From NCBI GenBank assembly GCA_029940475.1, contig JAPYUT010000013.1:1-64000 (forward strand): 64,000 nucleotides of DNA. The letters are read 5' to 3'. The notes under the pieces are model-generated. The model was given only the letters and a program-made list of their open reading frames with translations. It did not search any database and had not been told where the DNA came from. The first letter of the stretch is position 1. Each line of letters begins with the position of its first letter. The DNA is from Verrucomicrobiales bacterium (GTDB taxonomy: Bacteria; Verrucomicrobiota; Verrucomicrobiia; Verrucomicrobiales; DEV007). Positions 1 to 64,000 of this stretch are shown here, in pieces. Position numbers and translations under genes: made by a program.

Positions 1-1
1 C

Positions 2-1702
2 TCAGGTGCCGAGAAGGATGCCTTCGACCAGAACGGCAACACCGCGGCAACCGCGGCAATCGGCCAGCCGCTCGAGTTCGGGTTTGGATGGCGTGACAGG
101 GATTCGGTTACCGGCGGGCCGGTACTGGTTGACAATTTCAACGTCCAGGGACTGCTTGAGTTCGACGAGGCGAATATTGCCCTCGTCCAGAATATTCCCT
201 TCACCGCAACCTCGTCTGTGATTTTCCCGGGGGCAATTACCGGGTTGACCTGGCTGGTGGACACCACGGCGACCAGCATCGTCCTTACGCAGGATCCCGG
301 CAACGATATCGGTGACGTCGCGGGGGACACGGACCTGGCGACGGGAATCGGCAGTCGGGAGGTGAGTCCCGGGGTGACGACAACCTATACGCTTGAGGTG
401 ATCACGCCGGAAGGGACGGAAACGGCCGAGGCGACGGTTGAGGTCGCGCGGATCCTCTCCTTTACCACTGATTCAGAGAGCATCGGCAACGGTAGTAGCG
501 TGACGCTCTCGTGGCACGTCCGCGGCGACGTGACAGGGGTGTCTATTACACCTGATCCCGGCCCGCTGACGACTGTCGACGGGATGGGCAGCATCGTCGT
601 GGTTCCGGCGGAGGGGACGACCACCTATACCCTGAGCGTGACGGCCCCCGGGGAAGCAGATCAGACGGCGAGTGTCGAGGTTTCCACGACGGCACTCCTT
701 ACCACCTTCAACTACACGCAGACTGACAGCATCACCGGTTCGGGAACCATAGTGGCCCCGGCACAAAGTACTGTGGGCGGGGTGACAATCACCTGGTCGC
801 AAACCGCGATGCCGCAGGCCTCAGTGCGTGATTCCTCCGGGGCGGGAAGCCCGGGCGGAGCGGTTGGTGGCTTTAACGCGCAAGCCGGCGCCAGCGCCGG
901 CAACGCCGCGGACGTGGCAATCTACTGGAACGCCTCCCCGCTGAGCACAAGTGACGCAAGTAACCCGGAGCCTGTCAGTGTCGACATCCTGGGCAGCGGA
1001 TCCGATGGCAAGTCCTACAGCATGGCAGTACCGCTGATATTCTACGGTGATCACGTCCAGAGCGATGAGGATTTTCCCGGCTGGGGAAGGAACGATTTCC
1101 GCTGGAGTCTTGAGTATGGAGACATCCTCGGCACCAACCCCGATGGTAGCCCCGATGGTAACCCAAGGACGGCGATATGGCTGTCCCCGACCTTCGCAAA
1201 TACGCTCGGCGGCGAACGGCAGCGCTACACCCAGAACACCAATGCGCTGGTTGGGCAACTCAGCAACACGGATACCACCACGACTCACGAGAAGGATGCC
1301 TACGACAAGACACGCGAAGACCGTAGTGCCGCCATCGGCCAGCCGCTCGAGATCGGCTTTGGTTGGCGCGACAAGGGAGGAATCATCAACGGGCCGGTGC
1401 TGGTGGATAATTTCAACTTCCAGGGCCTGCTCGAATACAAGCTGGCAAATGTCACTGTCATCGACACCAGGGGGTTCCAGATCCTTGAGATGACCTACTC
1501 ACCTGGCGACAACAAGGCATCGTTCTCATGGCCATCAAGTGAGGGTCAGAACTTCATCATCGAGCGCAGCGCTGATTTCATGTTCTGGGAGGAGCTCGAT
1601 GACACCTACCCGGCGGCGGCGGCACCCGCAGATACCACGACTTACGAGGATAATAACCTGGGCGGCACGGGCAAGATGTTCTATCGCGTGACGCGCTTTT
1701 AA
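2..1702 (+). CDS. Large repetitive surface/secreted protein, 3' part only
   Basis: The reading frame is open from the first bases of the window, so the N-terminus and signal peptide lie upstream; the first internal Met is near 218. The visible 566 residues contain a domain with the core IGQPLEFGFGWRD...GPVLVDNFN, two Ig-like segments ending in TTTYTLEV and TTTYTLSV, a Gly/Ser/Ala-rich beta domain, a second copy of the first domain (IGQPLEIGFGWRD...GPVLVDNFNFQG), and a C-terminal segment with FIIERSADFMFWEEL ending FYRVTRF. That last segment resembles the C-terminal domain common in verrucomicrobial surface proteins. No enzymatic motif is visible. I infer an adhesin- or cell-surface-like protein; the exact role is unknown. 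Confidence 0.75.
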   Translation, partial: SGAEKDAFDQNGNTAATAAIGQPLEFGFGWRDRDSVTGGPVLVDNFNVQGLLEFDEANIALVQNIPFTATSSVIFPGAITGLTWLVDTTATSIVLTQDPGNDIGDVAGDTDLATGIGSREVSPGVTTTYTLEVITPEGTETAEATVEVARILSFTTDSESIGNGSSVTLSWHVRGDVTGVSITPDPGPLTTVDGMGSIVVVPAEGTTTYTLSVTAPGEADQTASVEVSTTALLTTFNYTQTDSITGSGTIVAPAQSTVGGVTITWSQTAMPQASVRDSSGAGSPGGAVGGFNAQAGASAGNAADVAIYWNASPLSTSDASNPEPVSVDILGSGSDGKSYSMAVPLIFYGDHVQSDEDFPGWGRNDFRWSLEYGDILGTNPDGSPDGNPRTAIWLSPTFANTLGGERQRYTQNTNALVGQLSNTDTTTTHEKDAYDKTREDRSAAIGQPLEIGFGWRDKGGIINGPVLVDNFNFQGLLEYKLANVTVIDTRGFQILEMTYSPGDNKASFSWPSSEGQNFIIERSADFMFWEELDDTYPAAAAPADTTTYEDNNLGGTGKMFYRVTRF

Positions 1703-1827
1703 GATACGCGGCACAAGGATCTTCATTTCCTTAAGGGGAAGCTTGGGGTTTTAACCATGTCCCATGCACCGGGGTGCATGATCACTGTGGATGCGCAAGG
1801 TAACCCGGGGGATATTGGCACCTAAAA

Positions 1828-1861
1828 AAAACGTCCCGCCCGATTAAAGGGGGGACGTTTT
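1828..1861. terminator. Bidirectional intrinsic terminator
   Basis: A perfect 10-bp stem, AAAACGTCCC (1828-1837) with GGGACGTTTT (1852-1861), encloses a 14-nt loop. It has an A-run on the left and a T-run on the right, so it can end transcription from both sides. It sits between the convergent surface protein gene and the small cytochrome gene. Confidence 0.8.
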
Positions 1862-1892
1862 CAAGTTGGCTTGAAGGCAACCAGGAGGAAGT

Positions 1893-2330
1893 TTATCCTG
1901 AGATCTTTTTCCCTGCGTCGTCAAACTTGGTGCCCTTCCAGTCGCCGGTGTCCGCGCCGGCGTCAATCCACTCCTTGAGTGCCTTGAGCTCAGCTTCGGT
2001 CAACGGGTCTCCCTTGTCCTCCGGCGGCATGAAGTCATCATCGGTCTTGTCGAGGGTGACCCGGGTATACGCGAGACTTTTTGCTGAGTTTTTCGGGACG
2101 ATCGTATCCCCTTCGCTGCCGCCTTCCTTGATGCCGGCGGGTGTGCTGAGAATGAGTTTTCCCTTCGGCTTCTTGGTTCGTCCGGAGGAGGTCTTGTAGG
2201 CCTCACGGTGACAGCTCATGCATTTTTTTTCCAGCAGGGGCAGCACATCCTTCTTGAAATCCGCTGCTGTGGCGGGGAGGACGAGGGACAGTGAACCCAG
2301 GAGAATGGTTGTTTTCAGTGCAGTTTTCAT
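1893..2330 (-). CDS. Small secreted c-type cytochrome domain protein (planctomycete cytochrome type)
   Basis: The 145-residue protein has an N-terminal signal peptide (about residues 1-22, ending PATAAD) and one heme c motif CMSCH in the context LLEKKCMSCH. It continues with KGKLILSTPAGIKEGG and ends in a helix LTEAELKALKEWIDAGA, a pattern typical of the PSCyt1/planctomycete cytochrome C family. MPPE may supply the axial Met. It is a single-domain member, unlike the long PSD1 protein nearby. I infer a periplasmic electron carrier; no partner is fixed by the sequence. Its promoter shares a palindrome with the actA promoter, which suggests co-regulation with respiration. Confidence 0.85.
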   Translation of the reverse strand: MKTALKTTILLGSLSLVLPATAADFKKDVLPLLEKKCMSCHREAYKTSSGRTKKPKGKLILSTPAGIKEGGSEGDTIVPKNSAKSLAYTRVTLDKTDDDFMPPEDKGDPLTEAELKALKEWIDAGADTGDWKGTKFDDAGKKISG

Positions 2331-2351
2331 CGGTTGTTTTGCGTATCTTGG

Positions 2352-2382
2352 ATACTAGCTTGTGAAAATTTTTACAAGCTAG
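2352..2382 (-). promoter_or_regulatory. Palindromic operator with -10 element upstream of the small cytochrome gene
   Basis: A 28-bp near-perfect palindrome (2355-2382, arms CTAGCTTGT and ACAAGCTAG, one mismatched pair) overlaps a -10-like TAGTAT (2357-2352 on the minus strand). ATG follows 21 nt after the -10. The core read on the minus strand, TTGTAAAAATTTTCACAA, closely matches the element in front of actA. The core resembles CRP/FNR-family half sites, but which regulator binds is inference. Confidence 0.6.
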
Positions 2383-2432
2383 CAATGATATCGCTGGCAT
2401 GCAAGGCTGGATGGAAGGCAGTGTTGTCGTGC

Positions 2433-3464
2433 TTAAGGTTGGACTGTGTGCAGGGCAGTTTTATTCAGCGCAAACCGGGTTGCGAGACGGACGGCATTGA
2501 GCAGGCTGCCGGTGTCAGCGGTTCCCTGCCAGGCAATGTCAAAGGCTGTGCCGTGATCTACCGAGGTGCGCACAATGGGCAGTCCCAGCGTGATGTTGAC
2601 TGCCTGCTCGAAAGCCAGTGCCTTGAGGGGAATATGTCCCTGGTCGTGATACATGCAGACAAAGCATGCCGTTGCTGCCCTCCGCCCGGGAAGAAATGCT
2701 GTATCCGGCGGGACCGGGCCCTCGATTTCAATGCCCAGTTTTCTGGCGGCATTGATTGCCGGGATAATGGCGGTTTCCTCTTCCCCGTTTCCGAAGAGCC
2801 CGTCTTCTCCGGAGTGCGGATTGAGACCCAGCACGATGATTTTTTGTGAAGGGCGTTCAGGCAGTTTTTCGAGGGCATCCGCAGTGAGTCTAATTACCTC
2901 AAGGACTCGTTCACTGGTGATGAGTTTGGCCACTTCATTGAGACCGACATGGCAGGTGACGAAGGTGGCGGTAATTTCCTCTGAGTATTGCATCATGCAG
3001 AAACTTTCACTGCCGGTCTGCTCGGCAAGGATTTCGGTGTGTCCCGGGTGGGGGATCCCGGCCAGATGCAATGCCTTCTTGTTGAGGGGCGCTGTGGTGA
3101 TTGCGTCTACGTGCCCGGCGAGGGCGGCTGCAATGGCAGTGTTGATGTAATGCCACGCCGCACGTCCTGCCTCTACTGAGTGTTCACCGGGCTTTACGGC
3201 GGAGATTCCCGGGCTAGGCAGGTCAAGCAGGCAGGGGCGTTCCAGTTTCTGCATCTCCTCCTGCCAGTCAGCCCCGTCAAGGATGCATTGCGGCGGGGTT
3301 AATCCGCTGACTTCCGCGACCTGGTTGAGAATTGTGGAATTGCCGAAAATAACGGGGGTGCATTCATTTGCCAGTTCCTCCTCAGCGAGAAGGCGCAGGC
3401 ACAGTTCTGGCCCGATTCCTGCGGGATCCCCCATGGTTGTGGCGATGCGTGGTTTGAAGCTCAT
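2433..3464 (-). CDS. pdxA: 4-hydroxythreonine-4-phosphate dehydrogenase
   Basis: PdxA oxidises 4-phosphohydroxy-L-threonine with NAD(P) in the deoxyxylulose-5-phosphate-independent branch of vitamin B6 synthesis. Family motifs are clear: N-terminal ATTMGDPAGIGPEL, the metal-site segment IPHPGHTEILAEQTG, and C-terminal MYHDQGHIPLKALAF followed by TSVDHGTAFDIAW. I chose the ATG at 3464 (343 aa, close to the usual 330) because it gives the family N-terminus; an in-frame TTG at 3509 would add 15 unconserved residues. It lies about 65 bp downstream of the DUF1501 gene on the same strand, so it may be co-transcribed. PdxA-like enzymes with other substrates exist, but the motif set here is canonical. 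Confidence 0.93.
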   Translation of the reverse strand: MSFKPRIATTMGDPAGIGPELCLRLLAEEELANECTPVIFGNSTILNQVAEVSGLTPPQCILDGADWQEEMQKLERPCLLDLPSPGISAVKPGEHSVEAGRAAWHYINTAIAAALAGHVDAITTAPLNKKALHLAGIPHPGHTEILAEQTGSESFCMMQYSEEITATFVTCHVGLNEVAKLITSERVLEVIRLTADALEKLPERPSQKIIVLGLNPHSGEDGLFGNGEEETAIIPAINAARKLGIEIEGPVPPDTAFLPGRRAATACFVCMYHDQGHIPLKALAFEQAVNITLGLPIVRTSVDHGTAFDIAWQGTADTGSLLNAVRLATRFALNKTALHTVQP

Positions 3465-3529
3465 GTGCCGGGTTGGCTTGATATATTCAGGGTCGGTAGA
3501 GGCGGGCAAGGCGTAGTCTTCAAGGTGAG

Positions 3530-4963
3530 TCAGGTAAGGATTTCCTTCACGATTTTTCCATGAACATCAGTGAGCCGGAAATCCCGTCCCTGAAAGCGAT
3601 AAGTGAGCTGTTCATGATCAAAACCCAGAAGATGAAGGATGGTCGCATGGAGATCGTGAACGTGAACTTTGCCATCGATTACCCCAAAGCCCAGCTCATC
3701 GGTCTCACCGTGGATGTAGCCTTTCTTTACTCCCGCACCGGCGACCCACATGGTGAAGGCGTCAATGTGGTGGTCGCGGCCAATGCTCTTGCGCACTTCA
3801 CCCATCGGGGTGCGGCCGAACTCGCCGCCCCAGATCACCAGTGTTTCGTCAAGCAGTCCACGCTCCTTCAGGTCAAGGACCAGTGCCGCGCTTGCCTGGT
3901 CGGCATCCTTACAGACCTTCTCGAAGTCCTTGTTAAGATTTTCCCCGGGTCCGCCGTGTGAGTCCCAGTTGGTGTGATAGAGCTGGACAAAGCGGGTGCC
4001 CCGTTCAACAAGCCGGCGTGCCAACAGGCAGTTGTTGGCAAATGAAGGTTCACCGCGCCTGGCACCATAGAGTTCCAGGGTTTTGTCGCTCTCCTTTGAA
4101 GTATCCATGAGCTCGGGGGCACTGCTCTGCATCCTGTAAGCCATCTCGTAGGCATTCAGGCGGGTCAAGATTTCCGGGTCTCCGGTGTCCCGCATGCGGA
4201 TCCGGTTGAGTTTGCCAACGGTATCGTAAAAGGTGCGCTCGCGTTGCCGGGTAAAACCTGCCGGGCTTTTCAGGTAGAGTATCGGGGCACCGCTGCTGCG
4301 GAAAGGCACACCCTGGAAGGAGGTCGGCAAAAAGCCGCTTGCCCAGAGGGAATTTCCCGCTCGTGGACCGCGCGGGCCGCTTTGCAGGACGACAAAACCG
4401 GGGAGATCCTGGGATTCGCTTCCCAGGCCATAAGTCACCCAGGACCCCATGCTGGGGCGTCCCGGTGCCTGAAAGCCGGTGTTCATGAACAGCTTGGCCG
4501 GTCCATGGTTGAAGACATCGGTTGTCATGCCGCGCAACCAGGTTACCTCGTCGGCGATCTTGCGGTGGTGCGGAAACATCTCGCTGATGTGCATGCCGCA
4601 TTTGCCATGCCGGCCGAATTTCCGGGTGGATCCCAGGAGTGTTTCATTGCCTTTAAGGAAAGCGAAGCGCTTGCCCTGCAGCAGGCTTTTCGGCGGAGAT
4701 TTGCCACTCAGTTCGTTGAGCTTGGGCTTGTAGTCGAAGAGTTCAAGCTGACTGGGTGCACCCGCCATGAAGAGAAAGATGACATTTTTCGCTTTTCCCG
4801 GGAGCGGCGCAGTTCGTGCTGCCATTGGCTGCGCCGGGTTGATGGCAGGGACGTGCCTGGCGAAAGTATCACGGGCTAATAACTCGTTGAGGGCAATTGT
4901 TCCAACGCCAACGCCGCATTGTCCGAAGAAATGCCTGCGGGTCTGATCGTGAATGTCGTGCAT
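3530..4963 (-). CDS. DUF1501 domain-containing protein (sulfatase-like fold, Tat-exported)
   Basis: The 477-residue protein starts with a twin-arginine-like signal (TRRHFFGQCGVGVG) and then shows the DUF1501 pattern: KNVIFLFMAGAPSQLELFDYKP near residue 60, HGPAKLFMNTGFQAPGRPSMG, and C-terminal GGEFGRTPMGE followed by GRDHH. DUF1501 proteins belong to the alkaline phosphatase/sulfatase superfamily and are abundant in Planctomycetes and Verrucomicrobia. They are almost always encoded beside a PSD1 (DUF1549/DUF1553) protein, as here, where the gap is only 14 bp. The biochemical function is not established; a role with the partner in extracellular polymer use is inference. Confidence 0.9.
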   Translation of the reverse strand: MHDIHDQTRRHFFGQCGVGVGTIALNELLARDTFARHVPAINPAQPMAARTAPLPGKAKNVIFLFMAGAPSQLELFDYKPKLNELSGKSPPKSLLQGKRFAFLKGNETLLGSTRKFGRHGKCGMHISEMFPHHRKIADEVTWLRGMTTDVFNHGPAKLFMNTGFQAPGRPSMGSWVTYGLGSESQDLPGFVVLQSGPRGPRAGNSLWASGFLPTSFQGVPFRSSGAPILYLKSPAGFTRQRERTFYDTVGKLNRIRMRDTGDPEILTRLNAYEMAYRMQSSAPELMDTSKESDKTLELYGARRGEPSFANNCLLARRLVERGTRFVQLYHTNWDSHGGPGENLNKDFEKVCKDADQASAALVLDLKERGLLDETLVIWGGEFGRTPMGEVRKSIGRDHHIDAFTMWVAGAGVKKGYIHGETDELGFGVIDGKVHVHDLHATILHLLGFDHEQLTYRFQGRDFRLTDVHGKIVKEILT

Positions 4964-4977
4964 TGCTTACCTGGCTG

Positions 4978-7890
4978 TTATTCGCGGGTGATGAAGTTGT
5001 CGGTATTAAAGACCACGCGGGCGATGGCAACCAGGGCGGCTGCCTCTGGCAATGAAGTTGTCGCTTTGGCGAGAGCCGGGGAAGTGAGGGATTTTGCCGC
5101 GGCCGGATCCTGATTGAATTCTTTAGTTATTGACTGTGCATAAGCCCGTAAAATACGCAGTTCATCCTCGCCGGCGGGGCGTCCAAGAGCCAGGAGAACC
5201 GCCCTTTTGATGCGTGCCTCAAGTTGTATTTCCGCCTTACCCGGAACCTCATCTATCATCCGCAGGGCCAGCCCCTGGGCGAATTCCAGGAAAGCCACAT
5301 CATTGGCGATTGCCAGGGCCTGCAGCGGGGTATTCGAGCGCGTCCGGCTGGTGCAGGTGGTCTGGAAGTCCGGAGCATCAAAAGTGCCAAACAACGGGTA
5401 GGGTGCGCTGCGGAAGAAAACAATGTACATTGCACGGCGGTAGCGCTCACTGCCCTTGCTGGTTGACCAGCTTTTCCCGCTCTGGGTAAAGGAATAGATG
5501 CCTGCCGGTTGCGGCGGCCTGATTCCAGGTCCCCCGATTCTGGTTTCCAGCAGTCCGCTGGCAGACAGTGCGGCATCGCGAATAATCTCGGCGTCAAGCC
5601 GGATGCGTGATTGCCGGGCAAGCAGGAGGTTGTGGGGATCCTTAACGGCAAGATCCTGGCGCACCGCTGATGATTGACGGTAGCTGGAGCTTGTTACGAT
5701 AAGACGATGGAGTTTTTTCATTGACCAACCGTCCCTGATGAAACGTTTTGCGAGATAGTCGAGCAACCCGGGATGACTTGGCAATGAACCACGGGTGCCG
5801 AAGTCCTCCTCGGTTGCCACCAAGCCCCTGCCAAAGTAGCGCATCCATACCCGGTTGACGGTGACGCGGGGAGTAAGGGGATTTGCGGGGCTAATCAACC
5901 AGCGCGCCAGGTCCAGGCGGTTCCCGGTTTCTCCGGCTTTGCTGAGTGGTGGGGAGATTGCGGCAATGCTGCCGGGAGCGATTTTTCCCTTTTCCTTGTC
6001 AGGACGGGTGAAGTCCCCGCGAGTGAGAAGAAAGGTTTCCCTTGGGGATTTTGACTCACGCATGACCATCAGGTTCACCGGCTTGGTTTTTTTGGCCTGC
6101 GGTTGTGGTCGTCCTGGGGCAGGGGCGCTTGCCGAGAAGTCGAGCGCGAAGCGGCCAATCAGGTAGTTGAGGTTGAGCTTGTGTGAGAGGTGAATTTCTA
6201 TTTGCTTTCCTTTCACCGCTGTTGGCCGGTCCAGGATAAATATCGCTTCATGCGGGGCGTTCATTTTGCCGCCTTGGCCACCACCAACGTTGATGGCCCA
6301 ACCGCTTTGCGGGTTGCTGTCGATGGCGTGCTGTGCCGGGTAGCCGGGCTGGGAGTGGTCGGCAATGGCATAGGCCAGGGCTTGTTCCCTGCCGTTGATG
6401 ATCAGCTTGATGTCACTTAATACAAAGTTTCCGTTGGCTGCCCTGCCCGGGCCGTTTCGTGGCAGCGATTCATGGGGGATGACCCGCAGCCTCAGTGCTG
6501 ATAATGCAGGAAGGTTGGTGGTGGCGGTAACGTGGTAGCTGTCGTTTGGGCCTGCCGTGTTCCCGGAGAGCAGTGAGTTATCCTCAAGTTTGCGCAGGGG
6601 AGCGCCGGAGCTGGTGATGTGGCGCAGATAGCTCGCGGCTTGCCAGGCAGGTTTGTTGGCTGCCTGTTTTTTTGTTGAGGAGGGGATTTTCGTGTTGATT
6701 ACCAGCGTTTTTTTAATCAATTCGCCTTTGCCAATGCTTATCGTTGGCCCGGTGTTGTTACGATCTTCTGCATTGTTAAAGAAGGCGAACATTTGATAAT
6801 ATTCACGCTGCGTGATGGGATCGAACTTGTGCGTGTGGCATTGCGCACAGCCGATGGTCAGGCCAAGCCAGACCGCGCCGGTGGTGTTGACGCGATCCAT
6901 TGTTGCCTCGACACGAAATTGCTCCGGGTCGCTTCCTCCCTCCTGGTTGATCAGGGTATTTCGATGAAAGGCAGTTGCGGCGATTTGGCTCTTGGTTGCA
7001 CCCGGCAGCAGGTCACCGGCAATCTGTTCAATGGTGAACCGATCAAAGGGCATATCCTCATTGAGGGCGTTGATGACCCAGTCCCGGTAAGGCCACATCT
7101 GTCGTTCACTATCAATTGAGTATCCGTGCGAATCCGCGTAGCGCGCCTGATCCAGCCAGTGTCTTCCCCAGCGTTCGCCGTAGTGCGCATTGGCAAGCAG
7201 GGAGTCAACCAGGTCCTCATAGGCATGTCCTGAGTGATCGTTCACGAAAGCGGTGATCTCACCGGGGGATGGCAACAGGCCGATAAGGTCGAGGTAGACC
7301 CGGCGTATCAGGGTATGGCGATCGGCTTGCGGCGCAGCGGAGATGGATTGTTCGTGAAGCTTTGTTCTGATGAAGTGATCAATTGGATGTTCATTGGCCG
7401 GCGGCTGGTGATCACTTAAGGGTTCAAAAGCCCAGTGTCCCTGATATTGTGCACCCTGAGCGATCCATCTTTTGAAAAGCAAAGTCTCGGATTCGGAGAG
7501 CCTTGGCTTTTTTGATTTTGCCGGCGGCATCAACTCTTCGGCATCACTTGTGCTTATTCGCTTCAGGAGTTCACTGGCAAGCGGCTTTCCGGGCACGATG
7601 GCTGAGTATCCGCCGAGATCGCTCAATGCGCCCTTGCGTGTATCGAGTCGCAGGTCGGACTTGCGTTGTTTTTCATCCGGCCCGTGGCACTCTAGGCAAC
7701 GGTTTGAGAGGATTGGCCTTATATCACGATTGAAGCTGACCTGTGGTTCTGCTGCGAGTTGTCCGGGCAGCAGTGCTAAGGCGATCAGTGGGAGACGGGG
7801 CATTGCAGAGAAGAAAATGACAGTGTGTGCGTCTTCACACCCTGCAGGAATCATCTGCCTCAGGCAAGGAATGTGATCAATATTTTCCAT
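4978..7890 (-). CDS. PSD1 protein: PSCyt1 cytochrome domain, DUF1549 and DUF1553
   Basis: The protein begins with a hydrophobic signal (PRLPLIALALLPGQLAAEP). It then has a PSCyt1 heme c motif (ILSNRCLECHGPDEKQRKSD, about residue 65), a DUF1549 region (HPIDHFIRTKLHE onward, then the segment RWGRHWLDQARYADSHGYS), a long lectin-like insert, and a C-terminal DUF1553 region (RVTVNRVWMRYFGRGLV, HRLIVTSSSYRQS). It is the first gene of a minus-strand unit with the DUF1501 gene. Two starts compete: ATG 7890 has GAGG 8 nt upstream, while ATG 7803 places the signal peptide at the N-terminus. I keep 7890 for the ribosome site but 7803 is quite possible. Function is unproven; the family is presumed periplasmic and redox-linked. 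Confidence 0.9.
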   Translation of the reverse strand: MENIDHIPCLRQMIPAGCEDAHTVIFFSAMPRLPLIALALLPGQLAAEPQVSFNRDIRPILSNRCLECHGPDEKQRKSDLRLDTRKGALSDLGGYSAIVPGKPLASELLKRISTSDAEELMPPAKSKKPRLSESETLLFKRWIAQGAQYQGHWAFEPLSDHQPPANEHPIDHFIRTKLHEQSISAAPQADRHTLIRRVYLDLIGLLPSPGEITAFVNDHSGHAYEDLVDSLLANAHYGERWGRHWLDQARYADSHGYSIDSERQMWPYRDWVINALNEDMPFDRFTIEQIAGDLLPGATKSQIAATAFHRNTLINQEGGSDPEQFRVEATMDRVNTTGAVWLGLTIGCAQCHTHKFDPITQREYYQMFAFFNNAEDRNNTGPTISIGKGELIKKTLVINTKIPSSTKKQAANKPAWQAASYLRHITSSGAPLRKLEDNSLLSGNTAGPNDSYHVTATTNLPALSALRLRVIPHESLPRNGPGRAANGNFVLSDIKLIINGREQALAYAIADHSQPGYPAQHAIDSNPQSGWAINVGGGQGGKMNAPHEAIFILDRPTAVKGKQIEIHLSHKLNLNYLIGRFALDFSASAPAPGRPQPQAKKTKPVNLMVMRESKSPRETFLLTRGDFTRPDKEKGKIAPGSIAAISPPLSKAGETGNRLDLARWLISPANPLTPRVTVNRVWMRYFGRGLVATEEDFGTRGSLPSHPGLLDYLAKRFIRDGWSMKKLHRLIVTSSSYRQSSAVRQDLAVKDPHNLLLARQSRIRLDAEIIRDAALSASGLLETRIGGPGIRPPQPAGIYSFTQSGKSWSTSKGSERYRRAMYIVFFRSAPYPLFGTFDAPDFQTTCTSRTRSNTPLQALAIANDVAFLEFAQGLALRMIDEVPGKAEIQLEARIKRAVLLALGRPAGEDELRILRAYAQSITKEFNQDPAAAKSLTSPALAKATTSLPEAAALVAIARVVFNTDNFITRE

Positions 7891-7967
7891 AAACTAAACC
7901 TCAACCTGTAGGGTTTTTCGTGTAATGTGTTGCCGGCAGTGCATGGATTATTCATGTACTTAATAAG

Positions 7968-8876
7968 ATGCCTGATTACGGGATAGGAATTGATCTCGGG
8001 GGAACCGGGATAAAAGCGGCGGCTATTGACCTGCAAAGCGGTGGATGCCTGAGCCGGGCAACTCTTCCCACCCGGGATGGTGAGTGGGATGGTGAAGTGC
8101 CCGGATTTGTCTCCGCGGCGAGAGAAATCGTTTCCATGTTGACTGATGAAATCAACAAACCCGCCGGGGTGATAGGGGTTTCAGCCCCGGGACTGGCAAG
8201 AGGGGACGGCATGGCAATTGCCTATATGCCCGGGCGTCTTGACGGGTTGGAGGAATTGGACTGGGCGTTGGCCCTCGATGCCAAAGAGCCGGTCAAGGTA
8301 ATCAATGATGCCCATGCGGCATTGCTTGGGGAACTCTGGCAGGGAGCATGCCGGGGAGCAGAGGACGCTGTCATGCTGACCCTTGGAACGGGTGTTGGAG
8401 GAGCGATTCTCTCCGGAGGGAAATTATTGCGAGGCGCGATAGGCCGTGCGGGCCATATCGGCCACATGTCCGTTGATTTTGAGGGGCGGCCTGATATCTG
8501 CGGCACGCCGGGCAGCCTTGAGGATGCCATTGGCAATGCCACCCTGGCCAGCCGTTGTGAGGGGATGTTTGCTGATACTCACCAGCTGGTGTCGGCGTAT
8601 GCCGCCGGTGATGAGCGGGCAGCACGGGTATGGCTGTGTTCCCTCAGGGCCCTTGCGGCAGCAATTGTGTCCCTGGCAAACATGCTTGATCCGCAGACCA
8701 TTGTGATCGGTGGCGGCATCGCGGAGGCGGGGGAGAACCTGTTCGGCCCTCTCAAGGACCTGGTGGGTGAGCGCGAGTGGCAACCGGCCGGGCAGCGGGT
8801 GGATATTGTCCCGGCAACGCTAGGCTCCTGGGCGGGCGCGTATGGAGCAGTTTACAACAGCCGGGCACCGGGTTAA
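7968..8876 (+). CDS. ROK family sugar kinase
   Basis: The 302-residue protein has the ROK/hexokinase-fold phosphate motifs: IGIDLGGTGIK at residues 7-16, DAHAALLGELW, GTGVGGAIL near 143, and adenosine-loop IVIGGGIAEAG. ROK kinases phosphorylate glucose, N-acetylglucosamine, N-acetylmannosamine or fructose. In the usual zinc motif GHxxxxxxxxxCxCGxxGCxE, only one Cys remains (GHMSVDFEGRPDICGTPGSLE), so zinc binding is probably lost. The SIS isomerase gene follows after 12 bp with a GGAG ribosome site, suggesting a two-gene amino-sugar unit. Substrate cannot be assigned. ATG 7968 was chosen because the nucleotide-binding strand begins 6 residues later. Confidence 0.88.
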   Translation: MPDYGIGIDLGGTGIKAAAIDLQSGGCLSRATLPTRDGEWDGEVPGFVSAAREIVSMLTDEINKPAGVIGVSAPGLARGDGMAIAYMPGRLDGLEELDWALALDAKEPVKVINDAHAALLGELWQGACRGAEDAVMLTLGTGVGGAILSGGKLLRGAIGRAGHIGHMSVDFEGRPDICGTPGSLEDAIGNATLASRCEGMFADTHQLVSAYAAGDERAARVWLCSLRALAAAIVSLANMLDPQTIVIGGGIAEAGENLFGPLKDLVGEREWQPAGQRVDIVPATLGSWAGAYGAVYNSRAPG

Positions 8877-8888
8877 TGGAGAAAAGAG

Positions 8889-9746
8889 ATGAATCCCTCT
8901 GAAGATTATATTCAACATTGCCGGGGAATTGTTGAGCGGGTCGCTGAGCAGGGAGAGTCAATCCTTGAGGTTGCCGGACGTTTTGCCGAGTCCATCATGA
9001 AGGGGCGAGTTGTACACCTGTTCGGGTCGGGACACTCCAGGATAATGGTTGAGGAGATGTGGCCGCGATACGGTTCCTTTCCGGGGTTCAATCCAATTGT
9101 GGAGTTGTCGTTGACCTTTCATAACCAGGTGAGCGGGGCCAACGGCCAGCGTCAGGCCATGTTCCTTGAGAACGTGCCGGGCCTTGCCGGGCGAATTCTC
9201 CGCAATTTCCACATTTCCGAAGATGACACGGCTCTGGTGGTTTCCTCCAGCGGTTGTAACATCGTGCCGATTGAGATTGCAGAAGAGTTTCAAAGCCGGG
9301 GTGTCTGGGTAGCCGGGCTGGTCAGCATGAAGCATTGCGAGGGCAGCGAGAGTAAGCGGGCTGACGGGAGGAAACTGGTCGATTTTTCCAACAAGCTGCT
9401 TGATACAGGTGCCCCGCTGGGCGATTCGATGATCACTATCGAGGGCTTGCCTACGCCGGTATCCCCGGGATCAACAGTTGGCGGCTGCATGGTTGTTAAT
9501 GCGCTCAAGGCCGAAGTTGCCCGCCTGCTCACGGAGGCCGGGCATCCTCCCACGGTCTTAACTTCCGCTGCCATCGTCGGTAAAGATCATGCAGTAGAGC
9601 TTTTTGAATCGGCTTACGACGAGCATTCCCGCAGGATGGCTGCCCTGAATACGGGGAGGTTGGGAGCAGTTGATTCGGGGGGTGGTGAGGGTAATGCTTT
9701 TCCAAGCGCTGAAGCCTCCGGTTTTAATCAATCCCAGATGGAGTGA
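8889..9746 (+). CDS. SIS domain sugar isomerase-like protein (UPF0309-like)
   Basis: The 285-residue protein has a sugar isomerase fold. GRVVHLFGSGHSRIMVEEM (about residues 39-57) is the first phosphosugar-binding strand-loop, DDTALVVSSSGCNIVPIEIA is the second Ser/Thr-rich loop, and GVWVAGLVSMKHCEG follows. The GSGHS plus 'MWPRYGSFPGFNPI' pattern matches UPF0309-type SIS proteins rather than GlmS or MurQ. Coupling to the ROK kinase (12 bp gap) suggests that the two act on a phosphorylated amino sugar. The last 35 residues are low complexity and probably not part of the fold. Confidence 0.82.
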   Translation: MNPSEDYIQHCRGIVERVAEQGESILEVAGRFAESIMKGRVVHLFGSGHSRIMVEEMWPRYGSFPGFNPIVELSLTFHNQVSGANGQRQAMFLENVPGLAGRILRNFHISEDDTALVVSSSGCNIVPIEIAEEFQSRGVWVAGLVSMKHCEGSESKRADGRKLVDFSNKLLDTGAPLGDSMITIEGLPTPVSPGSTVGGCMVVNALKAEVARLLTEAGHPPTVLTSAAIVGKDHAVELFESAYDEHSRRMAALNTGRLGAVDSGGGEGNAFPSAEASGFNQSQME

Positions 9747-9763
9747 CAGTGCTTCGGAAGGCG

Positions 9764-11329
9764 CTAGAAGTTGCGGAACGGGCCACGTGGCTCGCTGGCG
9801 TGCATCTGCTTTAGCCACTTTGTAAACTTTTTCCGGACGCTGTTGAGAATCTCCGGTTGTTGGGCGGCAAGATTCCTGCGTTCCCCGGTATCAGCACTGA
9901 GATCAAACAGGCCATTACCGGCATCCCCCATATCAACCCATTTCCAGTTCCCCACACGCGCGGCTTTATAGTTCCGGCGTTTCCAGAACATGGTGGTGCG
10001 CCGGGAAGGCAACTCGCCCTTGAGGACCGGCAGCATATTGAAGCCATCAAGGGTGACCCCGTCAGGGAGGGCGGCACCGGTCGCTGCGGCTATGGTCGGT
10101 AGAATCTCCAGGCTGGTGAGGAACTCGTCGCAGGTCTTCCCGGCGGGCAGTACGGCCGGCCAGCGCACAATACAGGGGACACGAACCCCGCCTTCCCACA
10201 TTTGTCCCTTCCTGCCGCGCAGCGGGCTGTTGTCAGCTCCCCCTCCGCCACCGTTGTCGGAAAGAAAGATCACGAGAGTGTTGTCTGCGCTTCCCTGCTG
10301 ATCGAGCCTGTCGAGTATATCACCTATCGCCGCGTCCATGCACGTGAGCGCAGCACAATAGTCCCTGCGCCTTGCGTCCTTACTGGGCACCATTGCCTGC
10401 TTGCCATAGCGCATTCCCTTTACCAACTCGACAGCAACCGGAGGATACATTTTCTTGTATTCCTCCGGTGCCTGCACGCTGCCTCTGATCACGGGATCAA
10501 GGGATGAGGAACCGTGTGGGGCGTTGAAGGGGAGGTAAAGAAAGAACGGGGAGTTTTTCGTTTCATCAAGGAAACGCAAGGCTTCACGCCTGAACAGGCT
10601 GGTGGCATAGCTTCCCTGATCCTCCCTGGTCCTGACGTTGTTGCGGAACATGCTGTGCATCCCGTAGCGTTCGTGTGTGTAGTAATCGATGCCGGTATTC
10701 ACGAAGCCGTAGAAGTCGCCGAAGCCACGCGCCGGCGGCAGGTATTGCCGCAGTGCGCCGAGGTCCCATTTACCGTAAACAGCACTCTTGAAGCCCGCCG
10801 GTTCAAGTATTTTAGGGATCATGATTTCACGTCGGTCCATGCCGCCGATCCATTCCCAGGTAACCTCGTATTCCTGGCGTGACTTGTATTTGTAGCCATA
10901 GTCAGGAGCTTCATTGCGTATCATGTCATAGATGCCGTTGCGTTGCGGGTAACGGCCGGTCATCAGGCTGCCGCGTGACGGGGTGCATGCCGGCCAACTC
11001 ACGTAGAAGCTGGTGAGGCGGATTCCCTCCTTTGTCAGGCGATCAAGGTTTGGTGTGATGATATCGGGATTGATGATGCCGATGTCGTTGTATCCCTGAT
11101 CATCGGAAACGATCAACAGGACATTTACCGGAGTTGCGCCGGCAGTCCCGGGTATCAACAGGCAGGCGACAATGACCGCGGCGTTACAGACAGAGATGGC
11201 GGTTTTAGCGGACTTGGAAGACGGTTGAGCTATGGCGGCTTGAATGGTGACAGGCGGGCATGGCGGCCGACTGTCCGGGAAGATGATTGAGCACAGCCAT
11301 CCAAAGATTTTATTAATTGCCCGTGTCAT
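9764..11329 (-). CDS. Sulfatase (formylglycine-dependent arylsulfatase family)
   Basis: Family S1 sulfatase of 521 residues. The metal-binding Asp pair is in NVLLIVSDDQGYND (about 69-82), the maturation motif is PACTPSRGSLMTGRYPQ (Cys115, converted to formylglycine), YGKWDLG is the conserved Lys site and FLSDNGGGG supplies further metal ligands. A hydrophobic export segment (ISVCNAAVIVACLLIPGTAGA) lies at about 45-65 behind an unusually long N-terminal extension; no later Met is available, so ATG 11329 is kept. It should hydrolyse sulfate esters, probably on polysaccharides, outside the cytoplasm. It converges with the SIS gene (17 bp apart). Confidence 0.92.
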   Translation of the reverse strand: MTRAINKIFGWLCSIIFPDSRPPCPPVTIQAAIAQPSSKSAKTAISVCNAAVIVACLLIPGTAGATPVNVLLIVSDDQGYNDIGIINPDIITPNLDRLTKEGIRLTSFYVSWPACTPSRGSLMTGRYPQRNGIYDMIRNEAPDYGYKYKSRQEYEVTWEWIGGMDRREIMIPKILEPAGFKSAVYGKWDLGALRQYLPPARGFGDFYGFVNTGIDYYTHERYGMHSMFRNNVRTREDQGSYATSLFRREALRFLDETKNSPFFLYLPFNAPHGSSSLDPVIRGSVQAPEEYKKMYPPVAVELVKGMRYGKQAMVPSKDARRRDYCAALTCMDAAIGDILDRLDQQGSADNTLVIFLSDNGGGGGADNSPLRGRKGQMWEGGVRVPCIVRWPAVLPAGKTCDEFLTSLEILPTIAAATGAALPDGVTLDGFNMLPVLKGELPSRRTTMFWKRRNYKAARVGNWKWVDMGDAGNGLFDLSADTGERRNLAAQQPEILNSVRKKFTKWLKQMHASEPRGPFRNF

Positions 11330-11414
11330 CGCTTAATTTAGCCACTGGTATCAGATTGTGTGGGATTTATTATGACTTTTTATCCTGTTGCTGAAGGGGT
11401 AGCGTGGATGCCTG

Positions 11415-11972
11415 ATGACAACGATTACCCTGCCAGCAGTTGAAGTCGAGGGGACCCTTCTGGAGACCGATTGCGGGAAACTTCGTGTTCCTGGATGCTC
11501 GCTTAGGGAAAGGACAATCCAGCTTGATGAGCAGCTGGTGTTTGAGCTTGTGGCTGCTGCGCGCACGGCCGCGGAGAGTGCCTATGCGCCCTTTTCGCGC
11601 TTTCAGGTTGGGGCGGCACTTGTCATGCAGGATGATCCCGGGGAAACGATCATCTGTGGTTCCAATGTTGAGAACAGTTCCTACGGCGGCACGATCTGTG
11701 CAGAGCGCGCGGCGATTTTCAATGCATCAGGTCGTGGGCTGCGAAGAATCAGGCTTTTAGTCGTGTCCACTACCGCAACGCTGGAGGAGAGGCTCAGTGA
11801 GCGTTCACCGTGCGGGCTTTGTCGCCAGGTGATCCGGGAGTTTGCCGATCAGCAGACCTTGGTAATTTGTGATTCAGGTGAGGAGGATACCCTTGGTGAT
11901 ATTTTTGACATCGAGCGCCTGTTGCCTTTTGGCTTCCAATTTCCCCCTTTGCCAAGCCGATTGAGTGATTGA
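11415..11972 (+). CDS. cdd: Cytidine deaminase
   Basis: Cytidine deaminase deaminates (deoxy)cytidine to (deoxy)uridine in pyrimidine salvage. The zinc site is clear: CAERAA with Cys95 and catalytic Glu97, and PCGLCRQ with Cys133 and Cys136. NVENSSYGGT is the substrate-binding segment and YAPFSRFQVGAA the N-terminal signature. At 185 residues it is longer than the usual 130-residue tetrameric form because of about 40 extra N-terminal residues (to RERTIQLDEQ). An internal start is not obvious, so the extension may be real. Cytoplasmic and monocistronic as far as can be seen. Confidence 0.9.
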   Translation: MTTITLPAVEVEGTLLETDCGKLRVPGCSLRERTIQLDEQLVFELVAAARTAAESAYAPFSRFQVGAALVMQDDPGETIICGSNVENSSYGGTICAERAAIFNASGRGLRRIRLLVVSTTATLEERLSERSPCGLCRQVIREFADQQTLVICDSGEEDTLGDIFDIERLLPFGFQFPPLPSRLSD

Positions 11973-12028
11973 CCCGGGAGGAAGAACTTTTTTCTCAAGA
12001 AAGCCCGGGGTGCAGCAGGATAACCTGA

Positions 12029-13207
12029 TTATGTTTTGTCGTCGCCAGCAACAGGCAGAGACTCAAAGGCTGCCCGGAGCGGGATCTCCCTGGATTGTCT
12101 CTGGACCGGGTTGTAGCGCGGGTAGATACCGTCAAATATTCCCCGCAGTGAGAGTGGCCTTGCTTTTGAGTTGTTGTAGGTGAGCACGATCTCAATTTCA
12201 CCTTCATAGGTAAAGTTGTCCGGACCCTCGTCAGTCAGGCGGATTTTTCCGCTGAGCAGGGCGTAGCGCAGTTTTCCGTCTGAACCTGCGGGTTCTATTG
12301 TCAGGTCCCCCTCGACCTTGCTGATCTGGTAGACTTTCTTGGTTTGCTGGCTGGTACGCTCCATGACTCCCGGCGGATAGACCTGGGATAGCCATTTTTT
12401 CAGCAAGGAAGCCTCTATGGTGCTCTTCTTGCGCGGATAATTTAGCGGTTTCCAGTCTTTCCTGGTGAGGGCAACCGCCTCCACAACCGGCGCGCGGTAG
12501 GCTATCATGCGTTGCTCAAGCAGGCGCACGAAGACGCGGATACCGGATTGTTCAAGATCCGGCAGCTTCAGCGGATGTTCCTTGGTCGGTGTCCCGGTCA
12601 GATTTATTTCAGGAATGGCCTTGCCCAGTTCGCGCACGGTGTAGTCGCCCAGGGATTCACGTATTTGACCGCCCGGGAAGCGTGGCGGACCCATGCGGCG
12701 AAAGGCGTCAAACCAGTGCACGAGGTTGCCTTGCGAGTCGAGGACAGCCAGGTCGACATTGCTCTGTTTGCCGTGGAATCCGCGGCCATTGAACCCGTTG
12801 CCATTGAATTTCTGCCGCCAGACCTCGCGCACGGGTGCGGGTATGTCGGGGTCATTGCGGTGGCCGTGCCAGGAGGCGGCAATGAAAGGGCGCAGTGTGC
12901 GAACTACCTTCGGATCGATGAGCGAGGTCCCACGGACCTGTGTTGCAGTGGCTCAGCAGTGTCCCGAGGTGAGGTCGCCGTATTGCGCGTGGATAATGAC
13001 CAGAAATACCGGACGTTTTTCGAGTAGTGCCCTTTTCTGGGCTTCCTGCAGGGAGGATGCCCAGTCGATCTGGTACATTGCGAGTTCATCTGCCTGCGGG
13101 CGGAAGTCACTGTAGCGTTCGAGCACGGACTGCACTTTTGGTGTCTGTGCGGAGATGATGGCGGCGGGAACCAATGGTAAAACAAGGGCAGTTAAAAAGC
13201 GTTTCAT
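12029..13207 (-). CDS. Candidate selenoprotein: secreted thioredoxin-like protein with in-frame UGA (Cys84-Sec85)
   Basis: Two open segments in the same frame, 13207-12956 and 12952-12029, are separated only by one TGA at 12955-12953. Read through, they give 392 residues. These comprise a signal peptide (MKRFLTALVLPLVPAAIISA), a helix SSLQEAQKRALLEKRP, a thioredoxin-type strand PVFLVIIHAQ, the motif GHC-U, a segment with DPKVVRTLRPFIAASW, and a later strand VDLAVLDSQGNLVHWF. This order matches thioredoxin-like folds in which the redox residues follow the PVFLV strand. The start ATG has AAGGA 8 nt upstream. A nested hairpin begins at the UGA. The alternative is a nonsense mutation splitting an old gene. 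The C-terminal 200 residues match no family I recognise. No selABCD genes are in the window. Confidence 0.65.
12919..12955 (-). other. Bacterial SECIS-like stem-loop starting at the in-frame UGA
   Basis: On the coding (minus) strand an upper stem AGGTCC (12939-12934) / GGACCT (12930-12925) closes a 3-nt loop GTG, and a lower stem TGAGC (12955-12951) / GCTCA (12923-12919) includes the UGA itself. The apical loop begins with G and lies 19 nt after the UGA, which fits the layout I recall for bacterial SECIS elements. An alternative fold CAC-AGGTCC-GTG would show a loop very like that of E. coli fdhF. Confidence 0.55.
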
Positions 13208-13310
13208 TTTCTTGATCCTTTCGGGTGGGGGTGTGTCCGGGCAGGCAATGTTTTCTTATGGGAATTACTGGGCAACATTGGCTTTCCGGAGCGTGTAAAG
13301 TTTCTTTATT

Positions 13311-13340
13311 TTATCATAAGGGTGTTTCATTACCATAAGG
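13311..13340 (-). repeat. Direct repeat CCTTATG(G/A)TAA upstream of the candidate selenoprotein
   Basis: Two copies on the minus strand, CCTTATGGTAA (13340-13330) and CCTTATGATAA (13321-13311), differ at one base and are spaced 19 nt start to start, about 100 nt upstream of the ATG at 13207. They could be an operator pair; nothing in the sequence names a regulator. The 13208-13476 gap holds no gene. Confidence 0.35.
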
Positions 13341-13416
13341 TTATAGCAAAGCATTATTTGCTGAACCCTAATCCAGGGCGTTAGCCGGCAAAAGCTGTCG
13401 TTGCGCACGGCTTAAT

Positions 13417-13436
13417 CGCTTAAACTTTTTTAAGCG
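13417..13436 (-). terminator. Possible terminator hairpin downstream of mrp
   Basis: A perfect 7-bp inverted repeat, CGCTTAA (13417-13423) with TTAAGCG (13430-13436), closes a 6-nt loop about 40 nt beyond the mrp stop. It lacks a good U-tract, so termination is only a suggestion. Confidence 0.35.
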
Positions 13437-13476
13437 GCGTGCAGCAAGTGTCGTGAACAGAGCCCGGTAGCGGTAA

Positions 13477-14535
13477 TTATGCGGAAGGGGTAATGATTGG
13501 CTCAGCGAGTTTTTCGGCGATGTGCAGGAAAGCCCTGGCGGTTTCACTGTCGCCAAGTGCCACCGGTATGCCGGCATCGCCGGCTTTACGAGTGTCCATT
13601 TCGATTGGAATTTGACCGAGCAGCGGCACGCCCAGTCGAAGCGCTTCCTTTTGACCCCCGCCCTCGCCGAAGATTGCATAGTGTATGCCATCGGAAGGGC
13701 AGAGGAAACTGCTCATGTTTTCGATGACCCCGAGGATTGGAACATTGACCTTGGCAAACATCGACGCTGCCTTACGGGCATCAATCAGTGCCATTTCCTG
13801 GGGTGTGGTCACCACAATAACTCCATCGACAGCCACGGTTTGAACTACAGTGAGCTGGATATCGCCGGTGCCGGGAGGAAGATCGATTACCAGGTAGTCC
13901 AATTCGCCCCATGAACACCCCCGAAGGAACTGCTGTGTGTAGCGCGTGGCCAGGGGACCGCGCACAATGACCGGCGATTGATCGTCAAGCAGGAAGCCCA
14001 TCGACATCAACTTGATGCCGTGTGCCTCGATTGGTATGATCTCGTTCTGTTCAGTGGCCATCGGTCGCGCATCTTCCCTGCCGAACATCAGGGCAATACT
14101 TGGCCCGTAGAGGTCGCAGTCGCAGAGACCGACGCGCGGGGAGCCTTCCTGCCTGGAGAGTGCCACGGCGAGGTTTGCAGCTACCGTTGACTTTCCTACT
14201 CCCCCTTTCCCGGAGGCAATCGCGATGACCTTTGCTATCCCGGGTATTGATGACCTGTTTACCGAGCCGCTGCCATCATTGCCTTCGGGTGGATCCTTGA
14301 TGTCAAAGTCCAGGCTTACCTTGCCGACACCGTCAATGCTTGAGAGCGCGCCTTCAACATCAGCGTGTATCTGTTGGGCAATTTCCGGGTCCCGGGTTGC
14401 CAGTTCAAGTTTTACAGTGATGTCAATTCCTGCAATGGATATTGATTTAATGAGGCCGAAAGATACGATATCTCTGCTGAAACCCGGATAGTTAATGCTG
14501 CTGAGAATATCGCGAATAGCGGTTTCATTGATCAT
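13477..14535 (-). CDS. mrp: Mrp/ApbC family iron-sulfur cluster carrier ATPase
   Basis: Mrp/Nbp35-type P-loop ATPases carry and deliver Fe-S clusters in the cytoplasm. An N-terminal MIP18/DUF59-like domain (residues 1-80) precedes the deviant Walker A GKGGVGKS (109-116), then DLYGPSIALMFG, YLVIDLPPGTGDIQLT and VIENMSSFLCP. In most Mrp proteins the last element continues as CxxC (a cluster-binding pair); here it reads CPSDG, so the second Cys is missing. At 352 residues, length is normal. ATG 14535 is the natural start of the MIP18 domain. It is followed downstream by a small hairpin and is 86 bp from rpoN. Confidence 0.92.
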   Translation of the reverse strand: MINETAIRDILSSINYPGFSRDIVSFGLIKSISIAGIDITVKLELATRDPEIAQQIHADVEGALSSIDGVGKVSLDFDIKDPPEGNDGSGSVNRSSIPGIAKVIAIASGKGGVGKSTVAANLAVALSRQEGSPRVGLCDCDLYGPSIALMFGREDARPMATEQNEIIPIEAHGIKLMSMGFLLDDQSPVIVRGPLATRYTQQFLRGCSWGELDYLVIDLPPGTGDIQLTVVQTVAVDGVIVVTTPQEMALIDARKAASMFAKVNVPILGVIENMSSFLCPSDGIHYAIFGEGGGQKEALRLGVPLLGQIPIEMDTRKAGDAGIPVALGDSETARAFLHIAEKLAEPIITPSA

Positions 14536-14621
14536 GGAGCGGGTATGTTGGTTGCGGGTTCCGGCAAGGTCAAGGCAGTGTTCATGCAGCTTGTTAATCT
14601 CTTTCTGGACTTGATCCCGGG

Positions 14622-16040
14622 CTAATAACTGCGGCGCAGGTGACTGGGAAGGATCCCCATTTCGTCACGATATTTCGCCACTGTTCGTCGTGCAATCTTG
14701 ATCCCTTTTTCCGAGAGTTCTTTAACGATTTTATCGTCACTGAAGGGAGTGCGGGAGTTTTCGAACTTCACCAACCGGGAGACCTCCTGCTTGACACTGG
14801 TGTTGCTCATTGTTGCGCCGCTCTCTGTTTCGTATCCCGATTTAAAGAAATACTTTATCTCAAACACTCCCCGGGGAGTGGCAATATATTTGCCCGCGAT
14901 TGCCCTGCTGACCGTGGTTTCATGGACGCCAACAACAGCGGCGATCTGTGCCATGTTCATCGGGTGAAGGTGGGCAATACCCTTGTCCAGGAAATCACGC
15001 TGCCGCTTGACGATTTCCTCCGCGATTTGCCGAATCGTCTCCTGTCTCTGGTGGATACACTTGATCAGGAATTTTCCCGACCGGATCTTGTCGCGGATGT
15101 ATTCCTTTACCTCCGGGCCGGCCTTGCCGCCGGACATGATGTCCTTGTAGGTATTACTTATTCTCAGGTGCGGGACATTGTCATTGTTAATGACAATAAG
15201 GTAATCGCTGCCGTCACGTTCAACACTGATGTCCGGCGTGACGACCTGGTTATTTCCGGGTGAAAACTGACTTCCCGGCTTTGGATTTAGGGTGGCAATC
15301 ATCCCGGCGGCTGCGGTAATCTGTTCAGGGCTTACACTCAGGCGCCGGGCTATTTGGGGATAGTGCTTACGGGCAAGCTCGTCGAGATGCCTGTCGACAA
15401 TGCGGTATTCAAGGCTATGGGACTTGTCCAATTTTCTGAGTTGGATCAGGAGGCACTCGCGTAGATCCTGTGCTGCCACCCCGACGGGGTGGAAAGACTG
15501 CAGTATCAGCATTGCCTCATGAAGTTTGGCTAGCGGCAGTGCGTTCTCGAGGGCCATCTCCTCAATGTCCTGTGCCAACAACCCGTCCTGATTGATGTTG
15601 CCGATCAGCATAAAGGCGAGGTCCCGGATTTCTCCCCGGGTTTCAGATGTGGCAAGTTGTCCAAGGAGGTGCTCGGAAAGTGTTTCCGCTTCCACCAGCG
15701 AATCCATCATGTGCTGCCGTTGCTTGGCTTGGTCCTCGTGTGCCGGGGCATTGGAGCGGCTTTGTTGCATATAGTCCCGCCATTCCTCATCAAGTTGCGA
15801 TAACTCAGAGAATTCCTCATCAGTTTCCTGATCGTCCTGATCGAGCTTTTCCTTCTCCGGGGCAAGGTCCCCGGATTCTTCCTCAAGGACGGGATTGCCT
15901 GCAAGTTCCTGATTGACTAAATGATTGAGTTCAAGGGTAGTGGCCTGCAGGATAGCAAGACTCTGCTGCATCTGCGGAGCGAGCTTTTGCCGCAGATCGA
16001 GCGATTGTCTTTGCGTTTGATGGAGTCCGGGAGTTGCCAT
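14622..16040 (-). CDS. rpoN: RNA polymerase sigma-54 factor
   Basis: Sigma-54 directs RNA polymerase to -24/-12 promoters and needs AAA+ activators. Region I is the Gln/Leu-rich N-terminus (QKLAPQMQQSLAILQATTLE), region II is the acidic stretch around residues 60-100, the core-binding and helix-turn-helix regions follow (MAQIAAVVGVHETTVSRA), and the RpoN box is ARRTVAKYR near the C-terminus. At 472 residues it is full length. ATG 16040 directly precedes region I. It is followed by mrp on the same strand. No activator gene is in the window. Confidence 0.97.
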   Translation of the reverse strand: MATPGLHQTQRQSLDLRQKLAPQMQQSLAILQATTLELNHLVNQELAGNPVLEEESGDLAPEKEKLDQDDQETDEEFSELSQLDEEWRDYMQQSRSNAPAHEDQAKQRQHMMDSLVEAETLSEHLLGQLATSETRGEIRDLAFMLIGNINQDGLLAQDIEEMALENALPLAKLHEAMLILQSFHPVGVAAQDLRECLLIQLRKLDKSHSLEYRIVDRHLDELARKHYPQIARRLSVSPEQITAAAGMIATLNPKPGSQFSPGNNQVVTPDISVERDGSDYLIVINNDNVPHLRISNTYKDIMSGGKAGPEVKEYIRDKIRSGKFLIKCIHQRQETIRQIAEEIVKRQRDFLDKGIAHLHPMNMAQIAAVVGVHETTVSRAIAGKYIATPRGVFEIKYFFKSGYETESGATMSNTSVKQEVSRLVKFENSRTPFSDDKIVKELSEKGIKIARRTVAKYRDEMGILPSHLRRSY

Positions 16041-16146
16041 TGAAACGTGGTTTCACTGCGACAACTTTGGCTTAATCCCCAAAGCGATTCAAGCAGGTTT
16101 ACTGCCAATCTCACCTGGAAAATTGCAAACCCTTGTAAAACCGGTG

Positions 16147-17400
16147 CTAGAGGGGCAATTTACGCAGCGCTTCTATGCGTTCGATTACCGGTGGGTGGGA
16201 ATAGTTCATGAACACATAAAAGGGGTGCGGGGTGAGGTTGCTGAGGTTGTCGGCGGAGAGTTTTTTCAATGCGGTGACCAGCGATAAGGATTCCCCCGTG
16301 AGGTTGGCGGCGTAGGCATCCGCTTCAAATTCATTACGCCTGCTGAGTATGCTCATTGCTACGGAAAGGACCTTGCTGATTGGCTTGAAGAGCATTGCGA
16401 AGAAGAGGAACGAGCAATGAATTACCGGCGGCGTTACACCGAATGCTGCTGACAGGCTCTTATTTTCAATAAACAGGTTCAGCAGGAAGAATAGAATGCC
16501 GGTCTGCATGATTCCGAGTAGCATGCTTTGCATGATATGCTTCTTTTTGAAGTGCCCGATTTCATGTGCAAGGACCGCCACCAGTTCAGCAGTGGTATGA
16601 TTTTCGACCAAGGTGTCATAGAGGGCAATTTTCTTGTTCTTCCCGAACCCGGTGAAAAATGCGTTTGATTTACTGGAGCGTTTTGACCCATCCATTACTG
16701 AAAGCTCAGTCAGGGGAAATTCACACTTTGTCGCCAGGGAATTGATTGCATCCTTGAGTTCGCCATCATCGAGTGGTTCAAATTTATTGAACAAGGGCAG
16801 TATAACTGCAGGTGCAAGGTAGGCCATCAGCAGTGAGAAGGCGGAGAGCGCGGCCCATCCCCAAAGCCATGCGTTGTCCTTGAGGAGATCGGTTGAGAAC
16901 AACCAGAGAAGCAGCGCGAGAATTGCCCCCCCGATTACTATTGCTAGAATTCCGCCTTTGACCTTGTCGGTGAGAAATGTTCGGAGGGTGGTTTTGTTGA
17001 AACCAAACTGATCTTCAATCGTGAAGGTATTGTAGATGTCAAAGGGAAGGGTGAGGATTTCGTTGACCAGAAAGAGAATACCGAAAAACAACAGGCCGGA
17101 AATGACTTGTCCGTGTCCCCATGAGTCGATGATGCCGTTTAGCCAGCTGAAGCCTCCAATGAGCCAGAATGCCAGGAACAAGCCAAGGCCGTAAATGGAT
17201 TCAATAAAGCCGAAACGAGTGGTAATCCGTGTGTAGTTCTGTGATTCCAGGTATTTTGCAGAGTCAAAAACGTCAGTGAACTCCCCGGGCAACTTGGGTT
17301 TAAGGGCCTTAAGGTTGAACCACTCCGAGACCAGGTCGAGCAGGAAGATGCCTATCACGGCGACAAGGATGATCCAGAAATAGGGGTTGTACTCAGGCAT
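16147..17400 (-). CDS. M48 family zinc metalloprotease (Ste24/CAAX prenyl protease 1 type)
   Basis: Integral membrane zinc protease with several hydrophobic helices in the first 220 residues. The zinc motif HEIGH is at about residue 280 (VLAHEIGHFKKKH), and the third ligand Glu is in NEFEADAYAANLTG. FNKFEPLDDGEL precedes the catalytic helix as in the Ste24 group. In bacteria these enzymes are linked to membrane protein quality control; there are no prenylated CAAX substrates, so the name reflects homology only. At 417 residues it is of usual length. ATG 17400 starts directly before the first membrane helix. Confidence 0.92.
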   Translation of the reverse strand: MPEYNPYFWIILVAVIGIFLLDLVSEWFNLKALKPKLPGEFTDVFDSAKYLESQNYTRITTRFGFIESIYGLGLFLAFWLIGGFSWLNGIIDSWGHGQVISGLLFFGILFLVNEILTLPFDIYNTFTIEDQFGFNKTTLRTFLTDKVKGGILAIVIGGAILALLLWLFSTDLLKDNAWLWGWAALSAFSLLMAYLAPAVILPLFNKFEPLDDGELKDAINSLATKCEFPLTELSVMDGSKRSSKSNAFFTGFGKNKKIALYDTLVENHTTAELVAVLAHEIGHFKKKHIMQSMLLGIMQTGILFFLLNLFIENKSLSAAFGVTPPVIHCSFLFFAMLFKPISKVLSVAMSILSRRNEFEADAYAANLTGESLSLVTALKKLSADNLSNLTPHPFYVFMNYSHPPVIERIEALRKLPL

Positions 17401-17429
17401 TACAGGGAAAATGGAATAATGTAAGAACT

Positions 17430-18449
17430 TCAGGCTACCGCACAGGTGCCGTCGGCGGCTGGAGCTTTTGGATAAAGATTCATGTAATCGTCGGCGATTT
17501 CGTTGAGTTCACGGAGAGATTCCACCCGGCAAAAAGCAGCGCGCAGGCGCTTGCCCCCGGGCAAGCCTTTGGTATAGGCCATCAGGCGGGAGCGCATTGC
17601 CATCATGGTTCTACATTCATTTCCGTAGCGTCCCCAGGAGATGGCATCCGTGCAATGACGGGTGATGACCTCCCAGCGTTCCCCGATTGTCGCCACCGGC
17701 GGGTGATCGCCGGTTCTGAGATAATGCTTCGCCTCACGGAACACCCATGGATTTTGCATTGCGGCACGGCCGATCATTACACCGCGGACTGCGGTTTGAT
17801 TTTTGCGGCGCTCGACGTCGCATCCGGAGGTGATATCGCCGTTGCCTATAATCGGTATTGTGACGGCCCGCGCGCAGGCATCAATTACATTCCAGTCAGC
17901 CTCACCGCTGTAGCCCTGAGCCCGGGTGCGGCCGTGGACGGAGACTGCAGCCATTCCACAGTCTTCAAGGATGCCCGCGACCTCGACGGCATTGATCATG
18001 CTGTTGTCCCAACCGACACGGATCTTGCCGGTTACAGGTACCTGCTCTCCGACTCCCGCAACCACTGCCGAGGTAACCTTCGCCAGTGCCGGGCAATTGC
18101 GAAGCAGTGATGAACCGCCGTTCTTGGCTACCACCTTGTTTACCGGGCATCCAAAATTCAAGTCTATGAAATCCGGTCTCTTCCAATCAATAATTTTTTT
18201 CGCTGCCTCCGCCATGCGTTTACCGTCAGCGCCGAAGAGTTGCACCCCGATGGGGCGCTGGGTGTCATCGAACTCAGTGTATTTGCGTGTGCGGTCATCC
18301 CGGCGGATGATGCCCTCCGATGATACAAACTCGGTTACCATGACATCCGCACCGAATTCCTTGCAGATAGAGCGGAACACCCGGTCGGTGACGCCGGCCA
18401 TGGGCGCCAGATAGAGCGGAAACTTTCCTTTTGCGAACCAGGGTAACAT
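17430..18449 (-). CDS. dusB: tRNA-dihydrouridine synthase, DusB type
   Basis: FMN-dependent reduction of uridines in the tRNA D-loop. The TIM-barrel signatures are LYLAPMAGVTDRVFR at residue 12, FIDLNFGCPVNKVVAKNGG, KIRVGWDN, VSVHGRTRAQGYSG, IIGNGDI and GVMIGRAAMQNPWVF. At 339 residues it is the normal length. ATG 18449 gives an N-terminus directly before the barrel. It is divergent from the DksA-like gene. Confidence 0.93.
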   Translation of the reverse strand: MLPWFAKGKFPLYLAPMAGVTDRVFRSICKEFGADVMVTEFVSSEGIIRRDDRTRKYTEFDDTQRPIGVQLFGADGKRMAEAAKKIIDWKRPDFIDLNFGCPVNKVVAKNGGSSLLRNCPALAKVTSAVVAGVGEQVPVTGKIRVGWDNSMINAVEVAGILEDCGMAAVSVHGRTRAQGYSGEADWNVIDACARAVTIPIIGNGDITSGCDVERRKNQTAVRGVMIGRAAMQNPWVFREAKHYLRTGDHPPVATIGERWEVITRHCTDAISWGRYGNECRTMMAMRSRLMAYTKGLPGGKRLRAAFCRVESLRELNEIADDYMNLYPKAPAADGTCAVA

Positions 18450-18581
18450 ACGGTTTTTTCTTTCATTAAAATACCGCCTAAAGACCAGACGGCAAGTTGA
18501 GGAACTGCGGGGCAGGGGGGGAGCTAAACTGGGGCGTTGACCTTGACGGCGTCGATTGTTAGCAGTTGTAGTGAACTCGGC

Positions 18582-18914
18582 ATGAATGATGAACAGAAAA
18601 ACACGCTGCGTGATCGTATCCTGGATCGCTCAGTTGAAGTTGAGATACGTATTGAGCAACTGCGGGAGGCGACACTGCCGATTTCTCCCGACAAGGGGCT
18701 TGGCCGGCTGACGCGCCTTGAGGCAATACAGGACAAGAGCGTCAACGAGGCGGCACTGGAGCGCCTGCGCGATGAGTCTACCCGCCTGCATAATGCACTG
18801 GTTAATATTATGCGACCGGATTTTGGAAATTGTCAGAACTGCGGGCAACAAATTGCCATGGAGCGCCTCCAGGCACTGCCCGCAAGCACGCTGTGTATGG
18901 AGTGTGCCAGTTGA
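18582..18914 (+). CDS. DksA/TraR-type C4 zinc-finger protein
   Basis: The 110-residue protein has a long N-terminal helical, coiled-coil-prone region and a C-terminal four-Cys zinc finger, CQNCGQ...CMECAS (CxxC-x17-CxxC), as in DksA/TraR proteins that bind the RNA polymerase secondary channel. I start at ATG 18582 (MNDEQKN); an upstream in-frame TTG at 18537 would add 15 residues. The Asp pair of the DksA coiled-coil tip is not recognisable, so a true DksA role is uncertain. It is divergent from dusB and 27 bp upstream of trhO. Confidence 0.8.
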   Translation: MNDEQKNTLRDRILDRSVEVEIRIEQLREATLPISPDKGLGRLTRLEAIQDKSVNEAALERLRDESTRLHNALVNIMRPDFGNCQNCGQQIAMERLQALPASTLCMECAS

Positions 18915-18941
18915 ATATTCCCGATGGGATTAAAATGATCG

Positions 18942-19832
18942 ATGTCAGCACCTTTCCGGATTCTTCTCTATTATCGTTATACTCAAGTTGATGACCCGGA
19001 GGGTTTTGCCGGGGAGCAACAGGAGCTGTGCGAAAAACTTGGACTTCGCGGGAGGATCATCGTTGCAGCCGAAGGCATTAACGGTACGGTTTCCGGGGAA
19101 GTTGTTGCAACAGAGGCATACATGGAGGCAATGAACGCAGATCCGCGCCTTGCGGGCATTGTGTTCAAGGTTGATCCTGCCGATGAGCACTCCTTCAAAA
19201 AACTTTCGGTTAAGGTCCGTCCTGAGATCGTCACGCTGCAGCTTGGTGGCGGGGGGGATATTGATCCCGCCGCAGTTACCGGCCGGCGACTTGCCCCGGC
19301 AGAGTTTTATGCGGCCATGAAGCAGGAAGGGACACTGGTGCTTGACGGGCGAAATAAATATGAATCCGACCTGGGGCATTTCAAGGGTGCGGTTTGCCCG
19401 GAGGTTGAGAACTTCCGCGATTTTCCGGAATGGATTCGCGAGAACCTGGCAGATGCCAAGGACCGGACGATCCTGACGTATTGCACGGGGGGGATCCGTT
19501 GTGAGAAGCTTTCCGGCTTTCTTTTAAAGGAGGGCTTCAGGAATGTTGCCCAGCTTGATGGCGGGATTGTCAGTTACGGTCAGGATCCGGAAGTGCAGGG
19601 TCGTGATTTCGAGGGTCAATGCTATGTGTTTGATTCCCGGATAGGGGTTCCGGTGAACGGCACAAACCCCACTGTGGTTGCTGCCTGCCGAATATGTGGC
19701 AAATCCAGTGAGCACTATGTTAATTGTGCCTGGAAACCCTGTAATTGCAGAATTTTCCTGTGTTTTTCTTGTGAGAAAGAGGCCGGTCGATTTTGTTCGG
19801 ATGAATGCGGCAGGCTTGCAGGGGGTAGATGA
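18942..19832 (+). CDS. trhO: tRNA uridine(34) hydroxylase, rhodanese-like
   Basis: TrhO (YceA family) makes 5-hydroxyuridine at tRNA position 34. The N-terminal domain has YYRYTQVDDPEGF and GRIIVAAEGINGTVSGE, followed by the rhodanese domain with the active-site loop YCTGGIRCEK (about residue 178) and GGIVSYG. A Cys-rich tail follows (CRICGKSSEHYVNC, CNCRIFLCFSC, FCSDEC) that probably binds zinc; longer family members have it. At 296 residues it is normal. ATG 18942 fits the family start. Confidence 0.92.
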   Translation: MSAPFRILLYYRYTQVDDPEGFAGEQQELCEKLGLRGRIIVAAEGINGTVSGEVVATEAYMEAMNADPRLAGIVFKVDPADEHSFKKLSVKVRPEIVTLQLGGGGDIDPAAVTGRRLAPAEFYAAMKQEGTLVLDGRNKYESDLGHFKGAVCPEVENFRDFPEWIRENLADAKDRTILTYCTGGIRCEKLSGFLLKEGFRNVAQLDGGIVSYGQDPEVQGRDFEGQCYVFDSRIGVPVNGTNPTVVAACRICGKSSEHYVNCAWKPCNCRIFLCFSCEKEAGRFCSDECGRLAGGR

Positions 19833-19932
19833 GAAGAGCCCTGCTGATATGGTTTTTTTGCAGGAATCCAGAGCTGACAGGTGGAACTGACGGGTTTTTT
19901 GCTGAAAAGCTGAATATTCTTGGAATTTCCGC

Positions 19933-19958
19933 TTGTGAAATTTTTCACAATCTAGTAT
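19933..19958 (+). promoter_or_regulatory. Palindromic operator with -10 element upstream of actA
   Basis: TTGTGAAATTTTTCACAA (19933-19950) is an inverted repeat with perfect 8-bp arms and contains TGTGA-N6-TCACA, the consensus of CRP-family regulators. TAGTAT (19953-19958) follows after 2 nt and ATG 19981 after another 22 nt. The layout matches that in front of the small cytochrome gene at 2.3 kb. The palindrome lies between the expected -35 and -10, which would suit repression better than classic activation. Confidence 0.6.
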
Positions 19959-19980
19959 AGGAATCTTGAGTAAATCCCGG

Positions 19981-20757
19981 ATGGCTAACTTTTTCCCGCG
20001 CTGGACGAATACCCTGCCTTTGCAGGTGGTGGTAGCCCTTGGGGTCATGGGTCTCGGCGTGAGTGCCGCAGTCACCTATTATTTTACCCCGAAATACACC
20101 CGGGTGGGTTATCAGCCGGATCAACCGGTGCCTTATGACCACAAGTTGCATGTCGGGCAACTCGGGATGGATTGCCGTTACTGCCATTCCTTCGTGGAAA
20201 AGTCAGGACATGCGAATGTGCCTGCGGCATCCACCTGCTGGAATTGCCACCAGCACGTCAAGCTAGGCAGTCCAAAGCTGGAACCGATTCGCAAGGCGGC
20301 CGATAAAAATTACGAGGGCTACGACGGGAATCCCGTGGAGTGGGTTCGGGTGCACCGGGCGCCTGATTATGTGTATTTTGACCACTCGGCTCACGTGAAC
20401 CGGGGAGTGAGCTGCGTGAGTTGTCATGGCGACATCAGCGAGATGCGTGTCGTGTACCATGCCGAGGAGCAAAGCATGAGCTGGTGCCTGGACTGTCACA
20501 AGCAGCCGGAGAAGCATCTCAGGCCCCTGGACGAGGTGTTTAACCTGAAGTGGCAGCCGGAAGATCTTTCCCGTAAGGATTTTACCGATTACCTCGCCGG
20601 CAAGGCGGATGCAGCCAAGGTGGCTGAGCTTTTGCCGCTGCCGAAGAACGGCAATCCTGATGAGTTACTCAGTCAGGAGGAGATCGGCTCTGCTCTCAAG
20701 AAACTCTGGAACATCCATCCACCCTCCCCGAACAACTGCTCGGGATGTCATCGCTAA
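19981..20757 (+). CDS. actA: Alternative complex III subunit ActA, pentaheme cytochrome c
   Basis: ActA is the multiheme subunit of alternative complex III, a quinol:electron-acceptor oxidoreductase that replaces cytochrome bc1. One N-terminal membrane helix (about 11-30) anchors a periplasmic domain with five CxxCH motifs: CRYCH, CWNCH, CVSCH, CLDCH and CSGCH, the number known for ActA. I choose ATG 19981; an in-frame TTG 15 nt upstream is possible, but the spacing from the -10 matches that of the other gene with this promoter. It is the first gene of the long respiratory island. Confidence 0.93.
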   Translation: MANFFPRWTNTLPLQVVVALGVMGLGVSAAVTYYFTPKYTRVGYQPDQPVPYDHKLHVGQLGMDCRYCHSFVEKSGHANVPAASTCWNCHQHVKLGSPKLEPIRKAADKNYEGYDGNPVEWVRVHRAPDYVYFDHSAHVNRGVSCVSCHGDISEMRVVYHAEEQSMSWCLDCHKQPEKHLRPLDEVFNLKWQPEDLSRKDFTDYLAGKADAAKVAELLPLPKNGNPDELLSQEEIGSALKKLWNIHPPSPNNCSGCHR

Positions 20758-20808
20758 ACTGCCCGCAAGATCAATCTTAAATTTCTCTCTTAAACTTCTA
20801 ATTTTCCC

Positions 20809-23800
20809 GTGAAACACGTTTGGCCCCATCCTGAAGATTCCTCCGCTGGTCAGCGGATGTTCCGCAGCCTTGCGGAATTGCAGGGCACTGCCGGTTTTAA
20901 AAAACGTCTCGAACGTGAGTTTCCCCAGGGGGCAGCTGAGCTTGAGGGCAGCGGTGAGGATGATTCCCTTTCGCGGCGTCGCTTTATGCGCCTGATGGGA
21001 GCCTCGACGGCCTTTGCTGGACTGGGAATGGCGGCCTGCCGCAGACCTGTGGGCAAGATATTGCCTTATGCCGGCAGCGTGGAGTGGATGATTCCTGGAA
21101 AGGCTGTTTATTATGCCACGGCAATGCCCAGGGCTGCCGGAGCCACCCCGATTGTGGCAAAGATACACGAGGGGCGACCAACTCACCTGCAGGGCAATCC
21201 CCTGCACCCGGGGACAAACGGGGGGACGGATCATTTTGCGATCGCTTCCATCCTGGACCTTTACGATCCTGAGCGTTCGCGCTTCTACAAAAAGGATGAC
21301 GTGGCGATCGGGTATACTGAGTTCAGGTCCTTTTTCAGCGCCAAGAAGAAGCAACTTGCAGCTTCCTCCGGAGAAGGCCTTGCCTTTCTTCATGGTGCGG
21401 GCACATCACCAACCCGTCAGCGTGTGGCCCTGCAGGTTTCAGAGAAGTTCCCGAAGGCAAAATTCTACCAGTATGAGTCAGTTGACCGTGATGGGCTGGA
21501 AACGGCTACAGCGAATCTATATGGTTCACGTAAACAACTGATTTTCAGGATTGATAAGGCAGAGCGGATTCTTTCCGTTGGCTGTGACTTCCTGGGGGTT
21601 GACCATATCGCTGACGATGCGGCGGGTGACTTTTCCAAGGGGCGAAAGGTAGAGGGGGATGCGAAGGCCGATTCAATGAACCGCCTTTACGTTCTTGAAC
21701 ACCAGTATACCAACACCGGTGGCATGGCTGATCATCGCCTGCCGGTAAAAGTCAGCGATATGCCCGCTGCCACCGCGGCAATTGCCGCCAGGATTGGTGA
21801 ACTGACCGGAGACAGGGAACTGCTTGCCCTTGCCGGGGATCTTGCGAAGAAAACAACGATCGAGAGAAAGTGGACAGACGGCGTCGCCAAAGACTTGTTT
21901 AACTCCCGCGGCAAGGGGCTGGTGCTTGCCGGTTCCCGTCTCGATGCGGGAGTGCATGCACTGGTCATAGCCATGAATGTCGCGCTTGCCAACTTTGGTC
22001 AGGATAAGCCGGTGGATGTCGTGGTTACCGACCTACAGAAATCGGGGGAAATCAGTGAATTGGCGACCGCGATTGCCGCCGGGGAGGTGTCGACGCTGGT
22101 GATCAGTGCTGAAAGTGACCCGGTTTACAGTGCGCCGGCGGACCTTGGGTTTGCGGAGCTTCTCGAGAAAGTGGAAACGCTCATGCACCTGGGAGTGCGT
22201 GATCTTTGCGCATCGGCACATGCTGCCCACTGGCATATTCCCGCTGCCCACTACCTGGAAAGCTGGGGTGATGTGCGTGCCTCGGACGGAACCTATTCCG
22301 TCATCCAGCCGATGATTGCCCCGTTGTTCAACGGGGTTTCCGAGACAGCATTTTTACTCGACTTGCTTGCTGATAAAGAGCCGGAGGAAGGAGGCGACGC
22401 GGGCCTGGCGGCAGTCAGGGAAACCTTTTCATTGATTGCCGGGGATGCCGGCGAAGGCCGATGGCATACCGTCCTGCGTAATGGCTTCCTGAAGGAGAGT
22501 GCATACAGGTCCGTTGCCGGGGCCATGAACCCGGCCGCAGCGCAGCAATTGGTCGCCGGGCTGCAACCGGGCACAGGTGGATTTGAAGTGGTGTTCACTA
22601 CCGATAACAAGGTTTGGGACGGGCGTTATATCAACAATGGCTGGTTGCAGGAACTGCCGGATCCCATTACCAGCCTGGTATGGGACAATGCCGCACTGCT
22701 CAGCCACGCGACAATCAAGCAACTTGCCAAGGATAAAGGCGAGGACTGGTCGAACAAGGATCTTGTGATTGAGGACAAGGCGTACCTGCTCAAGGTCACG
22801 GCAGGTGAGAACATAGGTTATTTCCCTATCCTGCCGGCACCGGGGCACGCCAGGAATTCCGTCAGTATTGCCATGGGTTACGGGCAGCTCAATGCCGGCT
22901 CGATTGCCGGCACGCCACAGTCGGCAGGAAAGGACACGGGTGATGTCACCGGCTTTGATGTGTTTGCCCTGCGCACTTCGGCGACTCCGCTCATTGCCGA
23001 AAGTGTAGAGATTGAACTGGTCACTGAAGAGGTCGAGTTACGGGAGGGCTACAGCACCAAAACCTACCCGATTGCCCTTACCCAGGAGCACTTCATGATG
23101 GAGGGGCGCGCCCTTTACCGCGACGGCACGCTCAAGGAACTCGAGGAGGAGACTGCTCATTACGACCCCGCCCACCCGGAACACGGTTCGTCTTTCCAGA
23201 AGCGCGGCATGGATGCGCATATTCCGCCCAACCACAGCATATACAGGGGGCAGGATCTCAGGCCCGGGGTCAATCCCAACCAGCAGTGGGCAATGGCAAT
23301 TGACCTGAACCAGTGCACCGGTTGCAATGCCTGCACGATTGCCTGCCAGTCGGAAAACAACATCCCGATTGTCGGCAAGGACCAGGTCATCGTGGGGCGT
23401 GAAATGCACTGGATCCGCATGGATCGTTATTTTGCCCCGGACATGAAACAGGACGACCACGGTCACTGGCAGAGTGATGATGAGGACCTGGATAATCCTC
23501 AACTGATGCCGCAACCCGTGGCCTGCACACAGTGTGAGGCGGCGCCCTGTGAGACGGTCTGCCCGGTGAACGCAACCGTGCATACTGAGGAGGGGCTCAA
23601 CGCCATGGCCTATAACCGCTGTATAGGCACCCGCTACTGTGCAAACAACTGCCCGTATAAGGCGCGGCGGTTCAATTTCTTTGACTATAACAAGCGGCCC
23701 ATTGACCAACTCTACAAGGGGCCGTTCAGCGACAAGGACAAGACCGGAGTTGCGCCGAGCCTGCAGTTGCAGAAGAATCCCAACGTTACCGTGCGCATGC

Positions 23801-24138
23801 GCGGGGTGATGGAAAAATGCACTTATTGCGTGCAGCGTATCCAGGAGGCCAAGATCAACCAGAAACGCATTGCGCGCGACTCGGATGATACCCGGGTGCC
23901 GGATGGCGTGATCAAGGTTGCCTGCCAGTCAGCCTGCTCAGCCGGTGCCATTACCTTCGGCGATCTTTCCGACAAGGACTCGATGGTGAACAAAGCCAAG
24001 GCATCGCCAAGGAATTACGAAATGCTCAAATACCTTGGCCTGCGCGCACGCACTACTTATCTCGCGCGCATTAAAAACCCCAACATGGACATGCCGGGAG
24101 CTGAGCATGTCGGCACGGTAAGCAAGAACTTCCATTAA
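20809..24138 (+). CDS. actB: Alternative complex III subunit ActB, molybdopterin-enzyme-like fused to Fe-S protein
   Basis: ActB is the large periplasmic subunit. GTG 20809 is the only plausible start. The N-terminus has a Tat signal ([19 protein letters not shown]) ending in MAAC, which may also be a lipobox. The next 750 residues resemble a molybdopterin oxidoreductase that in this family carries no cofactor. The C-terminal part is a four-cluster ferredoxin domain: [11 protein letters not shown] (about 836), [13 protein letters not shown] (904), [11 protein letters not shown] (938), CTYC (1003) and CQSAC (1041). At 1109 residues it is typical of the fused form. It lies between actA and actC on the same strand. 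Confidence 0.94.
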
Positions 24139-24182
24139 CACTTTTGGCCGGTTTGACCGGCATTCTTATTAACAACTTAAAC

Positions 24183-25625
24183 ATGGCCGAAGCCTCTACA
24201 TCTGACACTGCACGACCCGTGATTGCACGGGAATCGCTGGTGTTGAACGAGCGCCCGATGAGTTGGGTTACCAACCGGATCTGTGGCATTGTCGAGAATC
24301 GGCAACCATTCCTCTGGTGGGTCTTGTTTGTGCCCTGCGTGATGCTGATGGGAGTGCTCGGCTATTGCCTGGCATACCTTGTGGCGACCGGCGTCGGGGT
24401 CTGGGGCAACAATCATCCTGTTGGCTGGGGCTGGGCGATCACCAATTTCGTTTTCTGGATCGGGATAGGTCATGCGGGAACCCTGATCTCGGCGATCCTG
24501 TTCCTGACCCGGCAGAAGTGGCGAACTTCAGTGAACCGTGCGGCGGAGGCGATGACGCTATTTGCCGTCATCTGTGCCGGTATTTTCCCGGCAATCCATG
24601 TCGGGCGCTTCTGGATGGTGTGGTTTCTGGCCCCGGTTCCAAATGCCAACGGTATCTGGCAAAACTTCAAGTCCCCGCTGCTCTGGGATGTATTCGCCGT
24701 TTCCACTTACTTCACGGTGTCGGTGATTTTCTGGTATGTCGGGCTGATCCCGGACCTTGCCACCCTGCGTGACCGGGCCAAGAGAGGCATCAGGAAGGCG
24801 GCCTACGGTTTCTTTGCACTCGGCTGGCGCGGGGGAAACCGCCAGTGGCGTCATTACGAAATGGCTTACCTGCTGCTTGCCGCTCTTTCCACCCCGCTGG
24901 TGCTCTCGGTTCACTCGGTGGTTTCCTTCGATTTCGCCACATCGATTGTGCCGGGTTGGCATACTACGATCTTTCCCCCTTACTTTGTCGCCGGCGCAAT
25001 CTTTGGCGGCTTTGCGATGGTCCTTACCCTGATGATACCGGCACGGAAGATATACGGGTTGCAGGACCTCATTACGCCGAAGCATATCGACAACATGGCA
25101 AAGATCATCCTGCTGACGGGAACGATCGTGGGATATGCCTATATCATGGAGCTCTTTATTTCCTGGTATGGAGGCAACAAGTATGAGCAGGCTGCCTTTG
25201 CCAACCGCACCGGCGGTTACTACTCGTGGGCATACGTGTGCATGTTTACCTGCAATGTGATCGTACCCCAGCTTTTCTGGTTCCGTTACTGCCGGCATAA
25301 CCTGTGGATTGTGATGGCGGTCTGCATGTGCGTGAACGCCGGCATGTGGTTTGAACGGTTTGTTATCATTGTGACCTCCATTGCACAGGATTTCCTGCCC
25401 GGGGCATGGGATTTTTATCACCCGAGTTGGGTAGAGATCTGGACCTTTGTAGGGACTTTCGGCCTGTTCCTTGGCCTGTTCCTGCTTTTCATCAGGTTCT
25501 TTCCCGTGATTGCGATGTCCGAGATCAAGGGGGTGTTGCCCAAGAGTGACCCGCATTACCTGCCGCCGGGAACTTTCACCCACGATGCCGAGGGCAGGGA
25601 AATTGACAATGACGGGGAACAATAA
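24183..25625 (+). CDS. actC: Alternative complex III subunit ActC, NrfD/PsrC-like quinol-binding membrane protein
   Basis: Polytopic membrane protein with about ten helices, of the NrfD/PsrC family; ActC carries the periplasmic-side quinol site. Characteristic segments are [36 protein letters not shown] and [18 protein letters not shown] start at ATG 24183 ([12 protein letters not shown]); an in-frame TTG at 24144 would add 13 residues. It follows actB by 44 bp. At 480 residues it is close to known ActC. Confidence 0.94.
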
Positions 25626-25660
25626 ATTTCCCCGCTTTTTAAACATAAAAGACAAGTAAT

Positions 25661-26212
25661 CTGGATACCCTGAAGAGAGTTCACGGCTATATCGCCGAAT
25701 TTGCCAGTGCGCGGGATGTTTACCTCGCAGCGGAGAAGGTGCGTGATGCCGGCTTCAAGCGCTGGGACGTGCACTCGCCGTTCCCGATTCACGGCCTGGA
25801 TAGTGCCATGGGCCTGAGCAAGTCGTCACTGTCGTGGTTTGTTTTCATCGGCGGTGCCACGGGAACGTTAACAGCTTTCCTGCTGCAGTTCATTACCCAG
25901 GTCGTGATTTACCCGACCTATGTGCAGGACAAGCCCGCCAGTATCACAACGCTGCCGGCATTTTTCCCGGTGATGTTCGAGCTCACGGTCCTCTTTGCCG
26001 CCTTTACCGCCCTGTTCGGCAGCATGATTCTCAACCGCTTGCCACGCTGGAATCACCCGCTGTTTGTCAGTGAGCAGTTCACCCGCTTCTCTGATGATGC
26101 TTTCTTTCTCTGTATTGAGGCGCGTGACCCGCAGTTCTCCAAGGAGGAAACCAAGGCTTTGCTCAAGAAAATGGGCGGCACGAACATTGAACTGATCGAG
26201 GACGAGATTTAG
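25661..26212 (+). CDS. actD: Alternative complex III subunit ActD (DUF3341), probable CTG start
   Basis: ActD is a small membrane subunit with two helices (SLSWFVFIGGATGTLTAFLLQ and FFPVMFELTVLFAAFTALFG). The family N-terminus, here LKRVHGYIAEFASARDVYLA, lies upstream of the first GTG (25739) and is clearly coding. Between the preceding in-frame stop (25646) and 25739 there is no ATG, GTG or TTG. The best start is CTG 25661 (reading MDTLKRVHGY), with CTG 25670 as an alternative. That gives 183 residues, a normal length. It sits 35 bp after actC and 7 bp before actE. Confidence 0.88.
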   Translation: MDTLKRVHGYIAEFASARDVYLAAEKVRDAGFKRWDVHSPFPIHGLDSAMGLSKSSLSWFVFIGGATGTLTAFLLQFITQVVIYPTYVQDKPASITTLPAFFPVMFELTVLFAAFTALFGSMILNRLPRWNHPLFVSEQFTRFSDDAFFLCIEARDPQFSKEETKALLKKMGGTNIELIEDEI

Positions 26213-26219
26213 AACTGCC

Positions 26220-26933
26220 ATGCGTTACCTGTTCCTTGCCATGATTCTCGGTGCCTGCCTGGTGGTGGGCATGTTCGGTTTCCGTGGGCACAAGTTCAGT
26301 GATACCCCGGTGGAACTGTTTCCGGACATGGACCGACAGGAGCGGATCAATGCGCAGAGCAGGTCATCGTTTTTTGCCGATGGTGTCGGTGCCCGTGTCC
26401 CTGTTGCAGGGGTTCTGCCCATGGGCTTTTCGATTCCTTCCAGGCCGGTCGAGGATGGCGAGGCCCTGCTCGACGGGTTCAGCCTGCCCGGCAGCTATTT
26501 CAACTCCGGGCGCATCGGCGAGCATTATGGCGACGGGATGCCCAAGGGGATCCCGGTTGACCAGGCAATGCTGGCACGTGGCAGGGAGCGCTTTGGCATC
26601 TATTGTGCCATCTGTCATGGCGCCTCCGGCAATGGCGAGGGGACTCTGGCAAATTTCGGGAACATGCGCCCGATAGCCAATCTTCATATGCCGCAATTCT
26701 CTGATTCTTCGAATCCGCAATACCGTCCGGATGGGGAGATTTTCGAAATTATAACCATTGGCAGGGCACGCATGGGTCCCTATGGAAGCGTGATCCCGGC
26801 TGCCGACCGCTGGGCGATTATCGCCTATGTGCGCGCCCTGCAGGATGCTGCCAAAAAGGCTACTGTCCCTGCCAAGGACAATGCGACTGCAACTGCAAAG
26901 GTGCCTGTTGAGGTGCCTGCAACTACCGAATAA
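26220..26933 (+). CDS. actE: Alternative complex III subunit ActE, monoheme cytochrome c lipoprotein
   Basis: The 237-residue subunit has one heme motif, CAICHGASGNGEG (about residue 136), followed by HMPQFSD and RMGPYGSVIPAADRW, where the axial Met probably lies. The N-terminus MRYLFLAMILGAC carries a lipobox (LGAC), so the mature protein is probably lipid-anchored; lipidated ActE is known from Flavobacterium. The tail is Ala/Thr/Pro-rich. It starts 7 bp after actD. It should pass electrons from ActA/ActB towards the downstream carriers. Confidence 0.92.
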   Translation: MRYLFLAMILGACLVVGMFGFRGHKFSDTPVELFPDMDRQERINAQSRSSFFADGVGARVPVAGVLPMGFSIPSRPVEDGEALLDGFSLPGSYFNSGRIGEHYGDGMPKGIPVDQAMLARGRERFGIYCAICHGASGNGEGTLANFGNMRPIANLHMPQFSDSSNPQYRPDGEIFEIITIGRARMGPYGSVIPAADRWAIIAYVRALQDAAKKATVPAKDNATATAKVPVEVPATTE

Positions 26934-26961
26934 CCACTGATAACCTTTAAAGAATACCAGC

Positions 26962-28224
26962 ATGGCTGATCACGGAGCAACTCTCGCCGAGTTCCCCATT
27001 GAAGGGGAAAGGGTGGAGGTTTCAAAATTCTCAAGGATTATCCTCATTGCGGCGATAATCGGCGGGATTGGTATCGTTGTCAGTCTTGCAATTTTCCTTT
27101 TTGGAGGAGACTCGCAGGTCAGGAAATCGTTTTCCTATTCCTGGCTTTTTGCCTGTTTTTATTTTTTCACCATTGCTGCCGGCGGACTGTTCTGGGTTCT
27201 GCTGCATCATGCATCCAATTCAGGCTGGGGGATTGCTGTACGCAGGATCATGGAGCATCTCGCCAACATGCTGCCGTTTACGTTCCTGCTGTTGATGCCG
27301 ATTCTTTTACTGAAAACACCAAGGGAAGCGCTTTACGAGTGGATGCACCTTTTGAGTATCGGTGAGGTTGATGCCCTATTGGCGGCAAAGGCTCCTTACC
27401 TGACGCTGGGATTCTTCTTTGTCCGCATCTTGTTTTATGCCTTTGCGCTTTCAGGGATTGCATACCTTTTGCGCAGGTGGTCCCTGCAACAGGACAGGAC
27501 AGGGGATGTCCGGCCGACCTTCCTGGCGCGCAGGTTCAGCTGCGGCTTCATTCCGGTGTTTGCCATTTCCGTGACGTTTATAGCTGTGGATTTGTTGATG
27601 TGCCTTGACTACACCTGGTTTTCAACAATGTGGGGGGTATACATCTTCGCCGGGTCCGCCCTGAGTTCGATGGCGGTGATTATCCTGACTGTCACCGCCC
27701 TGCGAAGCCGCGGTTACCTCGGGAAGGTTGTCTCGATGCAGCATTACCACACCATGGGCAAGCTGATGTTCGCCTTCACGGTGTTCTGGGCGTATATCGC
27801 GTTCAGCCAGCTTTTTCTCTACTGGTATGCGAAGATCACCGAGGAGACGAAATTCTACATCCTTCGGAACACTGAGGGCTGGCATTTTGTAAGCCTGTTC
27901 CTGGTGTTCGGTCATTTTCTGGTTCCGTTTGCATTTTTACTTCGTCAACGGGCCAAGAAGGACGTGCGTCAGATCTGCGCGGCAGCGGTATGGGTGCTCT
28001 TTGTGCACATGATTGATATTTACTGGATCGTGATGCCGGAGCGCGGTCCTTCCATCACCAAGGGGGAACTGCTTACTATCCCGGGCGCATTGTTCCTTGA
28101 TGTGATTGCAATTGTGACTGTGACTGCCGCGATGGTGTTCCTTTACCTGCGCTCAATGGGCAAGTACAGCATCTATCCGGCACGCGATCCCCGGCTGCAT
28201 GAGTCGGTACGCCTGATCAACTGA
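26962..28224 (+). CDS. actF: Alternative complex III subunit ActF, NrfD-like membrane protein
   Basis: Membrane protein of 420 residues with about ten helices, paralogous to ActC. Recognisable segments are GGLFWVLLHHASNSGWGIAVRR, CLDYTWFSTMWGVYIFAG and MGKLMFAFTVFWAYIAFSQ, typical of ActF ('quinol:cytochrome c oxidoreductase quinone-binding subunit 2'). Together with ActC it forms the membrane arm of the complex. ATG 26962 follows actE by 28 bp. Confidence 0.93.
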   Translation: MADHGATLAEFPIEGERVEVSKFSRIILIAAIIGGIGIVVSLAIFLFGGDSQVRKSFSYSWLFACFYFFTIAAGGLFWVLLHHASNSGWGIAVRRIMEHLANMLPFTFLLLMPILLLKTPREALYEWMHLLSIGEVDALLAAKAPYLTLGFFFVRILFYAFALSGIAYLLRRWSLQQDRTGDVRPTFLARRFSCGFIPVFAISVTFIAVDLLMCLDYTWFSTMWGVYIFAGSALSSMAVIILTVTALRSRGYLGKVVSMQHYHTMGKLMFAFTVFWAYIAFSQLFLYWYAKITEETKFYILRNTEGWHFVSLFLVFGHFLVPFAFLLRQRAKKDVRQICAAAVWVLFVHMIDIYWIVMPERGPSITKGELLTIPGALFLDVIAIVTVTAAMVFLYLRSMGKYSIYPARDPRLHESVRLIN

Positions 28225-28275
28225 CTCAGCTTGAGTGAATTTGCAGAACTTTAACCATTAACACTGAACTTAATC

Positions 28276-29022
28276 TTGGATACCAGCGTCGACAGCTCAC
28301 CACTCAAGCGTTTTTGCGCTTTCTGGCTGGGACTTGCCACCTTTTCTGCCTTCGGCATTTTTGGTTTCTGTGCCTACAAGCTGACAGGTGGTGATCACGA
28401 TAGTGCTTATGAAACTGCCTCTGAGCAGCGCACGCAGTTGAGGGAGGGATCCGAGCAGGCACAGGAGGAGCAGTTAAAGGCGGCTCCGGTTGACCTGGCC
28501 GCAGCGGTGAGCGTTCTCGGTGAGCAACGAGATTCCCGCAAGCCCGCTCCCGGAACCAAGGCTTTTGAGGAATGGATGAAGCAACAGGCGGCAGCCGCGG
28601 CGTCCGCAACTCCTGGAGCAACCGAGCCGGTAAAGACCCCGGTTGTTAAGTTGAGTATCGATTCCCTTCCCGGCGGGGTCATGAAGTACAAGCAGACAGA
28701 GCTTACCGTGAAAGCGGGCAGTGTGGTCGAGTTGACTTTCACAAATCCCGATGTGCTGCAGCATAATTTCATCCTGCTCAAGCCCGGCACCAAGGAGAAA
28801 GTCGGGGCCCTTGCTGATGCCATGCTGATTGACCCGGAGGCCATGAAAAAGCAATACATTCCCGAGTCCGGGGATATCCTTGCCAAGACCAATCTTGTCA
28901 ATCCGTTTGGCAAAGAGGTCATTGAGTTTTCCGTTCCGGATGCGCCTGGTGACTATCCCTATATCTGCACTTTTCCCGGACACTGGCGCCTGATGTTTGG
29001 AACCCTTAAGGTAACCAAGTAA
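28276..29022 (+). CDS. Membrane-anchored azurin/plastocyanin-like cupredoxin
   Basis: The start is TTG 28276; no ATG exists before the hydrophobic anchor (FCAFWLGLATFSAFGIFGFCAY). An Ala/Gln/Glu-rich linker leads to a cupredoxin domain with type 1 copper ligands: His in LQHNFILLKPG (about 161), then Cys, His and Met in CTFPGHWRLMFG (Cys at about 231). The spacing C-x4-H-x3-M resembles azurin-type proteins. Lying between actF and the CcoN-like gene, it is well placed to carry electrons from complex III to the oxidase; this is inferred from context. Confidence 0.88.
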   Translation: MDTSVDSSPLKRFCAFWLGLATFSAFGIFGFCAYKLTGGDHDSAYETASEQRTQLREGSEQAQEEQLKAAPVDLAAAVSVLGEQRDSRKPAPGTKAFEEWMKQQAAAAASATPGATEPVKTPVVKLSIDSLPGGVMKYKQTELTVKAGSVVELTFTNPDVLQHNFILLKPGTKEKVGALADAMLIDPEAMKKQYIPESGDILAKTNLVNPFGKEVIEFSVPDAPGDYPYICTFPGHWRLMFGTLKVTK

Positions 29023-29054
29023 GAAACCGACCTAGAGACTGCTTTTCACCCGAG

Positions 29055-30494
29055 ATGACTGATAATAAACAAGCTGATGAGGACGTCCTGCGGCGCGCTG
29101 CAATTGACCGCTCCGCGCGTCTGCCGGTGTTGTTCTTTTTCACCAGCGCCGCGGTGTGGCTGGCGATCTCGGTTGTTCTTGGCTTTATCCAGTCCGTTAA
29201 GTTATATGCCCCTGGGTTTCTCGATGCCCCCTGGCTGTTCTTTTTAAATTACGGGCGCTCTAATCCCGCTTTCATGGGAGCCCTTGTCTACGGCTGGGCG
29301 ATCCAGGCAGGAATCGGTGTTGCGATATGGTTGATGGCCCGCCTGTGCCGGGCCGAGGTTAAAAACCCGCTTACCCTTGTTGTCGCCGGGCATTTCTGGA
29401 ACCTTGGTGTGCTGATCGGCGTGCTCGGCATTTTCGCGGGTTACGGCACTTCAATGGAATGGCTGGCTTTCCCCAGGGCAGTGTGGCCGATTCTTCTGGT
29501 TGCCTATTCCCTGATGGTGGTGTGGTTGATCACCATGTTTCAGCGCCGTGAGCCGGGCGAGGTCTACATCTCTGTGTGGTATATACTGGGAGCCAGTTTC
29601 TGGTTTCCCTGGGTTTACATCACCGCCAACGTGTTTATCCATATTCTTCCGGGGGCTGCGGTGGCGAAGGCAGCAACCAACGCCTGGTTCATGAGCTCGA
29701 TGATCTTCCTGGTGCTGGCGCCACTGGGCCTGGCTTCAGCATATTACTTTATCCCGAAGATTCTGGGGCGCCCGGTTTACTCCTCACAGCTGGCCAAGAT
29801 CGGGTTTTGGGGACTGGCGATTCTTGGCGGCTGGACCGGTGTCCAGAAGTTCATGGGCGGTCCTTTACCGGCCTGGATGCCTGCGGTCTCAGGGGTTGCC
29901 GTGATCCTGCTGCTGGTGCCGATCCTCGCAATTGCAATTAATCACCATATGACGATAAAGGGCAACCACAGCCTCATCGAGACCAGCCCGACGATGCGTT
30001 TTACGGCAGCCGGCGCGCTGGCGTTCACGGTTTTCTGTATCCTTTCCGCCCTGAGCGCGTTCTTCTCGCTTGGGCAGTTTACCCAGATCAGCCAGACCAC
30101 CATGGCATTTCAGTTGCTGGCGGTTTACGGTTTTTTCTCACTGACCATTTTCGGGGCGATCTATTTCATTGTTCCGCGACTGGTTGGATGCGAATGGCCG
30201 AGCGGATCACGTATACGGTTGCATTTCTGGTTTTCCACATATGGGATTGTGTCACTCGTGGTTCTCCACTTTGTCGGCGGTATCTGGCAAGCGGCCGCTT
30301 ATTCACAGTTTGATGCCCCGCTTGAAAATGCCGTGAGCGCCGGTCGACCCTATGCGATCGGTGCCTCGATTGCATGGGCCTCGATCATGGTTTCAAATGT
30401 AATGTTCCTCTATCACCTGAGCCTGATGGTCCTGCGTCTTGGACGTCGCAATGAGAATCCAACTCTTCTTGGCCACCAACATCCCGCCGCCTGA
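29055..30494 (+). CDS. CcoN-like (cbb3 oxidase subunit I) protein lacking all heme and copper ligands
   Basis: The 479-residue protein has about 12 helices and the CcoN landmarks YYFIPKILGRPVYSSQLAKIGFW, YFIVPRLVG and LHFWFSTYGIV in the right order. The metal ligands are absent. The low-spin heme His of the helix normally starting RPLHTN is in SNPAFMGALVYGW; the CuB His of YGHN is replaced in ATNAWFMS (about 207); the HHLH pair is VQKFMGG (about 261); and GHVHSG is TTMAFQLL (about 345). It therefore cannot be an oxidase catalytic subunit. A structural or docking role with the CcoO-like and cytochrome c proteins that follow is inference. Confidence 0.88.
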   Translation: MTDNKQADEDVLRRAAIDRSARLPVLFFFTSAAVWLAISVVLGFIQSVKLYAPGFLDAPWLFFLNYGRSNPAFMGALVYGWAIQAGIGVAIWLMARLCRAEVKNPLTLVVAGHFWNLGVLIGVLGIFAGYGTSMEWLAFPRAVWPILLVAYSLMVVWLITMFQRREPGEVYISVWYILGASFWFPWVYITANVFIHILPGAAVAKAATNAWFMSSMIFLVLAPLGLASAYYFIPKILGRPVYSSQLAKIGFWGLAILGGWTGVQKFMGGPLPAWMPAVSGVAVILLLVPILAIAINHHMTIKGNHSLIETSPTMRFTAAGALAFTVFCILSALSAFFSLGQFTQISQTTMAFQLLAVYGFFSLTIFGAIYFIVPRLVGCEWPSGSRIRLHFWFSTYGIVSLVVLHFVGGIWQAAAYSQFDAPLENAVSAGRPYAIGASIAWASIMVSNVMFLYHLSLMVLRLGRRNENPTLLGHQHPAA

Positions 30495-30508
30495 CCGAGT
30501 TCCTGCCG

Positions 30509-31219
30509 ATGTCATCCTTCCGAAATTTCGTCCTGGCTCTCGCGGCCACGTTCTTTGCCCCGTGGTTGTGCCTTATCGTGATTCCGCACGCCAAGATGAA
30601 GGCGCAGGACATTGAGGTCTGGGAGGATAAGCAACTCGGAACGAAATCGAGTTATCCTGCAGGCACCCCGAATATTTTCAGGCAGGGGCAGGCAATCTAC
30701 GCAAGGGAAGGATGCGCATTGTGCCACACGCAGATGATCCGGCCAACCTATCTGGGTTTCGAGTCCTGGCGACCGGGCTTCGGCAAGGCGGGAACCCGTG
30801 ACAACCCTGTGCGCATCCGCGAAACCCTGCCCGGGGACTTTAGCGGTGAACGATTTGCCTACCTTGGCGTGCAGCGGGTGGGGCCGGACCTGAGCAATGC
30901 CGGCTACCGGCACGATGAGGACTGGCACCATGTGCACCTGTATGATCCGCGCTCGAAGCGGGATTTTTCCGTGATGCCCTCCTTCAGGCATCTTTATACC
31001 AGGCGCAAGGTGCGCGGGCAGCGCGCAAAGGGTGCCCTGGCACTTGCTGGGCAACTCGACCCGGGGAAAGGATTTGAGGTGGTTCCCACTGAGGCTGCGC
31101 GTGCACTGGTTGGTTACCTGATGACCCTGAAAAAGGATACACCCCTGCCTCCCGCCGCAGGGGAACAGACGCAGACCCCGGTTGCACCGGCCGGCGCGGA
31201 CAAGGTAAAGAAAGGTTGA
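30509..31219 (+). CDS. CcoO-like monoheme cytochrome c
   Basis: The 236-residue protein has one N-terminal anchor helix (FVLALAATFFAPWLCLIVI) and the CcoO signature REGCALCHTQMIRP (heme near residue 70), then YLGVQRVGPDLSNAG and SVMPSFRHLY with the likely axial Met. This is a close CcoO pattern and, unlike its CcoN-like neighbour, its heme site is intact. It begins 14 bp after the CcoN-like gene and overlaps or abuts the next cytochrome. I infer an electron-relay subunit of a module built around the ligand-free CcoN-like protein. Confidence 0.88.
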   Translation: MSSFRNFVLALAATFFAPWLCLIVIPHAKMKAQDIEVWEDKQLGTKSSYPAGTPNIFRQGQAIYAREGCALCHTQMIRPTYLGFESWRPGFGKAGTRDNPVRIRETLPGDFSGERFAYLGVQRVGPDLSNAGYRHDEDWHHVHLYDPRSKRDFSVMPSFRHLYTRRKVRGQRAKGALALAGQLDPGKGFEVVPTEAARALVGYLMTLKKDTPLPPAAGEQTQTPVAPAGADKVKKG

Positions 31220-31236
31220 ACAGGGGATATTCAATA

Positions 31237-32040
31237 ATGATGAGCGAGAATAACGAAAACCGCGATTACGAGCACAAGCCTAGTGTCCGTGAGCACGCCT
31301 CAGCACGGCGCGAGAAGCAGGATCCCGAAGCCGGGTTCGAACCGCTTTCCCTCTGGTTTTTCAGCATTTGTGCCTTTGTTCTCATGATTGGAGGCGGTTA
31401 CCTGGGGGCAAAGAGCGCAGGATTTGATTTTGGCAGCACACAGGTGAGCGGCTACAAGGCCGGCACTCCCCCGAATTTCACCCCGGCAGGCCCGGTGCTC
31501 TCTGAGCGTGATAAATATTTAAAGTCCGGCGAAGCGGTTTATAAGACAGTCTGTAATGGCTGTCATCAGTTCAACGGGAGAGGGCAGGGACAAATTCCCC
31601 CGCTGGTGGACTCGGAATGGGTGATCAACGGCACGGAGCGCATGGCGCAGATCGTGCTCAACGGTATTCGTGGGCCGATAACGGTGAACGGGACCTCTTA
31701 CGGTGCGCAGGAGATGCCTGCCCAGAAAGGTGCGCTTAGTGATCAGCGCATTGCGCAGGTAATCACCTATGTGCGGGAGAGGTTTGGCGGGATAACCGAC
31801 GCGGTGGTCACCAAGGAGATGATTGCCGATGCACGCAACCGGCACGGTGACCGGGTGGCACAATACACAGCGGGTGAACTGGCGGCCGAGGATGCAATGC
31901 TTTCCGGGGAACAGCCGGCGTGGATGAATCCCGAGGCGGATGCAGCAGAGGGAGAAACTTCCGCTGATGGGAAAAATTCCGGTGACGTGAAGGATCCTGC
32001 CGTTAATGATAAGGCTCCCGAGAGCAAAGAAACCAAGTAA
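31237..32040 (+). CDS. Membrane-anchored monoheme cytochrome c (CcoP-like)
   Basis: A charged N-terminus precedes one membrane helix (LWFFSICAFVLMIGGGYLG) and a cytochrome c domain with CNGCHQFNGRGQGQIPPL (heme near residue 108) and QEMPAQKGALSD for the axial Met. A long acidic, low-complexity tail follows. I start at ATG 31237; a TTG at 31216 overlapping the previous stop is possible. The position after CcoN-like and CcoO-like genes suggests a CcoP counterpart, but it has one heme rather than two. It may feed CuA of the aa3-type oxidase encoded next. Confidence 0.85.
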   Translation: MMSENNENRDYEHKPSVREHASARREKQDPEAGFEPLSLWFFSICAFVLMIGGGYLGAKSAGFDFGSTQVSGYKAGTPPNFTPAGPVLSERDKYLKSGEAVYKTVCNGCHQFNGRGQGQIPPLVDSEWVINGTERMAQIVLNGIRGPITVNGTSYGAQEMPAQKGALSDQRIAQVITYVRERFGGITDAVVTKEMIADARNRHGDRVAQYTAGELAAEDAMLSGEQPAWMNPEADAAEGETSADGKNSGDVKDPAVNDKAPESKETK

Positions 32041-32062
32041 GATTTAACGAACCAAGCAACCC

Positions 32063-34003
32063 ATGGGGGCCGAAGTATCCACAGCAGAAGCCGAAGAGGC
32101 GCACGTTCACGATGATCATCATCACGAGCTGCCGTTCTGGAAGAAGTATATCTTCTCCACTGACCACAAGATCATCGGGTATCAATACGGTATCACGGCA
32201 CTGATTTTCCTGTTTATCGGGTTTTACCTGATGATGGTGATGCGCTGGAGCATCGCTCACCCGGACAAGGAATTGCCCGCTGTCCTGGCATTTTTCTTGA
32301 ACAAGTCATGGCTTTCAGACCAGGGGCTTGTCACCGGTGACCTCTACAACATGTTTGGTGCCATGCACGGCACCATCATGGTGTTCCTGGGGATTGTCCC
32401 CCTGGCCTTCGGTGCTTTCGGCAATTTTGTGACGCCGCTGCAGATTGGCGCACCTGACATGGCTTTCCCCCGCCTGAACATGGCGAGTTACTGGGCTTAC
32501 TATCTCGGTGGTATTCTGATGCTGGCCAGTTTCCTGCTGCCTTCGGGAGCTGCCGAGGCCGGCTGGACAATGTATTCACCCCTCGCAACCACCGCGCAGC
32601 TTGATGAGGTCAACCTGTGGTTTACCGGCCAGACATTCTGGCTCTTCGGCATGGTGTGCCTGATCTCCTCGTCACTTCTCGGGGCGGTTAATTTTATCAG
32701 CACGATCATCAACCTGCGTTGCCGCGGGATGACCTGGATGCGTATGCCGTTTTTTGTCTGGGCGATGCTGGTCACCGGCTTCCTGCTGCTGCTGGCATTT
32801 CCGCCACTGGAGGTTGCCGCGGTCATGCAGCTCATGGACCGCCTTGCCGGCGCGAGTTTCTTCATTCCCACAGGCTTGAACTTTTCCGGAGCCGGGAGCG
32901 TGGATGCCGGGTTGCTGGATGTTGCCGGGGGCGGATCTCCGCTTCTTTTTCAGCACCTGTTCTGGTTTCTGGCGCACCCGGAGGTCTACGTTCTCATTCT
33001 TCCCGCGATTGCCATCGTCGGCGAGATTATCCCCAATAATATCCGCAGGCCGGTCTGGGGATACAAGTCGATGGTCTATGCGGTGATGGTGCTCGGCTTC
33101 CTGGCCTTCATTGTCTGGGCGCACCACATGTATCTCACCGGCATGGGCAACGTGGTCTCGACATTTTTCCAGGCCACCACCGTGATTATTTCCATCCCCT
33201 CGGTGATACTCCTGACCTGCCTGTTTATCTCGCTTTGGGGTGGATCAATCCGCTTCACCGTGCCGATGCTCTGGGCGCTGGCTTTCCTGCCGATGTTCGG
33301 GTTCGGGGGGCTGACGGGGCTGCCGCTGGCGTTCAACCTGATCGATCTCCACCTGCATGACACCTATTACGTCATTGCCCACTTCCACTACATTGTCGCA
33401 CCGGGGACTATTTTCGGTCTTTTTGCGGGAATCTACTACTGGTTCCCGAAAGCCACCGGCAGGATGATGAACAACAAGCTCGGTCACCTGCACTTCTGGC
33501 CTTCACTGATTGCCATGAATGGCATCTTCCTGCCGATGTTTGTCCAGGGGATGTCCGGTTTCCACCGCCGCTGGTATGACGGCGGTGTCAATTACGACGA
33601 GATCACCAGCAGGATACTCTTTGAGGAGGGCTCGTTCTTCGCCAACCTCTTCAAGGACGGCAGGGCAATCGAGATGATTGACCTCAATGTCTTCATGACT
33701 TTCTTCGTGTGGGTGCTGTGCATTGCCCAGTTTCCCTTTATCTTTAATTTCTTTCACAGCATATTCAGGGGACGCAAGGCGGACGGTGACAACCCGTGGC
33801 GGGCCACGACCCTTGAATGGTCGGCGCCAAACTGCCCCCCGCACGGCAATTTTGTGAATGAGCCCATTGCCTACCGGGGGCCATACGAGTACAGCGTGCC
33901 CGGGTATAAGGATGATTATACCCCGCAGTTTGAGCGCGGCAATGACGGCGTCATCCTGGGAGAAGAAGATCCACCTGCCGATGCGGCGAAAAACGCACAT
34001 TAG
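32063..34003 (+). CDS. coxA: Cytochrome c oxidase subunit I (aa3/caa3-type, type A heme-copper oxidase)
   Basis: Catalytic subunit of the proton-pumping oxidase, 646 residues. The His-rich N-terminus is followed by FSTDHKIIGYQYG. All ligands are present: heme a His in NMFGAMHGTIMVF, CuB His and cross-linked Tyr in AHPEVYVLILP, the CuB pair in VWAHHMYLTG, and heme a3/a His in YVIAHFHYIVAPG. This is the working oxidase of the island, in contrast to the CcoN-like protein upstream. ATG 32063 is the only good start. It is followed by coxC after 37 bp. Confidence 0.96.
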   Translation: MGAEVSTAEAEEAHVHDDHHHELPFWKKYIFSTDHKIIGYQYGITALIFLFIGFYLMMVMRWSIAHPDKELPAVLAFFLNKSWLSDQGLVTGDLYNMFGAMHGTIMVFLGIVPLAFGAFGNFVTPLQIGAPDMAFPRLNMASYWAYYLGGILMLASFLLPSGAAEAGWTMYSPLATTAQLDEVNLWFTGQTFWLFGMVCLISSSLLGAVNFISTIINLRCRGMTWMRMPFFVWAMLVTGFLLLLAFPPLEVAAVMQLMDRLAGASFFIPTGLNFSGAGSVDAGLLDVAGGGSPLLFQHLFWFLAHPEVYVLILPAIAIVGEIIPNNIRRPVWGYKSMVYAVMVLGFLAFIVWAHHMYLTGMGNVVSTFFQATTVIISIPSVILLTCLFISLWGGSIRFTVPMLWALAFLPMFGFGGLTGLPLAFNLIDLHLHDTYYVIAHFHYIVAPGTIFGLFAGIYYWFPKATGRMMNNKLGHLHFWPSLIAMNGIFLPMFVQGMSGFHRRWYDGGVNYDEITSRILFEEGSFFANLFKDGRAIEMIDLNVFMTFFVWVLCIAQFPFIFNFFHSIFRGRKADGDNPWRATTLEWSAPNCPPHGNFVNEPIAYRGPYEYSVPGYKDDYTPQFERGNDGVILGEEDPPADAAKNAH

Positions 34004-34040
34004 AATGCATTTCAACCACCTTAACCAGTCACCGTAAAGG

Positions 34041-35447
34041 ATGCAGATTCCCTTTGAAGTTAAACCCCGGCCTGATACCGGTCTCTGGAATGCCAAGCTT
34101 GGCATCTGGCTGTTCCTTGCATCCGAGGTCATGTTGTTCGGTGGCCTGTTTTCAGGCTACGTATTCCTGCGGCTCGGGTCATCAGCAGAGCCGGATTATT
34201 TCTGGCCCCAGGGAACACTCAGCGTTCCGTTCGGATTCGTAAATACCATCATATTGATCCTGTCCTCGGTGTTCGTGGTGGTCGCGTGGCTGCAGGTCAA
34301 GCTTGGTGATTTCAGGAAATTCCAGATCTGGATGGGGCTGGTGGTGCTTTGTGCCGTGGTGTTCCTTATCAACAAGGGATTTGAATACAATGCCAAGTTT
34401 CATCATTACGGCATCAAGTTGTCTGACAACTCAATTGTTGAGGGCCATGGGATTGATGACACGATCCGCTATGAGGGGATCAGCGAGGTGACAATCGACG
34501 TAGCGCGCTTCAACGGCGAGTTCCTCAATGCCGTGGCGGGGGATTCCCCGCCGCAGTTCCGCGAAGTGGTGGACGGCAAGCCTTCCGGCGAGCCCTTTGA
34601 ATTGAGCGTGGCTGCTGTGGGCAGGATTGAGTCACGGATTAATGATGTGGCCCGGGCGGCGCACCTGAAGTCCGTGCAGGCAGGGAAAACCGATCTTGAC
34701 TGGCTGCCGGCGATGGGCGTGAAGCAGCTTATCCTTGTCGCCGGTGAACCTTTCTCGATAAGCCTGTCCAAAGGCAGCCTGCGCAAGTCATTCCCGGATG
34801 GCGCAAAGTTCAGGGACCAGTCCCTGCTCAAGGGGAGTATTTCAGATAAGACACCGGGTCTCTTCCTGCACGCGGTTGACCGAATTGACCTGCGGGCCTG
34901 CGATGCCGACACGCCTGAGGAGTCGCTGGTCTGGAAATACCTGGGTGATGAGCCGCCGCATTCAGGAGCGGATCATGGTCATGATAAGCACAGCGCCCCC
35001 CAAATAAGCGGTGAACAGCAGGCAAGACAGGCTGAGAAGATCTTCTTTGATGCCCTCAAGGAGGTGCAGGAAAAGGCGGAGCAGAAGGGGCAGGAGCCTG
35101 ATTTCAGCGAGTTGTTCAATCATTCGGTCAAGGAATGGGAGAATCCTGAGGGGGAAGTCCTTAGCAGCGAGCCGCCGATCCTGGTGCCATGGAAGGATGT
35201 GCGCCTGTATTCAAATTTCACCCCTAAATGGAACACATATTACGCCATCTATTTCACACTCACCGGCCTTCACGGATTGCACGTGTTTATTGGTGCCGCA
35301 GTACTTTTCTACTTTGGTTTTTGCAGCAGGAAATTCTATGAAAAGAACCCGGAACACTTTGCCAACCGTGTTGAGGTGGGCGGCCTGTTCTGGCACTTTG
35401 TGGACCTGGTCTGGATTTTCCTCTTTCCCATCCTCTATCTCATGTAG
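34041..35447 (+). CDS. coxC: Cytochrome c oxidase subunit III with a large hydrophilic insert
   Basis: Helices LGIWLFLASEVMLFGGLFSG, FVNTIILILSSVFVVVAWLQ and FQIWMGLVVLCAVVFLINKGF (with the conserved FEY Glu115) are followed, near residue 392, by YYAIYFTLTGLHGLHVFIGA and GGLFWHFVDLVWIFLFPIL. These are the usual subunit III parts. Between about 125 and 391 there is a hydrophilic insert of about 265 residues with no recognisable domain (it includes EKIFFDALKEVQEKAEQKGQ), so the protein is 468 residues instead of about 200. By homology to mitochondrial subunit III, this loop faces the periplasm. Confidence 0.93.
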   Translation: MQIPFEVKPRPDTGLWNAKLGIWLFLASEVMLFGGLFSGYVFLRLGSSAEPDYFWPQGTLSVPFGFVNTIILILSSVFVVVAWLQVKLGDFRKFQIWMGLVVLCAVVFLINKGFEYNAKFHHYGIKLSDNSIVEGHGIDDTIRYEGISEVTIDVARFNGEFLNAVAGDSPPQFREVVDGKPSGEPFELSVAAVGRIESRINDVARAAHLKSVQAGKTDLDWLPAMGVKQLILVAGEPFSISLSKGSLRKSFPDGAKFRDQSLLKGSISDKTPGLFLHAVDRIDLRACDADTPEESLVWKYLGDEPPHSGADHGHDKHSAPQISGEQQARQAEKIFFDALKEVQEKAEQKGQEPDFSELFNHSVKEWENPEGEVLSSEPPILVPWKDVRLYSNFTPKWNTYYAIYFTLTGLHGLHVFIGAAVLFYFGFCSRKFYEKNPEHFANRVEVGGLFWHFVDLVWIFLFPILYLM

Positions 35448-35494
35448 CCGTGAAGCTCCGCAGTAACACGCAATCAACCTCTTTTTGACACCAA

Positions 35495-35794
35495 ATGGCC
35501 GATACGCCCGAAGAGATCCAAAAACACCTGAAGCTCTACTGGAAAGTGGGGATCATTCTGCTGGCCTGTACCGTGCTGACCGTCGTCGTGGCCAAGGTTA
35601 CCCCGAGCATTACCGTTGGCTTGCTGATTGCCACCTTCAAGGCGGGGCTTGTGGCGGCAATCTTCATGCACCTGAGTGCGGAGAAGCCGATGATTTACAA
35701 GATCATGGTGTATACCGTGTTTTTCTTTATTGGCTTGATGTTCCTTACACTGCTTACCATGTATGACCCGGCGGTAAGCCGGGTTGTAAACTAA
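35495..35794 (+). CDS. coxD: Cytochrome c oxidase subunit IV family protein
   Basis: The 99-residue protein has three hydrophobic segments and the bacterial COX subunit IV pattern YWKVGIILLACTVLTVVVAK, ATFKAGLVAAIFMHLSAEKP and FFFIGLMFLTLLTMYD. The KAGLVAAIFMHL element is typical of the prokaryotic COX4 family. Its role is in oxidase assembly or stability. ATG 35495 follows coxC by 47 bp. Confidence 0.88.
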   Translation: MADTPEEIQKHLKLYWKVGIILLACTVLTVVVAKVTPSITVGLLIATFKAGLVAAIFMHLSAEKPMIYKIMVYTVFFFIGLMFLTLLTMYDPAVSRVVN

Positions 35795-35803
35795 TCCAGC
35801 GCA

Positions 35804-36031
35804 TTGTCACTCCAGAAATTCCATATCCTTTTTATCAGCCTCGCCACCCTGTGCTTTATTGGTTTCGGGGTGTGGTGCTTTATGTCAGCAACCGAGGCTG
35901 CCCATGGGGTCCTGTTCGCCGGCATTGCCAGCAGTGTGCTTGGTCTTGCTGCTGCCGTCTACGGCTTGTGGTTTTATCGCAGCAAAATCCGGAATCCTGA
36001 TGAGGGTTCCATTGTGTCCAATCAGTCATGA
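35804..36031 (+). CDS. Small two-helix membrane protein in the oxidase operon
   Basis: The 75-residue product starts at TTG 35804 and has two hydrophobic helices (FHILFISLATLCFIGFGVW and VLFAGIASSVLGLAAAVYG) and a basic, polar tail. It is 9 bp after coxD and overlaps the next gene by 4 nt (ATGA), which argues that it is translated. I recognise no family. Context suggests an accessory oxidase subunit or assembly factor. Confidence 0.7.
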   Translation: MSLQKFHILFISLATLCFIGFGVWCFMSATEAAHGVLFAGIASSVLGLAAAVYGLWFYRSKIRNPDEGSIVSNQS

Positions 36032-36219
36032 TCCCCGCCCTGTTAACGACCCTCGCCTGCGCGACCTGCATGAGTGGGAGCAGTGAAGCCGAAATGGCGC
36101 AGACCATGGCTATCTTATTCATGCTGGTGGTCCTTGCCGGAGTCTTTGCCGCTATTTTCAGGTTCATGCACTATCTTTGCCGCTGTGAGAGGAACGCGGG
36201 CAGGCGATCACAGGACTGA
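36028..36219 (+). CDS. Small Cys-rich single-pass membrane protein in the oxidase operon
   Basis: The 63-residue product has an N-terminal ACATCMSGSSEAE segment that may be a signal or short extracytoplasmic part, then one helix (TMAILFMLVVLAGVFAAIF) and a basic tail with CRCER. The start ATG overlaps the previous stop by 4 nt and coxB follows 34 bp later. The CATC pair could be redox- or metal-active, but that is speculation. No family recognised. Confidence 0.65.
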   Translation: MIPALLTTLACATCMSGSSEAEMAQTMAILFMLVVLAGVFAAIFRFMHYLCRCERNAGRRSQD

Positions 36220-36253
36220 ACAGAACCAAATTTTTCACCGAAGATTAAGAACC

Positions 36254-37060
36254 ATGCAATTGTTAGGTATCATCAACGAAATGATCGGGCTTCCCGAACT
36301 CGCTTCCGAGCATGGAAGCATGGTCGATCACATGCTGGAGGTAGTGCATTGGCTGGTTGCGGCGCTGTTGTTCGGGTGGACCGGTTTTTTTGTTTATTGC
36401 CTGGTGCGTTTCCGCAAGAAAAGGCATCCCAAGGCGGACTATCACGGGGTCCAGGGGCACGCCTCCCATCATGTTGAGGTTGCCGTGGTTGTTATTGAGG
36501 CAATCCTCTTGCTTGGCTTTGCGTTGCCACTCTGGGCACAGCGTATCACGGATTACCCGAGCGGACCTGATGTTGTCCGGGTACGGGCGGTGGGTGAGCA
36601 GTTCAAGTGGACGATGCATTATCCCGGCCCTGACAATAAGTTCGGCCTGGCAAAGAGTGACCTCATTAGTGGCGCCAACCCGCTTGGCATTGACTGGGAG
36701 GATATCAATGCAAAAGATGACTTTGTTTACACGGAGCTGGTTCTCCCGGTCGACCGTGAGTGCATCGTGACGGTTACCTCCAAGGATGTGATACACAACC
36801 TGGCCCTGCACCCGATGCGTATGGCACAGGATGCAATTCCGGGATCAGTTGCGGACATGTGGTTCAGGCCGGTGGCCACGGGGCGCTGGCAGACCATCTG
36901 CGGACAACTTTGTGGCGCCGGGCACTCGGGAATGGTGGGCTACCTGGAGGTGATGGCGCAGAAGGACTTTGATGCCTGGTATAAGGATAACGTGCCCTCC
37001 GCCAAGGAGGATAATCCGCTCAAGGCAGCGCCGGAAGGTGACGCGGACGGGGCGTCCTGA
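36254..37060 (+). CDS. coxB: Cytochrome c oxidase subunit II with CuA site
   Basis: Two N-terminal helices (VVHWLVAALLFGWTGFFVYC and VAVVVIEAILLLGFALPLW) are followed by the cupredoxin domain. CuA ligands are VIHNLALHP and CGQLCGAGHSGM (from about residue 215): Cys, Cys, His and Met in the normal spacing, with Gln where Glu usually gives a backbone contact. There is no fused heme c domain, so electrons must come from separate cytochromes or the cupredoxin. ATG 36254 was chosen at the first helix; the frame stays open further upstream but without conserved sequence. Unusually, coxB follows coxA, coxC and coxD. Confidence 0.94.
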   Translation: MQLLGIINEMIGLPELASEHGSMVDHMLEVVHWLVAALLFGWTGFFVYCLVRFRKKRHPKADYHGVQGHASHHVEVAVVVIEAILLLGFALPLWAQRITDYPSGPDVVRVRAVGEQFKWTMHYPGPDNKFGLAKSDLISGANPLGIDWEDINAKDDFVYTELVLPVDRECIVTVTSKDVIHNLALHPMRMAQDAIPGSVADMWFRPVATGRWQTICGQLCGAGHSGMVGYLEVMAQKDFDAWYKDNVPSAKEDNPLKAAPEGDADGAS

Positions 37061-37079
37061 ATGAGGAGTATTGTCCTGG

Positions 37080-37104
37080 CCGGGAGTAATTGCCCGGGAG
37101 TAAT
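37080..37104 (+). repeat. Short direct repeat CCGGGAGTAAT between coxB and ctaB
   Basis: Two identical 11-mers start at 37080 and 37094 in the 211-bp gap between coxB and ctaB. The spacing of 14 bp could suit a regulator or may be a chance duplication. Nothing else in the gap is recognisable. Confidence 0.3.
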
Positions 37105-37271
37105 GCCTTGAATGGCAAGCGGATTTTTCCCGAAGCGGTGATAGCACTTGTATCGTAGGGTGAAATGAATGAAATGATGACTGGAGAAATTCCGGACGGG
37201 CGATGTGTTGAAAGTTGACCGGGGTGAGTGTCCCCATGTTTTGTTTGAATCCCATCCCTTGATCAAGACCG

Positions 37272-38183
37272 GTGAGCGAAGCAGCCAGCAGAAAACTTCA
37301 GGAGGACTCCGCAGCCTCTTTCACGAGGCAGGACTTCATGTCGTTGACCAAGGCACGGCTGAGCCTGTTGGTGATTGTTACCACCATTGTGGGCTATTTT
37401 CTGGCATCAAGGTCATCTGCACTCGGCGTGAACTGGGTCAACCTGCTGCATACTGTCATTGGCAGCGGGCTGGCTGCAGCTGCCGCATCGGTTTTCAACC
37501 AGTTAATGGAGATAGATATCGATGCCAGGATGGATCGCACTGCGAACCGGCCCTTGCCGGCAAAGAAGCTGTCTCCTGCCGCGGCGTTTGCCATTGGCTG
37601 GCTGCTTGCCGCCCTGGGGATCATTCACCTGGCGGTTAAGGTTAATTCCGAGGCTGCCGCTGTGGCTGCCGCGACATTGGCTGTTTATGTCTTCATCTAT
37701 ACGCCACTGAAACGCATCTCGAGTATTAATACCCTTGTTGGCGCGATTGCCGGTGCCTTGCCCCCGCTGATCGGCTGGTTTGCTGCCGGAGGATCAATTG
37801 GCATCGAGATGTGGTTTTTGTTTGCGTTGCTTTTTCTGTGGCAACTGCCGCATTTTCTGGCAATCAACTGGATGTATCGTGACCAGTATGAGTCGGCAGG
37901 CTTTGTCATGTGGTCCAATGGCGATGAAAGCGGCGGGCGAACCTCGGCACTGGCCTTGGTTTTCAGTGCAGCATTGATCATTTTAATGGTGACTCCCCTG
38001 ATTTTTGCGTTTGTCCGCTGGTGGGCGGTGCTTGCCCTGTGCTTTGCGGGAATGGTGATGTTTCTGTTGGCCTTGAAGTTTCGATTTACCCGCACCCGGG
38101 TTGCTGCCCGGACACTGTTTCTTTATACTTTGTTGTTTCTTCCTGTTTCCCTTGGGTTATTGCTTCTTGGCTGGCAAGTGTAG
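37272..38183 (+). CDS. ctaB: Protoheme IX farnesyltransferase (heme O synthase)
   Basis: CtaB/CyoE adds a farnesyl tail to heme b, the first step to heme a for the oxidase. The polytopic protein of 303 residues has the two Asp-rich prenyltransferase motifs: FNQLMEIDIDARMDRTANRP and, later, WMYRDQYESAGFVMW; LTKARLSLLVIVTTIVGYFL opens the first helix. It starts at GTG 37272. No ctaA is visible in the window, so heme A synthesis must be completed elsewhere. Confidence 0.93.
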   Translation: MSEAASRKLQEDSAASFTRQDFMSLTKARLSLLVIVTTIVGYFLASRSSALGVNWVNLLHTVIGSGLAAAAASVFNQLMEIDIDARMDRTANRPLPAKKLSPAAAFAIGWLLAALGIIHLAVKVNSEAAAVAAATLAVYVFIYTPLKRISSINTLVGAIAGALPPLIGWFAAGGSIGIEMWFLFALLFLWQLPHFLAINWMYRDQYESAGFVMWSNGDESGGRTSALALVFSAALIILMVTPLIFAFVRWWAVLALCFAGMVMFLLALKFRFTRTRVAARTLFLYTLLFLPVSLGLLLLGWQV

Positions 38184-38231
38184 ATTTTCCGGTGCCACGA
38201 ACATCAATATTAGTCAGTGTGTGAATAAGCG

Positions 38232-38945
38232 ATGTCCGAGAAAGTCCGGTCGAGAATAAATCCGTGGAGTGTCTGGGTGCTCATTGCCGTCATGTTTGGC
38301 GGTATCGTGATCACCTTCAGCTGGCTTGAGACCCTGAAGCGTCAGTTCACTGAAGGCAAACCGCCCGAGATCAGGCCAGTGGAGCGCCTGCGCAGTGATG
38401 ATCACCGGGGCAGGCAGGCGGAGTTGTTCAACCGTGACGGCTTGCTTTACCTCGTGGGTTATTTTTATGCCGGGGATGAGGTTGAGGCACTTGCCGTGTG
38501 CCGGCGCATGGAGGCGATGCGGGCCCCTTTTGCCGGGCAGCAAAGGGTACGGTTGGTGGCTGTTTCCATGGCTCCCGACCTTGACACCCCGGCGATTCTC
38601 AACAGCTTTGCGCAGAAGCACGGCTATACCGGGGAAGAGTGGACTTTTCTCTCGGGCAACCGTGAGCGCATGCGCAAATACATGAACAAGACATTCCGCT
38701 ACCCGGGGCATGAAAAGCCGGACAGGGAGCGCAACAGCGAAACTGATCTTTATGCGCGTGAGTTGCGCATCACGCTTGTTGACGGAGGCAAGGGGGAGAA
38801 GGAGGCCTTTATCCGCGGAATTTACTGGCAGGGAAGGGCGGAGGGGGAAGTGCGCAATGACGGCATGGCTGAAAGTCACATCCGTTACCTTCTTGAAGAA
38901 GACATGCCGGGTAAAACGAAAAGCACTGATGAGCAGGGAAACTAA
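38232..38945 (+). CDS. Degenerate Sco-like thioredoxin-fold protein lacking copper ligands
   Basis: The 237-residue protein has one N-terminal anchor helix (WSVWVLIAVMFGGIVITFSW) and aligns along its length with the Sco protein encoded next: LLYLVGYFYAGDEVEALAVC corresponds to VWLVSHVFTRCPGQCSGVC, and TDLYARELRITLVD to NDLFIHDPRVVLVD. The CxxxC pair and the His that bind copper in Sco1 are therefore all replaced. It overlaps the intact sco gene by 17 nt, so the two are probably made together. A scaffold or regulatory role is a guess. Confidence 0.75.
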   Translation: MSEKVRSRINPWSVWVLIAVMFGGIVITFSWLETLKRQFTEGKPPEIRPVERLRSDDHRGRQAELFNRDGLLYLVGYFYAGDEVEALAVCRRMEAMRAPFAGQQRVRLVAVSMAPDLDTPAILNSFAQKHGYTGEEWTFLSGNRERMRKYMNKTFRYPGHEKPDRERNSETDLYARELRITLVDGGKGEKEAFIRGIYWQGRAEGEVRNDGMAESHIRYLLEEDMPGKTKSTDEQGN

Positions 38946-39585
38946 AATTGTTTACGGCATGGGAGCCATGGCCCTGCTGCTGGTCGCGGCTTATTTAGTG
39001 CTCTGGAAAATCAGCACTGCCCGCCTGGCGGTTCATGCAGGCAGGGATACCCCGGAGATAAAGCGCCTGGTTGACCGTGACATTGAGCTTGTCGATGCCA
39101 ATGGCACAGCACGGCGATTCAGCGACCTTGAGGGCAAGGTATGGCTGGTGAGTCACGTCTTTACCCGCTGCCCCGGGCAATGTTCAGGAGTATGTGCTGC
39201 CCTTGATGAGGTGGTCGGGGAGGTGGCAGGCGGGGAATCTGTGCACTTTGTCTCAGTGAGCCTCGACCCTGTTCACGATCGGCCCCGGCAACTCAGGGAG
39301 TTTTCACAAAAACATGACCTTGTGCGGGATAACTGGTGGTTTGTTACCGGCGATGCCCCGGCATTGAACCGCTATATGAAGGAGGTATTCTGGCTGTCGG
39401 CACAGGAACGTCCCGAAGCGGACAGGAATAATGTGAATGACTTGTTCATACATGACCCGAGAGTGGTGCTGGTGGATCACAGGATGCGTATCCGCGGCTG
39501 GTATGATCCCTTTAACCCGGCAAGTGCCAGGGAACTGGCGAAAGCACTCCAGGCTGCAGTGGCTTCCGCCAATAAATCCTCCTGA
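38929..39585 (+). CDS. Sco1/SenC/PrrC family copper chaperone
   Basis: Membrane-anchored thioredoxin-fold protein (helix near residues 7-26) that delivers copper to CuA of oxidase subunit II. Copper ligands are present: CPGQC in FTRCPGQCSG, and the distal His in DLFIHDPRVVLVD. VHFVSVSLDPVHDRP is the conserved middle strand-loop. ATG 38929 lies inside the preceding sco-like gene (17 nt overlap), indicating coupled translation. At 218 residues it is of normal length. Confidence 0.9.
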   Translation: MSRETKIVYGMGAMALLLVAAYLVLWKISTARLAVHAGRDTPEIKRLVDRDIELVDANGTARRFSDLEGKVWLVSHVFTRCPGQCSGVCAALDEVVGEVAGGESVHFVSVSLDPVHDRPRQLREFSQKHDLVRDNWWFVTGDAPALNRYMKEVFWLSAQERPEADRNNVNDLFIHDPRVVLVDHRMRIRGWYDPFNPASARELAKALQAAVASANKSS

Positions 39586-39592
39586 GAAAAAC

Positions 39593-40024
39593 ATGACCCT
39601 GGACGATCTTCCTGCCGTTAATGCCACACTGAATACGTTGGCCACCTGCTTTATTATTGGCGGCCTGATCTTTATCAAGCGCGGTAAAAAGAGGGCGCAT
39701 ATTTTATGCATGATCACCGCGATCGTTGTGTCAGCAGCGTTTCTTACCTGTTATTTGATCTATCACTATGCTCATCCGGTTACCAAGTTTACGTATCCCG
39801 GTTGGCCGAAAGTCCTATACCTGACTATCCTGTTTAGCCACATCCCGCTTGCCGTTCTGGTAGTGCCCCTGGTCCTGCTGACCGTGATCCCGGCCCTGCG
39901 GCAGCGTTTCGACCGGCATAAGCGGGTGGCCCGCTGGACATATCCCGTTTGGCTCTATGTGTCGGTAACCGGGGTGCTGGTCTACCTGATGCTTTACCGC
40001 TGGTTTCCGCCCGTTGCAGGGTAG
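39593..40024 (+). CDS. DUF420 membrane protein (oxidase assembly-associated)
   Basis: The 143-residue protein has four helices and the DUF420 pattern LPAVNATLNTLATCFIIGG, KRAHILCMITAIVVSAAFL, YLIYHYAHPVTKF, LYLTILFSHIPLAVLVVPL and ARWTYPVWLYVSVTGVLVYL. His residues at HAH-like positions on helix ends (RAHILCM, YHYAH, SHIPL) are conserved in the family. DUF420 proteins are found in cytochrome oxidase operons; CtaM-like assembly function is inferred. ATG 39593 is 7 bp after the sco stop. Confidence 0.85.
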   Translation: MTLDDLPAVNATLNTLATCFIIGGLIFIKRGKKRAHILCMITAIVVSAAFLTCYLIYHYAHPVTKFTYPGWPKVLYLTILFSHIPLAVLVVPLVLLTVIPALRQRFDRHKRVARWTYPVWLYVSVTGVLVYLMLYRWFPPVAG

Positions 40025-40076
40025 AGTCAAGGAGAGGACTTGTCAGCGGCTTCCTGTGAATGCATAGTTGCCAGCC

Positions 40077-40751
40077 ATGCGGAGGGTTCTACTGACAGTG
40101 TGTCTTGCCGGCTTGCCACTGGTTGCCAGTGGCAAGTTGATTTTTCCCGAGCGCGAGCTGGAGTGCAATGCCAGCCCCTCCGATGAGAAGGTGAGCTTTG
40201 TCTTCAATTTCAGCAACGGTGGCGAGAATACCGTTAATATTGAGGACGTGAATGTCTCCTGCGCCTGCCTGAGTGCCAAGACCGACAAGCCATCATATGC
40301 AGCGGGGGAGAAAGGTCAGCTGGAGGTGGTGTTTGCGATCGGCAGCTTCACCGGGGTGCAGCGCAAGGCGCTGACCCTGGTCAGCCGTGATGTGGCTTCC
40401 AGGGAGAATGAGCGCACCGGCCTGCTGGCGATCTTGAATATCCCGGACGTGATCACCATTGAGCCTGAAATGCTGCAGTGGTCGGTGGGGGACAAGCCGG
40501 AGGAAAAAGTTTTTACACTCAAGGTTGTACATTCCAACCCCGTCAATATCAGGAAAATCACCTGTTCGCGTGATGGATTTGAGTTCAGGGTGATTGAGAA
40601 GGAGAAGGGGCGGCAATACGAGATCCGGCTCAAACCGCAGGTGACATCAACACCCCTGCTCGGTTTGCTCAAGATTGACACGGACTGCGCCATATTAAAG
40701 CACCGGCGCAAGCTGGCATTTTTCAGCATTGCCAGGAAGCGCAGGTCGTGA
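40077..40751 (+). CDS. DUF1573 domain-containing secreted protein
   Basis: The signal peptide MRRVLLTVCLAGLPLVASG is followed by a DUF1573-type immunoglobulin-like beta domain with FVFNFSNGGENTVNIEDVNV and VSCACLSAKTDKPSYAAGE. The CxC pair is typical of DUF1573. A second beta domain follows (residues 120-220). ATG 40077 is chosen over an in-frame TTG 9 nt upstream. DUF1573 proteins often stand next to rhodanese or redox genes, as here. Location is probably periplasmic; the function is unknown. Confidence 0.8.
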   Translation: MRRVLLTVCLAGLPLVASGKLIFPERELECNASPSDEKVSFVFNFSNGGENTVNIEDVNVSCACLSAKTDKPSYAAGEKGQLEVVFAIGSFTGVQRKALTLVSRDVASRENERTGLLAILNIPDVITIEPEMLQWSVGDKPEEKVFTLKVVHSNPVNIRKITCSRDGFEFRVIEKEKGRQYEIRLKPQVTSTPLLGLLKIDTDCAILKHRRKLAFFSIARKRRS

Positions 40752-41197
40752 GGATTTTCCTGCAGTGTGCGCTGATTGCGGGGCTGACGGCGACGGCGGC
40801 GCTTGCAGTCTACTACTTTCATCCAAACCGGCCGCCACTGTATTTCGACCCCCGGCAGGTTGCGCAGGGAGAGGTGGAACTTGAGGAGGTGCTCAAGTGG
40901 GTGAGTGAGGGGGAGGTGGTCTGGATCGACGCACGGCCGCGCAGGAAATATGAACAGGGGCATCTTGAGGGCGCATTCCTGCTCAACGAGCAGGATGATT
41001 TCAATGCCCTGCTGCTGCCGATCTATGCAGAACTTGCCAACCGCTCCGATCGTCCCTTTGTGGTCTATTGCGGATTTGACCTGTGTGCGGCGAGCAGGCG
41101 GGTTGCCGGCCTCCTGCGGGAGCGGGTGGGAGTTGCCGATGTCTTCGTGCTGAAAGGCGGGATCAAGGTGCTGCGGGATTCAGGGATGCTGCCCTGA
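40748..41197 (+). CDS. Membrane-anchored rhodanese-like protein
   Basis: GTG 40748 overlaps the previous stop by 4 nt. An N-terminal helix (FLQCALIAGLTATAALAVYYF) leads to a rhodanese domain with WIDARPRRKYEQGHLEGA and the active-site loop VVYCGFDLCAASRRVAGLL, then VFVLKGGIKVL. The catalytic Cys is present with a second Cys five residues later. It is the last gene of the respiratory island; a role in sulfur handling or thiol redox at the oxidase is inference. Confidence 0.82.
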   Translation: MRIFLQCALIAGLTATAALAVYYFHPNRPPLYFDPRQVAQGEVELEEVLKWVSEGEVVWIDARPRRKYEQGHLEGAFLLNEQDDFNALLLPIYAELANRSDRPFVVYCGFDLCAASRRVAGLLRERVGVADVFVLKGGIKVLRDSGMLP

Positions 41198-41212
41198 TTT
41201 GGCGAGCATCCT

Positions 41213-42586
41213 TCAGGAAGCCTGCTTTTTCTTGGTGTTTTTCCGGCCGGATTTTTTGCCCCTGGGTTTTTCGAGTGCAGGGTAGAATCTGGAGGGTGAG
41301 TGCTCCCTGGCCATTATGGTTTCAATGCTTTCCACCACTGCAGGATTGCCGGGGGCAAGGTTGACTGATTCTTTGGGGTCGGCGAGGACATCATAGAGCT
41401 GCAGCGGGGACTTGGTCCCGTGCCTGATGGCTTTCCACCTGCCGGTGCGCACCGCCTGCTGGAAGGGGTGGTGAATTTCCCAGTAGAGCGGGGCTCGGGG
41501 CTGCTGTTTCTTCCCGAGCAGGGTGGCGACCACTGAGATACTGTCTTTGTTGTCGTGGTTGATGCCGGCCAGTTCACAGGCAGTGGCAAAGAAATCGACA
41601 TGCCCCCATACAAAGTCGCTTTCTGTGCCGGCGCTGATTTTTCCCGGCCAGCGGACGATCATCGGCGCCCTCAGGCCGCCCTCGGTGAGTTGGCGCTTGA
41701 CTCCGCGGAATGGCCCGGCACTGCCAAGGGGCTTGACGAAGGGCGGATTTGGCCCGTTGTCCGAGGTGTAGAAGACGATGGTTTGCTTGTCGATATCAAG
41801 TTTCCTGAGCAGTTTCATTAACCGCCCAAGGTCACTGTCGAGATGGGTGATCATGGCGGCATAGTTCTTTACCGTTTGCGACCAGGGCTTGTCGGAATAG
41901 GCCTCATCACTTGGGGTCACGTATTTTCCGTGAGGCAGGCAGACCGGCAGATAACAGAAGAACGGCTTGTCCCCGCTGTCGCGGATGAACTGCAGCGCGG
42001 CATCAAAGATCGGGATGTGCGAGTAGGTTCCCTTTTCCAGGGGGATTTTCTCGCCGCCGTTCTTTACCAGGTGATCGGTGTAATAGTCATGGGCATGGAC
42101 CTGGTCGAGGTAGCCGAAGAACAGGTCAAAGCCGTGCTTGTCGGGAGTGCCGGTTGTTCCCGGGTTGCCGAGCCCCCACTTGCCGAATCCCCCGGTTGCA
42201 TAGCCCCGCTGTTTAAGGATGGAGGCGATTGTGGTGTCCGTGGCGGCTAAAGGCACCAGAGGTCTCCCGGCAAATGAATCGAGTGCACCGGTGGCGGTGT
42301 TGTCGCGGCGGGTGCAGTGACCGGGGTGCAATCCGGTCATCAGGACACAGCGTGTTGGGGCACAGACTGCCGAGCCTGAATAACAATGGGAAAAGCGCAT
42401 GCCCTCCCTTGCGAGCTGGTCGATATTCGGTGTCAGCAGATGCCTTGAGCCGTAGCAGGCGACATCACCATATCCCTGGTCGTCGGCCATTATAAAGACA
42501 ATGTTCGGTGACCTGTCAGCGCCGTGGGCAACTTGGGCTCCAAGAAATCCGGCAAACAGGGCAAGGCAGGCAGCGTAAAATCTCAT
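41213..42586 (-). CDS. Sulfatase (formylglycine-dependent)
   Basis: The signal peptide (MRFYAACLALFAGFLGAQVAHGA) is followed by NIVFIMADDQGYGDVACYG (metal-binding Asp pair), the maturation motif SAVCAPTRCVLMTG (Cys to formylglycine; Thr in place of the more common Ser), GFGKWGLG and FYTSDNGPN. I start at ATG 42586; a TTG at 42607 would add 7 residues. The C-terminus is Lys-rich. It should remove sulfate from an extracellular substrate, likely a polysaccharide. It converges with the rhodanese gene (15 bp apart). Confidence 0.92.
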   Translation of the reverse strand: MRFYAACLALFAGFLGAQVAHGADRSPNIVFIMADDQGYGDVACYGSRHLLTPNIDQLAREGMRFSHCYSGSAVCAPTRCVLMTGLHPGHCTRRDNTATGALDSFAGRPLVPLAATDTTIASILKQRGYATGGFGKWGLGNPGTTGTPDKHGFDLFFGYLDQVHAHDYYTDHLVKNGGEKIPLEKGTYSHIPIFDAALQFIRDSGDKPFFCYLPVCLPHGKYVTPSDEAYSDKPWSQTVKNYAAMITHLDSDLGRLMKLLRKLDIDKQTIVFYTSDNGPNPPFVKPLGSAGPFRGVKRQLTEGGLRAPMIVRWPGKISAGTESDFVWGHVDFFATACELAGINHDNKDSISVVATLLGKKQQPRAPLYWEIHHPFQQAVRTGRWKAIRHGTKSPLQLYDVLADPKESVNLAPGNPAVVESIETIMAREHSPSRFYPALEKPRGKKSGRKNTKKKQAS

Positions 42587-42641
42587 GTAGAGCGACAATG
42601 CCGCCAAAGCGGGGGCAGGGCAAGGTCACTGAGGCCAATAT

Positions 42642-44105
42642 TTACTGGATGGCCCGCCAGTTGTCCTGAACAATCTCCTTGATCTCGATATACTGGGCAC
42701 CACCCGGGGTCCTGGTCCATTGCAGCCCGACAACGGGGAAATAAATGTGGTCCCACTTGAATTTCTGCTCGACGAGGTCTGCCAGGGGCAAGCCGTGATT
42801 GATGAAGGCATACCCCTCGTAACCGGCAATGGGCGACTTGATCCGGAAGCAGAACTTCGAGCCGAGTTGCGGAACATCGGAGCGGAAATAGTGTGCCCGC
42901 TCGAGGATGGCATGGAAGGTCTCGGGCTGCGGCTGGTAGACCCTGATGAACTTGCCGAGGAGATTGTCATGGAACTGGATGAATGATGTCCAGTCGACCA
43001 GGCAGCCGTGCTGGGTTTCCTCGACGGAAACCGGGAAGCCGGCGGGATGTTGCACGGTTGTGAGCTGGAAGATGTGGAATTGCCGGTTGCTTTGAGGCAC
43101 CGGGCTGCTCAGCTCGTGTTCAATGCCGGTGACGTCGAGCCTGATCGGGTGCTTGCTGTAATAGAGCTCCATCTTCGGGGCCACAAAGTCCGGGGTCTGG
43201 ACGTGCTTGATTCTCTCATCGATGCTGGCTGCTGCAAGAAACGCGTCCAGCGCATCACGTGCGGCATCCACTCCCGTGGCCGGAGCAACCACCTGCGGCT
43301 GCGGGGCAAGAACAGGCGAGGCCTGCGCCACCGGCTGCGGTGCAGTTACCGGGGGAGTTGCCTGCGGGGGTGCGGGAGTGAGGGTGGGGGAGGAAGCAGA
43401 ATGAACTTGTGCGGGAGGGGTCTGTTGTGGTCGCGCAGCAGCGGGCTGGCTGGAGGAGGTGAGATTCCCGGCATTTTGTGGGTTTGCGGGGACACTCAAG
43501 GGGGGAATTCCGGGAAGAGGATCAGGCGGGGCGGGGAGGGGATTCATCAACAGCATCGCCACCACGCCACTGCCGGCGGAGAGCAACACGACCAGGACAA
43601 AGGACAAGGGGTGCAGGCTCACCCGTCGTTTTGCGGGTGCTGTGGATGAGGTGTCCGGCAACGAATTTTGTTTTTCCGGGCCTTCAGGGAGGTCCCGCCG
43701 GCCAGGAAGCGGGACGCCATTGGTGATTGTTTCGCTGTCGACAGCCGCGCGGGATGAACTGGTCGGACCGGCGCCCCTGGAGGCGGGAGAGCGGATGATT
43801 GAATCCGCGGGCTGTGGTTGCGGGAAACGCGGGGGCGCATCCGGGCTTTGGAGTTGCAGGGCACTGGTCGGGCCACTCTCCCCCTGCGCTGCCCGGGGTG
43901 AGAGTTGCGGCATCGGCAGTGGCGTGTGGGCAGGGGTGGGGACTGCTGCCGGGTCGTGTTGCAAAGCCACTGGCTGCGGAGAGGTGATCTCGACCCGGCA
44001 ATGGGGGCAGGGACCCTTGACGCCGGCCAGGGAGAGCGGAACCCTCAGGCTGGTATCACATGCGGGGCAGTTGAAATTGAGCGTGTCTGCGCCTGGGGAA
44101 TCCAT
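42642..44105 (-). CDS. Zinc-ribbon, Pro-rich, single-pass membrane protein
   Basis: The N-terminus is a short zinc ribbon (FNCPACDTSLRVP...GPCPHC, CxxC-x18-CxxC). A Pro/Gln/Ala-rich linker of about 110 residues, a membrane helix near 165-185 (LSFVLVVLLSAGSGVVAMLL), another Pro/Ala-rich linker, and a C-terminal domain of about 210 residues follow. The last begins ALDAFLAAASIDERIKHVQ and ends near IEIKEIVQDNWRAI. The layout (cytoplasmic zinc ribbon, extracytoplasmic domain) is common in Verrucomicrobia, but I know no function. Confidence 0.8.
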   Translation of the reverse strand: MDSPGADTLNFNCPACDTSLRVPLSLAGVKGPCPHCRVEITSPQPVALQHDPAAVPTPAHTPLPMPQLSPRAAQGESGPTSALQLQSPDAPPRFPQPQPADSIIRSPASRGAGPTSSSRAAVDSETITNGVPLPGRRDLPEGPEKQNSLPDTSSTAPAKRRVSLHPLSFVLVVLLSAGSGVVAMLLMNPLPAPPDPLPGIPPLSVPANPQNAGNLTSSSQPAAARPQQTPPAQVHSASSPTLTPAPPQATPPVTAPQPVAQASPVLAPQPQVVAPATGVDAARDALDAFLAAASIDERIKHVQTPDFVAPKMELYYSKHPIRLDVTGIEHELSSPVPQSNRQFHIFQLTTVQHPAGFPVSVEETQHGCLVDWTSFIQFHDNLLGKFIRVYQPQPETFHAILERAHYFRSDVPQLGSKFCFRIKSPIAGYEGYAFINHGLPLADLVEQKFKWDHIYFPVVGLQWTRTPGGAQYIEIKEIVQDNWRAIQ

Positions 44106-44442
44106 GTTGCCGTAAGGTAAACTCTAACGCCCTGTAGATGTTTAAAGGCTATTGATATTTAAGGTGCTGTCAAACAGTGAAAAAACGTGGATGAGCCTTT
44201 TCAGGGAGGATGCAAGTGTCCCCGGTACAGGTTACTGTTTCAAGCTGTTGCGGAAGTTGCTCCTTTGCGCGGGTTTTGTGCCCTTGTTAAGCGTTCGGTG
44301 CAGTAGACCGGTGCCAGCAGGGTAGCCGCCACGGGTCTCCACTCCTGTTTACAGATAGTCCATATAGAAAATTGTTATTGGCAACCTCCGCAGCATCATA
44401 TAATCCAAGCAGTCGACCCCTCCGTTAAGGAACTATCTCTCC
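44106..44442. other. Intergenic region without a gene
   Basis: This 337-bp gap between two divergent genes shows no supported coding frame or tRNA pattern. The only element I can name is the promoter-like sequence at its right end. Confidence 0.5.
44378..44404 (+). promoter_or_regulatory. Sigma-70-type promoter upstream of the PQQ-propeller gene
   Basis: TTGGCA (44378-44383) and a perfect TATAAT (44399-44404) are separated by 15 bp, slightly short of the optimum. The ATG at 44443 lies 38 nt beyond the -10, with AAGGA in between. Confidence 0.45.
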
Positions 44443-45681
44443 ATGATCAGATTGCATCATATTATTCTCCTCAGCCTGATTATTTTCCTCGCACAGGGGG
44501 AAATGTCGGGAGCCACAGAAAACTGGCCCGGTTGGCGTGGTCCCCGGGGTGACGGCAGTGCCGCAAACGATCCGCGTCTCCCGGTTAAGTGGAATGTGGC
44601 TGATAATGTCCTCTGGAAAACAGAGCTGCCTGGAAAAGGACACGCATCACCCATTATCTGGGAGAACCATCTGTTCATTGTCTCCGCACTGATTGATACC
44701 GGGGACAGGGTTTTAATCTGTATTGATCGGACAAGTGGTAAAACACTCTGGCAAAGGACTGTTTTAAAATCACCACCCGAGAGAATCCACAAGCTCAACA
44801 GCCTTGCATCAAGCACCCCGGTCACCAACGGAAAGTATATCTATGTAAGCTTCCTTGATCGCAAGGAGATGTTCATTGCCGCTTATGACTTTTCAGGAAA
44901 AAAAATCTGGCAACAGCGCCCGGGCATCTTCTCCAGCATCCACGGCTATTGCTCAAGCCCCATCCTCTGGAAAGAGAAACTGATCATCAATGGTGACCAT
45001 GACGGTAACGCCTACCTGGTGGCCATTGACCACATTGACGGCAAGATTATCTGGAAAACATCGCGCCCCAACAAGACACGCAGTTACTGCACGCCAATTG
45101 TCCGCCGGATCGACAATCGCACACAGATGATCCTCTCGGGGAGTAAATCAGTAGCCAGTTTCGATCCTGACACCGGTAAGCAACACTGGATCATTGATGG
45201 CCCAACCGACCAGTTTGTTGCCTCCCTGGTCTATAACGGGGATTTATTATTCATGACCTGCGGATTCCCCGAACGCCACATGATGGCAATCAGGCCGGAC
45301 GGCAAGGGCAATGTCACCGATACTCACGTCGTCTGGCGCACTACAAGGAGTGCTTCCTATGTGCCATCCCCGGTTTCCATTGGAGAGCATTTCCTGGTTG
45401 TCTCCGATAGCGGGGTGGCAAGCTGCTTTATTGCCGAGAGTGGCGAAAGACTGTGGAACGAGCGCCTTCCGCGCCGTCACAGCGCCTCCGCAATTGCCGC
45501 CAATGGACTGGCCTATTTCCTCTCCGACCAGGGTATCATGAGCGTCGTCCGCCCCGGAAAAGACTTTAACCTTGTGGCACGCAATGATCTCGGTGAGCAA
45601 TGCAACGCCTCACCGGCGATTTACGACGGAAATTTCTATATACGCGGTGACAAACACCTCTATTGCATCGGGAAAAAATAA
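44443..45681 (+). CDS. PQQ-binding-like beta-propeller repeat protein, secreted
   Basis: The 412-residue protein has a signal peptide (HHIILLSLIIFLAQGEMSGA) and repeated propeller blades with Trp-rich outer strands: NWPGWRGPRGDGSA near the start, then RTSGKTLWQRTV, DFSGKKIWQQRP, DHIDGKIIWKTS, DPDTGKQHWIID and AESGERLWNERL. This family (PQQ-like repeats) is frequent in Planctomycetes and Verrucomicrobia and usually lacks demonstrated PQQ binding. No dehydrogenase active site is visible. It is monocistronic with a good -10 upstream. Composition is somewhat more AT-rich than its neighbours. Confidence 0.85.
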   Translation: MIRLHHIILLSLIIFLAQGEMSGATENWPGWRGPRGDGSAANDPRLPVKWNVADNVLWKTELPGKGHASPIIWENHLFIVSALIDTGDRVLICIDRTSGKTLWQRTVLKSPPERIHKLNSLASSTPVTNGKYIYVSFLDRKEMFIAAYDFSGKKIWQQRPGIFSSIHGYCSSPILWKEKLIINGDHDGNAYLVAIDHIDGKIIWKTSRPNKTRSYCTPIVRRIDNRTQMILSGSKSVASFDPDTGKQHWIIDGPTDQFVASLVYNGDLLFMTCGFPERHMMAIRPDGKGNVTDTHVVWRTTRSASYVPSPVSIGEHFLVVSDSGVASCFIAESGERLWNERLPRRHSASAIAANGLAYFLSDQGIMSVVRPGKDFNLVARNDLGEQCNASPAIYDGNFYIRGDKHLYCIGKK

Positions 45682-45811
45682 CATTTTGTGACTTCCCTGA
45701 CCGGTGTTTAAGCACCCGGAAAAAGCGATCCTTTGCGCAAGCAAACTCCCCCCAGGTAAGGCTCTTGTATCGTCAACGGATCTCCACTTCGGTCTGGCTA
45801 CAATTTTGCCA

Positions 45812-46747
45812 TCAGGATCCGAGTCCCCATTCAAGGAGCTTCTGTGAGTCGGTCCAGATCTTGCTGGTCGTGCTGCCGAGTATCACGACGATGATTTCCC
45901 GGCTGCCTTTTTTTCCGGAGCTCACCAGGCATTTTCCGCTGGCCCGTGTGTAGCCGGTTTTCAAACCGTTGCAGTAAGCTGAGCGGTGCAGCACCTTGTT
46001 GGTATTGCTGAAGGTGGTGCGTTTTCCGTCAGCGAAGCGGAAGAGCAGTTTCCTGATTGAGGTCATGGAGCGGATCGTGTTGTGGCGATAGGCTGCTATT
46101 GCCAGGATGGCCACGTCGCGCGCGGTTGAATACTGCCCGGAACGGGTCAGCCCGTGCGGGTTCTTGAAATTTGAATGATGCATACCCAGGCTCTTTGCCT
46201 TTGCATTCATGGCGCGGGCGAAGGCTTCCTGGCTGCCGGAGTGGTCCCGGGCCAGGCAGTGGGCGACATCGTTGCCGCTGCGCACCAGCATCACGGCCAG
46301 CAGGTCCGACTTCTTGTAGCTCTGGTTTGCCCGGATGTTGATTTTCGAGGGCTCGACCCGGGTATCGCTCCCGGCGACCTTGACGCGGGCGTGCAGGCTT
46401 CCCCGGTCAAGGACAACCAGGGCGGTCAGCAATTTCTGGATACTGGCGACCGGGCGCCGCGCGTCAGGAGCCTTGGCATAGAGGATGTCACCGTTGTGCG
46501 GGTCAAGGACGATGACGGACTTGCCGGCCACAGCAGGGGCGGGATTCCTCGGCCGGTAAGGTGTGCTCACCCGTTCCGGGGTCCGGGTGAGCGTGCTTAT
46601 CAGGCGGTTTGCCTGGCGGTTTGGTTCAGCCTGTGCAGGCCACGGCAGTGTTGCCGCACCGAGGATGCCGGCCAGCAACACACCGGCAAGCCAGCGACAA
46701 CTATTGCTCTTGGCAGGGAAATGGAATGGAGAGAATTGTCGATTCAC
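45812..46747 (-). CDS. D-alanyl-D-alanine carboxypeptidase (S11 family)
   Basis: Penicillin-binding protein that trims peptidoglycan stem peptides. After an export signal (WLAGVLLAGILGAATLPWPAQA) come the three catalytic motifs: SxxK in ASIQKLLTALVVLD, SxN in VRSGNDVAH, and KTG in NGLKTGYTRASGKC. The Met-to-GTG start at 46747 overlaps the stop of the TPR gene by 4 nt (GTGA), so both are probably translated from one message. At 311 residues it is short, without the C-terminal PBP5 domain. Confidence 0.9.
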   Translation of the reverse strand: MNRQFSPFHFPAKSNSCRWLAGVLLAGILGAATLPWPAQAEPNRQANRLISTLTRTPERVSTPYRPRNPAPAVAGKSVIVLDPHNGDILYAKAPDARRPVASIQKLLTALVVLDRGSLHARVKVAGSDTRVEPSKINIRANQSYKKSDLLAVMLVRSGNDVAHCLARDHSGSQEAFARAMNAKAKSLGMHHSNFKNPHGLTRSGQYSTARDVAILAIAAYRHNTIRSMTSIRKLLFRFADGKRTTFSNTNKVLHRSAYCNGLKTGYTRASGKCLVSSGKKGSREIIVVILGSTTSKIWTDSQKLLEWGLGS

Positions 46748-47466
46748 CGGCTGGTTTTTGCGGAATTAATTTTCAATGCGAGACTGGAACTGGGAGTTGC
46801 CCCGAGATCAATTGCCCGCTGATAGTGGCGGCGGGCGAGTTCAACGGCGGGAGGTTTTTTTTCCATGTAGCGAATGGCAAGATTGTAATGCGCCTCGGCA
46901 AACCCGGGATCAGCACTCACCGCTATCTGCAGTTCGCGCTCAGCGGCCACGGCCCACCCCCTTTCCAGGGTTGCGGCAGCGAGGTAATTGTGGGCGTGGG
47001 CGTTCTTCGGTTGCTCGGCCACGACCCTGCTTAAGGTGGCTATCGCGCGGTAGCTGTCCCCGGAACGGAGATAGGTGACACCAAGGATTACGCGTGCCTG
47101 ATGAAGACGGGGGTTTACCTGCAGTGCTTTTTCAAGATGACTGCGCGCTTGCTCGTATTGTTTTAATTCCAGAAAAGTCGCGCCGAGGTTGGTGAGGGTG
47201 GGGGCGTTGTCCGGGTCGGCCTTAAGGATCTCCAGGTAGGCATCGCGTGCTTCCCGCCAGTTGCCCTTGAGAAAGGCCCTCGCCGCGCGTTTGCCAATGG
47301 CACTTGTCAGGGGTGGTAGTGCCCCAATTTCAGAGGAAGGTGCGACACCGACCCGCAACGGCACCTTGTTTTTACTGCCCTCATTCTGCTGTGCAGAGCA
47401 GGGCGATTGTGCGATGACAACTCCGATGGTTGCTGCGCAGAGGGCACTGATAGTTAAAGTGACCAT
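46744..47466 (-). CDS. Secreted tetratricopeptide repeat protein
   Basis: The signal peptide (MVTLTISALCAATIGVVIAQS) is followed by about five TPR units. Examples are AARAFLKGNWREARDAYLEI, NLGATFLELKQYEQARSHLE, YLRSGDSYRAIATLSRVVAE and NLAIRYMEKKPPAVELARRH. ATG 47466 is preferred to a TTG 12 nt upstream. TPR proteins mediate protein contacts; the coupling to a D-Ala-D-Ala carboxypeptidase suggests a cell-wall context. It is divergent from lexA across 79 bp that hold the SOS box, so it may also respond to DNA damage. Confidence 0.85.
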   Translation of the reverse strand: MVTLTISALCAATIGVVIAQSPCSAQQNEGSKNKVPLRVGVAPSSEIGALPPLTSAIGKRAARAFLKGNWREARDAYLEILKADPDNAPTLTNLGATFLELKQYEQARSHLEKALQVNPRLHQARVILGVTYLRSGDSYRAIATLSRVVAEQPKNAHAHNYLAAATLERGWAVAAERELQIAVSADPGFAEAHYNLAIRYMEKKPPAVELARRHYQRAIDLGATPSSSLALKINSAKTSR

Positions 47467-47523
47467 AATATTAAGCAAAATCTATAGTCAAAAAAAACTT
47501 GCACAACGCCCATTTTTAAGGAC

Positions 47524-47537
47524 TGTTCTTTAGAACA
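47524..47537 (+). promoter_or_regulatory. LexA-binding site (SOS box)
   Basis: TGTTCTTTAGAACA is a perfect TGTTC-N4-GAACA palindrome ending 8 nt before the lexA ATG. I recall this motif as the LexA site of Verrucomicrobia. A further TGTTC half site follows at 47539-47543. It predicts autoregulation of lexA and possibly control of the divergent TPR gene. Confidence 0.82.
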
Positions 47538-47545
47538 CTGTTCTT

Positions 47546-48163
47546 ATGCTTACAGACCGCCAGCAACAATTACTCGATTACCTTCGCGATTATCATTCAC
47601 AGACCGGGTTGATGCCATCGACGCGGGAGATCCAGAACCACTTCGGGTTTGCCAGCCAGACCGCGGCGGTCAGTCACCTCAGGGCGTTGGAGAAGAAGGG
47701 GGTTATCCAGCGCATTGCCGGCAAGGCGCGGGCGCTGGTTTTTCCAGAGGAACTGGAACGTGAAGAAATTATGGATGTTCCGATCTATGGCCATATCGCG
47801 GCAGGAATGGCAGCTGAAGCTGAGCAGGAACAGGAGGGCTGCCTTTCAATTGATATCACCTCACTGGGAATTCCCCGAAATGCGAAAACGTTTGCACTGC
47901 GTGTGCGCGGAGATTCCATGATTGATGCGCATATTGTTTCCGGTGATTGTGTGGTGCTTGAGTTCAGGGAGCCGCGCAATGGGGACATTGTCGCCGCACT
48001 GATTGACGGGGAAACCACCCTGAAGCGTTTCATCCTCAAGGAGGGCCAGCCTTACCTTCAGGCCGAGAATGAAATGTACCCGGATTTAACGCCGGCTCGG
48101 GAATTGATTGTTCAGGGAGTGATGGTGGCCCTGCTGCGCCGTGGAGAGGGTAAAGTGGCCTGA
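47546..48163 (+). CDS. lexA: LexA repressor
   Basis: SOS response repressor, 205 residues. The N-terminal winged helix contains MPSTREIQNHFGFASQTAAVSHLRA split over two helices; the C-terminal S24 peptidase domain has the self-cleavage site Ala-Gly in HIAAGMAA, the catalytic Ser in RGDSMIDA (about residue 127) and the catalytic Lys in ETTLKRF (about 157). RecA-stimulated self-cleavage would release it from DNA. An SOS box lies directly upstream of the ATG and a short GC hairpin with seven T follows the gene. Confidence 0.96.
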   Translation: MLTDRQQQLLDYLRDYHSQTGLMPSTREIQNHFGFASQTAAVSHLRALEKKGVIQRIAGKARALVFPEELEREEIMDVPIYGHIAAGMAAEAEQEQEGCLSIDITSLGIPRNAKTFALRVRGDSMIDAHIVSGDCVVLEFREPRNGDIVAALIDGETTLKRFILKEGQPYLQAENEMYPDLTPARELIVQGVMVALLRRGEGKVA

Positions 48164-48186
48164 ACAGAGTGACTGGATAAATGCAC

Positions 48187-48208
48187 GCCGTACTACGCGG
48201 CTTTTTTT
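48187..48208 (+). terminator. Likely intrinsic terminator of lexA
   Basis: GCCG (48187-48190) and CGGC (48198-48201) form a short stem followed at once by seven T (48202-48208). The stem is weak, but position and T-tract suit a terminator. A second hairpin GCATTC-AGT-GAATGC lies at 48216-48230. Confidence 0.5.
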
Positions 48209-48311
48209 GCGGAGGGCATTCAGTGAATGCAGTACCGGGTTTTGACGGGGTTTTGATACAGGTATTGGCTTGAGTAGTCCGTGATGATGTGCTGTGGTGC
48301 AGTGCCATGTG

Positions 48312-48911
48312 TCAGAGCTTGACAGGGGCTTTTCTGGCCTTGCTCCCCTTGCTGCCGGTCAGTAACCAGCCTGCAATGGCACCGCCGGCAAGGCCAAAGG
48401 CGTGGCCGTGCCAGGAGATGCCGTCTTGATTGTGCAAAAGGGTGAGCAGGATGCCGCCGTAGAGAAATCCTGCAAGCAGGGCGATGGCGCCTGAGCGCAG
48501 ATCACGGCTTAGGCAGGCACGCACCAGGAGGAAGCCGAGGTAGCCGAAGATCAGGCTGCTCGCTCCAAGGTGGGTTTTACCCGTGTCTGCAAGGAACCAG
48601 ATGGCGATTCCCGAGATCAGTGTCGCAGCGGTGCTGACAAAGATGAACGGTTTGCGTCCGCTGAAGAGGGTGAGCCCGCCAAGGACGAGGAAAGGAATGG
48701 TGTTTCCGATAAGGTGGTCGCGGCTTGCGTGAAGCAATGGCGCCACGGGAATGCCAAGTAAGCCCAGCTTTTGCCCGGGACGGATTCCGTAATCCCTGGC
48801 GCTCCAGCCTTCGATTAAGGAATCAATGGCCCAGATGCCCCAGAAGATGAGGACAATGATGAACAGGAAGATTGCATTGTCGAAGAAAGCGTGACGTTTA
48901 CGTTTAGCCAT
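48312..48911 (-). CDS. Rhomboid family intramembrane serine protease
   Basis: The 199-residue membrane protein has about six helices. The catalytic Ser motif is HLGASSLIFGYLGFLL (GxS) and the catalytic His is in GISWHGHAFGLAGGAIAGW; LHASRDHLIGNTIPFLVLG is the N-terminal HxxxxN-type helix. ATG 48911 (MAKRKRHAFFDN) gives a basic cytoplasmic N-terminus; ATG 48923 is a close alternative. It is divergent from gluQ with 43 bp between starts and convergent with lexA. Confidence 0.87.
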   Translation of the reverse strand: MAKRKRHAFFDNAIFLFIIVLIFWGIWAIDSLIEGWSARDYGIRPGQKLGLLGIPVAPLLHASRDHLIGNTIPFLVLGGLTLFSGRKPFIFVSTAATLISGIAIWFLADTGKTHLGASSLIFGYLGFLLVRACLSRDLRSGAIALLAGFLYGGILLTLLHNQDGISWHGHAFGLAGGAIAGWLLTGSKGSKARKAPVKL

Positions 48912-48954
48912 CGCCGACACCATGCTATGGAAGAGTGCGATCCGAAACCGGAAA

Positions 48955-49788
48955 ATGATTGTCACGAGATTTGCCCCCAGCCCCACCGGCCGGCTGCATT
49001 TGGGCCACGCCTTCAGTGCCCTTTTTGCCGAGGCGGCGGTAAAAAAGGAGGGAGGCACTTTCCTGCTGAGGATTGAGGATATTGACAGCACGCGCTGCCG
49101 GCAGGAGTTCACCGAGGGTATTATTGAGGATCTTTCCTGGCTTGGCATTCAATGGTCCCCTGAAGTCGTGATTCAATCAGAACGCCTCGATCTTTACGCT
49201 GAGGCCCTTGGGAGACTTCGGGAGCAGGGTTTGCTCTATCCGTGTTTCTGTACCCGCAAGGATATCGTGAGGGAAATTGCGGCAGCCGGAGGGGCTCCGC
49301 ATGATCAAGCGGATGTGGTTTACCCCGGGATATGCCGGGACCTTTCTGAAACACTGCGCCGGCAAAGAGTGGCTGGTGGCGAGGCACATGCCTGGCGGCT
49401 TGATTCCAGGAAAGCCGTTGAGAGGGCCGGTGAGTTGAACTGGACAGACCTGGAGTTGGGCACTCAGCGCGTTTGCATGGATAGGCTTGGGGATGTCGTG
49501 CTTGCACGCAAGGATATTGCGGGCAGCTATCATCTTGCAGTCAGCGTTGATGATGCCGGGCAGGGCGTGACACTTGTCACACGGGGCGAGGATCTTCTCG
49601 GCTCGACCCACGTGCACCGGCTGCTGCAGGGATTACTCGAACTGCCGGTGCCGCAGTGGCATCATCACCGCCTGCTCAGGGATGCTGAGGGCAAGCGGTT
49701 TGCAAAGCGTGAGGAGGGCATGACACTGCGGGCGATTCGTGAGTCGGGTAAGAGCGCCGCTGATGTGCGTGGTGATCTGGGCTTTTGA
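48955..49788 (+). CDS. gluQ: Glutamyl-Q tRNA(Asp) synthetase
   Basis: GluQRS attaches glutamate to queuosine in tRNA(Asp). It is a truncated GluRS without an anticodon-binding domain (277 residues). Motifs are TRFAPSPTGRLHLGHAF (HIGH-like), LRIEDIDSTRC, a zinc site with CFC and a later Cys in YPGICRD, LLGSTHVHRLLQGLLE, and the KMSKS-like KRFAKREE. ATG 48955 (MIVTRFAPSPTG) matches the family N-terminus; the upstream ATG 48922 adds unconserved residues. Confidence 0.92.
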   Translation: MIVTRFAPSPTGRLHLGHAFSALFAEAAVKKEGGTFLLRIEDIDSTRCRQEFTEGIIEDLSWLGIQWSPEVVIQSERLDLYAEALGRLREQGLLYPCFCTRKDIVREIAAAGGAPHDQADVVYPGICRDLSETLRRQRVAGGEAHAWRLDSRKAVERAGELNWTDLELGTQRVCMDRLGDVVLARKDIAGSYHLAVSVDDAGQGVTLVTRGEDLLGSTHVHRLLQGLLELPVPQWHHHRLLRDAEGKRFAKREEGMTLRAIRESGKSAADVRGDLGF

Positions 49789-49820
49789 TATATTCTATTT
49801 CCTATTTTATGCTTCCCGTG

Positions 49821-50903
49821 ATGAAGCATCTTCTTTTAGCCTGCGTTGCAATCCTGCCGGGAAGTGCCGTCGCCAAGGACGGATTTATTGACTTGTTCAA
49901 CGGCAGCAACCTGGCAGGCTGGCATAATGTCAACGGTGCGCCGGATACATGGTCGGTTAAGGACGGGGTGATTCACTGCACTGGCCGTCCGGTTTGTGCA
50001 TTGAGAACCCTGAAACGTTACGAGAATTTCATCATGGAGCTTGAGTGGCGTCACCTTAAGCCCGGTGGCAACGCCGGCATTTTCATCTGGGCATCATCCC
50101 TGGCTGCTCCCGGCCAACCTTTCCTGCGGGCGGTGGAGGTGCAGGTGCTGGATCATGCCTACGGCAAGTCTGACTGGTTTACCACCCATGGCGATGTGTT
50201 TCCGATCCACGGTTCAAGGATGAAGCCCTTTGGCCGTCACCGCGGCATGCGCAGTTTCCCCTCCGAGGAGCGCTCCAAGGGCTCGCCGGAGTGGAACCAT
50301 TACCGGATTGAGTGCAATGGCGGCACCCTTCGGTTGCATGTCAACGGCAAGGAGGTTTCCGGTGGCAGCGATTGTGACTGGCGCCGGGGCTACATCGGCC
50401 TTGAGTCCGAGGGATCCCCGGTGGAGTTTCGCAATATCCGGCTTAAGGAGCTGCCGGCAGGTGATGCAGGTGAGGAGTTTAGTGCCCCGCCGGAGGAGGG
50501 TTTCAGCACACTCTACAGCGGCACCAGTCTGGAGGGGTGGCGGGCTCAAGGCAAATGGCAGGCGGCAGGGTGGCAACTGCGCTGCAAGGGCGGGGGCAGC
50601 CTCTGGAGCGAGAAGGATTTTGGTGCCGGGGAACTTGTGATTGATACCAAGGCAGGCAAGGGCGAGGAGGTAGGGGTGATCCTGCGCGGGGTAGAGGGCA
50701 CGGGTATCCGCTGGCAGTCGACGGGTAAATGGCAGCGCACCAGAATCGAGATTACCGGCAGGGAGGTCATATTACGGGATGCTGAGGGCATGGAGCAGGG
50801 ACGTGTAGCCCTTGACGCTGCGGATCCACCCTCCGGGATCATTGCACTGAAGGCGACTGCCGATGCAACCTTTGCAAATATTTATTTTCACCCCGGGCGG
50901 TGA
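49821..50903 (+). CDS. DUF1080 (3-keto-disaccharide hydrolase domain) secreted protein
   Basis: The signal peptide MKHLLLACVAILPGSAVA is followed by DGFIDLFNGSNLAGWHNVNG, SVKDGVIHCTG, WRHLKPGGNAGIFIWAS and RGYIGLESEGSPVEFRNIRL, a complete DUF1080 jelly-roll domain. A second, shorter and more divergent copy begins near residue 220 (GFSTLYSGTSLEGWRAQGKW) and ends with ATFANIYFHPG. ATG 49821 is chosen; ATG 49809 is equally possible. DUF1080 proteins bind or cleave modified sugars in Planctomycetes, Verrucomicrobia and Bacteroidetes; substrate unknown. Confidence 0.87.
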   Translation: MKHLLLACVAILPGSAVAKDGFIDLFNGSNLAGWHNVNGAPDTWSVKDGVIHCTGRPVCALRTLKRYENFIMELEWRHLKPGGNAGIFIWASSLAAPGQPFLRAVEVQVLDHAYGKSDWFTTHGDVFPIHGSRMKPFGRHRGMRSFPSEERSKGSPEWNHYRIECNGGTLRLHVNGKEVSGGSDCDWRRGYIGLESEGSPVEFRNIRLKELPAGDAGEEFSAPPEEGFSTLYSGTSLEGWRAQGKWQAAGWQLRCKGGGSLWSEKDFGAGELVIDTKAGKGEEVGVILRGVEGTGIRWQSTGKWQRTRIEITGREVILRDAEGMEQGRVALDAADPPSGIIALKATADATFANIYFHPGR

Positions 50904-50917
50904 GCTTTCCTTTGCTA

Positions 50918-50947
50918 AAACGATGATCGTCGCTAGGATCATCGTTT
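50918..50947. terminator. Perfect 11-bp inverted repeat between the DUF1080 and cyclophilin genes
   Basis: AAACGATGATC (50918-50928) pairs perfectly with GATCATCGTTT (50937-50947) around an 8-nt loop. It begins 14 bp after the DUF1080 stop and ends 13 bp before the cyclophilin ATG. There is no long U-tract on either strand, so it is either a terminator of reduced strength or an operator. Confidence 0.5.
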
Positions 50948-50960
50948 CCAATATTTTGCT

Positions 50961-51461
50961 ATGAGCGAAGACATCAAGATAACGATCAAGACCGAAAAAG
51001 GTGATATTGCCGTGACTGTTTATGCCGGGGATACTCCTGTTAGCGCAGCAAGTTTCCTCAACCTTGCCTGCCGTGGCTTTTATGACGGGATCACCTTTCA
51101 CCGGGTGATCCCCAATTTCATGGTTCAGGGGGGTGATCCTGCCGGCAGCGGCAGTGGCGGTCCCGGCTACAAGTTTGAGGATGAGTGCCTTGCCAGCCTG
51201 AAGCATGACCGCCCGGGTATACTGTCAATGGCCAATGCCGGTCCCGGCACCAACGGCAGCCAGTTTTTCATCACCCATGTGCCGTGTCCGCATCTTGATG
51301 GTAAGCACACGGTGTTTGGGCACGTAACCGCGGGGCAGGATGTGGTGAATTCAATAGAGGGAGGTGACAGTATTTCCGGTATTGAGATCCATGACCCGAC
51401 TGAGGCTCTTTTCGCAAGCCAGGCAGAGCGGATTGCGCAGTGGAACCAACAACTTGACTGA
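50961..51461 (+). CDS. Peptidyl-prolyl cis-trans isomerase, cyclophilin type
   Basis: The 166-residue protein has no signal peptide and is probably cytoplasmic. Cyclophilin motifs are [60 protein letters not shown] and [20 protein letters not shown]. Active-site Arg, Phe, Gln and His equivalents are present ([25 protein letters not shown]). It is followed after 13 bp by the Rieske gene with a strong ribosome site. Confidence 0.94.
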
Positions 51462-51474
51462 AAGGAGCAGGACG

Positions 51475-51798
51475 GTGGCCAGCACGCGGCATGTTGTCTG
51501 TAATACGGAGGTAATTGCCGAGGGCAAGGGGGAGAGCTTTATAGTTGCGGGTGTAAGGGTTGCGGTGTTCAACATTGACGGTGAGTTCTTCGCCCTTGAA
51601 GACCGCTGTAGTCATGCGGATGCGCCCTTGGCAGGCGGGTATGTGCACCGGCGTGAGAAGTGTGTTGCCTGTCCCTGGCATGGCGCAGAGTTTGATTTGC
51701 GAACAGGCAGAACGATGGCGCCACCGGCATGCGAGGATATTAAAGCTTATCCCCCGATTGTGGAGGATGGCCAATTGTCGATTGATCTCCCGGACTAG
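51475..51798 (+). CDS. Rieske [2Fe-2S] ferredoxin-like protein
   Basis: The start is GTG 51475 with AAGGAG 7 nt upstream, which decides it over longer frames. The 107-residue protein has a complete Rieske cluster site: CSHADAPLAGGYV (Cys, His) and CPWHGAEFD (Cys, His). It has no membrane anchor. The type matches small soluble Rieske ferredoxins (NirD/BphF-like); the electron partner cannot be read from the context. Confidence 0.9.
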   Translation: MASTRHVVCNTEVIAEGKGESFIVAGVRVAVFNIDGEFFALEDRCSHADAPLAGGYVHRREKCVACPWHGAEFDLRTGRTMAPPACEDIKAYPPIVEDGQLSIDLPD

Positions 51799-51825
51799 TT
51801 CAGGAAGCTTCCCGCAGGCGGGTAA

Positions 51826-53061
51826 TCACGCATCTTCGCGTTTTGGCAGGAAAAGCCTGAGGGTTGTGCCCTGTACCGCAATGCTGAAGATGACCACGAG
51901 GTAGGTTGCCGTGAGGATGAGGTCGCGAAATTCTCCTTTTGGCAGCGACAGTGCCAGGGCGACGGATATTCCGCCACGCAATCCACCCCAGGTCAGGGCC
52001 TTGATCACCCCGGGTGAAAATTCGCGGGAACGCTTGAGAATCAACACCGGCAGTGAGACAGCTACCAGCCTGACTGCGAGGATAAGCGGGATTGCCAGAA
52101 GCCCGAAGAAGAGGTAGTCGGCCTGGAATTCCAGGATCAGGACCTCAAGCCCGATAAGCAGGAAAAGCATGGCATTGAGTATTTCGTCAATGAGTTCCCA
52201 GAAGGTGTCGAGGTGTTCCTCGGTTTTGCGGGACATTGCCAATGAGCGGGCCTGGTTGCCTATGATCAATCCGGCGACAACCATCGCGAGGGGACCGGAT
52301 ATGTGCAACTGGCTGGCAAGCGAGTATCCGCCTGTCACCAGCGCAAGGGTAATGAGGATTTCGACCTGGTAATTGTCAATTTGCTTTAGCATCGCGAAGC
52401 CGATAAAGCCGAGCGCGAAACCGAGTAAGAGCCCTCCTATAATCTCCTGGGCAAACAGGGTTGCAATATTCCCGAATGTTGGCTGCATGTTGCCGGTGGC
52501 GATGGCAAGAAGTGACAGAAAGACCACCACCCCAACCCCGTCGTTGAACAGTGATTCACCGGTTATTTTTGTTTCCAGTGACTTTGGGGCACCGGCTTTC
52601 TTGAGGATGCCGAGAACGGCAACCGGGTCAGTTGGTGAAATCAGTGCGCCGAAGAGAAGACAATAAATGTAGTCAAGATTGATTCCCAGGATCTTGAGCA
52701 ACAGCCAACATCCGCTCCCGGTGACAAAAGTCGAGAAGATCACCCCGACAGTGGCGAGAATGGCAATAATTCTTCTTTGGTTTGCCAAATCGCCCAGGTT
52801 TACGTGAAGTGCCCCGGCGAAGAGCAGGTAACTGAGCATGATGCCCAGTAGAGCCTGGTTGAATTCAATACCGGCTACAAATCGGGTGGCACTCTCCGTG
52901 ATTTCCGGGATGAACTGGCCGGCAACGATAATGAGCAGTGAAAACATCAACCCGAGGAGCATCAGGCCGATTGTGGTGGGCAGCTTTATGTAGCGGAAAT
53001 TGAAGTATCCGAACACTGCTGTCAGGGTCAGGAGAACGGCAATAACGTCAAAGGTGTTCAT
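51826..53061 (-). CDS. Cation:proton antiporter (CPA1/NhaP-like)
   Basis: Membrane protein of 411 residues with about 12 helices. The CPA1 signatures are ALISPTDPVAVLGILKKAG, ITGESLFNDGVGVVVFLSLL and LTWGGLRGGISVALALSLP. The Asp in FNDG is the predicted ion-binding residue. It exchanges Na+ or K+ for H+ across the inner membrane. There is no C-terminal TrkA domain. ATG 53061 begins the first helix. Confidence 0.92.
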   Translation of the reverse strand: MNTFDVIAVLLTLTAVFGYFNFRYIKLPTTIGLMLLGLMFSLLIIVAGQFIPEITESATRFVAGIEFNQALLGIMLSYLLFAGALHVNLGDLANQRRIIAILATVGVIFSTFVTGSGCWLLLKILGINLDYIYCLLFGALISPTDPVAVLGILKKAGAPKSLETKITGESLFNDGVGVVVFLSLLAIATGNMQPTFGNIATLFAQEIIGGLLLGFALGFIGFAMLKQIDNYQVEILITLALVTGGYSLASQLHISGPLAMVVAGLIIGNQARSLAMSRKTEEHLDTFWELIDEILNAMLFLLIGLEVLILEFQADYLFFGLLAIPLILAVRLVAVSLPVLILKRSREFSPGVIKALTWGGLRGGISVALALSLPKGEFRDLILTATYLVVIFSIAVQGTTLRLFLPKREDA

Positions 53062-53177
53062 GAAAACGGAAAAATTCCTAAATTAAGGGCTAAGCCAAGA
53101 TTCTCTGTGGTCAAGGGGCGCGGCAGGGTGTTAAGGTTTGCCCGGCTTTGCAGAAGTTGTGTTGTCGTCATAAATCG

Positions 53178-55700
53178 ATGAGTGAACGTTACCAAATTAA
53201 GGAGAAAATCGGCCAGGGGGGACTGGGCGCGGTTTATCGCGCAGTTGATACACAGTTGAAGCGTGAGGTGGCACTCAAGCGTTTGTTGCCTCCCGAGGAC
53301 AGTGAGGCCAAGGAATTCAGCAGTGAAGCCGCCGACCAATTGCTCAATGAAGCCACCACGCTTTCGGCTCTTCAACACCCGAATATTGTCACTGTTTATG
53401 ATGTGGGCAAGGACGACAAGGGCGCGTTTGTCGTCATGGAGTTTCTCAAGGGGGAGACGTTTGACAAGACAGTTGAGCGTGGAGCATTAACAGAAAAGGA
53501 TTTTTGCAATGTTGTCCTGCAAACCATGGAGGCACTGGCTGCTGCCCATCATGCAGGAGTCGTGCACCGGGACTTGAAGCCCAGTAACCTGATGGTCAAC
53601 TGGCTGCCCAGTGGAAAGTTCCAGATCAAGATCCTGGATTTCGGCTTGGCAAAGTTCAGTAAACAACCTGCGGCCCAGACGATTGACCAGGGGGATGCAA
53701 TCCTTGGGTCTATTTATTTCATGGCGCCGGAGCAGTTTGAACGTGCGCCGCTTGATGCGCGTACTGACCTTTACTCGATGGGAGCACTTTATCATTATAG
53801 CCTGGGCGGCAAGTATCCCTTTGATGGAGACAGCGCGCCTCAGGTAATGGCGGCCCATCTCCAGAACCGTGTGAGTCCATTGGGGAAGATTCGCCCGGAT
53901 CTGCCGACGTGGATGAGCGATTGGGTAATGCGGTTGATAAGCCAGTTGCCGGGTGATCGTCCTGCCACGGCGCAGCAGGCGCTTGAGATTTTTCAGGAGG
54001 GGAAATCCGGAGACGGGGCGTCTGGTGTCCTGATTCCCGGCACGCCGGTGTTGGCGACTGGCGGTTCCCAACCTGTTGCGGCAAGGCCTGCTGTCATGGT
54101 GGGGGGAGCGCAAACGGCTCCCTTGAGCAGCATGCCCAGCGGAGAAATTCCCAAGGCTCAGCTTACCGGTCCTTTGGCAGGCGAGGATGACGGGATGGAC
54201 GGGGCGAGCAAGGGCTCACGGAAGTTGCCGATTCCGCTGTGGGCAATGATTACCCTCCCGATACTACTGATCGCGCTGGTGGTGGTGATCATGCAGAAGA
54301 AGGCAGCACAAGAGATAAAGGACATGCGCGATGCGCGCATTGCCGAACTGAATGTTGCCGAGGAGCCGAGCGGCACTGCTGAGGATGTCGGCAAGTTCAT
54401 CGCCTTTATCGAGGAGCAGGAGAACAAGGACAGTGATCTCGGTATCAACAACGTGAGTGCTGCATTGACCACGTTGCAGAGGCTCAAGGGTGATGGAGTG
54501 GATGAGGCAATACTTGGACAACTGGCAAAGGTATCGCCAAGGATACGCTCCGGGCTGATCAGCATCATTGCGATCAGGGGAAATTCATCCGCAGTCCCTG
54601 CCCTGCTCAACTATGTAAATGCTAAAGATAAGGAGGTAAGTGACATTGCCATCTATGCTCTCGGTGAGCTGGGAAATCGTGATAATGTCACAATGCTGAT
54701 CACGGCTCTTGAAGATCCCGCTTCCGAGGATATCGGGAAAGCTCTTGTGAATGCAGTTATCAGGATTTCCCAGAAGGTTGCAGATCTTGAGAAGCGCAGT
54801 ATTGCGGTGCGGACTGCCTTGAAGAGAGCTTCAGCAATGAGTGAATTCCGTATGAATTTGTTGTATATACTTGGACATCTTGGTGGAGATGAGGCGTGGG
54901 GGGAATTAAAGAAAGTCCTCGCAGGAAGCAACCTGTCTGCACGCAAGGAGGCATTGAAGGGTCTGAGCTCGTGGCCGGATGGGAAACCCGCGGAGACGAT
55001 TTACCGAATTGCGAGAAGTGAGGACGAAGATAAAGTTTTACGGGCACTTGCCTTGCGAACTTATGTTTTCCTGCTCGGCAACACATCAGATCTTCCGGAT
55101 GAGAAGAAGGTCGAGCGGATTAGTGAGTTATTGTCCCTTGAGGGAGGCAGCCAGAGGGGGAAGCCGGATCTCGTGGCTGTCCTTTCGGTGCTGGCGGCCC
55201 CGGAAGCGAAAGCGTTGGCTGACTCGCTGAGTTCGGATGCCTCACTAGCCGCTCTCGGAAGGCTGGCTTCCGGGAAGATTACCGAGAACCTTGGGAGGCT
55301 GGTGACGGTGGCAACCGATGACGTTTCACTGCATGCAAAACAGGCAATCGTGCTCGGTGATGGGGACTTTGAATATGAGCAAAGCGCTGCTGCGGTCATT
55401 GGTTGGACCAATCCGGGTTATCATGTCGTATGGCCGGTTAAATTTGAAACCCCGGGGAAATATTCGATCCTGGTAAATGCGGCAACGCCCGTGGGGGGTG
55501 GTGGTGAGTTTGAGGTGAAACTGGCCGGCACCGTGAATGTGGCGAAGACCGGGGACGGCGATAAGTTTCAGGAGATATCAGCGGGAAGTGTCGAGATCAG
55601 GGAAGCCGGCACCTACCGCCTGGTGGTTATCGGCGTAAACATAAGTGAGCAGGAGGAGCAACTGATGCAACTGCGCGCGGTTTCCCTCAAGGCTGAATGA
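53178..55700 (+). CDS. Ser/Thr protein kinase with membrane helix and HEAT-like repeats
   Basis: Hanks-type kinase at residues 5-270: IGQGGLGAVYRAVD, Lys in VALKRLL, HRDLKPSNLMV, LDFGLAKF and YFMAPEQFE, so all catalytic residues are present. A Pro/Gly-rich linker leads to a membrane helix near 350 (LWAMITLPILLIALVVVIM), then alpha-helical HEAT-like repeats (about 440-640; SAVPALLNYVNAKDKEVSDI and similar) and a C-terminal beta domain (YSILVNAATPVGGGGEFEVK onward). The kinase should be cytoplasmic and the repeats periplasmic. ATG 53178 matches the kinase start. Confidence 0.9.
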   Translation: MSERYQIKEKIGQGGLGAVYRAVDTQLKREVALKRLLPPEDSEAKEFSSEAADQLLNEATTLSALQHPNIVTVYDVGKDDKGAFVVMEFLKGETFDKTVERGALTEKDFCNVVLQTMEALAAAHHAGVVHRDLKPSNLMVNWLPSGKFQIKILDFGLAKFSKQPAAQTIDQGDAILGSIYFMAPEQFERAPLDARTDLYSMGALYHYSLGGKYPFDGDSAPQVMAAHLQNRVSPLGKIRPDLPTWMSDWVMRLISQLPGDRPATAQQALEIFQEGKSGDGASGVLIPGTPVLATGGSQPVAARPAVMVGGAQTAPLSSMPSGEIPKAQLTGPLAGEDDGMDGASKGSRKLPIPLWAMITLPILLIALVVVIMQKKAAQEIKDMRDARIAELNVAEEPSGTAEDVGKFIAFIEEQENKDSDLGINNVSAALTTLQRLKGDGVDEAILGQLAKVSPRIRSGLISIIAIRGNSSAVPALLNYVNAKDKEVSDIAIYALGELGNRDNVTMLITALEDPASEDIGKALVNAVIRISQKVADLEKRSIAVRTALKRASAMSEFRMNLLYILGHLGGDEAWGELKKVLAGSNLSARKEALKGLSSWPDGKPAETIYRIARSEDEDKVLRALALRTYVFLLGNTSDLPDEKKVERISELLSLEGGSQRGKPDLVAVLSVLAAPEAKALADSLSSDASLAALGRLASGKITENLGRLVTVATDDVSLHAKQAIVLGDGDFEYEQSAAAVIGWTNPGYHVVWPVKFETPGKYSILVNAATPVGGGGEFEVKLAGTVNVAKTGDGDKFQEISAGSVEIREAGTYRLVVIGVNISEQEEQLMQLRAVSLKAE

Positions 55701-55711
55701 TTGCTCCCGGG

Positions 55712-56149
55712 TTAGCGGCGCTCCCTTTCCCAGGAAGAAACTTTCCCGTTGCGGAACTCAACAACGGCTGCGGTATAGGGAATATGCTCGATTGTCGGCC
55801 CGAACTCGTAGAACGGACCGCAGTAGCCGTAATGGTGGCCGTAATTGTAGCCGATATGGATGTCCTGGCGAATGACCGGCATGTACCTGGTATAGCGCCA
55901 TTTTTCAACGGCAACGCCATCACCGGTTATATCCCTGATACCGCTGGGTTGTCCCCATGAGATGTAGACCGCATCCTGATTCATGCCTTCCAGCAGTCTG
56001 CCTTGGCCGACTGCTTCTTTCTGTGCCCCGGAAAGGGCGGCATAGATTGCGGGGTTTTTCTCAATCCTGTCCTGCAGGGTTTGCGTGCAGTTACACAACG
56101 ACAGGCATACCACGGCAGTTAGGGTGATGACAGGGAAGGGAATTTTCAT
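55712..56149 (-). CDS. Putative lipoprotein, hypothetical
   Basis: The 145-residue protein starts at ATG 56149 with a hydrophobic signal (PFPVITLTAVVCLSLCNC) that has a possible lipobox Cys. GQGRLLEGMNQDAVYISWGQP resembles the SmpA/OmlA-type motif seen in small outer membrane lipoproteins. The rest is rich in Tyr, Gly and His (HIGYNYGHHYGYCGPFYEFG). It converges with the kinase gene (11 bp). Function unknown. Confidence 0.72.
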   Translation of the reverse strand: MKIPFPVITLTAVVCLSLCNCTQTLQDRIEKNPAIYAALSGAQKEAVGQGRLLEGMNQDAVYISWGQPSGIRDITGDGVAVEKWRYTRYMPVIRQDIHIGYNYGHHYGYCGPFYEFGPTIEHIPYTAAVVEFRNGKVSSWERERR

Positions 56150-56216
56150 GGTGGCGAAAATCACTAAAGCAGTTCAAGTATACCTGAGAAAGGGCGGTTA
56201 ACAACCACCCAGCAAG

Positions 56217-57218
56217 ATGCAAGACAACCACGGACATAAAATTTCCTACCTCCGGGTTTCAATTACCGATCGCTGTAATGAGCGGTGTGGCTATTGCATG
56301 CCCTCAGAGTTACAGGAGTGGCTTCCCAGGGAAGGGGTGCTTAGCTACGAGGAGATCCTCCGGGTAGTGGGCATTGCCGCGGGGATGGGCATTACAAAAG
56401 TGCGGGTGACCGGTGGAGAGCCACTGACGCGGCGCGACATCATTCCTTTCCTCGGGAGATTATGCTCCATTGCAGGTATCAGCGAGGTCGGTGTGTCGAC
56501 CAACGGCACCCTGCTTTCCAAAACTGTCCCCGGGTTTGCCACCACTGCCGGGGCCCTGCTTGCTGCCGGCGTTCGTAGTGTGAACATTTCACTCGATACG
56601 CTTGACTCCGAGGCGTATGCCGCAACTACCGGGCGTGATTATTTTGGTCGCGTCATGTCGGGTATCAATGACGCCCTGGGAGCCGGCTTTGAGAGGATCA
56701 AGCTGAATGCTGTGCTGATGCGCGGCAGGAGTGAGGGGCAATTGCTGCCACTCGTTGAGTTTGCCAATGAGAAGGGGCTTCTTTTGCGTTTTATTGAGTT
56801 GATGCCGGTGAGCAGCGGGGATGTTCTGAGCGAGTCGAGTTTCTTTCCGACAGCAACGGCAAGGCGGTCACTGGAGGAAGTTTTCGGTAAGCTGCAGCCC
56901 AGGGCGGACTTCAGGACCAATGGGCCGGCAAGCTATTTTGCCGTTCCGGGACGCGATCAACTGGTGGGTTTCATCGGTGCGATGACCAACCTGCATTTTT
57001 GTGAAACATGCAACAAGCTGCGCCTGACATGTGATGGTAAATTGAGGCCCTGCCTGGGAAGTCACCTGGAATTTGACCTGATGAAGGAGATTCGCGGCGG
57101 GGCGAGTGACAAGCAGATTGTCGAGTTCATAGAGCACGTGGTGCGGCGCAAGCCAATGGCGCATGATTTCAGGGAAAATTACCAGCCCGGGCGGAAGATG
57201 ATTGCTATCGGGGGATAA
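56217..57218 (+). CDS. moaA: GTP 3',8-cyclase
   Basis: Radical SAM enzyme for the first step of molybdenum cofactor synthesis. The N-terminal cluster motif is CNERCGYCMP (CxxxCxxC), the GTP-site cluster is in CETCNKLRLTCDGKLRPC, and KVRVTGGEPLTRRD is the SAM-binding segment. It ends in IAIGG, keeping the catalytic Gly-Gly tail. At 333 residues it is normal. First of three tightly packed genes with moaC (7 bp) and mogA. Confidence 0.96.
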   Translation: MQDNHGHKISYLRVSITDRCNERCGYCMPSELQEWLPREGVLSYEEILRVVGIAAGMGITKVRVTGGEPLTRRDIIPFLGRLCSIAGISEVGVSTNGTLLSKTVPGFATTAGALLAAGVRSVNISLDTLDSEAYAATTGRDYFGRVMSGINDALGAGFERIKLNAVLMRGRSEGQLLPLVEFANEKGLLLRFIELMPVSSGDVLSESSFFPTATARRSLEEVFGKLQPRADFRTNGPASYFAVPGRDQLVGFIGAMTNLHFCETCNKLRLTCDGKLRPCLGSHLEFDLMKEIRGGASDKQIVEFIEHVVRRKPMAHDFRENYQPGRKMIAIGG

Positions 57219-57225
57219 AGAAACC

Positions 57226-57681
57226 ATGCAGGAATTGTCACACGTGAAATCGGACGGGAGTGTATCAATGGTTGATGTCTCGGCGAAGCCTGAGCAGGCG
57301 CGCGCGGCAAGCGCACGCGGGTTTGTCCGGATGAACCGGGAAACATTGCGGCTGGTACGTGAGAACGGCATCAAGAAAGGTGATGTATTGACTGTTGCGA
57401 AGCTTGCCGGGATCAGTGCAGCGAAACAAACTTCCGGACTGATTCCGCTTTGCCATCCTCTTCCCCTTTCGCATGTGCAGGTTGATTGCGAACTCCGGGA
57501 GGAAGGAATTGAGGTGCTGGCAATTGCCAGGACAACCGGCAAGACCGGTGTCGAGATGGAGGCGCTTACCGCGGTATCCGTTGCCGCCCTGACACTGTAT
57601 GACATGTGCAAGGCCGCGGATAAATCAATGGTTATTGAGGACATAGCCGTTGTTTCCAAGGAAAAAACAGAAGAACAGTGA
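57226..57681 (+). CDS. moaC: Cyclic pyranopterin monophosphate synthase
   Basis: MoaC converts the MoaA product to cyclic pyranopterin monophosphate. Motifs are MVDVSAKPEQARAASARG, GISAAKQTSGLIPLCHPLPL and TGKTGVEMEALTAVSVAALT, then YDMCKAADK with the catalytic Asp/Lys. It has 151 residues, near the usual length. ATG 57226 follows moaA by 7 bp and the stop overlaps the mogA GTG by 4 nt. Confidence 0.96.
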   Translation: MQELSHVKSDGSVSMVDVSAKPEQARAASARGFVRMNRETLRLVRENGIKKGDVLTVAKLAGISAAKQTSGLIPLCHPLPLSHVQVDCELREEGIEVLAIARTTGKTGVEMEALTAVSVAALTLYDMCKAADKSMVIEDIAVVSKEKTEEQ

Positions 57682-58154
57682 ACGTTGGGATTATTACAGT
57701 ATCTGACCGGGCGGCAGCCGGAGAATATGAGGATCACGGCGGGCCGGCACTGGGCAGCGAGGCAACTCGCCGCGGGTGGACGGTGGTGGCTGATGCACTG
57801 GTTCCTGATGATAAAGCCAGGATCCAGGAGGCAATTCATGCGTTTTCCGCTCAGGGCTGTGGCCTGATCCTGACTACCGGTGGCACCGGGATTGCGCAGC
57901 GTGATGTGACCCCGGAGGCAGTGCGGGAAATCATGAGGGTGGAAATTCCCGGGTTTGGTGAACTGATGCGCATGCGCAGTGTAGAGCTTACGCCCAATGC
58001 GGTACTCTCACGCGGTATAGCTGCGGTTGTCGGGAATTCCCTGGTCATTACCCTTCCCGGCAAACCCCAGGGGGCAGTGGAGTGCCTGGGATTTGTTGAG
58101 GGGGCGATTGCACACGCGGTGAAATTGTGTGCCGGGGAACCTACTTCATGTTGA
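57678..58154 (+). CDS. mogA: Molybdopterin adenylyltransferase (MogA/MoaB)
   Basis: The protein activates molybdopterin by adenylylation before molybdenum insertion. Motifs: GIITVSDRAAAGEYEDHGGP at the N-terminus, LILTTGGTGIAQRDVTPEA and ITLPGKPQGAVECLGFV. At 158 residues it lies between MoaB and MogA in length, so the exact orthology is open. It starts at GTG 57678, coupled to moaC. No molybdoenzyme that needs the cofactor is evident in the window (ActB is thought not to bind it). Confidence 0.92.
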   Translation: MNVGIITVSDRAAAGEYEDHGGPALGSEATRRGWTVVADALVPDDKARIQEAIHAFSAQGCGLILTTGGTGIAQRDVTPEAVREIMRVEIPGFGELMRMRSVELTPNAVLSRGIAAVVGNSLVITLPGKPQGAVECLGFVEGAIAHAVKLCAGEPTSC

Positions 58155-58170
58155 ATTTTTGCTGTCCGAT

Positions 58171-58902
58171 TTACTCATCACGATGATGAGGAGTTGGCGA
58201 AGAGGTGGGCTGATTCTCCTTGAGTTGTCCTGCCATGACTTTTTTTGCGGCACGGCTGATCAATACTGTCACTGCCAGGGTAGCCAGCAGTCCAAGGGCA
58301 AGCAGTATCAACTCGCCTGCGGATTTTTCCTGTTGTGAGCCGATCCTCCCCAGTGATCCCAGGTAAACATAGGTGAATGTCCCAGGGATCATTCCGATCC
58401 ATGAAGCAAGCACATAGCGAGGGAAGCTTACTTGCGTAAGGCTCAAGGCATAGTTGAGCAGCGTGAATGGGATCAGTGGGCTGAGCCTGGTAAGCCCGAC
58501 GATCTTCCATTGCTCCCGGCCAATGGCGCAATCTATTGCAAGTATACGGGAGTCGCTCCCGATTTTTCTCCTGATCCAGTCGCGTGCCAGGTAACGGCCG
58601 ACGAGGAACGCCGCTGCGGCCGCAAGTGTGGAGGCAAATGATACCAGGAAAAACCCTTTCCAGAGACCGAAGGCGGCACCGGCACCGAGCGTTAGGATTG
58701 AGCCGGGGATCAGGATCACGGTGGCACCGACATAGACAAGTATGAACAGCAGGGTCCCCCAATGCCCGAGTGATTCCATGCCATCAATGAAACGTTGCAG
58801 GTGGTGACTGATGCCCGGAATGCCAAGTGCCCAGATTGTGATACCTACGCATGCGGTAATCATCAACCATTTCAGCCAATGTGTTTTTTGGGGCTTGTTC
58901 AT
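58171..58902 (-). CDS. VTT domain membrane protein (TVP38/TMEM64, DedA superfamily)
   Basis: The 243-residue protein has about six helices. The VTT/SNARE-associated signature runs from VGATVILIPGSILTLGAGAAF through LGLWKGFFLVS-like segments to GLTRLSPLIPFTLLNYALSL and FPRYVLASWIGMIPGTFTYV. Members act in membrane lipid handling; substrate unknown here. ATG 58902 (MNKPQKTHW) is preferred over GTG 58941. It converges with mogA. Confidence 0.88.
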   Translation of the reverse strand: MNKPQKTHWLKWLMITACVGITIWALGIPGISHHLQRFIDGMESLGHWGTLLFILVYVGATVILIPGSILTLGAGAAFGLWKGFFLVSFASTLAAAAAFLVGRYLARDWIRRKIGSDSRILAIDCAIGREQWKIVGLTRLSPLIPFTLLNYALSLTQVSFPRYVLASWIGMIPGTFTYVYLGSLGRIGSQQEKSAGELILLALGLLATLAVTVLISRAAKKVMAGQLKENQPTSSPTPHHRDE

Positions 58903-59019
58903 GGCAACGGACAGGATCACTTGTTGCCGCTTCCCTGTCACCTGTTCAGCAAAACACCGTGAATATCCTCCAACGGCGATTTAAGGGTGTATTGGGAATG
59001 CCACGGTATTTTAGTCAGG

Positions 59020-59050
59020 TTGACACCATGAGGCGAGGCGAATTAAGTGA
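59020..59050 (+). promoter_or_regulatory. Possible gdhA promoter
   Basis: A perfect -35 hexamer TTGACA (59020-59025) is followed after 17 bp by TTAAGT, a poor -10 match, about 24 nt before the gdhA ATG. Low confidence. Confidence 0.25.
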
Positions 59051-59071
59051 CAGTTAAATGTAGCAGGTGCC

Positions 59072-60433
59072 ATGACGAAACCAAGCAAAGTGATCCAGAT
59101 GGAACTCGACAAATTCATGACCGGCCTGATCCGGCGCAATCCGGGTGAGAAGGAATTTCATCAGGCAGTCCTTGAGGTAGCGGAATCGCTGGTTCCCTTT
59201 ATCCAGGATCATCAGCAATACCGGGAAGCCCAGATCCTGGAACGGATGACTGAACCCGACCGGATCATTATCTTTCGTGTTACCTGGGAGGACGACCGGG
59301 GGAAGATCCGTGCCAACCGTGCGTTTCGTGTGCAGTTCAACAATTCAATTGGCCCCTACAAGGGGGGCATGCGTTTTCATCCGAGTGTGAACCTCAGTAT
59401 CCTGAAGTTCCTGGGCTTTGAGCAGACTTTCAAGAACTCACTGACAGGCCTGCCGATGGGGGGAGCCAAAGGTGGGGCCAACTTCAACCCGAAGGGGAAA
59501 TCTGATCACGAGGTGATGCGCTTCTGCCAGTCGTTGATGGTTGAGTTGCACCGGCACATCGGCGAGGACACCGACGTCCCGGCGGGAGATATCGGGGTAG
59601 GCGCACGCGAGATATCCTACATGTTCGGGCAGTATAAACGCATGGAGAACCGTTTTACCGGCATCCTCACGGGCAAGGGACTTTCCTTTGGTGGCAGTCT
59701 GATTCGTACCGAGGCGACAGGTTACGGTGCGGTCTATTTCATGGAGGATATGCTGGAGAATCGGGGGGAGGGTTTTAAAGACAAGGTATGCGTGGTTTCC
59801 GGCAGCGGTAATGTCGCGCTGTATTGCATTGAGAAACTCGGGCATCTTGGAGCAAAGCCGGTGACGGCTTCTGATTCCGGAGGTTTTGTCTATGATCCCG
59901 GGGGCATCATTGATGAGCGCTTTGAATTCCTCAAGGAACTCAAGGAGCAGCGCCGTGGACGCATAAGCGAGTATGCCGAGAAGTTTGGCTGTGAATATCA
60001 CGAGGGTAAGCGGCCCTGGGCGGTGCCCTGTGAATTGGCATTCCCGTGTGCAACCCAGAATGAGTTGAATGGTGCCGATGCGGCGCAACTGGTGGCTAAC
60101 GGGGTGATCGGGGTGGCGGAGGGGGCAAACATGCCTACGGACACCGAGGGTGTCGGGGTGTTTATGGAGAATAAGGTTCTCTACGCCCCGGGCAAAGCGG
60201 CCAATGCCGGCGGGGTTGCCGTTTCCGGGCTGGAGCAGAGCCAGAATTCCCTGCGAATCAGCTGGAAGCGCGGGGAGGTGGACACCCGCCTGCGAACCAT
60301 CATGCGCGAGATTCACCAGCAGTGTGTGCTCTATGGAACCGAAAAGGATGGCACGGTGAATTATGTCAAAGGCGCTAACATCGGCGGTTTCGTCAAGGTC
60401 GCCGATGCAATGTTGGCATATGGGGCTGTTTAA
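59072..60433 (+). CDS. gdhA: NADP-specific glutamate dehydrogenase
   Basis: Hexameric enzyme that makes glutamate from 2-oxoglutarate and ammonium. Motifs: YKGGMRFHPSVNLSILKFLG, LPMGGAKGGANFNPKGKSD (catalytic Lys), VPAGDIGVGAREISYMFGQY, and the nucleotide-binding VCVVSGSGNVALYCIEKL. The length of 453 and the SGSGNVA turn are typical of the bacterial NADP-dependent type. ATG 59072 gives the family N-terminus. Confidence 0.96.
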   Translation: MTKPSKVIQMELDKFMTGLIRRNPGEKEFHQAVLEVAESLVPFIQDHQQYREAQILERMTEPDRIIIFRVTWEDDRGKIRANRAFRVQFNNSIGPYKGGMRFHPSVNLSILKFLGFEQTFKNSLTGLPMGGAKGGANFNPKGKSDHEVMRFCQSLMVELHRHIGEDTDVPAGDIGVGAREISYMFGQYKRMENRFTGILTGKGLSFGGSLIRTEATGYGAVYFMEDMLENRGEGFKDKVCVVSGSGNVALYCIEKLGHLGAKPVTASDSGGFVYDPGGIIDERFEFLKELKEQRRGRISEYAEKFGCEYHEGKRPWAVPCELAFPCATQNELNGADAAQLVANGVIGVAEGANMPTDTEGVGVFMENKVLYAPGKAANAGGVAVSGLEQSQNSLRISWKRGEVDTRLRTIMREIHQQCVLYGTEKDGTVNYVKGANIGGFVKVADAMLAYGAV

Positions 60434-60509
60434 AGGGGGCTGCAGAATTACCCGTAATTCCGGTAAAAACATGTACAATGAGCTGACTGCTTAACCGGGA
60501 GGCAGGCAA

Positions 60510-61814
60510 TCAATCGCCCGCACCCGATCCTGCCTTTTCGGCAGGGGGACGGATCAGGAAGTGAAATCCCACGCCGGCCAGCAGGCATCCTCCTGCGAGA
60601 AAGCCCATCGAGCGTATCGCCATGTCCCCCCAGCTTTCCTTGAAGGAAATGAGGATGGAGGCGAGGAGGATCGCGATGCCGTTGAGGATTTTAACCACGA
60701 AGTTGAACGCTCCCCAGTAAACTCCAAGCATGTTTTCGGCTTCCCTTTCCCTGGCGCAGTCGACGACCCCCTCGGCTTCAAGGCCCAGAAGGATCGCTAT
60801 CATGGGTCCCCCCGCGCCAAACACGAGCGCCGCCGTGAGGAGAGGAGAGCCGATCAAGTCCTGGCCCAGTAAACCGCAGCAGGCGTAAACGAGAGCAAGG
60901 GCAAGGGAGGCGTAGAGCATGCTGCGCAGCCAGCCGAGGCGTCGTTGAATCCGAGGCACAAAGAGGAAGCATGGGATGGCGACACCGAGCAATGGCCCAA
61001 GGAGCAGGGCAACGTCACTGATGGAGCCGCCAAGCAGGCTTGTTGCGATGAATGGAGCCGCCGCAGTCATTATGGTGAAGGACATCTGTGAACCCCCGAA
61101 GAGGGCAATGAGTGCGAGGAATTTTCGGTGGCGCAGTGCCTTGGTTATACCGGACCACAGGGAGATGGCGCCGGCTTGGTCATTATGGGCGGGTTGCTTT
61201 GCAATGCCCTTTTTGTCAGGGCAGGCAAAGAAGGGCAGGGCCATCAGCAGGATCGCCACTCCACTAAAGCTGGTCGCGGCCATGGCGTAGCCTATTTTCT
61301 CAATGAGCAACCCGCTTATCACAAATCCAATTGCTGAGGCCACGACGATGCCCAGTCCGAGTAAGTTGGAAAGCCTTGCCCTTGTTTGCATGTTCCCCCC
61401 GGAGTAATCGTCAACCAGGCTCCAGTAGGGGATGGCGTAGAAGGTGTAGCCGACAAAGAAGACCAGCAGCCCGAGTGTTAGCAGAAACCATGCGAGGGCT
61501 TGCGGCATGGCGTGGTTTGACACGAAGGTTAAGCCCAGACCGATTGGGGCCAGCGAGAAGGAGAACCAGAGCAGGGTCCTTCGCTGATGCCCCCTTCGAA
61601 CCCAGGTATCGCTCAGTTTGCCGGCGATGGGGTCCGTAATCCCGTCAAAGATCCGGAAGGATAAAAACACAAGGCCGAGCGCGATTGGCGGGAACATCCT
61701 TGTTCCCTCGATGTCCCAGTCTCCATAAAAGAGGATCTGCTGATAGAGAAATCGCGCCAGGCCCATCATGCCGACCTGGCCGCAGAAGAAGAGCAGGTAG
61801 CGGGTAATAGACAT
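60510..61814 (-). CDS. MFS transporter, GPH (glycoside-pentoside-hexuronide) type
   Basis: The 434-residue membrane protein has 12 predicted helices. FRIFDGITDPIAGKLSDTW is the GPH/MelB-type signature and RRGHQRRTLLWFSFSLAPIG the following loop; YTFYAIPYWSLVDDYSG precedes helix 4 as in sugar:cation symporters. It probably imports a sugar or glycoside with a cation. Substrate cannot be assigned. ATG 61814 starts directly before helix 1. Confidence 0.87.
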   Translation of the reverse strand: MSITRYLLFFCGQVGMMGLARFLYQQILFYGDWDIEGTRMFPPIALGLVFLSFRIFDGITDPIAGKLSDTWVRRGHQRRTLLWFSFSLAPIGLGLTFVSNHAMPQALAWFLLTLGLLVFFVGYTFYAIPYWSLVDDYSGGNMQTRARLSNLLGLGIVVASAIGFVISGLLIEKIGYAMAATSFSGVAILLMALPFFACPDKKGIAKQPAHNDQAGAISLWSGITKALRHRKFLALIALFGGSQMSFTIMTAAAPFIATSLLGGSISDVALLLGPLLGVAIPCFLFVPRIQRRLGWLRSMLYASLALALVYACCGLLGQDLIGSPLLTAALVFGAGGPMIAILLGLEAEGVVDCAREREAENMLGVYWGAFNFVVKILNGIAILLASILISFKESWGDMAIRSMGFLAGGCLLAGVGFHFLIRPPAEKAGSGAGD

Positions 61815-61844
61815 GGAGGATTGATTATAGCGGAGGATTACGCG

Positions 61845-62735
61845 CTAAACCTGCCCGCGTTGCAGCATGCCTTTGAAAACTTCCAGCTCCTGTTGTCGCG
61901 CTGCGTCGATCTCTGGATAGCACATATCCAGTGCGCGCAACTTCTCCAGGATGAGGGATGCGACAATCAGGCGCATGTTGCGCTTGTCATCGGCGGGGAC
62001 CACGAACCAGGGGCTTTGCGGCGTTGAGGTTTCGTTGATCATTTCCTGGTAGGCTTCCTGGTATTGATCCCAGAATTTACGCTCCTCCAGGTCGCTTTCC
62101 GAGAACTTCCAGTTCTTTGAGGGTTCCTCGAGCCGGCCCAGGAGCCGCCGTTCCTGTTCCTTTATCGAGATGTTGAGGAAAAACTTCAGGATATGGATGC
62201 CGTTGCGGTGTGCGTAACGCTCAAGGGATCGGATATCCTCAAAGCGCTGTTGCCACAGTGCGTCAATGTCCACCGTGTGCTCGGCAGGTATGCGCTGATA
62301 CTGTGTGATGATTTCGGGGTGGACGCGGGCTATAAGGACTTCCTCGTAATAGGAGCGGTTGAAGATCCCGATGCGACCGCGTGGAGGGAAGCGCTGCGTG
62401 GTGCGCCACATGAAGTCGTGGTCGAGTTCCTCTTCACTTGGGTTCTTAAAGCTGTGGATCTCGACCCCGTGCGGGTTCACGCCGCTCATCACCCGCCTGA
62501 TGGTGCCGTCCTTACCTGCGGCATCCATCGCCTGGAAAATGCAGAGCAATCCGTACTGGTTGTGGGCATACATCATGTTCTGCAGGGTATCGATTTTCCT
62601 GCGCAGTTTCCCGAGCTGTGCCCGGTAGTCCTTCTTGTTGGCGTAGAGTGGCGTGGCTATTGTCGGCAGGCCGGTGATTTTGAAGTCGGTTTCTCCGCTT
62701 TGACGGAACTGGGAAAGGTCAGCATTGGGCTTCAT
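61845..62735 (-). CDS. ppk2: Polyphosphate kinase 2
   Basis: PPK2 transfers phosphate between polyphosphate and nucleoside diphosphates. Walker A is in FQAMDAAGKDGTIRRVMSG (about residue 70), and the Walker B/lid region includes IGIFNRSYYEEVLIARVHPE. Downstream are NISIKEQERRLLGRLEEPSK and FVVPADDKRNMRLIV. A length of 296 fits the single-domain class I form. ATG 62735 is a natural start. It is divergent from the PhoD-like gene, which also concerns phosphate. Confidence 0.93.
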   Translation of the reverse strand: MKPNADLSQFRQSGETDFKITGLPTIATPLYANKKDYRAQLGKLRRKIDTLQNMMYAHNQYGLLCIFQAMDAAGKDGTIRRVMSGVNPHGVEIHSFKNPSEEELDHDFMWRTTQRFPPRGRIGIFNRSYYEEVLIARVHPEIITQYQRIPAEHTVDIDALWQQRFEDIRSLERYAHRNGIHILKFFLNISIKEQERRLLGRLEEPSKNWKFSESDLEERKFWDQYQEAYQEMINETSTPQSPWFVVPADDKRNMRLIVASLILEKLRALDMCYPEIDAARQQELEVFKGMLQRGQV

Positions 62736-62836
62736 CGGCAGTTATTATCCTATGGAGAGGGCACAAGCGGTAGCGAAAAAGACGATCTTTACCATGAATG
62801 GCTTTGCCGCTGGTATTCACTGAGCTAGGTTGTGCG

Positions 62837-64000
62837 ATGCTCAGGTGTTACTTGTTGTTTACAGGCATTTTTATTTTTCTTGGTACGGTGTTGTGTGCCA
62901 AGCCGCCGATACCAACGCCTGCGGATGCGCCGGTGCTCGGTGAGTGGGACCCCTACCTGCTCAAGCAGCTGCTGGAGGGTGAGCCGCTGGGCAAGGATGC
63001 CGGGATCAAGGACATATTCGAGCGGGATGATTTCAAGAACCTGGTCAGCAAGCACAGCTTAAAGCTCTTCGGCGGCCCGATGCTCGGTGACCTGAGTGAT
63101 GTTGGCGGCAGCGTCTGGCTGCGCACGGCGGCACCGGCAAAAGTAGAGGTGCTTATCGGTGATGAGGTGAAGGCATCGGGGCGAACCACGAAGGCGGGTG
63201 ACCTGGCAACAACGCTGCGCCTTGAGGGCCTGCTGCCGCAGACCGCTTACGCCTATGACATTACCGTGGACGGGGAACGGGTGTTCGGTGGGGAAAAGAA
63301 GCGCCCACGGTTCAGGACTTTCCCATCGCGTGGAGCAAAGGCCGCCTTTGAGGTCTGCTTTGGCGGCGGCGCGCGCTATAACCATGCCAAGGAACGCATC
63401 TGGAATACCATAGCGGCAAGGAATCCGGCGGCCTTCCTTTGGCTGGGGGACAACCTCTACATTGATGACCCGAAGAGCCGGACGCGGCAGCGCACGTATT
63501 ACTACCGGCGCCAGTTGCGCCCTGAGTTCCGGCGTTTGGTGGCACGCTCTGCACAATACTCGATCTGGGACGACCATGATTTCGGGGCCAATGATGTTTC
63601 CGGCGGCATTGCCGTCGACAAGCCCGACTGGAAAATTCCTGTGTGGCGGGTGTTCAGGGAAAACTGGGTAAACCCTGCATATGGCGGCGGTGAGAAGCAT
63701 CCGGGTTGCTGGTATTCATTCAATATCGGGGACGTGGATTTCTTCATGACTGACGGTCGTTATTACCGTGACTTCAAGAAGGCGAAGACCATGCTGGGAG
63801 AATTCCAGAAGCGCTGGTTGCTGGACTCGCTGAAGGCTTCCACGGCCACTTTCCGGGTGATTGCCTCGGGAACCCTGTGGACTGAGCACGCCGACAAGGG
63901 TGGTGCGGATTCATGGTGGGGGGTGAGGAAGGAGCGCGAGGAGATACTCTCGCTCATTGACCGTGAGAACATCGGCGGGGTGATCCTGCTCTCCGCTGAC
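62837..64000 (+). CDS. PhoD-like alkaline phosphatase, 5' part (runs off window)
   Basis: The frame stays open from ATG 62837 to the end of the window (388 residues seen), so the C-terminus is missing. A signal peptide (CYLLFTGIFIFLGTVLC) is followed by an N-terminal beta domain (LSDVGGSVWLRTAAPAKVEV) and the metallophosphatase core: LWLGDNLYIDD, IWDDHDFGANDVSG and FFMTDGRYYRD. These are PhoD/alkaline phosphatase D signatures for a periplasmic phosphodiesterase or phosphomonoesterase. Divergent from ppk2 with about 100 bp between. Confidence 0.88.
   Translation, partial: MLRCYLLFTGIFIFLGTVLCAKPPIPTPADAPVLGEWDPYLLKQLLEGEPLGKDAGIKDIFERDDFKNLVSKHSLKLFGGPMLGDLSDVGGSVWLRTAAPAKVEVLIGDEVKASGRTTKAGDLATTLRLEGLLPQTAYAYDITVDGERVFGGEKKRPRFRTFPSRGAKAAFEVCFGGGARYNHAKERIWNTIAARNPAAFLWLGDNLYIDDPKSRTRQRTYYYRRQLRPEFRRLVARSAQYSIWDDHDFGANDVSGGIAVDKPDWKIPVWRVFRENWVNPAYGGGEKHPGCWYSFNIGDVDFFMTDGRYYRDFKKAKTMLGEFQKRWLLDSLKASTATFRVIASGTLWTEHADKGGADSWWGVRKEREEILSLIDRENIGGVILLSAD

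Follow-up and report, generated by a model that had tools for sequence, protein, structure and literature searches.

The gene at positions 12029 to 13207 on the minus strand of the 64-kb window (the whole 64,000-nucleotide stretch of DNA that was analyzed) represents a real and new selenoprotein family. This reading is supported by an in-frame UGA that is conserved across homologues, a complete selenocysteine (Sec) machinery in the same genome, a conserved hairpin downstream of the codon, and selection on both sides of it. From comparative sequence evidence it is close to certain that UGA-85 encodes Sec, although there is no direct proof of insertion, and we consider it highly probable that the gene encodes a true selenoprotein, founding a new family, with the anatomy proposed below.

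Reading frame and gene anatomy

Translation of the frame gives 392 sense or Sec codons followed by a TAA stop (12029 to 12031), and the only internal TGA is codon 85, at 12955 to 12953 (all features of the gene given here lie on the minus strand). This confirms an earlier reading made from the letters alone (here called the sequence-only reading), which had described a single TGA breaking an otherwise continuous 392-codon frame; the extent of the gene is also supported by its homologues. A Shine-Dalgarno-like AAAGGA (13216 to 13221) stands 8 nt before the ATG. Judged by eye, the N terminus (MKRF...IISA/Q; 13148 to 13207) resembles a signal peptide, and the same pattern, likewise judged by eye in the alignment, is present in full-length family members. 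It is followed by the strand PVFLVIIHAQ and by GHC, whose Cys84 (TGC, 12956 to 12958) is the vicinal partner of the putative Sec residue, U85 (12953 to 12955); after the TGA come ATATQVRG and VDLAVLDSQGNLVHWF. The elements that the sequence-only reading had placed before the UGA (signal peptide, strand, and GHC) are all present in the translation, and its claim that the two flanks form one protein is borne out by homologues at 35 to 77% identity, which retain the flanks, the frame, and the TGA.

Conservation of the UGA column and selection on its two sides

The main homologue scan covered one genome per GTDB species and used the peptide patterns [ASG]MY[RQ][IL]DWA and PVFLVIIH, with the Sec column excluded. 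It returned 22 relatives from Verrucomicrobiota and Planctomycetota, with record titles that include Roseibacillus, Kiritimatiellia, Blastopirellula, Pirellulales, and Brocadiia, and TGA stood at the Sec column in 22/22. Profile searches, which covered samples of Verrucomicrobiota, of Planctomycetota, and of the class of locus L042, added L065 to L069 and L088 to L095, all of them with TGA. Among 96 related genomes that were searched, the gene was found in three congeneric ones (64 to 75% identity) and in another genus of the same family (52% identity), each relative having one TGA in the Sec region, at the same column as in the window gene. Altogether, 36 distinct homologous loci, the window included, have TGA at exactly this column and none has a sense codon; they span Verrucomicrobiota and Planctomycetota, down to ~35% identity. 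Most of the sequences come from MAGs. Three loci in damaged assemblies (L055, L068, and L054) were counted solely for the state of the TGA column, and the profile matches L104, L111, L112, L114, and L115 were excluded as ordinary CxxC thioredoxin-like domains. No relatives were found in viral contigs.

A search for homologues with the UGA translated as Sec had been proposed in the sequence-only reading as a check, and it finds the column and both flanks conserved. Of the outcomes that it had named as refuting, neither of the two that concern homologues occurred: no family locus has an unrelated residue at the column, and no near relative was found in which a sense codon is accompanied by relaxed selection beyond it. 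The stretch GHC-U-A-x-A-x-x-x-R-G is invariant in a 19-sequence alignment that extends down to 35% identity; in the core family alignment, H83 and W113 are invariant and G115 and H116 nearly so. A planctomycete subfamily (L091 to L095; e.g., L092:1480-2595) has GHT-U, with Thr in place of Cys84, the UGA retained, and the same two-domain protein. The vicinal Cys-Sec pair that had been proposed is thus found in most members and is not universal; given the Thr-Sec subfamily, it is Sec, not the Cys-Sec pair, that is the constant residue. No homologue with Cys for Sec in the same GHC-x motif was found, nor any such form within the GHC/GHT-U family; Cys is aligned with Sec only in the more distant relatives L085 and L105.

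The median pairwise omega is 0.27 upstream of the UGA, 0.33 downstream of it, and 0.31 in the C-terminal domain, and a comparison of the window gene with L034 gives 0.18 downstream of the UGA. Judging from these ratios, purifying selection persists to the C terminus.

A SECIS-like hairpin downstream of the UGA

The excess of synonymous codon identity, computed over the whole gene in 21 sequences, reaches its maximum over codons +3 to +12 downstream of the UGA, where 0.66 was observed against 0.33 expected; the median excess elsewhere in the gene is 0.05. In 16 sequences, the conserved bases of this region form AGGUCC-G[U/G]G-GGACCU, which in the window is the bacterial-SECIS-like hairpin AGGUCC-GUG-GGACCU (12925 to 12939), with its apical loop 19 nt after the UGA. 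Within these 16 sequences, the codons CAG, GUC, and GGG are invariant, the stem third positions of these codons and of the next [A/G]CC codon never vary, and the loop Arg codon is only ever CGU or CGG (33% background), while in the Ser codon that comes next the third position is free and does vary. Every stem cell pairs (96/96). Judged against the published rules for bacterial SECIS elements (PMC13188914), the hairpin complies, with a 3-nt GUG loop, 19-nt spacing, 6 bp, and −8.0 kcal/mol. Its free energy is not clearly better than that of synonymous shuffles (mean z −0.65), dinucleotide shuffles were likewise not significant, and covariation in the stem is uninformative because the stem hardly varies.

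More divergent members have different hairpins at similar spacing. Across L050 to L053, L065 to L069, and L072 to L083, a SECIS-like hairpin lies 16 to 40 nt after the TGA, and its register and sequence shift between subfamilies while the protein motif stays constant. These shifts are a possible case for studying SECIS turnover.

Selenocysteine machinery

The sequence-only reading had asked whether the genome contains selA, selB, selD, and tRNA-Sec, and all four are present; lack of this machinery, the third outcome that it had named as refuting, did not occur. The tRNA-Sec, with anticodon UCA, scores 62.7 bits (cut-off 47) in the same assembly, and selB scores 327.6 bits and selA 483 bits in the same genome. 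The selA gene (L025, G000:C74:66997-68322) is on the same contig, ~3 kb past the end of the window and ~54 kb from the selenoprotein gene. The selD gene (L030, G000:C79:2856-3782) has an in-frame TGA of its own at the catalytic codon (CGUAAK); it is itself a selenoprotein gene and serves as an internal positive control for UGA recoding.

Matches to selA and selD were also obtained in four close relatives, some at contig ends. Further TGA-form genomes that were tested all have selA (31/31; 30 above cut-off and 1 contig-edge fragment), and in a class-wide sample selA was above cut-off in 27 of 29 TGA carriers versus 208 of 398 genomes overall (Fisher p ~1e-6). Two weak, distant TGA carriers (G956 and G1049) are without clear selA, and G1083, which carries a Cys-form relative, has no selA. 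This co-occurrence of selA with the TGA form is an indication, related genomes not being independent.

Two other readings of the codon have to be weighed against Sec. TGA is also an ordinary stop codon here, ending 16 of the 38 long ORFs of the window, and an internal GTG ORF of 267 codons is present, so that codon 85 could in principle terminate translation and leave either a pseudogene or two genes, one for an 84-residue peptide and one with an internal start. Yet 36 of 36 loci, drawn from two phyla, have the TGA, and purifying selection acts on either side of it; a pseudogene or a sequencing error was rejected on the strength of these loci, and the internal start of a two-gene arrangement would remove the conserved CUATATQVRG; we regard termination at this codon as a negligible prospect. 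The identity of the inserted residue cannot be read from sequence alone, which leaves room for another amino acid, such as Trp or Cys, to be placed at the UGA through a suppressor tRNA or an altered code. The use of UGA to terminate many genes tells against this, and the same ORF count implies site-specific recoding and rules out code reassignment. Moreover, the genome has the full set of selA, selB, selD, and tRNA-Sec, selA and the gene tend to occur together, the sense relatives show Cys (or Gly) at the site and not Trp, and the SECIS-like conservation is correctly placed. Insertion of another residue retains only a very slight chance, and Sec is the reading we adopt.

Fold and domain architecture

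An AlphaFold2 model built with the family alignment (pLDDT 84.6) predicts a thioredoxin-like domain at residues ~38 to 170 (12698 to 13096), an assignment shared by a Foldseek match to DsbH and by weak Thioredoxin_7 matches. U85 comes after strand 67-72 and directly before helix 86-95. In the model, it is at the N terminus of the first active-site helix, the position of the nucleophilic Cys of thioredoxins, in agreement with the earlier suggestion of a thioredoxin-like fold with Cys or Sec at the redox site. The best fold match in the PDB is DsbH 2ju5 (E 8e-4, probability 1.00). The C-terminal domain (residues 205 to 392; 12032 to 12595), modeled separately (pLDDT 88.7), is predicted to be mostly antiparallel beta with no recognized fold: Foldseek returned no PDB match at E<=1e-3, and PYL2, PsbO, and outer-membrane barrels were rejected as low-probability matches only.

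Comparison with known families

For the window protein, Pfam yielded no family above cut-off. PF13899 (Thioredoxin_7) is not matched by the protein itself and only weakly by 6 of 21 family members, and for the 21 members scanned against Pfam and NCBIfam (June 2026) nothing was better than its best E value of 0.002, with no family assignment. A PDB-sequence search with the protein or the alignment likewise yielded no family over the threshold. Among the 119 prokaryotic selenoprotein families catalogued in 2026 (PMC13188914 Table 1), there is no thioredoxin-fold CU family like this one, Haft and Tolstoy 2025 being covered only via its families cited there; the new families of deep-Sep also differ from the present one. 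The sequence-only reading had called the product an exported protein of an unrecognized family. Lack of recognition holds for Pfam, NCBIfam, and the 2026 catalogue, none of which has an entry covering the family, and export rests on the signal peptide seen by eye. A prior sighting under another name is possible, and candidate table S9 of the Porphyra planctomycete paper lies outside this comparison. Annotation of UGA as a stop splits such genes and has left a family that extends across two phyla without a model.

The families nearest in fold are chlamydial DsbH (2ju5), Thioredoxin_7 (PF13899), and DUF255. These are known for CxxC thiol pairs, whereas in the present family Cys or Thr stands next to Sec, a further domain is added at the C terminus, and the alignment has no CxxC motif. 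The VPGUxxT proteins (NF041382/NF041383, OS_HP5) are similar in having a thioredoxin-like domain with a Sec site, and they matched one family member at E 0.03 and the distant relative L077 at E 4e-8 over the Sec region. However, the matches amount to <=33 bits against cut-offs of 350 and 275 and involve the N-terminal part alone, and the present motif is GHCU, not VPGU; membership was rejected on the score, far under the curated cut-off, and on the absence of the motif. The Trx7/PDZ (seleno)protein NF041199 is a selenoprotein of Trx_7 type with weak local similarity, but it has a CxxU motif and a PDZ domain (PMC13188914 catalogue), and membership was rejected here too, one member reaching E 0.098 and the 300-bit cut-off not being approached.

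Adjacent Cys and Sec are shared with HgcA, SaoL, SaoC, MbdU, KCU-star, and SaoB CUxxT (PMC13188914 Table 1), but these belong to other domain families, and none is catalogued as a thioredoxin-fold protein of this architecture. The sequence-only reading had compared the pair to the GCUG of animal thioredoxin reductase. This survives as a chemical analogy, both being vicinal Cys-Sec pairs that could form a selenenylsulfide, and fails in position, fold, and context: the reductase motif is in the flexible C-terminal tail of a flavoenzyme with no homology to our protein, whereas here Sec is at a helix start in a Trx fold and the Cys is not always retained. There is no reductase domain or C-terminal GCUG in the present protein, U85 being far from the end of its 392 residues.

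Distant relatives and sigma-factor fusions

More distant profile relatives mostly have an in-frame TGA at the corresponding column, in the contexts GRC-U, ERC-U, GGC-U, AGC-U, NC-U, HC-U, GL-U, and YV-U; the HC-U relatives have lipobox-like N termini. In Planctomycetota, a GRC-UGGA group (L096, L098 to L103, and L107), an ERC-UGYA group (L108 to L110), and others (L113, L086, L072, L077, L079 to L083, and L074 to L076) are mostly exported-looking thioredoxin-fold proteins in which an in-frame TGA marks the start of the same helix. Scanned members of these groups matched no Pfam or NCBIfam selenoprotein model above cut-off, and the groups are probably several undescribed selenoprotein families. 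Between the GRC-U group and the present family, hhalign gives a probability of 99.4 and an E of 8e-22 over 248 columns; the two share the Trx domain and the second domain at least at its start.

Sense forms at the Sec column are GRS-C (L105), GRC-G (L106), and LS-C (L085). In L105:862-2865 (minus strand) and L106:550-2526 (plus strand), the same module, with Cys or Gly for Sec, is C-terminal to an ECF sigma factor and to a stretch resembling a membrane span. The Cys-form fusion comes from a genome that lacks selA. Taking these alignments together, Sec is the most constant feature, distant relatives can have Cys in its place, and the Cys before it is optional. It is plausible, though we would stop short of calling it probable, that the family lies within a large superfamily of extracytoplasmic Trx-fold selenoproteins of Planctomycetota and Verrucomicrobiota (GHC-U, GHT-U, GRC-U, ERC-U, GGC-U, and others), mostly unmodeled and with several copies in some genomes, and that the C-terminal domain and the Sec-less sigma fusions mark an unknown selenium-dependent redox or sensing pathway of the envelope where Cys seldom takes the place of Sec. 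Such a superfamily suggests that the selenoproteomes of the two phyla exceed their catalogued size.

Possible function

In the mechanism that we propose, UGA-85 would be decoded by SelB and the tRNA-Sec with anticodon UCA, guided by the hairpin with its loop 19 nt further on; the product, of 392 residues, would be exported if the signal peptide judged by eye is functional. According to the models, the mature protein would consist of a DsbH/Thioredoxin_7-like domain and then the conserved beta-rich C-terminal domain. Its most likely role, by inference, would be that of a Sec-dependent thiol/peroxide oxidoreductase outside the cytoplasm. The U85 selenolate may attack a disulfide or peroxide-type substrate, after which Cys84 would resolve the Se-S or Se-OH so formed by making a vicinal selenenylsulfide; members with Thr-Sec would presumably need a different thiol for this step, and the C-terminal domain might supply substrate or partner binding. 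With the chemistry inferred from fold and residues only, we lean slightly toward the protein acting as a Sec-dependent oxidoreductase. The constancy of Sec, which is replaceable by Cys in distant relatives and retained where Cys84 is lost (L091 to L095), together with the optional nature of Cys84, favors Sec as the nucleophile, and its likeliest setting is an oxidoreductase of the envelope, where Cys84 would be the residue that resolves locally; metal binding or redox sensing is possible.

Gene neighborhoods, which are missing for many MAG loci, include no conserved neighbor outside the genus that would indicate a substrate. Those common within the genus only (Mrp-type ATPase, sigma-54-like factor, peptidase, tRNA-dihydrouridine synthase-like, cytidine deaminase-like, and sulfatase-like, all named by eye) therefore give no operon-based function, and sulfatase-like ORFs near a few other members were judged to say little, such genomes having many of them.

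Cys-Sec might instead, together with His83 and WHGH close by, form a site for soft metals or metalloids (Hg, As, Cu, or Se), in which case the protein would be an exported metal handler and not an oxidoreductase. The conservation of H83, W113, G115, and H116 in the core family suits such a site, as does the presence of SNVD where thioredoxins usually carry cis-Pro (a placement inferred from the alignment), and several CU selenoproteins (HgcA, SaoL, and MbdU) are in organometal or metal-binding pathways (PMC13188914). However, His83 and H116 are lost in distant Sec relatives, Cys84 is Thr in one subfamily, and no metal-resistance or transport neighbors were seen, and we think metal handling unlikely. 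The sigma-factor fusions raise another possibility, that of a redox-sensing or signaling module of the cell envelope, not an enzyme, in which oxidation of U85 alters interaction with a partner. L105 and L106, which share the two-domain architecture of the present protein, make up the C-terminal portions of ECF sigma factors, after the membrane-span-like stretch, and families A3 and A5 match by profile (probability 99.4). The fused copies are without Sec, though, and no conserved regulator adjoins the present gene outside its genus, so a sensory role also appears improbable to us at present. The family offers a clean case for comparing selenium with sulfur in an exported protein, Sec never having been seen replaced by Cys within it while the neighboring Cys sometimes is. 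The Sec-less sigma-factor fusions are a testable lead on function.
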